DNA of 36,852 nucleotides, from assembly GCA_002719815.1 (NCBI GenBank), contig PBET01000033.1, positions 1 to 36,852 of the forward strand. The letters run 5' to 3'. This document shows, piece after piece, positions 1-36,852 of this stretch (positions are counted from its first letter, which is position 1; each line of letters opens with the position of its first letter). The notes under the pieces are model-generated. The model searched no databases and was not told the DNA's origin. It saw only the letters and a program-made list of their open reading frames with translations. Origin of the DNA: Methanobacteriota archaeon (GTDB lineage: Archaea > Thermoplasmatota > Poseidoniia > Poseidoniales > Poseidoniaceae). The translations under genes were made by a program, and so were the position numbers.

Positions 1-177
1 GGACGCTTTTTCTTGAAAAATTGGTACGTCTTTCTCTTCCTTTCGATTGGATGGGAACTTCTTGAATTGGTTTTACCTTACGAATTTGCCAAAGAAACCT
101 GGGACAACAAGATCTCAGATGTATTCGTCAATATTGCAGGCTTCTGGCTCGGTAAGCGAACTCGTATTGAATCATAG
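1..177 (+). CDS. C-terminal end of an unidentified membrane protein (partial)
   Basis: Frame 1 is open from the window edge to a TAG at 175-177, giving 58 residues of a protein whose start lies outside the window. The fragment has a hydrophobic helix (YVFLFLSIGWELLELVL), then an acidic loop and a second semi-hydrophobic stretch (DVFVNIAGFWLG). The ending GKRTRIES is basic and probably cytoplasmic. The WELLE motif and the N-x-x-G helix are reminiscent of small VanZ-like integral membrane proteins, but too little is present to name a family. It is absent from the ORF track only because the start is missing. Confidence 0.6.
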   Translation, partial: GRFFLKNWYVFLFLSIGWELLELVLPYEFAKETWDNKISDVFVNIAGFWLGKRTRIES

Positions 178-299
178 GGTAGGCAGTGTACTGGGGGACT
201 GAACACCCATTGTACTCTTCCATAATATCTTGAGGGGGTTCGGATAAGCCCTTGTGATTTCGTGGAAATGATATCTCGGCTGTTGCTAAAGTTGGAGAC

Positions 300-319
300 A
301 AATCTAATTGGTTAGATTT
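300..319. promoter_or_regulatory. Perfect 8-bp inverted repeat just upstream of the small membrane protein gene
   Basis: The arms AAATCTAA and TTAGATTT are separated by TTGG, and the repeat ends 6 nt before the ATG at 326. It could be a DNA operator or an mRNA hairpin next to the start. It also covers the alternative TTG start at 308, which makes the ATG the better choice. No clear Shine-Dalgarno sequence is visible. Confidence 0.45.
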
Positions 320-325
320 CTAGCA

Positions 326-655
326 ATGAACGTGGGAGAAGAACAAGTTGATGAAAATCCACATTCAGGTGGTTTTTGGAAAGGGTTGGGCTTAGCGCTT
401 GCATCATCCTTTCTAGGAACTTTTCTTCTACTTTGGATTACATTGGCAGTAACTCCTACACACCACAGTTTCTTCTGGACAGTGGTTATCATTGCGGGCG
501 CTTTTCCAACTCTAGGAGTATACTTCACCAGAAGATGGGTAAAAGTGAACAAATCAATGGCAAGTGGAGCGCGTGTCGCAGTGATAATTGGACTCATTAT
601 TGCGGTTAGTATAGTGGCATGGTTTATCTCCGTTTTGAATAGTTTAGGAAGTTAG
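326..655 (+). CDS. Small three-helix membrane protein of unknown function
   Basis: The gene encodes 109 residues if it starts at the ATG at 326. The ORF-track start at 308 is a TTG lying inside an inverted repeat. The N-terminus is short, polar and acidic. Three predicted membrane segments follow, around residues 16-39 (LGLALASSFLGTFLLLWITL), 48-66 (FFWTVVIIAGAFPTLGVYF) and 81-103 (VAVIIGLIIAVSIVAWFISV). A basic loop (TRRWVKVNKS) lies between helices 2 and 3, consistent with a cytoplasmic side. I recognise no family and see no catalytic motif. The gene converges on the AI-2E permease with 141 bp between them. Confidence 0.6.
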   Translation: MNVGEEQVDENPHSGGFWKGLGLALASSFLGTFLLLWITLAVTPTHHSFFWTVVIIAGAFPTLGVYFTRRWVKVNKSMASGARVAVIIGLIIAVSIVAWFISVLNSLGS

Positions 656-738
656 AAAACGTTCCAATTAAAATTCAGTCTTTGTTTGGCAAACTGCAGT
701 AAACTCCTCTGTACTCTAACTGTATATGCCTCTCACGG

Positions 739-750
739 TAGGGTACCCTA
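739..750. repeat. 12-bp perfect palindrome between convergent genes
   Basis: TAGGGTACCCTA is a perfect 12-bp palindrome in the 141-bp gap between two convergent genes. It has no loop and no T-run after it, so it does not look like a classical terminator. Function is unknown and it may be chance. Confidence 0.25.
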
Positions 751-796
751 TGATTAAGCCGAGACTACTTCTTTCGTAAATCAAAATAAATCCTGG

Positions 797-1879
797 TTAT
801 TCTTCTTCCACAGTATTTGCCATCATCATTGCAACCGGACGTGTTCTTTCGTTCTCATCGAGAATGAGTCTTGCAATGATGATGATCGGTGTTCCAATGA
901 TTGCTCCAGCTATTCCCCAAACTTGGGAAAAGAGCATGACTGTGAGGAGTAAGACAAAGGGTGAGATGCCAATTTTCGAGCCAGAAAGATTTGGTTCTAC
1001 AAATGATCCAAACACTTGCTGATTTGCAATAAGCAATGCAAGCATGAGTACTGCTGAAAGTGGTTCCAGCATGATGAATCCAATCAGTACTGGAGGAATT
1101 GTGGCAAAGAGTGCACCAAGAATTGGAATGAAGTCAAGTAAGAAACAGAGGATGCCAAACAAAAACCATCCTGGTAAATCAAAACCAATTGGAGAAATAA
1201 TCACCGTCATGACGAGAGCTTGCCCAGCACTGCAGGTCACTTTTGAAACGATGTATGCTGTAATCGACTCAGTGGATTCATGAACGATTCTCTTTGCGCG
1301 GTCAAAGGAATTCGGAAACGCTGCACCAAATCGTTGTGCGATGGTGTGCTCTTCAAGGACAATGAACAACAAGAAGATGAGGACGGTTACCATCGTCGTA
1401 AAGAAGCCACCAAGTGAACCGAGTATGGCGAGAACAAATGTTTCGATGTTGCTTGGTGATGCAAGTCCAGCGAGAAGGTCAGCATCAGAGAATATCGTTT
1501 CAAATCCATAGAGATTCAGATCAGCATACTTCTCCCGTTTTTCTTCAAATGCAGCACTGATTTCTGGAACTTTGTCGATGAATTGTGACAAATTATCGTA
1601 CAAGAAGATCGAGATAAAGTACATACTTGTAACAAAGGTGAGAATCACCGTTCCATAGGATACGAAACGATTTCCAACCTTTCTGTAAATGTATTGTTCA
1701 GGCGGCTTAATGACGAAATAGAGTAGAATTGCTATCGCCAGTGGCATGAGAATTGGCTTAAGGTGGATGAGCGCCAAATACGTCACTAATCCAACGAGCG
1801 CAACGCTTGCAGCTGTTGTTCGTTTTGAATCGATTCCAACTTTCGATAGGCTTTCCATGTGGAGTGTTTTGGTCGTCAT
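797..1879 (-). CDS. AI-2E family (PerM/YdiK-type) membrane permease
   Basis: This 360-residue protein has the length and layout of the AI-2E/PerM exporter family. A hydrophobic pair of helices lies near the N-terminus (residues about 25-60). A third helix follows at about 77-95, then a soluble region around 100-140. A cluster of long helices makes up the C-terminal half, including the PIGFDLPGWFLFGILCFLLD stretch and the family-like FIPILGALFATIPPVLIGF. The substrate is unknown: members have been linked to autoinducer-2 export, Na+/H+ exchange or other small solutes. The start is an ATG at 1877-1879. A pair of overlapping inverted repeats lies directly upstream. The gene sits 98 bp downstream of carB on the same strand, so it may have its own promoter. 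Confidence 0.85.
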   Translation of the reverse strand: MTTKTLHMESLSKVGIDSKRTTAASVALVGLVTYLALIHLKPILMPLAIAILLYFVIKPPEQYIYRKVGNRFVSYGTVILTFVTSMYFISIFLYDNLSQFIDKVPEISAAFEEKREKYADLNLYGFETIFSDADLLAGLASPSNIETFVLAILGSLGGFFTTMVTVLIFLLFIVLEEHTIAQRFGAAFPNSFDRAKRIVHESTESITAYIVSKVTCSAGQALVMTVIISPIGFDLPGWFLFGILCFLLDFIPILGALFATIPPVLIGFIMLEPLSAVLMLALLIANQQVFGSFVEPNLSGSKIGISPFVLLLTVMLFSQVWGIAGAIIGTPIIIIARLILDENERTRPVAMMMANTVEEE

Positions 1880-1886
1880 TCATCTA

Positions 1887-1921
1887 AGGTTTGCTCCGAA
1901 TCAAACCTCAATTGTTTGATT
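1887..1921 (-). promoter_or_regulatory. Two mutually exclusive inverted repeats in the permease leader
   Basis: On the minus strand, AATCAAAC and GTTTGATT (8 bp, 7-nt loop, 1899-1921) can pair. AGGTTTG and CAAACCT (7 bp, 8-nt loop, 1887-1908) can pair as an alternative. They share the central GGTTTGATT segment, so only one stem can form at a time. The nearer stem ends 7 nt before the permease ATG. The same bases can be read as three CAAAC/GTTTG half-sites spaced about one helical turn apart, which would suit a DNA-binding regulator. Confidence 0.4.
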
Positions 1922-1977
1922 TTTCAGAGGTAAAGAAGAATCGAAGGCGTAATTCAGTCGAGGCCTTTACGAAATAA

Positions 1978-4900
1978 TCAGAGGAATTTTGAATCGTAAT
2001 GGACTTCCAATTTCCGAGGGATGATTTCTTTTTCAATCAATGCACGAATTGCTGAGGTTTCCATTCTTGCCCCTCGAATCGTTGTAACAAATGGAATGTT
2101 CAATTCGACTGCAAGTCGCCGCATCATGTTCCCGTCACGAACTGCTCCACCCGAAACGGTTGGGACATTGACAATGAACGAGATGTCACCCCTTCGCATC
2201 AAATCAAGCGCATCAGGATGCTTTCTTTCATTGATTCTATAGACAGTTGTAACCTCAACATTTGAACTTCGTAGAACATCCGCAGTTCCTGGTGTGGCGT
2301 AAAGTGTGAAACCAAGATCGTACAATTCTTCAGCAATTGGAACGAGTCCCTGCTTATCCTCGTCGCGGACGGTGAGATAGACGCCACCTGTACTTGCAAC
2401 AGGGACTTCGGTAGCGAGTCTTGCTTTCAGATAAGCGATATCTGCCGAAGTATCTGAACCATACACCTCTCCAGTCGATTTCATCTCAGGTCCGGGAGCT
2501 GGATCCAATCCTCTCAGTTTGATGAACGGGAATACAGGTGCCTTAACACAGATCTGGCCAGATGTTCGCTTCGGTATGGTTTGTTTTGACAGAGGTATTC
2601 CAATCGTTACATTGGCTGCAATCTTTGCCAAAGGCAGGCCTGAGGATTTCGCAACGAATGGAACGGTACGAGACGATCGTGGATTGACCTCAAGGACATA
2701 GAGATCATCACCCTGAATTGCAAATTGGATATTGAAACATCCTTTAATATTCAGGCCTAAACCAATGGTCCTTGTCTGTTCAGCAACCCGAGTAAGCATT
2801 TCTTCACTAATATTTTGCGCAGGAATGAAACATGTTGAATCACCTGAGTGTATTCCGGCTTCTTCGAGATGTTCCATGATCGCACCGACAAGAACATCTT
2901 CACCGTCACTCGCAGCATCAACATCCAGTTCGGTTGCATGGCCTAGATATTCGTCGACAAGGAGTGGCTTATCTGGTGCAAGGTAGGCTTCCTTGAGGTA
3001 GGCTTCCAGTTGGGTTTGATTGGAGAGAATCTCCATTCCTCGGCCACCAAGGACATAGGACGGACGAATCAAGACAGGGAAGCCGATTTCTTCAACAGCA
3101 TGACGAATGTCGTCTGCAGTTGTTCCTGTTGATCCATTGGGCATGCGTAAGCCGTTCTTCTTTGCAAATGCTTCGAACCGTTCTCGATCGCTTGCCTCAT
3201 CAATACCATCAACGCTGGTTCCAAGAATCTGTACGTTTGCGCCTTTTTCGGACAAGTGTTTGAGACGCTTCTCAATCGGTTGTGCAAGATTGATGGCTGT
3301 CTGTCCTCCGAATTGGAGAAGGATGCCATGCGCTTTTTCTCTTAACAGGATTTCAGAAACACATTCGCTTGTTAGTGGATCGAAGTAAAGTCGGTCGGAG
3401 GTATCGAAATCGGTTGAAACTGTTTCTGGATTGTTGTTGATGAGAACAGCATCCATCCCTGCAGACCGAATAGCCATGACCGCGTGAACACATCCATAAT
3501 CGAATTCAATACCTTGTCCAATTCGAATAGGTCCTGAACCAATGGCGACCATACGTTGCTTGGTACGTTGTTCAAGATTCGGAACGTGATCGATTCCATC
3601 ATCCTGGAATGGTTCATACGTTGAATAGTAATATGGCGTTTTTGCTGCAAATTCAGCAGCACATGAATCGACCATCCTGTAGCGAGGATGAATCTTCAAT
3701 TCATGGCGTCGAAGCATGACATCTTCTTCATTGCAATCTTCTGGTAATGCTTTCCAGCCTGAAGGTTTGAATCCATTGAGTGCATCCGCAATGTACGCAT
3801 CACTAAATCCATGAGATTTGTAGTGGATGATGGTCTTGTAATCAAGTGAGGATGGTCGGATCTTCATGTTCACGAGATTTGATTCCATCTGAGCGATATG
3901 TTCGAAGCGTTGGAGGAACCATCGAGTAATCCGTGTAATTTCGTGAACCTTTTCGATGCTCCAACCACGTCGGAACGCCTCCAGGAGTGCACCCATTCGA
4001 CGATCGGTCGCAATCCGTAGCCAATCGACCAAGACACTGTCTGGGAGTTGCTCATGAGCTCGCTCAGCCATGCCTTCTCCTTCCGATTCATCCGCTCGAG
4101 TTAACGGTCGTGGGTATGGGCAACCCTGTTCAAGTGAAGCCCACGCTTTGAGGAAGGCTTCTTCGAAATTACGGCCAATCGCCATGACTTCACCGGTTGA
4201 TTTCATTGACGTTCCAAGGGTTCTGTCCGCAGTTCGGAATTTATCGAAAGGCCAACGTGGAATTTTCACAACCACATAATCGAGTGTTGGTTCGAATGCT
4301 GCTGTTGTTCCTTCACCCGTGATTGGATTTGGTAACTCATCAAGGGTGTAGCCGACCGCAATCTTTGCTGCCATTCGGGCGATTGGATAACCGGTTGCTT
4401 TCGATGCAAGCGCAGATGATCGACTGACACGAGGATTCACTTCAATGACTCGAATTTCACCAGTGAACTGGTTGAATGCAAATTGTACATTGCATCCTCC
4501 CTTGATGTTCAATTCGCGAATGAGGGCGAGGGCTTTGTCACGCAATGCTTGATGGTCAGCATCGGAAAAGGATTGGAGGGGTGCAACAACGACGGATTCA
4601 CCGGTATGGACGCCCATTGGGTCAATGTTTTCCATCGTACAAACGATGGTAGCATTGTCTGCAGTGTCTCGCATAACCTCGTATTCCAACTCTTGCCAAC
4701 CAAGAATGGACTCTTCAATGAGCACTTGGTTGATCCTTGAATTTCGTAGACCAAGCGTTGCAATTTCGACAAGTTGGCCCATGTCAAATGCAGTCCCTCC
4801 ACCTAGGCCGCCAAGCGTGAATGCAGGTCGAATGAGAATTGGCCAAGAACCGATTTCTTCTGCAGCTTTGATGACTTCTTCCATCGAATTACAAGCGATG

Positions 4901-5340
4901 GCTTGTGAGATTGGCAGGTCGATCGATTCACAGACCTGGTTGAACAATTCACGATCTTCTGCTTTATCGATAGCATCCAAATCTGAACCAATGAGTTCGA
5001 CACCGAGTTTCTCCAACGTACCATCGTGTGACAATTCACTTGCAATGTTGAGAGCTGTTTGACCACCCATTCCAGCAAGAAGAGCATCAGGCTTTTCGAT
5101 TTCAAGGATTTTGCGAACAGTGTCTGGAAGAAGCGGTTCGATGTAAACACGGTCGGCCATTTCCGGGTCATTTTGGATGGTAGCGGGATTGGAATTGACA
5201 AGAATTACTTCGTATCCATCTTCGCGAAGGGCACGCACAGCCTGCGAACCTGAGAAGTCGAATTCAGCGGCTTGACCAATCTTAATTGGACCTGAGCCAA
5301 GGACGAGAATGGTGTTGATATCGTCTCTTCGTGGCATCAT
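1978..5340 (-). CDS. carB: Carbamoyl-phosphate synthase large subunit
   Basis: CarB makes carbamoyl phosphate from bicarbonate, ammonia supplied by CarA, and two ATP, feeding pyrimidine and arginine synthesis. At 1120 residues it is slightly longer than the usual ~1070. The N-terminal half begins LVLGSGPIKIGQAAEFDFSG and holds the first ATP-grasp domain (about 130-340, with RPAFTLGGLGGG). An oligomerisation region follows at about 430-540. The second half repeats the pattern with VAIGSGPIRIGQGIEFDYG and RPSYVLGGRGM. The C-terminal MGS-like regulatory domain contains LYDLGFTLYATPGTADVL. The start ATG at 5338-5340 overlaps the carA stop as ATGA, so the two are translationally coupled. The second codon is also ATG. 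No frameshift is evident. Confidence 0.98.
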   Translation of the reverse strand: MMPRRDDINTILVLGSGPIKIGQAAEFDFSGSQAVRALREDGYEVILVNSNPATIQNDPEMADRVYIEPLLPDTVRKILEIEKPDALLAGMGGQTALNIASELSHDGTLEKLGVELIGSDLDAIDKAEDRELFNQVCESIDLPISQAIACNSMEEVIKAAEEIGSWPILIRPAFTLGGLGGGTAFDMGQLVEIATLGLRNSRINQVLIEESILGWQELEYEVMRDTADNATIVCTMENIDPMGVHTGESVVVAPLQSFSDADHQALRDKALALIRELNIKGGCNVQFAFNQFTGEIRVIEVNPRVSRSSALASKATGYPIARMAAKIAVGYTLDELPNPITGEGTTAAFEPTLDYVVVKIPRWPFDKFRTADRTLGTSMKSTGEVMAIGRNFEEAFLKAWASLEQGCPYPRPLTRADESEGEGMAERAHEQLPDSVLVDWLRIATDRRMGALLEAFRRGWSIEKVHEITRITRWFLQRFEHIAQMESNLVNMKIRPSSLDYKTIIHYKSHGFSDAYIADALNGFKPSGWKALPEDCNEEDVMLRRHELKIHPRYRMVDSCAAEFAAKTPYYYSTYEPFQDDGIDHVPNLEQRTKQRMVAIGSGPIRIGQGIEFDYGCVHAVMAIRSAGMDAVLINNNPETVSTDFDTSDRLYFDPLTSECVSEILLREKAHGILLQFGGQTAINLAQPIEKRLKHLSEKGANVQILGTSVDGIDEASDRERFEAFAKKNGLRMPNGSTGTTADDIRHAVEEIGFPVLIRPSYVLGGRGMEILSNQTQLEAYLKEAYLAPDKPLLVDEYLGHATELDVDAASDGEDVLVGAIMEHLEEAGIHSGDSTCFIPAQNISEEMLTRVAEQTRTIGLGLNIKGCFNIQFAIQGDDLYVLEVNPRSSRTVPFVAKSSGLPLAKIAANVTIGIPLSKQTIPKRTSGQICVKAPVFPFIKLRGLDPAPGPEMKSTGEVYGSDTSADIAYLKARLATEVPVASTGGVYLTVRDEDKQGLVPIAEELYDLGFTLYATPGTADVLRSSNVEVTTVYRINERKHPDALDLMRRGDISFIVNVPTVSGGAVRDGNMMRRLAVELNIPFVTTIRGARMETSAIRALIEKEIIPRKLEVHYDSKFL

Positions 5341-6668
5341 GCATCACCTCGACGATGAGAATCGACCAATTCTCTGAATCGGTCGAACAGTGGTTCTGCA
5401 TCATGTGGTCCTGGGCACGCTTCTGGATGGAACTGAACGGTAAAGCAAGGTCGTCCAAGGACATCAAGGCCCTCGACAGTTTTGTCATTGGCATTGATGT
5501 ATCGAACCTCAACATCGTATCCATGCAGATTTTCACCCTCTGGAGAGGTTGCACCCGAAGGGTGTGCTGCAAGCATTCCGTGTTGAGGGTCAGCGACTGC
5601 AAATCCATGATTTTGTGATGTGATCCAAACACGACGACTCTTCAAATCAACAACGGGTTGATTGGCTCCACGATGCCCGTATCGCATTTTGTAGGTTTTG
5701 AGCCCAGAAGCGAGCCCCATGAGTTGATGGCCGAGACAAATTCCCATAACTGGAAGGCCCATTGAGACGGCTTTTGCAAGCGTGTGTCGAGCATCAGTTG
5801 CCTTTCCTGGATGTGCTGGATCGCCAGGTCCATTTGAACAGAAGAGCGCTTCAATTCCAAAATTCTGAAGGGTTTCAAAACCGATGTCAGGTGGACACCA
5901 TACAACTTCAAATCGTTGGCAGAGGTTGCGTAAAATATTGTACTTAACGCCACAATCCAATGCCCCAATTCGAGGGAGTGGCTCGCCTAAATCATCGGTT
6001 GCACCAGGGTTGAGAATGACAGGTTCGTCGATGGATACCAAGTCGACTAAATCATCGAGTTCTGGCGAAGTCATGGCTTTCAATCGCTTGAGCATCTCTT
6101 GCTCTTTCTCTTTTGGTCCAAAGATGCACAAAACGGTACCAAGTTCACGAACTCGTCGTGTGATGGCTCGTGTATCGATGTTCTCGATTCCGGGCACTCC
6201 ATGCGCTTGGAGAAGTTCAGAAACGGTTCCAATGGAATCTCGATGGTCTGGATCTTGCATTGCATGACGAACGACGACACCTTTAGGCCAGACCGCACGA
6301 GATTCAGATTTCCCTCCATGAATGCCATAATTTCCAATCAATGGATAGGTGAATGTCAGAATTTGACCTGCCCAAGACGGATCTGTCAGAGATTCTTGAT
6401 AGCCCATCATTCCAGTGGTGAAAACCAACTCGCCTTCACCAAATCCTTCTGCTCCAAACAGTGTCCCTTCGAATCGACCTCCATCTGCCAACAAGAGAAT
6501 GCCCTCTCCGCTGGCTCTCTGCGGAAGATTTTGTTTGTTGAGAAGGGCATCAGCAGCATCTGGAAAAACTGGTGGATTCGTGACGCCATGATTATGTCGA
6601 CCCGGGGCAAATCCGGAAGGGCCACCACCGTCCATCGACATCAGCGGTATTCGATATAGGCCATCCAT
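5337..6668 (-). CDS. carA: Carbamoyl-phosphate synthase small (glutaminase) subunit
   Basis: CarA hydrolyses glutamine and channels ammonia to CarB. The CarA-specific N-terminal domain (ILLLADGGRFEGTLFGAEG, TGMMGYQESLTDPS) starts only at about residue 56. The class I glutaminase domain occupies the C-terminal half. It has the nucleophile cysteine in GICLGHQLMGLASG, the NHGFAV segment, and the catalytic His/Glu in FHPEACPGPHD. The 443-residue product exceeds the typical ~370-380 because of a roughly 50-residue Gly/Pro/Asn-rich N-terminal extension. A start at Met12 is possible, but the extension remains. The stop overlaps the carB start by 4 nt, and trm56 lies 36 nt upstream on the same strand, suggesting one transcript. 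Confidence 0.97.
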   Translation of the reverse strand: MDGLYRIPLMSMDGGGPSGFAPGRHNHGVTNPPVFPDAADALLNKQNLPQRASGEGILLLADGGRFEGTLFGAEGFGEGELVFTTGMMGYQESLTDPSWAGQILTFTYPLIGNYGIHGGKSESRAVWPKGVVVRHAMQDPDHRDSIGTVSELLQAHGVPGIENIDTRAITRRVRELGTVLCIFGPKEKEQEMLKRLKAMTSPELDDLVDLVSIDEPVILNPGATDDLGEPLPRIGALDCGVKYNILRNLCQRFEVVWCPPDIGFETLQNFGIEALFCSNGPGDPAHPGKATDARHTLAKAVSMGLPVMGICLGHQLMGLASGLKTYKMRYGHRGANQPVVDLKSRRVWITSQNHGFAVADPQHGMLAAHPSGATSPEGENLHGYDVEVRYINANDKTVEGLDVLGRPCFTVQFHPEACPGPHDAEPLFDRFRELVDSHRRGDA

Positions 6669-6693
6669 AATGCTTGGGGATGGTTTTGGATGG
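6661..6693 (-). promoter_or_regulatory. Tandem CCATCC repeats that could pair with the carA start region
   Basis: On the minus strand, two CCATCC hexamers 4 nt apart precede carA. Each is complementary to the GGATGG that includes part of the start codon and second codon. The arms are only 6 bp, so this is a weak candidate for a start-codon hairpin and may be chance. Confidence 0.2.
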
Positions 6694-6704
6694 AATTCAC
6701 GTAC

Positions 6705-7259
6705 TTATTTCGTATCAGTCACGTCTTTTCCTGTGTTGCTTGGGTTGATGATTAAATCACCGCCATCAAGGACTCTGTCAGCAGAACCCGTTCCATACCA
6801 ACCATCCAAAAACAAAGCCAGAGCAGCGACTTCGGAATGTGGCTGATTTCCGACAGCAAGGTTGTACTGGGCAACTTGAAACACTTCGGATGGAACTTTT
6901 GCACCACCGACGATGACAACAAGTGGGCGATCACGACGGATGGTTGGCGTAACACTTCGATAGGATGCGCCATACATGGTCAAATGCACAGCGATTCCGG
7001 GTGGATTCCCATCGATACCTTCGCGAACGAATTTTCGTAACCATGCCATTGGGCTTTTGACATGTTCAACGAGCATATCGCCTCCAAAACGCTGATTCAC
7101 CGATCCAATGTTTTCAGCAAGTCGCTCATCTTCATCGCCCGAGAATAAGAAACGGTTGGCACCTAATGCGCGAGCTACCAATGCCAGGTGCGTGGTGATT
7201 CTTGGGTCACGACCAAGACGGTAACCAAGTCGAAGGATGATGACATCGTGGTCGGCCAT
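6705..7259 (-). CDS. trm56: tRNA (cytidine(56)-2'-O)-methyltransferase, aTrm56
   Basis: aTrm56 is the archaeal SPOUT-class enzyme that 2'-O-methylates C56 in the T-loop of tRNA using S-adenosylmethionine. The 184-residue sequence matches the family throughout. It begins with LRLGYRLGRDPRITTHLALV, has the central AVHLTMYGASY, and carries the knot signature VVIVGGAKVPSEVFQVAQYN followed by AVGNQPHSEVAALALFLDG. Length is usual for the family, and the ATG at 7257-7259 matches the expected N-terminus. The gene lies 38 nt downstream of the unknown membrane protein and 36 nt upstream of carA. Its presence is a strong archaeal marker. Confidence 0.95.
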   Translation of the reverse strand: MADHDVIILRLGYRLGRDPRITTHLALVARALGANRFLFSGDEDERLAENIGSVNQRFGGDMLVEHVKSPMAWLRKFVREGIDGNPPGIAVHLTMYGASYRSVTPTIRRDRPLVVIVGGAKVPSEVFQVAQYNLAVGNQPHSEVAALALFLDGWYGTGSADRVLDGGDLIINPSNTGKDVTDTK

Positions 7260-7297
7260 GTTGATGCCTCACGTGTTTCCTTCATGAAAGGAAGGTA

Positions 7298-7924
7298 TCA
7301 TTCAATTGGCGATAGTTCCTCAACTTCGCTGGGAGGCGTAAGCACGATGTCTTCGTTTGCTTCAAGGAAACGACGGAGCCAAAGAAGCAGATATGCATCG
7401 ACGATAAGATGGCCTCCATACACCGTTCCAGCGCCTACGAGGGCAAGACGGGCACTTCTCCACAAACCAGTGTTGAGTTCGATTGAATCGGACATCAATG
7501 CTGTGACAACAGGTTCTCCAACATAGAGGAGGACCATGATGATCATGACGCCAGATATCAACGAAGGTACCAGCGAACCCATCTCTCTTCCAAAGTCTCC
7601 GAATGCTGAATGAAGGAAAGCAAGTGCCATCACAGCGAGTGCAACTTGATTAAAATCGAGCGCAAAGAATTTCGAAACACCGATGTCAAGGTCATCTGAG
7701 GATGAGTTGCTGATGAGGAGCCACCAAAACAAAAACGAGACGGTGACGATGCCTGCGCCAAGTTTTGCCCTGCTCGAGAGCATGTTGAAAATCGCAGGTT
7801 TGTCGTAGATATCGAGTCGAAGAGCGACTCGTTCAGCGAGTTCGAGCGATGCTTCGCTGACACCAAGTTCTGCCGTAGATGCGATAGAACCACTCGTTGC
7901 ATGGTTGTCTTCATCGTCCGACAT
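7298..7924 (-). CDS. Unknown four-helix membrane protein
   Basis: I choose the ATG at 7922-7924 (208 residues). The longer ORF-track version, from 8047, would run antisense through the start of folP and reads as non-natural sequence. The N-terminal ~70 residues are acidic and soluble (SDDEDNHATSGS...). Four hydrophobic segments follow: LGAGIVTVSFLFWWLLI, VALAVMALAFLHSAFG, SLISGVMIIMVLLYVGEPVV and VGAGTVYGGHLIVDAYLLLW. The C-terminal tail is acidic. I do not recognise the family. A TATA-like CATAAG lies about 26 nt upstream of the ATG, which would fit a leaderless transcript. It may be co-transcribed with trm56-carAB. Confidence 0.7.
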   Translation of the reverse strand: MSDDEDNHATSGSIASTAELGVSEASLELAERVALRLDIYDKPAIFNMLSSRAKLGAGIVTVSFLFWWLLISNSSSDDLDIGVSKFFALDFNQVALAVMALAFLHSAFGDFGREMGSLVPSLISGVMIIMVLLYVGEPVVTALMSDSIELNTGLWRSARLALVGAGTVYGGHLIVDAYLLLWLRRFLEANEDIVLTPPSEVEELSPIE

Positions 7925-7945
7925 GCAAAACCCTTGAACATGAGG

Positions 7946-7952
7946 CCTTATG
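7946..7952 (-). promoter_or_regulatory. Candidate TATA box for the four-helix membrane protein gene
   Basis: The minus strand reads CATAAGG, centred about 25 nt upstream of the ATG at 7924, the spacing expected for an archaeal leaderless promoter. The same TTATGAAT bases on the plus strand lie about 26 nt before the second in-frame ATG of folP (7977). Confidence 0.35.
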
Positions 7953-8813
7953 AATCCATCCTTCCTCGATAACCTCATGGCTGATGCATTGGGACCTTTT
8001 TCGTTCCGCCGAGAGCCATGCAAAACTGGCTTGATGGGGATTGTCAACGTGACGCCTGATTCCTTTCATCAATCCTCACGGCGTGAAAGCGTTGCTGAAG
8101 CAATTCATAGTGCCAAAAGCATGATCAAATCAGGAGCTGAAATCATCGATATTGGTGGTGAAAGCACCCGTCCAGGTTCGCAGCCTGTATCTATAGAACA
8201 AGAACTAGAACGCGTACTTCCTGTTATTTCTGGACTTCGTGAAATCGATTCATCTGTTGCTATTTCCATCGATACACGACACTACCAAGTTGCAGAACGT
8301 GCCTTGAATGCTGGAGCATCCATCATCAACGATGTTTCTGGATTACGATGCCCTCAAATGAAGGAGTTGGTCTTGGATCGAAAGGTGCCTGTCTGTATCA
8401 TGCATATGCTGGGAGAACCGAAGACGATGCAACAGGACCCAACATATGAGAACGTGGTCCATGATGTTACATCTGAACTTCTTTCAACTGCTCAGCAACT
8501 TGTTGATGCTGGACATGATGCCAACAACATTTGCTTGGATCCAGGCATTGGTTTTGGAAAGACATTGAAACATAATCTCGAACTTCTCAAAGGATGGAGC
8601 GAGTTTCGAAGTCAACATGATTTCTCGATTCTTTGGGGCGTTTCAAGGAAATCAATGATCGGTCAATTAACGGGACATGACTCCACGGAAGATCGATTGT
8701 TTGGTACACTCGGTGTAGCCGCCTATGCGCATCAAGTCGGAATTGATTGGTTGAGGGTTCATGATGTGCAAGCACATGCTGACTTGCTACGCGTCATGGA
8801 ACATTTGGACTAA
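7950..8813 (+). CDS. folP: Dihydropteroate synthase
   Basis: FolP condenses p-aminobenzoate with dihydropterin pyrophosphate to give dihydropteroate, the committed step of folate synthesis. All classic motifs are visible in order in this 287-residue protein: GIVNVTPDSF, DIGGESTRPGSQPVS, SIDTRHYQVAE, IINDVSGL, CIMHMLGEPKTMQ, LDPGIGFGKT and the C-terminal GVSRKSMIG. The start is uncertain. The ATG at 7950 lies only 25 nt from the divergent membrane-protein start, while the ATG at 7977 has a TATA-like element 26 nt upstream. The stop TAA overlaps the stop of the convergent TraB-family gene (shared CTAA). FolP is uncommon in archaea and suggests a bacterial-type folate route. Confidence 0.96.
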   Translation: MNPSFLDNLMADALGPFSFRREPCKTGLMGIVNVTPDSFHQSSRRESVAEAIHSAKSMIKSGAEIIDIGGESTRPGSQPVSIEQELERVLPVISGLREIDSSVAISIDTRHYQVAERALNAGASIINDVSGLRCPQMKELVLDRKVPVCIMHMLGEPKTMQQDPTYENVVHDVTSELLSTAQQLVDAGHDANNICLDPGIGFGKTLKHNLELLKGWSEFRSQHDFSILWGVSRKSMIGQLTGHDSTEDRLFGTLGVAAYAHQVGIDWLRVHDVQAHADLLRVMEHLD

Positions 8814-9979
8814 GTGATGCCGCCACCAATGAAGCCAGCAGCAGCAAACCATGCCCCAAGCATACTTCCAAGATTGGTGAGGGCAGTCACCAATAACACC
8901 CGTCCTGCTCGATTGCTCCAAAATCCACCAATGGATGTTCCTTTCAGAAACAATTGCAAATCTTCGGCCGTCGGTTCAGAAATCCGAAGTTGAACATACC
9001 CTGCGAACCAACCAGCAGCAAGTGCTGGATTCAGCGAAGTGATTGGACTCGCTAACGCAGCGGTAAGTATCGCCAAGGGATGGCCGCGTGCAAGAATACA
9101 GCCAATTGCAGCAAAGACAGCGTTGAACAATGTCCATACTGTCAGCATCTTGACAATATCAACATCATCGTTGTTGTACAAAGCAAAACCGACCAACCCC
9201 ATGACGATCAATGGAATTGCAAACGGAAGTGTTTTTCCAACGATGCCTTTCTTTGGAACGGTTGAAATTTCTTGCATTCGTTCGGGTGCAAGTGGAGAGT
9301 ACGGTGTGAGTGCTCGCTCAATTCCTTTCAGATGACCTGCTCCTACGACAACGAGCATCTTTTCTTCGGTTTTTGCTTGCATAATCTTCTCAGCAATGTA
9401 TTGGTCTCGCTCGTCGATCAACGCTTCGCCAGCTCCTGGAGAGAATTCCTTGAGTTCCTCCATCATCGAAGAGAGAAGATCTGAATCGGAAAGCAAATCA
9501 TCGAGATCGATGACCTCTTCTTCGTCTTCTTCATCAGCAAAAAGTGAGAACAGTAATCGAAATCGTTCCCGCCATTTCATTTTCTTCCAAGCTCTTCGCA
9601 TCGTTACTTGGATGTCCCGGTCGACCAAGGCGACTTCAATTCCAGCAGCCTTTGCGGTTTCAACTGCTGCAAGCAATTCAGCTCCCGGTTCTTGTCCTTC
9701 ATTCAACCCCATTCGACGTTGTTCAGCACTCAACATCGCTTGTATGAGGACCATCGGCGCTTTTCCTTCTTTGATGACTCTACGCAGTCCTTCTTTGTCC
9801 AAACGTCGCCCTTCAACAAGCGCATCATGTCGAGTTTGACACAATTCAACGCCAACAATTTTCGGTTGATAGGATTCGATTTGTTCTCGAACAGCTTCAA
9901 CCGATGCAGTCGCAACATGTGCTGTTCCCAACAAACGAAGCGTCGGTGAAATATCGATGAATGGTGCGGATTCACTCAT
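8810..9979 (-). CDS. TraB family membrane protein
   Basis: The N-terminal half of this 389-residue protein matches the TraB/PrgY (TIKI-like) fold. It has LRLLGTAHVATASVEAV, VGVELCQTRHDAL, VALVDRDIQVTMRRA and LVVVGAGHLKGIERAL. The conserved GTAH, E and GAGH elements are those proposed to form a metal-dependent active site. The C-terminal third has several membrane helices, including LPFAIPLIVMGLVGFALY, LTVWTLFNAVFAAIGCI and LLVTALTNLGSMLGAWFAAA. The founding bacterial member inhibits a sex pheromone. The archaeal role is unknown. The start overlaps the DHH gene stop as ATGA, implying coupling. The stop codon overlaps that of folP on the other strand. Confidence 0.9.
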   Translation of the reverse strand: MSESAPFIDISPTLRLLGTAHVATASVEAVREQIESYQPKIVGVELCQTRHDALVEGRRLDKEGLRRVIKEGKAPMVLIQAMLSAEQRRMGLNEGQEPGAELLAAVETAKAAGIEVALVDRDIQVTMRRAWKKMKWRERFRLLFSLFADEEDEEEVIDLDDLLSDSDLLSSMMEELKEFSPGAGEALIDERDQYIAEKIMQAKTEEKMLVVVGAGHLKGIERALTPYSPLAPERMQEISTVPKKGIVGKTLPFAIPLIVMGLVGFALYNNDDVDIVKMLTVWTLFNAVFAAIGCILARGHPLAILTAALASPITSLNPALAAGWFAGYVQLRISEPTAEDLQLFLKGTSIGGFWSNRAGRVLLVTALTNLGSMLGAWFAAAGFIGGGIT

Positions 9980-11385
9980 ACGTCATCCTCCGTTGAAAAC
10001 AACGTTGCTAAGCGTTGGGTGAGTGCTGATAGGACCGATTGATGCTCTTCATCACCAATCATTTCTTCAAAACCAAGGGATGTGAGAAGGATTTGACCAC
10101 CAGCCATTCCGCTATGTCCGCCTGCTTGTCCATCTGGGAACTCCTTTGCAAGTGCAAGACCAATGTGGAGATGTTCTCGACGACTACGAGCAGAGAGCAG
10201 GACCTTGTTGCGTTGAATTCCATACACACAAACAACATCGGTGTTGGATGTAGCGAACAAGAAGTCTGCAACTTGGGCAAGATCGTCTCTTCGAACAAGA
10301 TTGTTGATCGGAGCAAGAACGAGCCCATTCTTCTGAATCATTGTTGCAAGGGCTTGTTGAAACGATTCCAACGTTTCAGGTGTGCGCAGAGGTGCTTGAA
10401 TGGACTGAAGCAATGCATCATCGACCCATGTATTCAACCACATGAGTGCTCGTAAATCGACCTGATTGAAGGCACGTGTAAACGAGAGTGTGTCCGTTCG
10501 TAAGCCAAAGGAGAGCGCAGTGGCTAATCTCGGGGTCATTTCCAGACTCATACTCATGAGTAGATTGGCGATAAGGGAAGATGTTGCAGAATATTCTGGT
10601 CGAAGAAACGCAACATCTGCTGTGACGTTCTTCTCTGATGTATGATGATCGATGATAATGTGCGGGACGCAATCAGCAGGGAGTATGTTGTTCGCTCCGG
10701 GTTGATGGAAATCAACCGTAATGATACACTCGGCCTCATTCAAGACATCGTCAAGTTCCCAATCGAGAAGAATACGTCGTAGCGGAATCTCCAAGAGGCG
10801 AACCATTGCTTGATTCTGCTGATGTTCAATCAGACCTCCATGATAGATGGTTGGTTCATGACCAAGAAACGCAACGAGTTCATGCATTGCCAATGCTGAG
10901 GCGAGTGCATCAGGATCAGGATTGTCATGACAGAAGATTGCAACCTTGGATTGAGGTGGAAGATGCCGAATATAGGATTCGAGAACGGTCGCACCTGCAT
11001 GACGTTCCCAAGCACGAACCTTTTCTTTGTAAGCGGCTGTGATGATGTCTTCAACATCGATTTTATCGACTGAATCGATTGTTTCATCAACCAATGATTT
11101 TTCAGATAATAGTGGTGTTTCTGGCCAACGTTGACGCATCGCAGAGAGAGCGTCCTCTCCTTCAAGTATTTCAGAGTCAACAAGGATGACTGCTGTTGGT
11201 TTCTGACCTCCATCGGGTAGTTCAGAGGGTCTCATTGGTTGAGGAAGCGGGAGAATTTCGCAATCACCAATCTCTTCCGAAATTTCAAGATTTGAGGCAA
11301 GGCCAATCAATCGAGTTGGCCTACGCTGTGAACACCAACGTGCAAGATTAACAGCAACTGTGCTGTGTCCTATCACCAAGAACAT
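9976..11385 (-). CDS. DHH/DHHA1 phosphoesterase with N-terminal nucleotide-binding-like domain
   Basis: This 469-residue protein opens with a Rossmann-like segment (FLVIGHSTVAVNLARWCSQR) resembling RCK/TrkA-N domains. A DHH phosphoesterase core follows, with FCHDNPDPDALASALAM, a VDFHQPGAN motif and the signature IIDHHTSE. RTDTLSFTRAF provides a further likely metal-site Asp. The C-terminal DHHA1 domain contains GGHSGMAGGQ. Proteins of this class include RecJ-like nucleases and phosphatases for nanoRNA or cyclic dinucleotides. The RCK-like domain may sense a nucleotide, but the substrate cannot be read from sequence. It is translationally coupled (ATGA) to the TraB-family gene downstream, and LemA lies 50 nt upstream. 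Confidence 0.9.
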   Translation of the reverse strand: MFLVIGHSTVAVNLARWCSQRRPTRLIGLASNLEISEEIGDCEILPLPQPMRPSELPDGGQKPTAVILVDSEILEGEDALSAMRQRWPETPLLSEKSLVDETIDSVDKIDVEDIITAAYKEKVRAWERHAGATVLESYIRHLPPQSKVAIFCHDNPDPDALASALAMHELVAFLGHEPTIYHGGLIEHQQNQAMVRLLEIPLRRILLDWELDDVLNEAECIITVDFHQPGANNILPADCVPHIIIDHHTSEKNVTADVAFLRPEYSATSSLIANLLMSMSLEMTPRLATALSFGLRTDTLSFTRAFNQVDLRALMWLNTWVDDALLQSIQAPLRTPETLESFQQALATMIQKNGLVLAPINNLVRRDDLAQVADFLFATSNTDVVCVYGIQRNKVLLSARSRREHLHIGLALAKEFPDGQAGGHSGMAGGQILLTSLGFEEMIGDEEHQSVLSALTQRLATLFSTEDDV

Positions 11386-11435
11386 CTGATGCTCCTCGGT
11401 TTGAGTGTAGGTCGTTTAGACTTGAAGGTTCGTAT

Positions 11436-12008
11436 TCAGAACGAAATCTGGACGTTTTCTCGCTGTACGCCTTCAACAACAAACAATTCTCTTCGAACGC
11501 ATCCCTTGATTCCTGCAACGAAGTTTGTTGGAATCATTTGAATTGCAGCGTTGAAATTTGTAGAGGATGCGTTGTAGAATTCACGTCGATCAGCGAGTTG
11601 GTTCTCAAGTGCAACAAGTTGGTTTTGTAGGTTTACAAACGAAGTGTCGGCCTTGAGGTCGGGGTATTGTTCTGCAACCATGTTGATGCGAGGAAGCATG
11701 CCAGCAAGAATGCCTTCCGCAGCACCAACGCCCTTGACGTCGCCTTGTGCAAGAGCACCGGCAGCGGTTTGTCGGGCTTGAGCAAATTGCTCGAAAATTT
11801 CTCGCTCATGCTCTGCATAACCCTTAACGATGTTGACAAGGTTTGGAATCATGTCGTAGCGTTGCTTGAGCAAGACATCGATGTCTGCCCAAGATTTGTT
11901 TGCATTCTCTTCCAATCGAACGAGTCGATTCCATGTACTGAAAAACCAGATGATGAAGATAAAGAATAGAAAGCCGCCAACGATAAGGCCAATGGTAAGT
12001 GCGTCCAT
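11436..12008 (-). CDS. lemA: LemA family protein
   Basis: The 190-residue LemA-type protein has one N-terminal membrane helix (LTIGLIVGGFLFFIFIIWFF). A long alpha-helical domain follows, with family hallmarks WNRLVRLEENANKSWADIDV, LLKQRYDMIPNLVNIVKGY and the C-terminal YNASSTNFNAAIQMIPTN. I use the ATG at 12006-12008 because the helix begins directly after it. The six extra residues in the ORF track are unlikely. The molecular function of LemA proteins is not established. A GATAAG element about 25 nt upstream fits a leaderless promoter. It heads a minus-strand group with the DHH and TraB-family genes. Confidence 0.9.
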   Translation of the reverse strand: MDALTIGLIVGGFLFFIFIIWFFSTWNRLVRLEENANKSWADIDVLLKQRYDMIPNLVNIVKGYAEHEREIFEQFAQARQTAAGALAQGDVKGVGAAEGILAGMLPRINMVAEQYPDLKADTSFVNLQNQLVALENQLADRREFYNASSTNFNAAIQMIPTNFVAGIKGCVRRELFVVEGVQRENVQISF

Positions 12009-12029
12009 ACAACTTCTATGTGTCAAACA

Positions 12030-12035
12030 CTTATC
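12030..12035 (-). promoter_or_regulatory. Candidate TATA box for lemA
   Basis: The minus strand reads GATAAG 22-27 nt upstream of the lemA ATG. Spacing and sequence resemble the elements before the four-helix membrane protein and pyrH. It sits in a 57-bp divergent gap shared with the TSUP permease. Confidence 0.35.
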
Positions 12036-12065
12036 AATCTATACCACCAATTGCGCTGATATGAT

Positions 12066-12890
12066 ATGCTGGGTTTGAATGGAAATGCTATGGACGCCGT
12101 AACGATGGCCGTAGTTTTACTCGGCTGTGGTTTCATTGGGTTCGTTTTTGCCCCTCTTGGTTTGGGTGGAGGGCTTCTCTTCGCACCGTTGCTTCATTAT
12201 GGACTGGACTGGGAGATTGATGGTGCGTTGTTGATCGTATCGCTTGGCCTTTCTGCAACCGTTTCTTGGGGTTCTGGCTTGAGACACCGGAAGGAAGAAC
12301 TCGTGTCGGATGAACGACTCAAACAGAGTTTACTTGGGGCGCTACCTGGCGCAATCCTCGGTGTGTTCATCGTTGCTTCACTTCAAGGATCATTTGATAT
12401 CATTTTCAAAGCACTGAGTTTGGTTTTCATATCGTGGGCAATTGTCAAAACCCTTCGTTCAAAAGCAAATTTTTCACAAGAAGAAGATGTAATGAGTCTG
12501 CTTCCGTTACGAGTCGGAACAGGTGCAGGAGGCATGTTATCTTCCATCCTCGCAATTGGAGCAGGTGCGATTTACGTTCCTGTTTTGCGAGCGTACGGAG
12601 GTCTTGCATCAAGAAAAGCAATCGGTACGAGCCTTCACATCATGATGATCGTTCTACCGATTTCGATTCTGACTCACTTCGTTGCACTTGATGCAGCGCA
12701 AATGGATGTACTTTCATCCAATCTCATGCTCATTCTCTGTATGCCAATCGTCGTTGGAATTTCATCCAATCTTGGGGCAAAATTTGGCATTGCAAAGGTT
12801 TCTGAGCAACGAATAATGAATCTATTCGTGTTGGTTCTCATCGTCATTGGTGTTCGATACATCCTCGATGTAACATCGAGAATGTTCTAA
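12066..12890 (+). CDS. TSUP (TauE/SafE) family permease
   Basis: This 274-residue polytopic protein has the TSUP two-repeat pattern. Each half opens with a Gly-rich helix: GFVFAPLGLGGGLLFAPLLHYG near residue 25, and GTGAGGMLSSILAIGAGAIYVP near residue 150. Further helices fill the rest, about eight in all. Family members move sulfite, sulfoacetate, taurine-derived or other organic anions across the membrane. The substrate here is unknown. The ATG at 12066 or the in-frame ATG at 12090 could be used. It is divergent from lemA with a short gap. Its TAA stop directly abuts the stop of the convergent zinc-ribbon gene (TAATCA), leaving no terminator space. Confidence 0.9.
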   Translation: MLGLNGNAMDAVTMAVVLLGCGFIGFVFAPLGLGGGLLFAPLLHYGLDWEIDGALLIVSLGLSATVSWGSGLRHRKEELVSDERLKQSLLGALPGAILGVFIVASLQGSFDIIFKALSLVFISWAIVKTLRSKANFSQEEDVMSLLPLRVGTGAGGMLSSILAIGAGAIYVPVLRAYGGLASRKAIGTSLHIMMIVLPISILTHFVALDAAQMDVLSSNLMLILCMPIVVGISSNLGAKFGIAKVSEQRIMNLFVLVLIVIGVRYILDVTSRMF

Positions 12891-14102
12891 TCAACAAGCA
12901 TCGAAGGCTTCGATCAGATACTCTGTAATCGGACTGGTCCAAGCGAGTTCGCTAATTCCATCCCGACCTTGCAAAGCATACGCTCGGACAACATCACGAA
13001 CACGGACGTTACCATCGGAAGAACGTGCGAGAATTGTTGCACCTTTGATCGCCTTACCTGTTCCGTGTGGATCATAGACCGTGTCAAGAGCTTCTTCGAG
13101 GAACCAATCGGCTTTTCCACCCGGTTCGCCCTCGTAGGTTTTCTTTGGTCGCTTTGCACCAAACATACCGCCAGATTTCGGTTTGCTCTTCGGTTTTGAT
13201 TGGGTTTTCTTTGGCTTGGATTTTGCCTTTGATTCAGACTTCTCAGAGGATTTTGTCTTCCCTTCCGATTTGAATTCCTTTTCGAGTTCAGCACGAATCT
13301 CAGCCTCAAGTTTCTCTCTCAGGGACTCTTCATTACCTTCTGCTGCAGATTTTGCAGCACGAGCAACAGCATCATCACGCTCATCCTTGAGCGCTTGAAT
13401 CACGTTAACATAATGGCTGGCGACCTCAATCAGCGCAGTTTCCATGGCCGCTTCCATTTGCATCGATACAACATCGGAGGATGACTCTCTCCATTTCCTC
13501 CACTGCAGCATGGTGTTGTTGTGAATATCCGATCCGCATTTCGGACAAAAGCTTCGCTTAGGGGGTTTGAGAACAGGGATTGCTCGCATTGCATCAGGGT
13601 CAATTCCTTCATGCTCTCCGCTGGCAACATCGTGAATGTGTGTTGATGCATCCATTCCGTGATTCATCGCATCTCGAAACATGCCATCCGACATGTCGAG
13701 GGTTCCCGCTTTGATCATGTCCCATCCAGTGGTGCCACGAACAACAGCTCGAACAGCAGCGTTGGCTGCGGGTGACTGTCCAAATTCGTGTTTCTTCAGT
13801 GTAGATATTTCTTCTCCAGCCCCTTCGAACGCTTGGCCGATGTCGAAATTTTCACCATCATCTGCGGCAGCTGCGATTCCCATCGTGATTGGATTGGCAC
13901 CTTCTTCGACACGAGCGATCATATCGAACTTTTCAGCCATGGAAAGATCTTCTCGGTGACGAATGACCTCTTTGATTTGGTTGAGGTCATGCCCTGTGGA
14001 AGTGATGGGACCTTGGACAGTCAAATCGTGACCACAGGAAAGACAGAACTTTGCAGCAGCCTCGACCCCAGCCTCGCACGTTGGGCAATAGACGCCTGCC
14101 AT
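12891..14102 (-). CDS. Zinc-ribbon, coiled-coil, lysine-rich protein of unknown function
   Basis: The ATG at 14100-14102 gives 403 residues and places a zinc ribbon at the very N-terminus (CPTC at 6-9, CLSC at 20-23). A second CPKC occurs at 186-189 without an obvious partner pair. Residues about 205-280 are charged and helical with heptad-like spacing, suggesting a coiled coil. Residues about 278-322 are strongly Lys/Ser/Pro-rich with repeated KSKPK units. A folded C-terminal domain follows (WFLEEALDTVYDPHGTGKAI... to the end). I recognise no named family. The N-terminal ribbon suggests protein or nucleic acid binding, and the basic linker could bind RNA or DNA. It follows lysS by 55 nt. Confidence 0.75.
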   Translation of the reverse strand: MAGVYCPTCEAGVEAAAKFCLSCGHDLTVQGPITSTGHDLNQIKEVIRHREDLSMAEKFDMIARVEEGANPITMGIAAAADDGENFDIGQAFEGAGEEISTLKKHEFGQSPAANAAVRAVVRGTTGWDMIKAGTLDMSDGMFRDAMNHGMDASTHIHDVASGEHEGIDPDAMRAIPVLKPPKRSFCPKCGSDIHNNTMLQWRKWRESSSDVVSMQMEAAMETALIEVASHYVNVIQALKDERDDAVARAAKSAAEGNEESLREKLEAEIRAELEKEFKSEGKTKSSEKSESKAKSKPKKTQSKPKSKPKSGGMFGAKRPKKTYEGEPGGKADWFLEEALDTVYDPHGTGKAIKGATILARSSDGNVRVRDVVRAYALQGRDGISELAWTSPITEYLIEAFDAC

Positions 14103-14157
14103 GACATCGAGATGGTCCGACCTCTTTTCAACTCTTAGGGTGAAGCGTGTGCAAAGG

Positions 14158-15750
14158 TTAGGATTCTTGCCTGGCTTCAAGACATGCGCTCAACAAATTG
14201 ATGATGGACGTTTGATCGAGTTCTGCTAGAATACTTGGCAAGCGTGGACCACGCTCGACGCCCATGATGCACAAATACAGCGCTCTGTATGCATGACGAG
14301 GTGATGTTTCAATCCCTTTTGCTGTGCTTGAAATGGTAGTTTGAATACTTGCAGCCTCCCATTCACAGGTGCGAAGGGATGCAATAAGATGCGGTAAAAT
14401 TGCAATGTTGTCATCATCCAACTGGCTGATTGCCTCGAGATGAGGCTCCGCAAGAATGGTTATTCGAAGTTCGTCAGGGAAGTGTCTCGATTGTACCCAT
14501 GTTCGCATTCGTTGGAGGCGATCTCTCATCGTTTGTGGGACCGTTCCTTGAAGTCCAAGAGATGCCCAGACATCTTCATCCCGAGATTTTGTTTGTGCGA
14601 GCATTGCAAGATGTCGGAAGGTGACAGAAGTTGCTTCCTCAAGTGGTGCGATGAGCGATAATTCAAGTGCAGATTTTGCATCTTCAATAGCGACCTTTTG
14701 TCTCCGACTCAAGCCTTCCTTATCCATTTCTATAGAGAAATCCCGAGCGGTTGTTCGCTCGAACTCATCGGCCAGATTCACAAGTCCCATGCCCGTATCA
14801 AATTCGATGGCCTTGTTGGGTTTGGTTGATGCAACGAGATATCGTAGAATTTCAGGAGGCACGAGAGAGAGTGCTTCCAATGGACCAATGGTATTGCCTG
14901 ATGATGAGGACATTGCGCCTTGGCCACGCAAACTGATCCATTCATAGGTCAAATCAAGTGGTGCCTCGATACCAAACAGTTCGACAATTTCCTTACCAGT
15001 GTCATAGGAACCGCCTGCAGCACCATGGTCCTTACCGAACGGTTCCATGGTGACGCCAATCCATGCCCACTTTGCTGGCCAATCAATCCGCCACGGAAGT
15101 TTTCCTTCACCCTTCGTGACATCACTTGTTCCCGGATTTCCTTCAGAATCGATCCATGAAACAATCGGGTCGTTCCATCCAGTTACGCGGATTCCATCGA
15201 TGGAGCCTTTTGCATCAATCGGATTCCAAGGAAACCAGTCATCTGCGAGTTCCCGACTTGAAACCCGTTCGATGATTTCTCGAATGCTGTCTGCATTGTT
15301 GCAAGCGATGCGAGCGGTTTCAGCGAATTTGCCAGACGCATATGATTCGTAATTATCGATGAATCTTGGGCGAACATCAATTTGTTCGAGTGCTTGCTTG
15401 AACGGTTCAAGAAAATGATCTGCATAAGACACGCCGTTTGCAAATCGCTCCACGTCTGGTTGACCGTTCTCATCAGGTGGTGGAATTTGTTTGAGTTGAT
15501 GACCGATGTATCGGGAATAGGAATCATCGAGGAACGAGTAGACTTTTCGAAGGGGGTCTGCACTATCGACGATGAAAACGAACTCGACATCAAGGCCAGC
15601 TTTTTTTGCGGCTTTCGAAATCATATCACCTGTGAGGATCTCACGAAGATGACCGATGTGGAATTCCCCGCTCGGCGTAATACCGGTTGAAACGATGTGT
15701 TTGGAGCCACGCTCTGTAAGGCGCTGCGCAACGACATCCGACCAGTGCAT
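14158..15750 (-). CDS. lysS: Lysyl-tRNA synthetase, class I
   Basis: This is a class I LysRS, the type found in most euryarchaea and a few bacteria. It charges tRNA-Lys with lysine using ATP. At 530 residues it has the expected length. The HIGH motif is intact at residues 31-34 (GITPSGEFHIGHLREILTGD). The KMSKS-equivalent appears as MSSSSGN in RGQGAMSSSSGNTIGPLEAL. The C-terminal part is the helical anticodon-binding region. The start ATG at 15748-15750 lies 9 nt after the gfcR stop, so the two are probably co-transcribed. A second ATG, out of frame, overlaps nearby (TGCATGCA). Confidence 0.97.
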   Translation of the reverse strand: MHWSDVVAQRLTERGSKHIVSTGITPSGEFHIGHLREILTGDMISKAAKKAGLDVEFVFIVDSADPLRKVYSFLDDSYSRYIGHQLKQIPPPDENGQPDVERFANGVSYADHFLEPFKQALEQIDVRPRFIDNYESYASGKFAETARIACNNADSIREIIERVSSRELADDWFPWNPIDAKGSIDGIRVTGWNDPIVSWIDSEGNPGTSDVTKGEGKLPWRIDWPAKWAWIGVTMEPFGKDHGAAGGSYDTGKEIVELFGIEAPLDLTYEWISLRGQGAMSSSSGNTIGPLEALSLVPPEILRYLVASTKPNKAIEFDTGMGLVNLADEFERTTARDFSIEMDKEGLSRRQKVAIEDAKSALELSLIAPLEEATSVTFRHLAMLAQTKSRDEDVWASLGLQGTVPQTMRDRLQRMRTWVQSRHFPDELRITILAEPHLEAISQLDDDNIAILPHLIASLRTCEWEAASIQTTISSTAKGIETSPRHAYRALYLCIMGVERGPRLPSILAELDQTSIINLLSACLEARQES

Positions 15751-15759
15751 GCATTCACC

Positions 15760-16371
15760 TCAGACTGGAACAGCTCGAATCAATCCTCGGAGTGGAACAT
15801 CGTCGACTTCGTTTCGTACGGTCTTATTGACGAGAACAAGTGCGAGGACAACTTCACCACCAGAAGCACGGATGGCTGCAATCGTGTTGCTCATCGTTAC
15901 GCCAGTCGAGAGTACATCGTCGATAATCACGACCTTCTTTCCGCCTCCGACTTGACCATACTTGTTCGAAAGTGCTACAGCCCCTGGCTCGCCATCGACA
16001 TTACGATGGATTGCAACTTCAACATCGAGTGCTTGAGCAACTTCGTGTGCAAAAGCAATACCATTGATGGAAATGCCGACCACAGTGTCCACTTCTTCCG
16101 TTTCTTCCATAACAACATCGGCCATGATGTCGCCGATTGCTGTTATTCGTGCAGGTCGAACACCGATGGTTCTCCAACCGATGCGAACATCGGTTGGACG
16201 TTCAGAGGTTGAATCTGTGAGGAGCCATTGAATCGTATCTTGAGAGAGCGATAATTCATCTGCAATCTGTTGCGAATTCAAGCCATCTTTTCGCAAATTT
16301 CTGACGATGGTTTTCAATTCATCAATACCCATTTCCATGTTATCGTGTTGGGCGAGTGCACCGACCTCCAT
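15760..16371 (-). CDS. gfcR: GfcR-like regulator: HTH plus phosphoribosyltransferase domain
   Basis: The N-terminal ~55 residues form a helix-turn-helix (DELKTIVRNLRKDGLNSQQI, ADELSLSQDTIQWLLT). The rest is a type I PRTase fold ending in the PRPP-binding loop VVIIDDVLSTGVTM. This architecture matches the archaeal GfcR/orotate-PRTase-like regulators. In haloarchaea GfcR activates sugar-catabolism genes. Whether this protein senses PRPP or catalyses a reaction is not shown by sequence. The start could be the ATG at 16371 (203 residues) or Met12, which directly precedes the HTH. It is divergent from aIF2-beta with 58 bp between them and lies just upstream of lysS. Confidence 0.85.
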   Translation of the reverse strand: MEVGALAQHDNMEMGIDELKTIVRNLRKDGLNSQQIADELSLSQDTIQWLLTDSTSERPTDVRIGWRTIGVRPARITAIGDIMADVVMEETEEVDTVVGISINGIAFAHEVAQALDVEVAIHRNVDGEPGAVALSNKYGQVGGGKKVVIIDDVLSTGVTMSNTIAAIRASGGEVVLALVLVNKTVRNEVDDVPLRGLIRAVPV

Positions 16372-16429
16372 GAAGGCTTTGCATGGTTTTCATCAAAGAC
16401 TTGAAGAGAAAGGGGTGTCAGGCTTTGTC

Positions 16430-16840
16430 ATGAGCGACTTCGATTATGAGACACTGCTGAACAGAGCACGTGAAAACATTCCAGAGGATATTTCCGCTCG
16501 TGCACGTTGGCGGTTACCAGAACCACAGATCATGATCGAGGGTTCAAATACCATTTTGCGAAACTTTACCGAAGTTGTTGGGATGATGGACCGAGACGAT
16601 AACCACGTATACCAATACATTCTCAATGAGCTTGGTACATCTGGTTCAAGAGATGGCCCACGTGCTCGTTTCAAGGGACGTATTCCACCAAAGCGTTTGA
16701 AGAAGGCCATCGTTGGCTATGTCAACACCTACATCAAGTGCAGTCAATGCGGCGCTCCTGATACACACTTCATCAAACAAGACCGAACTACGTTGCTCAA
16801 ATGTCAAGCATGTGGTGCAACTCGTCCAGTCAAGCTTTGA
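16430..16840 (+). CDS. eif2b: Translation initiation factor aIF2, beta subunit
   Basis: aIF2-beta is part of the heterotrimer that delivers initiator Met-tRNA to the small ribosomal subunit. I use the ATG at 16430 (136 residues), which matches the family length. The ORF-track start at 16307 adds about 40 unnatural residues antisense to gfcR. The core contains MIEGSNTILRNFTEVVGMM, the alpha-beta domain with RARFKGRIPPKRLKKAIVGY, and a C-terminal zinc ribbon with CSQCGAPDTH and KCQACGATRPVK. A GGGGTG element lies 14-19 nt upstream of the start. The stop is 6 nt from that of the convergent [2Fe-2S] protein gene. Confidence 0.96.
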   Translation: MSDFDYETLLNRARENIPEDISARARWRLPEPQIMIEGSNTILRNFTEVVGMMDRDDNHVYQYILNELGTSGSRDGPRARFKGRIPPKRLKKAIVGYVNTYIKCSQCGAPDTHFIKQDRTTLLKCQACGATRPVKL

Positions 16841-16846
16841 TCGAGA

Positions 16847-17194
16847 TTATTCGTCAAAGCGCATGAGCAAGTCGTCATCAATCGTGCCGTTCTTGAGATT
16901 CTCAATCAACGATTTGATGTCAATATCTGGTGACAATCGATACCATGTCCCTTCAGGATAAACGACACATGCAACCCCATTCTCACAAAAATCAAGACAA
17001 CCTGACTTCTGGATTCGAATGTTTTCAAGTCCTTGTTCACGACCTGCAGCTTTGATGGCTGAAAGCAACTCAAGACTACCTCTCTTCTTGCAGGAGGGTC
17101 GACTCGCTCCCTCGGGACGTTCATGTCCACAAATGAAAACATGGCGTGCATAGCCAGGCTGGTCACGTCCTTTTGGATCGGTTGGCATGTTCAT
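16847..17194 (-). CDS. Thioredoxin-like [2Fe-2S] ferredoxin
   Basis: This 115-residue protein has the cysteine pattern of thioredoxin-like [2Fe-2S] ferredoxins. The first pair is C-x12-C (FICGHERPEGASRPSC) and the second is C-x3-C (GCLDFCENG). The alternating strands and helices, including YPEGTWYRLSPDIDIKSLIE, fit the fold. It would carry one [2Fe-2S] cluster in the cytoplasm and pass single electrons to an unknown partner. The start ATG at 17192-17194 overlaps the upstream PCD gene stop. A second in-frame ATG lies two codons later. Coupling to a pterin dehydratase-like gene suggests a shared function that I cannot specify. Confidence 0.88.
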   Translation of the reverse strand: MNMPTDPKGRDQPGYARHVFICGHERPEGASRPSCKKRGSLELLSAIKAAGREQGLENIRIQKSGCLDFCENGVACVVYPEGTWYRLSPDIDIKSLIENLKNGTIDDDLLMRFDE

Positions 17195-17460
17195 TCCTCA
17201 ACTGCATTGATGGCTTGAGCAACGTCTATGTCAAGCATCGTGACCTTCCCTTGGTCATGCGTCGTTAGTTCAACAACGACATAACCCCATCCAAAATGCA
17301 GGTCTGCATGGTGATTCTTCGCTTCGCAAATTTCACTGATTTTATCGACAAAGGCCTTTGCTCGAGCAAAGTCTTCGAATTCAAATTCACGCATCAGATG
17401 GTCTTCCTGAATCGACCACCCGTCAGGGATTTCCATATATTCAGCCCCAAAGATGTGCAT
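17191..17460 (-). CDS. Pterin-4a-carbinolamine dehydratase-like protein
   Basis: The 89-residue sequence has the PCD/DCoH signature NHHADLHFGWGYVVVELTTH followed by the DIDVAQAIN helix. The three catalytic histidines (HH and the TTHD His) are present. PCDs dehydrate 4a-hydroxytetrahydrobiopterin during recycling. In organisms without phenylalanine hydroxylase they are often tied to molybdopterin or folate chemistry, so the true role here is open. Two starts are possible. The ATG at 17460 overlaps the upstream gene by 20 nt. Met9 (17436) begins nearer the conserved region and leaves a 4-nt gap. The stop overlaps the [2Fe-2S] gene start by 4 nt. Confidence 0.88.
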   Translation of the reverse strand: MHIFGAEYMEIPDGWSIQEDHLMREFEFEDFARAKAFVDKISEICEAKNHHADLHFGWGYVVVELTTHDQGKVTMLDIDVAQAINAVEE

Positions 17461-17884
17461 CGTCGTTGCCAGTCGTTTCCTTTTCGACTTTTTCGTGCAA
17501 GGTTGAACGTCGCTTCATGTCTTCGCGTTCGAAGGCAAGGAGCTCCTTATCATCGATGTAGGCTGGGCGTGTATGAGCGATGAGTACGATTTGAACAATC
17601 GTATCTCGTGCAATAAATCGCTGAACTCCATCCTCATCAAGAACTTCCAGACTGGTTTTTCCAGATGAAATGAGTCGGCCTCGAACCCATGGGTCTGCAT
17701 CGGGTAGTAGGGCACGTGCATCGATGAGAATTTCGATTAAATCATCTCGACGAAGACCGTTTCTTCGTTCTAAAAGGTCCCCATGATGAACGCTTTGGAG
17801 TTTTTCAAGGGCAGGAGAACCGAGTTCTTTCCACAATCCGAGCGCCCATTCAGGAAGGTCAACCTTGTTGGATTTCTTCGCCAT
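17441..17884 (-). CDS. Conserved-looking hypothetical protein, soluble
   Basis: This 147-residue soluble protein begins MAKKSNKVDLPEWALGLWKE. It has a central predicted alpha/beta region with LRRDDLIEILIDARALLPD and a strand-rich stretch (GRLISSGKTSLEVLDEDGV, QRFIARDTIVQIVLIAHTRP). The C-terminus is a charged helix (EREDMKRRSTLHEKVEKET). No catalytic or metal motif stands out, and I do not recognise the family. It heads the minus-strand group with the PCD-like and [2Fe-2S] genes and overlaps the former. A TATA-like GTTATG lies about 27 nt upstream of the ATG. The coding frame is well supported by length, start and operon position. Confidence 0.75.
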   Translation of the reverse strand: MAKKSNKVDLPEWALGLWKELGSPALEKLQSVHHGDLLERRNGLRRDDLIEILIDARALLPDADPWVRGRLISSGKTSLEVLDEDGVQRFIARDTIVQIVLIAHTRPAYIDDKELLAFEREDMKRRSTLHEKVEKETTGNDDAHLWG

Positions 17885-17995
17885 ATGATTCCCTGCATGG
17901 CGACCCTACATAACCATGTGCAATTTCTAATTTCAATCCATGAACGGGGTGAGGGGTTCATCAAGGGTTGGCGCTCCGCTTGAATCGGGGTTGAC

Positions 17996-19108
17996 ATGAA
18001 AGTCACGTGGCGGCAATTGCCAACGGTCTTGTTCGAGGATGAAGTCCTCGACAAAGCGTTCTCCCGTGCTCGGAAAGCGGCGGACCGTGTTGAAGACCCA
18101 AATCGAGTCTTTCGAACTCGAAAACAAATGACCCGTATGGTCCAAACCGCTGCAGATATCATTCACACGATGTTGAACGAAACGGTTCAAACCTGGCCTT
18201 CACTTGATCAATCACCACAGTTTGATGTGGCGATGATCGAGGCTTGTGTCGGAACCGATGACTATCGCCATCATCTCTCCATGCTTCAATGGGGCGCTTC
18301 ACAAGTGCAAAGGATTGCAACACAAAACAACCGAAAAATCATACGAACAGCACGTATTGAATTAATGCATGAAGCTCGAAGAGAAGCCTATGGTCGAATC
18401 GGTTCCATCATGGGGCGTGTAGGTCCGTCGTTGAAGTGGCTGAACGAATCCAGAGAGATCCTCAAAGCACTTCCACAAATTGATAGCAGCCTACCTGTCA
18501 TCGTCGTGTGTGGTGCGCCAAATGTTGGTAAATCTGCCTTCATCAGTGCTTTATCATCGGGCAACATGGAAGTGAATCATTACCCGTTCACAACGAAACA
18601 AATCCACATCGGCCACTTTACCCATCGTCGTTTGCAACATCAAATGGTCGATACGCCGGGTCTGCTCGATCGTCCAATGCATGAACGAAATTCGATTGAA
18701 TTGCAAGCGATTGCTGCCTTAGAGCATATTGGAAGTTTGGTATTGTTTTTGATCGATAAAACCGAGAGTTGTGGCATGTCTTGGGAAGACCAAATGAATC
18801 TCCTCGAAGATGTTGAACGTCTTCTTCCTGGTACAGAACTGTTGGTTGTGAGTTCCAAAGCAGATGCGCTTAAGCCATTGCCATCCGATTGGGATTTGGT
18901 ACAAGAAGCTGAACAACGATGGCGAGACAATGGTTCTCAAGGCCAACCAAAGTTACCGCTTCTTTACGATGATGAAGGTCGACCGACAATGAGTGCTTTG
19001 GAGAATGTTGGTCTTGACGCACTAAGACTTGAAGTGGTTCGCAAGGTCAAAGATGCTGAGGTTGTTGATCCACTTACGCTACCAGAAGGATGGCATCGAA
19101 CAAGCTAG
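17996..19108 (+). CDS. NOG1-family GTPase
   Basis: This 370-residue OBG-superfamily GTPase matches archaeal NOG1 proteins, which act in large ribosomal subunit assembly. The N-terminal helical domain (about 1-160) is typical of NOG1. The G domain shows G1 at VVCGAPNVGKSAFISALS, the Switch I region YPFTTKQIHIGHF, G3 at VDTPGLLDR, and a G4-like SSKADAL in place of the usual NKxD. The eukaryotic C-terminal extension is absent, as expected for archaea. The ATG at 17996 has a GGGGTTG element upstream. The gene converges on the DUF2116-like gene with 2 nt between stops. Confidence 0.93.
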   Translation: MKVTWRQLPTVLFEDEVLDKAFSRARKAADRVEDPNRVFRTRKQMTRMVQTAADIIHTMLNETVQTWPSLDQSPQFDVAMIEACVGTDDYRHHLSMLQWGASQVQRIATQNNRKIIRTARIELMHEARREAYGRIGSIMGRVGPSLKWLNESREILKALPQIDSSLPVIVVCGAPNVGKSAFISALSSGNMEVNHYPFTTKQIHIGHFTHRRLQHQMVDTPGLLDRPMHERNSIELQAIAALEHIGSLVLFLIDKTESCGMSWEDQMNLLEDVERLLPGTELLVVSSKADALKPLPSDWDLVQEAEQRWRDNGSQGQPKLPLLYDDEGRPTMSALENVGLDALRLEVVRKVKDAEVVDPLTLPEGWHRTS

Positions 19109-19110
19109 GT

Positions 19111-19380
19111 TTACATCAACCGGGCGAGCACTGGAAGGATGGTCAAAAAGGCGAAAATGCCGAAGAACACCAACATCCAAACGCGCATGCGTTCCTTATT
19201 CTTCTCATCCTTCTCGTATTTCTTGATACAATCCGGATCTTTACAGACACGTTCTTCGGCTTTTGGCGAAATATCAATGCCACAAACACGACAATGCTTG
19301 TGTGAAGGAATGTGTGCCTGCGCTTTGGAACGCTTTGGCATGTTCTTGACTTTCTGCTTCACAGCTGATGCATCGACCAT
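19111..19380 (-). CDS. DUF2116-like zinc-ribbon, tail-anchored membrane protein
   Basis: The ATG at 19378-19380 gives 89 residues and lies 4 nt after the pyrH stop. The ORF-track start further upstream would overlap pyrH by about 90 nt and is not credible. A basic N-terminus precedes a treble-clef-like zinc ribbon (HCRVCGIDISPKAEERVC, then DPDC). A charged helix follows, and a single C-terminal membrane span (VWMLVFFGIFAFLTILPVLA) ends the protein. This layout matches the small archaeal DUF2116 family of unknown function. The zinc ribbon should face the cytoplasm. Co-transcription with pyrH is very likely. Confidence 0.85.
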   Translation of the reverse strand: MVDASAVKQKVKNMPKRSKAQAHIPSHKHCRVCGIDISPKAEERVCKDPDCIKKYEKDEKNKERMRVWMLVFFGIFAFLTILPVLARLM

Positions 19381-19384
19381 CGAA

Positions 19385-20086
19385 TCACTCCGGTTGAACC
19401 AAGGTTCCTTCGAATGGCCGTCCTTCCAATGCATCTTCAATTCGACGGATATCTCGACCATCGAGCACGCCAATTCTCAACCCGCATTCAATTGCCCATT
19501 GAACGGCAATAGGGTCAACTGCAGCGCTTTGACCAGGATCAAGAGCCTCTTTCCCTGTAATCTCTTGAAGTTCTGAAAGCGTGAGCATGTCAATCGGCTC
19601 AGCGTCATCATTGGTACGGGGATCTGCTGTGTATACGTGCGATACATTGGTTGCAATGATGACATTTGCAGCACCTGAATCCCGAGCGAAGGCTACACTC
19701 ACCGCATCGGTGGTATGGCCTGGTTTGGTCCCGCCCATCACAACAACATCAAATCGTTCGAAGAGTGTAGCAGCAGTATCGGTACTTGTTGGAACAACAT
19801 CCGCTACGTTGCAGCCGATTTCTGCCAACATCGTTTGAAGGATTGTTGCATTCAACCGTGTTGCAGCAATGCCGATTTCATCGAGTTGATATCGGTCTTT
19901 GACAAGATGTTCTGCCAGTTGAATCCCATCTCGTGCAGGTTTTCCCCCACCAATGACCAAACCGATTTTGCGTCCATTCCCTTCGAGATGAACAATGGTC
20001 TGTCGAAGTTGACCGAGCCATGTCTTGACATCATGGTCGCCATAGAGGAGCGAGCCTCCCAATGCGATGATGGCTGGTGCGACCAT
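19385..20086 (-). CDS. pyrH: UMP kinase (archaeal type)
   Basis: PyrH phosphorylates UMP to UDP with ATP, the first step from UMP to all pyrimidine nucleotides. The 233-residue protein has the amino-acid-kinase fold with ALGGSLL at the N-terminus, the nucleotide loop IGLVIGGGKPARDG, the UMP-site segment EIGIAATRLNATIL, VVMGGTKPGHTTDAVS, and ATNVSHVYTADPRTNDDAEP followed by PGQSAAVDPIAVQ. Length and motifs are archaeal rather than bacterial. The ATG at 20084-20086 lies inside a long inverted repeat, and a TATA-like CATAAG lies about 27 nt upstream. The DUF2116-like gene follows by 4 nt. Confidence 0.95.
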   Translation of the reverse strand: MVAPAIIALGGSLLYGDHDVKTWLGQLRQTIVHLEGNGRKIGLVIGGGKPARDGIQLAEHLVKDRYQLDEIGIAATRLNATILQTMLAEIGCNVADVVPTSTDTAATLFERFDVVVMGGTKPGHTTDAVSVAFARDSGAANVIIATNVSHVYTADPRTNDDAEPIDMLTLSELQEITGKEALDPGQSAAVDPIAVQWAIECGLRIGVLDGRDIRRIEDALEGRPFEGTLVQPE

Positions 20087-20116
20087 AGAAACGCCTCGAC
20101 AAGGCGTTTCTTATGG
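20083..20116 (-). promoter_or_regulatory. 14-bp inverted repeat covering the pyrH start codon and TATA-like element
   Basis: On the plus strand the left arm CCATAGAAACGCCT pairs with AGGCGTTTC-(t)-TATGG across a CGACA loop. This gives 14 pairs with one bulged base. In pyrH mRNA the 3' arm contains the start codon ATG, so the stem could block translation. If the transcript is leaderless, the same sequence would be a DNA operator spanning the CATAAG TATA-like element to the start site. Confidence 0.6.
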
Positions 20117-20159
20117 CTTGTCCTACGAAATTCAAGGCGAGAGTTGAAAACCCTTGGTC

Positions 20160-20182
20160 CGACCCCAACAGACAGGGGGTCG
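20160..20182 (+). promoter_or_regulatory. Inverted repeat masking the likely prf1 ribosome-binding site
   Basis: CGACCCC pairs with GGGGTCG across a 9-nt loop. The 3' arm is the only Shine-Dalgarno-like sequence near prf1 and ends 4 nt before the GTG start at 20187. It could act as an RBS-masking hairpin. An operator role is the alternative. Confidence 0.45.
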
Positions 20183-20186
20183 AAAC

Positions 20187-21434
20187 GTGTCAGATGATGG
20201 TGAACTCGCAACGCGTCGGCTTCGCCTCAAACTTGCGCTTGAGGACCTGCGAGAAATGAAGGGGTTTGGTACTGAACTCGTCACGGTTATTATTCCGCCA
20301 GACCGACAAATTAGTGATGCTCGTTCATTGCTTCAAAATGAGCATGGGCAGGCAGCCAACATTAAGTCCAAGTCCACTCGAAAGAATGTACAAGGGGCGA
20401 TTGAATCAGCAATATCGTCGCTCTCTCGTTTCAAAACACCCGGAGAGCGAGGCATTGCTCTGTTTACAGGGGCGATTATTGTTGGTAATAATAAGACACG
20501 GCAAACAACCGTCGTCATCGATGATCCTCCTCAGGAATTGCTTTCATTCCGTTATCGATGCGACTCAACGTTCGAATTAACGCAACTTGAGGATATGCTC
20601 GTCGATAAGCGGTCCTATGGTTTGTTTGTCATCGATCGTTCTGAAGCAGCGTATGGTATCGCCTCAGGAAAACGGATTCACGTTCAGGAGCATCTCGTTT
20701 CCAACATTATGGGCAAACACCGACAAGGAGGTCAGTCTGCCCAACGTTTTGAGCGATTGATCGAAGAAGCGGCTCATAATTTCTTTAAGCGAGCGACTGA
20801 ACACGCATGTTCCTATTGGCTTCCGAATCTCGAAAACATTCAGGCCATCATTATCGGTGGGCCAGGGGCAACCAAGGACTATGTTGTTCGCAATGATTAC
20901 TTCCATCATGAAATTGCTAAAAAAATTGCTAAGACGCATTTCGATGTTGGTTATTCCAACGAATCTGGCGTTCGTGAACTTGTCGATAATGCGGGTGCAT
21001 TGATGGGTGAGATTGAATTGGATGCTGAGCGGCAAATCATGAATCGATTCCTAGCTGAATTGATCAAACCTCAGCCACGAGCAACCTACGGTGAGATGAT
21101 GCTACGTCAGGCGCTTGAACAGGGTGCAGTCGATACACTCCTCATCTCTGAGAATATGCGAAAGAATTCAGTGGAAATCGAATGCGGAGGCTGCGGTCAT
21201 ACGTGGACTGCATCGGTTGCTCGGACCGAGGAACTTCCAGAATGCCCTTCATGTGGAGTAAGTAATGACTCACATAAGGAACTATCCAACATCTCTTTGA
21301 TCGATGTTCTCAGTGAAATGGCTGCAAAATCAAACAGTGAAATTGCGTTCATTTCAATCGATACTGAAGAAGGTGCACAACTTGCACATGGTTTTGGCGG
21401 CCTCGCTGCAATCCTTCGTTATCCAATGATGTGA
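20187..21434 (+). CDS. prf1: Peptide chain release factor aRF1
   Basis: aRF1 recognises all three stop codons and triggers peptide release. From the GTG at 20187 the product is 415 residues, the usual length. The TTG at 20154 used in the ORF track adds 11 residues without support. Domain 1 has NIKS at 58-61 and the YxCxxxF stop-codon motif as YRCDSTF at 123-129. Domain 2 has GGQ at 181-183 (GKHRQGGQSAQRF). Domain 3 carries a small Cys4 element (ECGGCGHTW and ECPSCGVS), like other archaeal homologues. argS begins 9 nt after the stop, so the two are probably co-transcribed. Confidence 0.97.
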   Translation: MSDDGELATRRLRLKLALEDLREMKGFGTELVTVIIPPDRQISDARSLLQNEHGQAANIKSKSTRKNVQGAIESAISSLSRFKTPGERGIALFTGAIIVGNNKTRQTTVVIDDPPQELLSFRYRCDSTFELTQLEDMLVDKRSYGLFVIDRSEAAYGIASGKRIHVQEHLVSNIMGKHRQGGQSAQRFERLIEEAAHNFFKRATEHACSYWLPNLENIQAIIIGGPGATKDYVVRNDYFHHEIAKKIAKTHFDVGYSNESGVRELVDNAGALMGEIELDAERQIMNRFLAELIKPQPRATYGEMMLRQALEQGAVDTLLISENMRKNSVEIECGGCGHTWTASVARTEELPECPSCGVSNDSHKELSNISLIDVLSEMAAKSNSEIAFISIDTEEGAQLAHGFGGLAAILRYPMM

Positions 21435-21443
21435 GGTGTTGAA

Positions 21444-23213
21444 TTGAGAGTACTTGAAACCGTCATTTCTTCACATCTTGCGGATCTTCTCTCCAAGAAA
21501 GGTCTCGAAAAATCCACTTGGGCATCGATGTTGCAGCCGAGTCGAGAAGCGAGTCAAGGTGATTTGACCTTGCCTTGCTTTCCATTTGCTTCAATGTTGA
21601 AGATGGCCCCACAAGCGATTGCTGATGAACTCGCAGCTTCGTTCCCAGACATTGATGCCTTACTCGATGTCACTTCGATGAATGGGTATCTGAATTTCAT
21701 CGCCAACCCGGAATGGCTCGCAGACACGGTCCTTTCAGGACAGATTCATGTTGGAAATGCGCTTGAGAATACGGGTAAGACTGAAGAACAAGTTCTGATT
21801 GAACACACTTCTGCAAATCCAAACGGTCCTTTCCACGTTGGACGTGCACGTAACGCCATCTTAGGCGATACGTTGGTTCGCCTCAATCGTCTGCATGGTA
21901 ATGATGTCCGTGCAGAATACTATGTTGATGATATGGGGAAACAGGTCGGTGTCCTTGCCTGGGCCCTTGACAATCTCAGTGAAGATGATGTGAATGAACT
22001 CCTTTCTGAGCGAGAACCGCCTTCAGAGCGATGGTTAACGAAGGCAGATCATCAGCGTGTCCGATGGTATCAAGCTGCGCAAGTGTTGCGAAAGGATGCT
22101 GATGAGGATCGAAAAGCGCAGATCGAGCAAGACATTGGAGCGCTCGTCCATGCCAGTGAACATGGCGATGTTGCTGTGTTGGAATCCTTTGAGTCCGCAT
22201 ATACGCCTGTGCTGGACGGGATGCTTGCAACGCTTTCACGTCTTGGGATATCCTATGACACTTTCACCAAAGAATCGAGATTTGTTGTTGATGGAACCGT
22301 TGCAGAATTGATGGAAACATTGGATGCGTTGGACATTGCAGGTACAGCCGACAACGGTGCTGGTTTCCTCGATCTTGGTCAACGTGGTCTGAAAGGAAAG
22401 ACTGAATTCTTCTATAGAAGAGGTGATGGTTCAAGTCTTTATGCGACTCGAGACGTTGCGTACCACATGTGGAAATGGGGCGAATCAAATCGTCTTGTCA
22501 ACGTGCTTGGTGAAGATCACAAATTGCAAGCCAAGCAGGTAGGCCTCACGCTTGAAGAACTTGGCCAACAGCGTCCTGAAGTCCTGTTTTATTCCTTCAT
22601 CAAACTGCCTGAAGGCAAGATGAGTACACGTCAAGGCAATGTTGTCTTCATGGACGACCTTCTCGAGGAAGCACATGCACAAGCCTCCGCAGTTGTTCGA
22701 GAATTGCGACCGGAATACGATGATGCGAAGGTTTCTCTCATCGCTGAAGCGGTTGGAACTGCAGCAGTTCGGTTCAACATCATCAAAGTCAGTCCAGAAA
22801 AAGGGTTCACGTTCCGATGGGAAGAAGCACTTGCCTTTGAGGCAGGATCTGCACCATTCATCATGTATGCACATACTCGTGCGTGTTCAATTGCGAAGCG
22901 TGCCAGCGACCTTCCTTCAACACCCGTCACACGACCAAGTGTGGATGCTATGCCTGAAGGATTGGTTGCCTTGCTTCGTCTCATGTGCACGCACAACGAT
23001 GTGCTCGGACGCTCGGTTCGTGAACAAAAAGCACATCTCTTTGCTCTTCACATGCTTGAACTTGCAACTTCGTACAATGGCTTCTATCGTGATTGTCCCG
23101 TTGTACGCGATGGTCAAGTTGATGGATTCGCTTATGCAATCAGCGAAATGGCTCGAAACTTGATGCGCACTGGTCTTGAAGGACTTGGAATTACGCCAAT
23201 TGAAGAGATGTAA
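21444..23213 (+). CDS. argS: Arginyl-tRNA synthetase
   Basis: ArgS charges tRNA-Arg using ATP. At 589 residues it shows the ArgRS N-terminal Add1-like domain (1-100) and the catalytic core with EHTSANPNGPFHVGRARNAI. The HIGH motif reads HVGR here, a variant I believe occurs in other archaeal ArgRS. YYVDDMGKQVG and the KMSKS-equivalent GKMSTRQGNVV follow. The C-terminal part is the anticodon-binding DALR domain, ending ELATSYNGFYRDCPV and beyond. The start is a TTG at 21444, preceded by GAGGTG, which is a good ribosome-binding site. The TAA stop abuts the stop of the convergent downstream gene (TAATCA). Confidence 0.96.
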   Translation: MRVLETVISSHLADLLSKKGLEKSTWASMLQPSREASQGDLTLPCFPFASMLKMAPQAIADELAASFPDIDALLDVTSMNGYLNFIANPEWLADTVLSGQIHVGNALENTGKTEEQVLIEHTSANPNGPFHVGRARNAILGDTLVRLNRLHGNDVRAEYYVDDMGKQVGVLAWALDNLSEDDVNELLSEREPPSERWLTKADHQRVRWYQAAQVLRKDADEDRKAQIEQDIGALVHASEHGDVAVLESFESAYTPVLDGMLATLSRLGISYDTFTKESRFVVDGTVAELMETLDALDIAGTADNGAGFLDLGQRGLKGKTEFFYRRGDGSSLYATRDVAYHMWKWGESNRLVNVLGEDHKLQAKQVGLTLEELGQQRPEVLFYSFIKLPEGKMSTRQGNVVFMDDLLEEAHAQASAVVRELRPEYDDAKVSLIAEAVGTAAVRFNIIKVSPEKGFTFRWEEALAFEAGSAPFIMYAHTRACSIAKRASDLPSTPVTRPSVDAMPEGLVALLRLMCTHNDVLGRSVREQKAHLFALHMLELATSYNGFYRDCPVVRDGQVDGFAYAISEMARNLMRTGLEGLGITPIEEM

Positions 23214-23720
23214 TCATTCAGTTTGCTGATTGGATGATGCATACATCGCTTGTGTTACAGTATCTGGATGTTCATCGGTAGCTGCGAGGACATCCGCACC
23301 AATCGTTCGCAGTTCATTGTACGCTTCTTCGATCTCTTTGACTTGTTTCAAGAATCGAAGTGGTGGCCAGCCACAATCGATAATCTCGGGGTCGACTGTA
23401 CTCTGTTCAATCCAAGCTGAACATTGTGAACCATAGCAAAGTGCAGAGAGGTGTTCCAAGTCCACCCAAAAGGTTCGTCGTTGACAGACGGGACAGATTT
23501 TTCCTTCAAGTGTGGAGAGAACGGTCATCCCATCCTCACCAACGACATCAACGTCCCAAGCGATTATGGTCGCCTGTTGGAGGTTCATTTGCTCACTTTT
23601 GCCAAGAAAGGTCTTCATGACCTCCCAGGCGATTTGTTCAGTACTGAAACAACCTAGGCCAATCGCGTTCCCATCCGCTTCAAGGACGGATGGAACAAAC
23701 ACACGCTTGGGTGAATCCAT
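23214..23720 (-). CDS. Unknown protein with a Cys-rich putative metal site
   Basis: Starting at the ATG at 23718-23720 the product is 168 residues. The ORF track begins at a GTG at 23786, which would overlap folB by 13 nt and adds a non-conserved-looking lead. The protein opens MDSPKRVFVPSVLEADGNAI. It has an acidic central strand region (ATIIAWDVDVVGEDGMTVLS), then CPVC and a later C-x5-C (CYGSQC as C-x4-C) that could bind zinc. It ends in a charged helix and a polar tail. I recognise no family. It is last in the dut-lipB-ubiX-peptidase-parvulin-folB group and converges directly on argS. Confidence 0.65.
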   Translation of the reverse strand: MDSPKRVFVPSVLEADGNAIGLGCFSTEQIAWEVMKTFLGKSEQMNLQQATIIAWDVDVVGEDGMTVLSTLEGKICPVCQRRTFWVDLEHLSALCYGSQCSAWIEQSTVDPEIIDCGWPPLRFLKQVKEIEEAYNELRTIGADVLAATDEHPDTVTQAMYASSNQQTE

Positions 23721-23773
23721 GCATCGCCTTGAAACCCAAGGCCTTTGAATGCTCGCATATTTGTTGTAAAGAT

Positions 23774-24139
23774 TCAACGATTCCACGTGTATTCGATAAA
23801 AGGCAATCCACCCGGATGCGGAAGAGGCGCTTCAGGCTTCTCAATTCTGATGAAGATTGTTTCAACATTGCTTGATTGTTGAATAATTTCAGATATTTGT
23901 ACCGCCATCGATTCCAGTAGTCGAATTGGTGGAGAATCAAGAACGATGGCATCAATGGCAGATTGCAGTTGTGCATAATCCAACGTGGTTCCGAGTTGAC
24001 CATCTTCAATGGGTCCTGAAAGGTCAACTCGAATCGAGATGTTGAACGGTTGTGCACGCTCATGCTCTTCGTCAAAATAGCCATGAATGCCATGAACAAG
24101 ATAGTCATCAAGTCCAACCGAGATTGGCAAAGTGATCAC
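23774..24139 (-). CDS. folB: Dihydroneopterin aldolase
   Basis: FolB cleaves 7,8-dihydroneopterin to 6-hydroxymethyl-dihydropterin and glycolaldehyde, upstream of FolP. This 121-residue protein matches the bacterial-type family. It has VHGIHGYFDEEHERAQPFNI with the active-site Glu region, TTLDYAQLQSAID, LLESMAVQISEII, and the C-terminal RIEKPEAPLPHPGG with the catalytic Lys. The start ATG at 24137-24139 overlaps the parvulin stop as ATGA, so translation is coupled. Most archaea use an unrelated enzyme for this step, which makes a bacterial-type FolB notable here. Confidence 0.9.
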   Translation of the reverse strand: MITLPISVGLDDYLVHGIHGYFDEEHERAQPFNISIRVDLSGPIEDGQLGTTLDYAQLQSAIDAIVLDSPPIRLLESMAVQISEIIQQSSNVETIFIRIEKPEAPLPHPGGLPFIEYTWNR

Positions 24140-24426
24140 TCCTCATCGCGCTCATGAACCCAGATCAGATGATACCCGAATTGAGTTTTGACCGGTGATG
24201 AGACTGTCTTGAGTGGTGTACTCCAGACTGCCTCCTCAAATTCACGGACCATGTTGCCTTTACGGAACCAACCAAGGTCACCGCCACGTTGGGAAGATGG
24301 GCAGGTGGATTTCTTTCGCGCAAATTTCTGAAAATCCTTGAGCTTTCCAATCTTTTCTGAAATTTGAACCGCCTCGGATTTTGAAGCCACCAAAATGTGT
24401 GAAGCGTGTGCGCTTGGTTTTACCAT
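24136..24426 (-). CDS. Parvulin-type peptidyl-prolyl isomerase
   Basis: This 96-residue protein is a stand-alone parvulin (PpiC/rotamase) domain. It catalyses cis-trans isomerisation of Xaa-Pro bonds. Family motifs are clear: ASHILVASKSEAV at the N-terminus, the CPSSQRGGDLGWFRKGNMV segment, EFEEAVW, and the closing PVKTQFGYHLIWVHE. There is no signal peptide or anchor, so it should be cytoplasmic like the small archaeal and bacterial parvulins. It lies 37 nt downstream of the M28 peptidase and is coupled to folB by a 4-nt overlap. A functional link with either neighbour is not evident. Confidence 0.95.
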   Translation of the reverse strand: MVKPSAHASHILVASKSEAVQISEKIGKLKDFQKFARKKSTCPSSQRGGDLGWFRKGNMVREFEEAVWSTPLKTVSSPVKTQFGYHLIWVHERDEE

Positions 24427-24463
24427 AACCTGCCGACTCGCAACGCCTTCTTGAACTCAACGC

Positions 24464-26209
24464 TCATGCAAAGACGGGCCATCCAAGGTGTCGGATGTAG
24501 GTCCCATAGGCGATGACGGAGACGCCCAATGATTCCTCATTGAAGCGGTCCATTGTATCTGCATAGGAGTGATACTCCCAAGAACCTGAGCCATAACAAG
24601 TCAATGCATTACCTGTGACGCCATCGGGGAGATCGTACACAAATGGCCCGTGGTCTGAATTGTATGGCATCCCATCTGGTTCACCTTTCTCGCCCAATAA
24701 GAGGCCAGTCGAGACAGAATATTTCGGGAAAAGATCTGGACGCTCATCCTCGAGGACATCAAAAATGTCTTTCATGGCATTGATGTCTTCTTTGGAATTC
24801 GAGAAGAAGCGAAGAGAATTACCTCTATTTGCGATGTCAATGTCCACATGGTTCATGTCGAGGTTGATGTAAAGACGAAGATTTCGAGCGAGTTCGTCAG
24901 CATTTGCGCCAACGTATGCTTTGCTTCCCCACAAACCTTCCTCTTCTCCACCCCATGTGCAAAATCGAATCGTGTATTCAGGCTCGCCACTTTCATTTGC
25001 AACCATAGCGATTTGGCGGGCCATTTCCAGCACGGTAGCAGTTCCTGATGTATCATCGACAGCTCCTTGTGCATGGTACACCGTATCATGATGAGCACCG
25101 ACGATGATCAAATCGTCGCTCTTTCCATACAACGTTCCGCAAGGGACACTGACCGATAGGTCGCCTGCATTATCAACGTCCGAAAACAGACGAAGGTATG
25201 CTCCTTGGGATGCTAAATCAAGCATTTGATTTCCAGTATTGTTTGAAACGGCAATGAACGGGATATTTTCTGGAATAGAACCACTGTTTGCTGCTTTCAT
25301 CTCATCGACTCGAATCGATTTGAAAATAGGAATACAATCGTCGGATACGATTTGACCACAATTGGATTGATTGTTAATTCGGAAGATTCCTGCTAAACTA
25401 AATTCTGCTGCTTTGATGTAGATTCCAGTATTTCCATCGACGCTGTTCCCGCCTCGAACAATGCCAACTTTTCCAGTGGCCGCGCCCCACAAGCCATCGT
25501 CTGTCCCGTCACCAAGGTCGATCAATTCCATCTCTTGACCAAATTGAATATCTGCTGAGCCTGAATATCCTTGCAGAACAAATTCTGTTCGATGTTCAAA
25601 TTCTGTGATTGCACCAACGCCACTGTTGCAGGCAGCCCCGCTTACGATGCCACCAAAGATTCCATCAGCAGGAGGAATGCACATGGAGACAATCGGTGCG
25701 CTGTTGATCGCAAACATCGGTACAGGATAGGTGTTCAATTGTGGCGAATAGCCCATCTCAGTGAGGTTGTCGAGAATCATTTGTGCTCCAGCAGCCTCTT
25801 CAGCGCTTCCTGACATACGTCCTTCCCATTCAGGATGACCTAAGTTCACGAGTTCTTGGGCATACCATCGAGTCTTTTCAGCGTCGAACCCAATTGGTTG
25901 ATAGATGGGTTCATCTTCGCCAAAACCAAGAATTTGAGGATTCAAGATGACGAGTGTCAAGAGTAAAACCGCTGCAATGGAGCCGACTGTTTGTGCTAGA
26001 TTGAATTGTCCAATGACATTTCTTGTCCATATTGAGGTTCCCAGTTCGATGGTTTTCTCTTCGTTGGTCGCATTCAATCGTTGAATAAGATCGGCTTTTT
26101 TTCCTGATTTGGGTAAACCCTTCTCATCGAGCATTGCTTTGAGCTGATTCACAGTCAAGGATTCAAGCGAAACGTCATCGCTCATACCACCATCAAATGC
26201 TTTGCTCAT
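24464..26209 (-). CDS. Membrane-anchored M28 metallopeptidase with N-terminal SAP domain
   Basis: This 581-residue protein combines three parts. A SAP domain at about 14-48 (SLTVNQLKAMLDEKGLPKSG) comes first. One membrane span lies at about 71-90 (TVGSIAAVLLLTLVILN). A long C-terminal region contains a PA-like insert and an M28 zinc aminopeptidase domain. Zinc ligands fit the family: His373-x-Asp375 in GAHHDTVYH, Asp385 in GAVDDTSG, the EEEG glutamates near 422-424, Asp451 in INLDMNH, and a late His in SDHGPF. The peptidase should face outside and the SAP domain the cytoplasm. It likely degrades peptides at the cell surface. The start could also be Met9. Confidence 0.9.
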   Translation of the reverse strand: MSKAFDGGMSDDVSLESLTVNQLKAMLDEKGLPKSGKKADLIQRLNATNEEKTIELGTSIWTRNVIGQFNLAQTVGSIAAVLLLTLVILNPQILGFGEDEPIYQPIGFDAEKTRWYAQELVNLGHPEWEGRMSGSAEEAAGAQMILDNLTEMGYSPQLNTYPVPMFAINSAPIVSMCIPPADGIFGGIVSGAACNSGVGAITEFEHRTEFVLQGYSGSADIQFGQEMELIDLGDGTDDGLWGAATGKVGIVRGGNSVDGNTGIYIKAAEFSLAGIFRINNQSNCGQIVSDDCIPIFKSIRVDEMKAANSGSIPENIPFIAVSNNTGNQMLDLASQGAYLRLFSDVDNAGDLSVSVPCGTLYGKSDDLIIVGAHHDTVYHAQGAVDDTSGTATVLEMARQIAMVANESGEPEYTIRFCTWGGEEEGLWGSKAYVGANADELARNLRLYINLDMNHVDIDIANRGNSLRFFSNSKEDINAMKDIFDVLEDERPDLFPKYSVSTGLLLGEKGEPDGMPYNSDHGPFVYDLPDGVTGNALTCYGSGSWEYHSYADTMDRFNEESLGVSVIAYGTYIRHLGWPVFA

Positions 26210-26233
26210 TTGAACCCGTTGCCTCGATGCATC

Positions 26234-26809
26234 TCAATCGTCGAGTTCTTCACCCGTCCATCGTTTGCCGATGGTATGTTCAAGGCCAATCTGGTCAAGA
26301 ATTCGAGCCACAACAAAGTCAACCATGTCATCGATTGACGTCGGATGGTTGTAGAAACCAGGTGATGCTGGGATGACGACTGTGCCCCATGCAGAGAGTT
26401 TTGCCATGTTTTCGAGATGAACGGTAGCATAAGGCGCTTCTCGTGGAACGATGATGAGTTTCCTACGCTCCTTCATGGCAACGATTGCAGATCGTGTGAT
26501 GAGATTGTCACCAATCCCGGCTGCGAGTTTTCCGAGTGTTGTACCTGAACAAGGACAGATGACAACGGCATCGATTGGAGCAGATCCCGAGGCAGATTTG
26601 GCGCCAATGTTGGCTTGTTCTTCGAGGAGTGCACCGGTTGATTCAGCGAGTTCTTCTGGAGTTGTATCGCACTCATGCTTCAGTGTAATGCGTCCAGAAT
26701 CGCTGACAACAAGCCGAATCCCAATTCCAAGTTCGTTCAGAACTTGTGCAAGCCGAACGCCGTAGATGGCTCCACTTGCACCGGAAATACCGAGAACGAC
26801 CTCGCCCAT
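26234..26809 (-). CDS. ubiX: UbiX-family flavin prenyltransferase
   Basis: UbiX attaches a dimethylallyl group to FMN to make prenylated FMN, the cofactor of UbiD-type decarboxylases. The 191-residue sequence has the N-terminal GISGASGAIYGVRLAQVL, the central CPCSGTTLGKLAAGIGDNL, RKLIIVPREAPYATVHLENM, and the late VIPASPGFYNHPTSIDDMV. These agree with the bacterial and archaeal family. No ubiD partner is in this window. In archaea, prenyl-FMN can serve the modified mevalonate pathway, so that is one plausible use. It lies 44 nt after lipB and 24 nt before the M28 peptidase. Confidence 0.95.
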   Translation of the reverse strand: MGEVVLGISGASGAIYGVRLAQVLNELGIGIRLVVSDSGRITLKHECDTTPEELAESTGALLEEQANIGAKSASGSAPIDAVVICPCSGTTLGKLAAGIGDNLITRSAIVAMKERRKLIIVPREAPYATVHLENMAKLSAWGTVVIPASPGFYNHPTSIDDMVDFVVARILDQIGLEHTIGKRWTGEELDD

Positions 26810-26853
26810 GATTCAAATTGGACGCATTCTCATATATGCAGTTGTTTATTTCC

Positions 26854-27480
26854 TCACGCTTGTTTTCGTTGCAAATGCTGTTGCATTTGCTTGACGAGTG
26901 CACGTTCAAGTTGTGTTTTTTCGATTGCATAGCCCAATTGCTTCAACGACGTCGTTGTCGATTCACGTAATCCACATCCTGCAAGATTCTCAACCCGTCC
27001 TTTTGGCGTATCGTAGTTGATGGTAAATCCATGACGGCTGACCCATCGCAAGAATGAGAGTCCAATGCTGCAAATCTTCTTGCCGTCCACCCAAACACCT
27101 TGCATTCTCTCATCTCTGTATCCTGTTATTGCAAGTGCTTCCAAAGATGCTATCACCCATGTTTCGATTTTGGAAATGATGTCTGCTACAGATTTCTCGT
27201 CATCTTTGTTCCAATGAATGATCGGATACACGACCAATTGGCCAGGTCCATGCCATGTTAGGCCACCGCCACGATCGACAGGGTGGCTGGGATAATCCGA
27301 TGGAGGTGCAACTCCATCGTTTCTTGCTCTTGGCCCAACCGTAACAATTTCTGGATGTTCCAAAAAGAGAAGTGTATCTGGGATGTCGTCATCGATACGT
27401 TGTTGTTGCAATGTTGACATCATTTCGAGTGCATCGGTGTATTCCACGATGCCAAGAATGCGCACGTCAACGGATTGCAT
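26854..27480 (-). CDS. lipB: Octanoyl-[carrier protein]-protein octanoyltransferase
   Basis: LipB transfers octanoate to lipoyl domains, the first step of lipoate assembly on dehydrogenase complexes or GcvH. The 208-residue protein has FLEHPEIVTVGPRARND, the core RGGGLTWHGPGQLVVYPI, GVWVDGKKICSIGLSF with the catalytic Lys, WVSRHGFTINYDTP, and the catalytic Cys in NLAGCGLRE. Length is normal for the family. The octanoyl donor in an archaeon that may lack bacterial ACP is an open question. It follows dut by 9 nt and is probably co-transcribed with it. LipA is not present in the window. Confidence 0.95.
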   Translation of the reverse strand: MQSVDVRILGIVEYTDALEMMSTLQQQRIDDDIPDTLLFLEHPEIVTVGPRARNDGVAPPSDYPSHPVDRGGGLTWHGPGQLVVYPIIHWNKDDEKSVADIISKIETWVIASLEALAITGYRDERMQGVWVDGKKICSIGLSFLRWVSRHGFTINYDTPKGRVENLAGCGLRESTTTSLKQLGYAIEKTQLERALVKQMQQHLQRKQA

Positions 27481-27489
27481 GTTCGTTCC

Positions 27490-27939
27490 TCAGTATTGTC
27501 CAGATGAACCGAATCCACCAACGCCGCGTTCAGTAGACTCCAAATCACTGAAATCAACTTCTTCGATGTGTACCAACGGTACCGGAGCGAACAACATTTG
27601 TGCAACACGTTCGCCTTTGCCCACAGTAAATGTATCGCCTTCACCAATCCAAGTGGCGAGTACCTTCAGTTCACCACGATAGTCTGAATCAATGGTTCCA
27701 ACGCCGTTTGGAAGGATCATGCCTTTCTTTCCAAGCGAGGATCGGCATCGTATCTGCCCCTCCCAACCTTCTGGAATCGCACATGCCAATCCAGTTGGTA
27801 TCATGACCGATGCGCCTTTCGGTACAATCGTTTCTTCAAGAGCATACAAATCCCATCCTGCAGCTTGTGCGCTTCCTTGTGTTGGAAGTTGAGCCGCTGC
27901 ATCCAGTTTTGCAAATTTCACCTGAATCTCGTTTCGCAT
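27490..27939 (-). CDS. dut: dUTP diphosphatase (trimeric dUTPase)
   Basis: Dut hydrolyses dUTP to dUMP and pyrophosphate, keeping uracil out of DNA and supplying dTMP synthesis. The five motifs of the trimeric family are all recognisable in 149 residues: AAGWDLYAL, CRSSLGKKGM, NGVGTIDSDYRGELKV, GERVAQMLFAP and the C-terminal GVGGFGSSGQ that closes over the substrate. It is the first gene of a long minus-strand run. It is divergent from nrdBA across the largest gap in the window, so two dNTP-supply loci share one upstream region. Confidence 0.97.
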   Translation of the reverse strand: MRNEIQVKFAKLDAAAQLPTQGSAQAAGWDLYALEETIVPKGASVMIPTGLACAIPEGWEGQIRCRSSLGKKGMILPNGVGTIDSDYRGELKVLATWIGEGDTFTVGKGERVAQMLFAPVPLVHIEEVDFSDLESTERGVGGFGSSGQY

Positions 27940-28136
27940 GGTTTTGCCTTGGCTCGGTGGTTCATGGAGTCTTTGATGAAATTCCAGTGGAAATCAAGGT
28001 AGAATTCGGCTCAAAAATATCACAAATCAATTTTGGAAAATCGGTTCTTATAGAAATCGGTCGTTCCCAAGCATTTATTGGCGCAGTCCCCTGTTCTAAT
28101 GTCCTTTGAAAACACGCATTTATCTTCCTCGGACAT

Positions 28137-28152
28137 GCACATATTTATGTGC
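28137..28152. promoter_or_regulatory. 16-bp palindrome upstream of nrdBA
   Basis: GCACATA-TT-TATGTGC has perfect 7-bp arms and sits 48 nt before the nrdB ATG. Its length and AT-rich centre resemble NrdR boxes, which control ribonucleotide reductase genes in bacteria and some archaea. A clear second box at the usual spacing is not evident. It may instead be a TATA region with an operator. Confidence 0.4.
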
Positions 28153-28190
28153 CATCTCGGATGGAGGATAAACTCCAGCGCGTTGGTAGA

Positions 28191-28196
28191 AGGTGA
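28191..28196 (+). promoter_or_regulatory. Shine-Dalgarno sequence that decides the nrdB start
   Basis: AGGTGA lies 4 nt before the ATG at 28201. This supports that start over the TTG at 28078 used in the ORF track. Confidence 0.6.
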
Positions 28197-28200
28197 CAAT

Positions 28201-29238
28201 ATGGTAATCGAGCATAACCGAAATGATGACGGAATTGAGATTGATCTATCGCGAGAACACATCGAACCAATGCTTCAAGAAAATCTTGATCGCTTTGTCC
28301 TTTTCCCAATTGAGCAGGATGAGGTATGGGCCATGTACAAACAACATGCAGCATCATTCTGGACTGCTGAGGAGATTGACCTTGCTGAGGACATGAAAGA
28401 TTGGGAACAACTCAACAAAGATGAGCAACATTTCCTCAAACACGTCCTTGCCTTCTTTGCTGCAAGTGACGGTATTGTCAACGAGAATCTTGTTGTAAAC
28501 TTCGCAAATGAAGTATGCTGGGCGGAAGCACGTGCATTCTATGGTTTCCAGATCATGATGGAGAACATCCATGCTGAAACCTATTCGCTTCTTATTGACA
28601 CCTACATTAAGGACTCCAACGAAAAGAACCACTTGTTTAAGGCGCTAGAAACAGTACCTTCTGTCAAGCGAAAGGGTGACTGGGCTCTTCGATGGTTGTC
28701 TCGAAAGCGAGGTTCATTTGCCGAACGATTGGTTGCCTTTGCAGCGGTTGAAGGTATTTTCTTCTCTGGCTCATTCTGTGCAATCTTCTGGCTCAAGAAG
28801 CGTGGTTTGATGCCAGGACTGACCTTTTCCAATGAGTTGATCAGTCGAGACGAAGGCCTACATTGCGACTTTGCTTGCTTATTGCACAGCAAACTTGAGC
28901 GCCCAACTCCTGAGAACATTATTCATCGTATTATCGCTGAAGCGGTTGAAATTGAGATTGAATTTGTTACGAGTGCTCTTCCAGTCAACCTTATTGGAAT
29001 GAATGAAGAATTGATGAAACAATATATTCAATTCGTTGCCGATCGACTTTTGATTTCTCTTGGTGCTTCCAAATTATACGATGTCAGCAATCCATTCCCA
29101 TGGATGGAGATGATCTCCATGCAAGGCAAGACCAACTTCTTCGAAAAGCGAGTTGGCGAATACCAGAAGTCCGGTGTCATGGACGGAGCTTCCCTCGGAA
29201 GTGTCCAACAGCGGTTTTCTATGGACGAAGACTTTTGA
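28201..29238 (+). CDS. nrdB: Ribonucleotide reductase class Ia, small (R2) subunit
   Basis: NrdB holds the di-iron centre and tyrosyl radical that start ribonucleotide reduction in NrdA, and it needs oxygen. Starting at 28201 it is 345 residues. Iron ligands fit the eukaryote-like R2 pattern: Asp64 in AEDMKDW, and the ExxHxxxY cluster with Glu121, His124 and radical Tyr128 in [19 protein letters not shown]. The C-terminus ends FSMDEDF, matching the peptide that docks on the large subunit. The sequence resembles eukaryotic R2 more than E. coli NrdB. nrdA follows after 58 nt, so they form an operon. Confidence 0.96.
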
Positions 29239-29296
29239 ACCGACCGCGAACAAAGGGAGATACGCACGCACCGAAACGAGCAGGAGATGAGGCAAA

Positions 29297-31681
29297 ATGA
29301 CCATGCAAGTTGTAAATAGGAAAGGCGAAAGAGAGGACGTACGCTTCGATGCGATTTTGGACAAACTACGACGTTTAGCAGAAGGACTCGATCCAAATTG
29401 GGTCGATCCAGCAAACCTCACAAAATTGACCATCGAAGGACTCTACGATGGTGTCACCACTCGCGAACTTGATCAACTTGCTGCTGAAACCGCTGCCTCA
29501 TTGGTTTCGCATCACCCTGATTACAGTAAGCTCGCTGCTCGAATTTGTGTCGACGATTTGCACCGGTCTACGAAGGATGTCTTCACCGATGTTATTACCG
29601 ATTTGCGAGAATACATCGATCCAGAATCAAAGAAACATGCTCCATTGATTTCTGAAGAAGTCTATGACATTATCATGGCGAACGCTGAGGTTCTGAACAA
29701 TCACATCGATTACAACCGAGATTTCAATTACGATTATTTTGGCTTCAAGACCCTTGAGCGCTCCTATCTTCTCCGACTCGATGGAGAGGTTGCAGAACGA
29801 CCACAGCACATGCTCATGCGTGTTGCAGTCGGCATTCACCATGGCGATATCGAAAAAGCGCTACGAACCTACGACTTGATGTCAAACGGTTACTTTACCC
29901 ACGCGACGCCGACACTTTTCAACTCGGGAACGCCAATGCCTCAGATGTCATCGTGCTTCCTCTTGACCATGCAGGACGATTCTTTGCACGGCATCTATGA
30001 CACACTCAAGCAGTGTGCACTGATCTCAAAGTCTGCTGGTGGAATTGGTTTGTCCATTCATCACATCCGTGCAAAGGGATCGTACATCAAGGGGACCAAT
30101 GGAACCTCCAACGGAATTGTTCCAATGCTCCGTGTTTTCAACGATACAGCACGATACGTCGACCAAGGCGGTGGAAAGCGTAAGGGTTCGATTGCAATCT
30201 ATCTCGAACCATGGCACCCCGATCTCATTGAGTTCCTTGACCTGCGCAAGAACCACGGTAAGGAAGAAATGCGTGCTCGTGATTTGTTCTACGCTCTCTG
30301 GACACCTGATTTGTTCATGGAACGTGTGCAAGATAATGCTGATTGGTCCTTCTTCTGTCCGAATGAATGCCCAGGTTTGCAAGACGCTTATGGTGAGGAG
30401 TTCAAGGAATTGTATCATTCCTATGAAGCACAAGGCTTGGCTCGCAAGACCGTTCCTGCTCGAGAAGTTTGGGACAAGATTGTTGAGGCGCAAATCGAAA
30501 CAGGAACGCCTTACATGCTCTACAAGGATGCTGCGAACCTCAAGTCCAACCAAAAGAACTTGGGAACCATCCGTTCATCCAACCTTTGTACAGAGATTAT
30601 GGAATACACATCCGCTGATGAAGTAGCTGTTTGCAACCTCGCTTCGATCGCTCTACCAAAGTATGTTGAGAACGGTTCGTTCAATCACGATCTTCTGTTC
30701 GATGTCACATACCATGCTACTGGTAATCTCAACAGAGTCATTGATGTCAACTACTACCCTGTAGAAGAAGCTCGCAACTCCAACATGCGCCACCGACCAA
30801 TCGGTCTCGGTGTTCAAGGTCTTGCAGACACGTTCGCAATGCTTGGTATGGCATTCGATAGTCCAGAAGCACGTGCGCTCAACAAGGAGATTTTCGAAAC
30901 GATTTACTTCGCCGCTTGCACCGCTTCAAAGGATGCTGCCGTCGTTGATGGTTCATATTCAACCTTCGAAGGTTCACCTGCATCCCAAGGAATTCTCCAA
31001 TTCGACCTTTGGGGTATGAACGAGCACTCCGGACGCTGGGATTGGGATTCACTCAAGGCTGAAATCATGGAGAAGGGAATGCGCAACTCGCTCCTTGTTG
31101 CTCCAATGCCAACTGCATCCACATCACAAATTCTCGGAAACAACGAATGCTTCGAAGCATTCACTTCCAACCTCTACGTTCGTCGGACCCTCTCTGGTGA
31201 GTTCATCGTTCTCAACAAGCACTTGGTCAACGATCTCATCGCTGCAGGACTTTGGAGCATGGAATTGAAGGACGAGATTCTACGTCACAAGGGTTCCATC
31301 CAAGCCATTGCAGGCATTCCTGACAATATCAAGGACTTGTACAAGACCACCTGGGAAATCAAGCAAAAGCACGTTCTCGACATGGCTGCAGACCGTGGAG
31401 CCTACATCGACCAAAGCCAATCGATGAACATCCACATGATCGATGCTAACGCTGCGAAGGTTAGTTCGATGCACTTCTATGGATGGAAGTCCGGTCTCAA
31501 GACAGGTATGTACTACCTACGTACCAAGGCTGCAGCAGATGCCATCCAATTCACAGTTGAAAGCAAGGCAAAGAACGACCCAACGGTCAACGGTCTTGCT
31601 GAGCGAGCTGAATTGACCACCATGGAAGAAATCGCTTGCAGCCTTGACAGTCCTGATGATTGTTTGAGCTGTGGTGCTTGA
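29297..31681 (+). CDS. nrdA: Ribonucleotide reductase class Ia, large (R1) subunit
   Basis: NrdA reduces ribonucleoside diphosphates to deoxyribonucleotides using the radical from NrdB. At 794 residues it is complete and intein-free. An ATP-cone occupies the first ~90 residues, consistent with dATP feedback control. The catalytic core includes [59 protein letters not shown] and [14 protein letters not shown] with the active-site Cys/Glu, and [16 protein letters not shown]. The C-terminus ends in CLSCGA, the dithiol that re-reduces the active site. The sequence is eukaryote-like. Codons end in C or G (AAC, AAG, TTC) more than in neighbouring genes, suggesting high expression. Confidence 0.97.
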
Positions 31682-31766
31682 CGCCCTCAGCCTCTTGCGT
31701 CAATGCACGACCGTTTGCAACCAATGTGGTGACCTGCAAGAATCTCCGCAATCATTACAACACAAA

Positions 31767-31784
31767 CATAAGTTTACATTGTAA
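31767..31784 (+). promoter_or_regulatory. Candidate promoter and short inverted repeat before hemH
   Basis: CATAAG at 31767-31772 matches the TATA-like element seen at three other genes and lies 30-35 nt before the hemH ATG. It is followed by TTACA-T-TGTAA (31774-31784), an 11-bp inverted repeat that could be a small operator. No Shine-Dalgarno sequence is evident. Confidence 0.35.
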
Positions 31785-31801
31785 GTTTTCGACAATCGTA
31801 C

Positions 31802-32830
31802 ATGGGACGAGATGGCGTTCTGCTCATGAATGTTGGGACTCCTGACGAACCCACAGTTGCATCAGTCAAAACGTATTTGCGGGAATTTCTCCTCGACCCC
31901 GATGTCATTGATATTCCTGCCCCATTGCGTCATCTTCTCGTTCGAGGGATTATTCTCCGAACCCGACCTAAGAAAATTGCACCTCGCTACAAAAGCATCT
32001 GGATGGAAGGAGGCTCCCCGCTTCGTGTTTATACACAGAGAATTTGCGACAAACTCCAAGTAAAAATGGAGGAAACTCCATGTGTGGTGGGAATGCGATA
32101 TGGCAATCCAAGCATACGTTCTGCCTTGGAATCACTCAAACAGCAGGGAGTGACTCGTGTCCTACTCGCACCGCTGTTTCCGCACTATGCTCAGGCTACG
32201 ACAGAATCATCCGTTAAGCATGCGTTTAACGAACTCAATGCTATGAAATGGACTCCAGATATTTTGGAACTCGGTCACTTTGAAACTGAGAATGAATTTG
32301 TTGATCCTCTCGCTGAGTCCATTCGTCCCCATCTCAGCGAAAATACGCACCTTTTGTTCTCATATCATGGATTGCCCATTTCCCATGTGAAGAGAATTGA
32401 TGCAACCAAAAAGCACTGTCAAAAGGTGGCGAATTGCTGTGAAATTGCTTGTGATGCGAACGCTCTGTGCTATGGCCGACATTGCAGTGAAACAACCCAT
32501 GCAGTGGTTGAAAGACTGGGACTAACGGATGAACAGTGGTCAATGAGTTACCAAAGCAGACTTGGTCCAGTCAAGTGGCTTGAGCCTGCCACCACCTCAA
32601 AAGTAGAAGAACTGGTAAAACGTGGAATCAAGAACATCGTCGTTGTAGCACCCGCATTCTTAGCAGACGGTCTTGAAACCCTCGAGGAACTCGATATTGA
32701 ACTACGTGAAGACTTTCTTGAGATGGGTGGAGAAGAGTTGACTGTGGTAAAGTGCCTTAACGACGATGACCAATGGATTGACGGCCTTGAATCTCTTGTA
32801 AGAAAGCGTCTTGATCCATTAACGGCTTAG
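31802..32830 (+). CDS. hemH: Ferrochelatase
   Basis: HemH inserts Fe2+ into protoporphyrin IX (or coproporphyrin) in the last steps of haem synthesis. The 342-residue protein has the family core: LLMNVGTPDEPTVASVKTYL, MEGGSPLRVYTQ, LLAPLFPHYAQAT, the catalytic His in LLFSYHGLPISHVK, YQSRLGPVKWLEPAT, and the conserved Glu in FLADGLETLEELDIE. A Cys-rich segment at 206-228 (six Cys) resembles the internal [2Fe-2S] ligand region known in some bacterial ferrochelatases. The start ATG has an upstream CATAAG element. The stop TAG overlaps the hemY stop on the other strand (TTAG). Confidence 0.96.
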   Translation: MGRDGVLLMNVGTPDEPTVASVKTYLREFLLDPDVIDIPAPLRHLLVRGIILRTRPKKIAPRYKSIWMEGGSPLRVYTQRICDKLQVKMEETPCVVGMRYGNPSIRSALESLKQQGVTRVLLAPLFPHYAQATTESSVKHAFNELNAMKWTPDILELGHFETENEFVDPLAESIRPHLSENTHLLFSYHGLPISHVKRIDATKKHCQKVANCCEIACDANALCYGRHCSETTHAVVERLGLTDEQWSMSYQSRLGPVKWLEPATTSKVEELVKRGIKNIVVVAPAFLADGLETLEELDIELREDFLEMGGEELTVVKCLNDDDQWIDGLESLVRKRLDPLTA

Positions 32831-34092
32831 AACAAGTCAGCAATTCGCTCTGCTTCAGCAATAACGTGGGTGACGGAAACACCACTGAAAAACCACCCTG
32901 CTCGAGTAAATTCTTTGTTTATGTCGAGGTTGCTCATGTAGCCTGGTGCATAGATTGGGATTTTTCTCGTTCCAATTTTTTGGAATATCACAGGTTCAGA
33001 ATGTGTGAGTATTTGTTTGAGGCAGGTGCGAACTGCTTCTTCGCTACTCGAACGACTCGATGGCGCCATGATTCTGAAGAGACGGTGATTTGCTGGGGCG
33101 CGAGGCGATGGATGGACGTCGCTTTCATGCAATATCCCACTAATGGGTATATCCTCATCCGGAATTAATGTCCCATAACCTCGCCGAACTTCGCTCACAG
33201 CATTGTTATGGTAACCTGCAACGTACACGTCCAGTGACGTGAATTCCTGGTTTGTTCGGTCTCGAGGAGCACACCAGATGACAGAACTGATTGGAACATG
33301 ATGTTCTGTAGCAACCTCCTCAGGCTTGCTGAGGTCTTGATTGAAGTGGAATTTGACATTCTCAAACGTATTCAGTTGTTGAACAAGTGCATCAACCAAG
33401 GTTTGCATACCTCCAGAAAAAGATGCTACTGAACCTTTTCTTGGTTGAAACAGAGGATAAGTCTCGGCCATCATCTTCTTGATTTTCGACCATTTGATTG
33501 GTGGTTCATCACCAAACTTCGTCAAGGAGGGCATCAGAAAATCAGCATCAACGTTGGCTGATCTCTCGTTCACAATTCCAAGCGTCATCGCATCAGCGAT
33601 TGTCTCTGATGGGAAGACTTGCGCAACAGATTTCTTTCCCACTGTTGACGAACGGAGAGATCGAAACAGGCGTATTGGACCCATTTTTAGAGCAGTAATC
33701 CAAGATAATTGTGTTTTTTTCTTGTTGATGAGCAGCCAACGTTTTTTTGCTTGAGGGTTGGATTCGGCGAATGCATCTCCAAGTCCAAGGTCCTCAACAA
33801 GCCTCCAGAATGCCGGATGTGGTCGAGCCGCATTCACTGCAACATCACACAACCATTCCCCTTCGGACCATGTTTCTATGGTGCCGCCACATCGATCTGT
33901 TCTCTCAAGAATCTCAATTTCAACATCGGGACGCTTCGATGCAATCCTGTAGGCGATGGACAATCCTGAGAGGCCCGCACCTACAATACATAATTTCGTA
34001 GACGTGGACAAATTTGGTCCCACGAGGAGTGGTCGACGTAGTTCATCTCCAAAGCGAACCCAATCCTCGAGAGAGTACAATGCATCACGCAC
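32827..34092 (-). CDS. hemY: Protoporphyrinogen oxidase (FAD-dependent)
   Basis: This FAD-dependent amine-oxidase-fold protein of 421 residues fits the HemG/HemY protoporphyrinogen oxidase group, which oxidises protoporphyrinogen (or coproporphyrinogen) to the porphyrin with O2. The dinucleotide-binding motif CIVGAGLSGLSIAYRI begins only at about residue 35, followed by ILERTDRCGGTIET. The C-terminus has RAGWFFSGVSVTHVIAEAER, the typical FAD-binding end. The general monoamine-oxidase fold alone would not prove the substrate. The hem neighbours do most of that work. It starts with GTG at 34090-34092, overlapping hemF by 8 nt, and ends overlapping the hemH stop. Confidence 0.9.
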   Translation of the reverse strand: MRDALYSLEDWVRFGDELRRPLLVGPNLSTSTKLCIVGAGLSGLSIAYRIASKRPDVEIEILERTDRCGGTIETWSEGEWLCDVAVNAARPHPAFWRLVEDLGLGDAFAESNPQAKKRWLLINKKKTQLSWITALKMGPIRLFRSLRSSTVGKKSVAQVFPSETIADAMTLGIVNERSANVDADFLMPSLTKFGDEPPIKWSKIKKMMAETYPLFQPRKGSVASFSGGMQTLVDALVQQLNTFENVKFHFNQDLSKPEEVATEHHVPISSVIWCAPRDRTNQEFTSLDVYVAGYHNNAVSEVRRGYGTLIPDEDIPISGILHESDVHPSPRAPANHRLFRIMAPSSRSSSEEAVRTCLKQILTHSEPVIFQKIGTRKIPIYAPGYMSNLDINKEFTRAGWFFSGVSVTHVIAEAERIADLF

Positions 34093-35005
34093 CTAACCAG
34101 TTCACAGGTTCTCGAAGTATCTTGACCAACCGTTCTTCCTCGGTCCCAATTTCCACTTCGTGACAGTACTCCCATCGAGCAGTAAGTGGGAGCGACATCA
34201 AAATGCTCTCTATACGACCGTTGGTGGTTAATCCGAATTTTGTTCCACGATCGTAGACGAGATTGAATTCTACATATCGTCCTCTTCGTATTTGTTGCCA
34301 TGCCTTCTGATTGGGTGTAAATGGCATAGATTTCCTTCGCTCAAGGATTGGTAAATAGGCGGCTAAAAACTGGTTGCCACAGTCTTGAACGAACTCAAAG
34401 CACTGTTGTTTTGATGCCGCACGAATATCATCAAAGAAGATGCCACCCACTCCACGTCCTTCGTTCCGGTGGGGAATATGAAAATAAGAATCACACCACT
34501 CTTTGAAACGATTGTAATCGGCAACCTCGTGGCGATCACATGCCTCTTTGTGAACTCGATGAAAATGAATTGCATCCTCTTCAAACAAGTATGATGGCGT
34601 AAGGTCAGCGCCTCCCCCGAACCACCAACTGCCTTCAATTTCTCCAGCACCTCGCTCAAAGTAGCGGTAATTGGCGTGAACTGTTGGTGCCATCGGATTG
34701 TTGGGATGGAGAACCAAGCTGATTCCTGTTGCAAAAAAATCCAGATCACTGCCCTCGAGTTGATGACCTCCGCCCATCTTTTCAGCAGCTTCTGGGCTGA
34801 GTGTACCGTATACAACGCTTACATTGACACCTGCTTTTTCGAAGACATCTCCTTCTGAGAAGACGCGGCTTCGCCCACCTCCGCCTTCTTCACGGGTCCA
34901 CTCGTCTTCTCTGTAGTCGCTGTTGTCGATTGTTTTGATGGCCTCGCAGATAGTGTCCTGGAGTTCGTAGACCATCTCCACCATCTTTTCTCGCATCTCA
35001 TTCAC
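34085..35005 (-). CDS. hemF: Oxygen-dependent coproporphyrinogen III oxidase
   Basis: HemF uses O2 to convert coproporphyrinogen III to protoporphyrinogen IX. The 306-residue protein shows the family signatures: GGGGRSRVFSEGDVFEKAGV, LVLHPNNPMAPTVHANYRYF, WWFGGGADLTPSYLFEEDA, YFHIPHRNEGRGVGGIFFDD, and RGRYVEFNLVYDRGTKFGL near the C-terminus. The start is either the GTG at 35005, overlapping hemE by 8 nt, or the ATG at 34996, which follows the hemE TGA after one base. It implies haem synthesis under air. It lies between hemE and hemY in one tightly packed minus-strand operon. Confidence 0.97.
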   Translation of the reverse strand: MNEMREKMVEMVYELQDTICEAIKTIDNSDYREDEWTREEGGGGRSRVFSEGDVFEKAGVNVSVVYGTLSPEAAEKMGGGHQLEGSDLDFFATGISLVLHPNNPMAPTVHANYRYFERGAGEIEGSWWFGGGADLTPSYLFEEDAIHFHRVHKEACDRHEVADYNRFKEWCDSYFHIPHRNEGRGVGGIFFDDIRAASKQQCFEFVQDCGNQFLAAYLPILERRKSMPFTPNQKAWQQIRRGRYVEFNLVYDRGTKFGLTTNGRIESILMSLPLTARWEYCHEVEIGTEEERLVKILREPVNWLGA

Positions 35006-36026
35006 CTGTGACTGTACGCAACACTGCTTCTACGCAGTCGATTTGAGCACCCGGTGAAAAACCATGGCCGAGGTTGAAAATATGCCCTGGTTGGTTTCCA
35101 GCATTACGGAGCACATGTTCTGCAGCCTCTTGTGCAGCCCTTGGAGAACCATGCATCCGCGATGGGTCGAGGTTGCCCTGGAAGGCAAATTGTGAGCCAA
35201 ACTCAGTGCGATTCGCTGCAAGATCATCTCTCCAATCAAGGGATACTGCATCAATGTCGAGGGTTCGGATTTCATGGTGCAGATGTGAACTTCCTTTCGC
35301 ATAATGGATCAGAGGAACGCGTCGGTTTGCTTTGCTTCGGAACACCTCAATGGCACGTTCAGTTGCAGGTTTAGCATATTTTCGATAGTCGCTTTCCGAA
35401 AGCAAACCTGCCCATGTATCGAACATCTGTACTGCATCTGCACCGCCGTGATTCACTTGGTCAGCCAACAGGTCACCGACAGCATCAGCCACACTGAGCA
35501 AGACCCGCATAGCATCTTCTTGATTTGAGTACACTTTAGCCCGAGTAGAATGGAATTCTTTGTCACCGGTTCCTCCTGCCATGAGATACATCGATGTGGT
35601 CCATGGACAACCGACAAATCCCAATCGTGCAATCTCGGAATTCTCTTCTCCAATGGCTCGTAATCCATCCGCAGCCCATGGCGCATGAGTACGGGCGGAA
35701 AACTTGGTCCAATCATCTACATCTTCGAACGAAAAAGGATCAATTCGGATTCCTCCTCCGTACTCGACTTCATACCCTAGAGCAGGTAGTGGCGTCAAAA
35801 TGTCACTGAAGATAATGGCTGCATCAATTGATTTGTACCGATGGATGGGTTGCATTGTTATTGTTGTGCATAAATCGAGATTCATACATCGTTCCCAGAA
35901 CGAGTGTTGAGATGCAAGGTTTCGATATTCTGGAAGGTGCCGTCCTGCCTGACGCATGAACCAAACAGGAGTCCGATCAACAGGCTCTAAATTGAGTGCT
36001 GAAACGATGCGCTCTTTCCCATTCAT
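34998..36026 (-). CDS. hemE: Uroporphyrinogen decarboxylase
   Basis: HemE removes four carboxyl groups from uroporphyrinogen III to give coproporphyrinogen III. I start at the ATG at 36024-36026 (342 residues), which overlaps the hemL stop as TAATG. The ORF track's TTG at 36035 is less likely. The family signature is at the N-terminus (PVWFMRQAGRHLPEYRNL), with the Arg-rich substrate site. GFVGCPWTTSMYLMAGG and AKGSSHLHHEIRTLDIDAVS, then QGNLDPSRMHGSP and HIFNLGHGFSPGA, complete the pattern. The stop-start overlap suggests re-initiation by ribosomes finishing hemL. Confidence 0.97.
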   Translation of the reverse strand: MNGKERIVSALNLEPVDRTPVWFMRQAGRHLPEYRNLASQHSFWERCMNLDLCTTITMQPIHRYKSIDAAIIFSDILTPLPALGYEVEYGGGIRIDPFSFEDVDDWTKFSARTHAPWAADGLRAIGEENSEIARLGFVGCPWTTSMYLMAGGTGDKEFHSTRAKVYSNQEDAMRVLLSVADAVGDLLADQVNHGGADAVQMFDTWAGLLSESDYRKYAKPATERAIEVFRSKANRRVPLIHYAKGSSHLHHEIRTLDIDAVSLDWRDDLAANRTEFGSQFAFQGNLDPSRMHGSPRAAQEAAEHVLRNAGNQPGHIFNLGHGFSPGAQIDCVEAVLRTVTGE

Positions 36027-36852
36027 TATGACCAATCCAAATGTGTGAGTGAATCGTCCAAGGCTTCGACAAAACCAAGGATGTGAGATTCGTTGTGTGA
36101 TGTCGAAAGGAACCCAATTTCATAAGCAGACGGAGCGAGCATGTAGCCACGGCTGAGCAACTCTCGGTGAACATCGGCGTACAACGTTCCAGCATCTTTT
36201 GGTATCTGATCGGCCCGAATTGCAGGCTCGGCGTTCCCGGGTGAGAACCAGAACAAACTCTCCATTCGAACCAAACGCATTGGGAAATTGTGTTTTTCCA
36301 ACACAGAATGAACTTTCTCTTCCATCATTGCCCCTAATTGTTCCAGATAATCGTACGCATCCTCATCCAATAAATCAAGGGTTTTTGCGCCAGCAGCCAT
36401 GGCTAACGGGTTCCCCGACAGGGTGCCAGCTTGGTAAACTGGACCCAGTGGAGAAAGATGTTGCATGATTTCATCTCTTGCTCCGTATGCTCCGACAGGT
36501 AAGCCTCCTCCGATGACCTTGCCCAGTGCAGTGATGTCAGGAGTTACACCACAGATGTCTGAATAACTGCCGTTCTTGAACCGAAATCCACTGATGACCT
36601 CATCAAAAATGAGCAAAGAATCACTTTCATCGCACAACTGCCTTAGACGAGAGAGATACTCATTTCTCTGAATCAAGAGTCCGTTGTTTGCAGGTAGTGG
36701 CTCAATCACAACAGCAGCGATTTCTTGACCGTGTTCACGAAACAGAAATTCCACTGCTTCAATATCATCCAATGGGCATATGAGCGTCGTCGCAACGGTA
36801 TCGTTTGGAATACCTGGGCTGCTGGCGATTCCAAAGGTGGCTAGACCGCTAC
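36026..36852 (-). CDS. hemL: Glutamate-1-semialdehyde 2,1-aminomutase (partial)
   Basis: HemL is the PLP enzyme that moves the amino group of glutamate-1-semialdehyde to give 5-aminolevulinate, the C5-pathway precursor of haem. The reading frame stays open to the window edge. The ORF-track start at 36772 is an internal TTG. The upstream residues read GLATFGIASSPGIPNDTVAT, which fits the family. PLP-site motifs are present: FDEVISGFRF (Asp) and GKVIGGGLPVGAYG (Schiff-base Lys). YQAGTLSGNPLAMAAG follows. The N-terminal ~150 residues are missing outside the window. It is upstream of and coupled to hemE. Confidence 0.95.
   Translation of the reverse strand, partial: SGLATFGIASSPGIPNDTVATTLICPLDDIEAVEFLFREHGQEIAAVVIEPLPANNGLLIQRNEYLSRLRQLCDESDSLLIFDEVISGFRFKNGSYSDICGVTPDITALGKVIGGGLPVGAYGARDEIMQHLSPLGPVYQAGTLSGNPLAMAAGAKTLDLLDEDAYDYLEQLGAMMEEKVHSVLEKHNFPMRLVRMESLFWFSPGNAEPAIRADQIPKDAGTLYADVHRELLSRGYMLAPSAYEIGFLSTSHNESHILGFVEALDDSLTHLDWS

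Follow-up and report, generated by a model that had tools for sequence, protein, structure and literature searches.

The start codon of pyrH is enclosed in a long inverted repeat, which raises the question of whether the repeat acts as RNA, by burying the start codon in a hairpin, or as DNA, by placing an operator over the core promoter. Both readings had been offered in a first-pass annotation of the window (the whole 36,852-nt stretch analysed here). The features on which the answer depends are listed in Table 1.

Table 1. Features at the pyrH start and their positions in the window
Feature	Position	Strand	Evidence or variation
pyrH, archaeal UMP kinase	19385..20086	-	TIGR02076, 182.1 bits (cut-off 158); PF00696
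aRF-1 (peptide chain release factor, prf1), divergent neighbour	20187..21434	+	TIGR03676
Whole inverted repeat, 14 bp, one bulge (20112), loop 20097-20101	20083..20116	-	Direct reading and repeat search; DNA fold -13.4 kcal/mol
TATA/BRE-like element AAGCCATAAGAAAC, overlapping the 5' arm	20106..20119	-	Matrix score 5.14, offset +1
Predicted transcription start, on ATG	20085..20086	-	Inferred from motif offset
26-nt block, -39 to -14, containing the 5' arm	20100..20125	-	Identical in all 13 clade A congeners
Inner half-site CGCCT (-20 to -16)	20102..20106	-	Unchanged throughout clade A (13 genomes)
Inner half-site AGGCG (-10 to -6)	20092..20096	-	AGGC kept in all 19 congeners
Outer 3' arm TTTCT (-5 to -1)	20087..20091	-	Variable at -5, -4 and -1; pairs broken in four congeners

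Structure and rarity of the inverted repeat

The minus strand from 20116 to 20083 reads CCATAAGAAACGCCT-TGTCG-AGGCGTTTCTATGG. The stem contains 10 perfect pairs (20087-20096 with 20102-20111) around the 5-nt loop, and beyond the one-base bulge it continues with 4 pairs that include the ATG (20086-20084) and base 20083. The annotation had described a 14-bp stem with one bulge and a 5-nt loop, reaching from the pyrH ATG to a TATA-like CATAAG, and both its coordinates and its structure were confirmed.

Genome-wide counts covered 1.22 of the 1.57 Mb of the genome, taken as stretches. Perfect repeats of at least 10 bp with a loop of 3-8 nt occurred 14 times, compared with 10 in a dinucleotide simulation; the 10-bp core alone is thus not rare genome-wide. 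Among 483 start-codon regions (-34 to +6, predicted starts), the pyrH repeat ranked first with a score of 12.5, the runner-up scoring 9.0. By this scoring, which was chosen after the repeat had been seen, 0.016 such repeats are expected by chance among the 483 regions; a mere positional coincidence is unlikely, even though the scoring is post hoc. The pattern GAAACGCC-N3..11-GGCGTTTC had no second copy anywhere in the genome, which rules out a dispersed repeat. Two contigs of the source assembly carry identical sites at a constant offset of 5419 bases, which suggests a duplicated stretch or a redundant assembly.

Predicted leaderless promoter of pyrH

Across the genome, upstream regions exhibit T-rich and then A-rich peaks between -29 and -23 and have a pyrimidine at -1; GG forms a peak of its own at -9/-8. 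A promoter matrix (consensus AAGnRTTSAARA) was trained on the upstream regions of the same genome that have no Shine-Dalgarno match, a set of several hundred sequences that may include the pyrH region itself as one of them. Strong matches to this matrix peak at offset 0, that is to say, with the A of the ATG as the transcription start and the TATA/BRE approximately 29 nt before the ATG. A second pile of matches, for leadered genes, lies 12-14 nt further upstream. By the matrix, the genome shows many putatively leaderless genes.

A TATA/BRE-like motif is located one base from this leaderless position before pyrH, and its score is equalled or exceeded at 0.75% of random genome positions. No conserved alternative TATA was found with the matrix upstream of this motif. 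A motif of at least the same score lies no more than 2 nt from the leaderless offset at pyrH in 25 of the 28 scored Poseidoniales genomes (21 of 23 in the sister family and 4 of 5 in other genera of the same family; three genomes, in which the pyrH start codon was not resolved, were left unscored), and two further records of the same family scored 3.7 and 4.8. In 6 congeners (clade B, described below), the score at the leaderless position was below 2.4, so that the element is weak there. Judged by these position statistics, pyrH is most likely leaderless, with the 5' arm of the repeat serving as its predicted, untranscribed TATA/BRE element. Since the 5' arm coincides with the TATA/BRE at the leaderless offset, transcription should begin at the ATG and leave the 5' arm outside the transcript.

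This layout, which pyrH shows in most of the order, bears directly on the proposal that a hairpin in a pyrH leader buries the start codon and controls translation. The predicted RNA fold of the repeat region is stable (-25.9 kcal/mol, z = -2.9), and a GAGG at -11 to -8, inside the 3' arm, could be a weak ribosome-binding site. Against this, the two arms would not lie in one transcript if the predicted promoter is used, and no Rfam family reached its threshold in the window.

With CCATAGAAACGCC on the plus strand as well, the near-symmetry of the repeat could also be taken for a bidirectional promoter; alternatively, the repeat could be a plus-strand terminator that keeps antisense transcription out of prf1. 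CCATA(A)GAAACGCC occurs on both strands and the neighbouring genes are divergent, which speaks for such a role. However, prf1 has a TATA-like TTGAAAA of its own at 20144-20150, present in all congeners; the plus-strand copy is the decaying arm; and the plus-strand hairpin has no clear U-run after it. We regard either role as highly improbable. prf1 has in addition an inverted repeat of its own, CGACCCC-N9-GGGGTCG (20160-20182), which several congeners have in shortened or broken form. Its right arm includes a likely Shine-Dalgarno sequence, GGGGG, directly before the GTG start, and most of its left arm precedes the predicted transcription start. The aRF-1 start codon is GTG, TTG or ATG among the congeners.

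Variation of the repeat within the genus

The pyrH tree divides the congeners into clade A (13, the source genome included) and clade B (6), and the dividing branch is fully supported. In clade A, changes in the 3' arm were never accompanied by a change in the 5' arm, and the loop positions -13 and -12 were variable. At least five separate pair-breaking changes, counted by hand on the pyrH tree, were found with no compensatory change; 9 of the 14 stem pairs were broken in some congener, and no stem pair had changes on both sides. The first-pass annotation had named the comparison of relatives' pyrH upstream regions as the check on the stem. In that comparison, the 5' arm was conserved in the 13 clade A genomes, and compensatory changes were absent from the stem. 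For the RNA hairpin, this means 13 distinct sequences free of compensation, one-sided breaks in four congeners and loss of the stem in the 6 of clade B. Together with the promoter position, the missing compensation leads us to reject the start-codon RNA switch, which we consider very unlikely.

The inner part of the repeat behaved differently from its outer pairs. The dyad CGCCT-N5-AGGCG was invariant in all 13 clade A genomes. In clade B, the repeat was absent in the clade A register, and a dyad of GCCTA-N14-TAGGC or longer (5 to 7 bp) was found, composed of an outer left half-site, CGCCTA, and the same right half-site, TAGGC. The left half-site lies 11 bp, or one helical turn, further out than in clade A. 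The single doubly changed pair of the clade B dyad is A-T in 2 distinct sequences, T-A in 2 and a mismatch in 1, which is no excess over shuffled controls. The inner dyad is invariant in 13 congeners, differently spaced in 6 and absent from other genera, and an order-wide palindrome at pyrH was not found (2 of 20 sister-family promoters below p = 0.02).

Conservation extends into the spacer between the TATA and the start codon. In clade A, identity was 92% in the spacer (-21 to -1) and 100% in the TATA block, compared with 44% at the four-fold sites of pyrH. The spacers of five other promoters (four with leaderless-type motifs in the same region, and pyrE) had identities of 39-69%. The dut spacer, at 90%, was as conserved as that of pyrH; the aIF-2 beta region reached 79%, although part of it may be coding sequence or a Shine-Dalgarno site, and the spacer of prf1, a leadered promoter, 76%. 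The excess over the four-fold sites and over the five promoters argues that some function beyond the TATA acts on the pyrH spacer, though such conservation is not unique to pyrH.

A leaderless core promoter alone, in which basal strength accounts for the conservation of the TATA/BRE and an initiator spacer and the clade A symmetry is incidental, would involve no regulator. It shares all the evidence for the leaderless promoter, and it predicts what was seen in the arms, namely that every one-sided pair-breaking change lies in the 3' arm, while the 5' arm, the only one that would matter, stays unchanged. The absence of the repeat from the clade B register and from other genera fits it as well, as does the failure to find a regulon (described below). 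It is less easily reconciled with the small number of such repeats expected among start regions and with clade A conservation that extends beyond the TATA to -6, exceeding most other leaderless promoters tested. We judge it a serious alternative, somewhat short of even probability.

A candidate operator and its known counterparts

The reading that we prefer, at about even probability, is that the repeat is the DNA-level core promoter of a leaderless pyrH, probably overlapped by the operator of a dimeric repressor. TBP and TFB would bind the 5' arm (AAGCCATAAGAA), and RNA polymerase would start at or beside the A of the ATG, so that the 5' arm would never enter the mRNA. A dimeric repressor bound to the half-sites CGCCT and AGGCG, between the TATA and the start, would keep the initiation complex from assembling. 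Motif position and spacer constraint are computed; from both we infer leaderless transcription, and the repressor, its dimeric state and its effector are postulated. The annotation's interpretation is supported in part, its operator over the core promoter being plausible but unproven. Four observations point to an operator: (i) the pyrH repeat is an outlier among start regions; (ii) the spacer is conserved; (iii) the inner dyad is invariant in 13 congeners; and (iv) a dyad with similar half-sites is shifted in the other 6. On the other side, the invariance of the inner dyad in clade A yields no covariation evidence, the outer pairs decay, and the motif before pyrH matches the matrix weakly, which also tells against the combined reading. 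A lineage-specific pyrH operator, confined to one genus, is possible, with the chances for and against it about equal.

With up to 1 mismatch allowed, copies of the inner dyad near genes did not exceed permuted controls in the 1.22 Mb, and no regulon was found. This lowers the operator claim and does not exclude it, because single-target operators exist. An element shared with other pyrimidine genes was rejected on the evidence of pyrE, which no CGCCT/AGGCG dyad precedes; for pyrG and pyrB, the automatic start choices were often wrong. The pyrE promoter of some congeners carries CCCAAC-N8-GTTGGG around a TATA-like motif; the right half, GTTGGG, is lost in others.

The search for a regulator of the pyrH dyad found none. 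At 15760-16371, 3.7 kb from pyrH, the window encodes an orotate phosphoribosyltransferase-like protein that exceeds the cut-off of NF002620 and belongs to the GfcR group; it may be a transcription regulator. A dedicated nucleotide-sensing repressor, such as this GfcR-like protein, might bind the dyad and tune pyrH, with the two clades differing by one helical turn in half-site spacing, but we consider this very unlikely. The upstream region of the GfcR-like gene contains neither CGCCT nor AGGCG, and nothing ties the protein to the pyrH dyad. Literature searches on the control of pyrH in archaea, on GfcR and on promoters in Poseidoniales yielded nothing specific.

These results remove a proposed start-codon RNA switch, and for an uncultured genus of marine archaea they supply a consensus, obtained by computation, of the leaderless promoter. 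They also single out pyrH as a gene with promoter conservation that goes further than the basal elements, so that in vitro binding could be used to test pyrimidine control in Poseidoniales.

Nothing at pyrH is outside the known kinds of archaeal promoter control. The NrpR operators of methanogens are short palindromes between the TATA and the transcription start, with a different sequence and a nitrogen regulon. In Haloferax volcanii, 72% of protein-coding transcripts are leaderless, with starts mapped by dRNA-Seq (PMC4983044). The placement of the TATA/BRE for a transcription start on the start codon is alike in the two, whereas the TATA/BRE consensus differs, the pyrH start is predicted only, and no dyad is described there for Haloferax volcanii. 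EnfR and LrpA act at positions like that of the pyrH dyad and thus provide published precedent for the mechanism of the candidate operator. At the codh cluster of Thermococcus onnurineus, EnfR recognizes a pseudo-palindrome that lies over a TATA-like box and has its centre at -21 relative to the start codon (PMC10570040). The inverted repeat at pyrH likewise lies over a TATA-like box near a start codon, but the EnfR operator is 36 bp long, was shown by footprinting and is unrelated in sequence. In LrpA autoregulation in Pyrococcus furiosus, the repressor site adjoins the TATA box on its downstream side, and RNA polymerase is blocked (PMC2995911). The candidate pyrH operator similarly lies beside the downstream side of the TATA; by contrast, the LrpA site was shown biochemically, the sequences are unrelated, and no Lrp protein is linked to the pyrH site.
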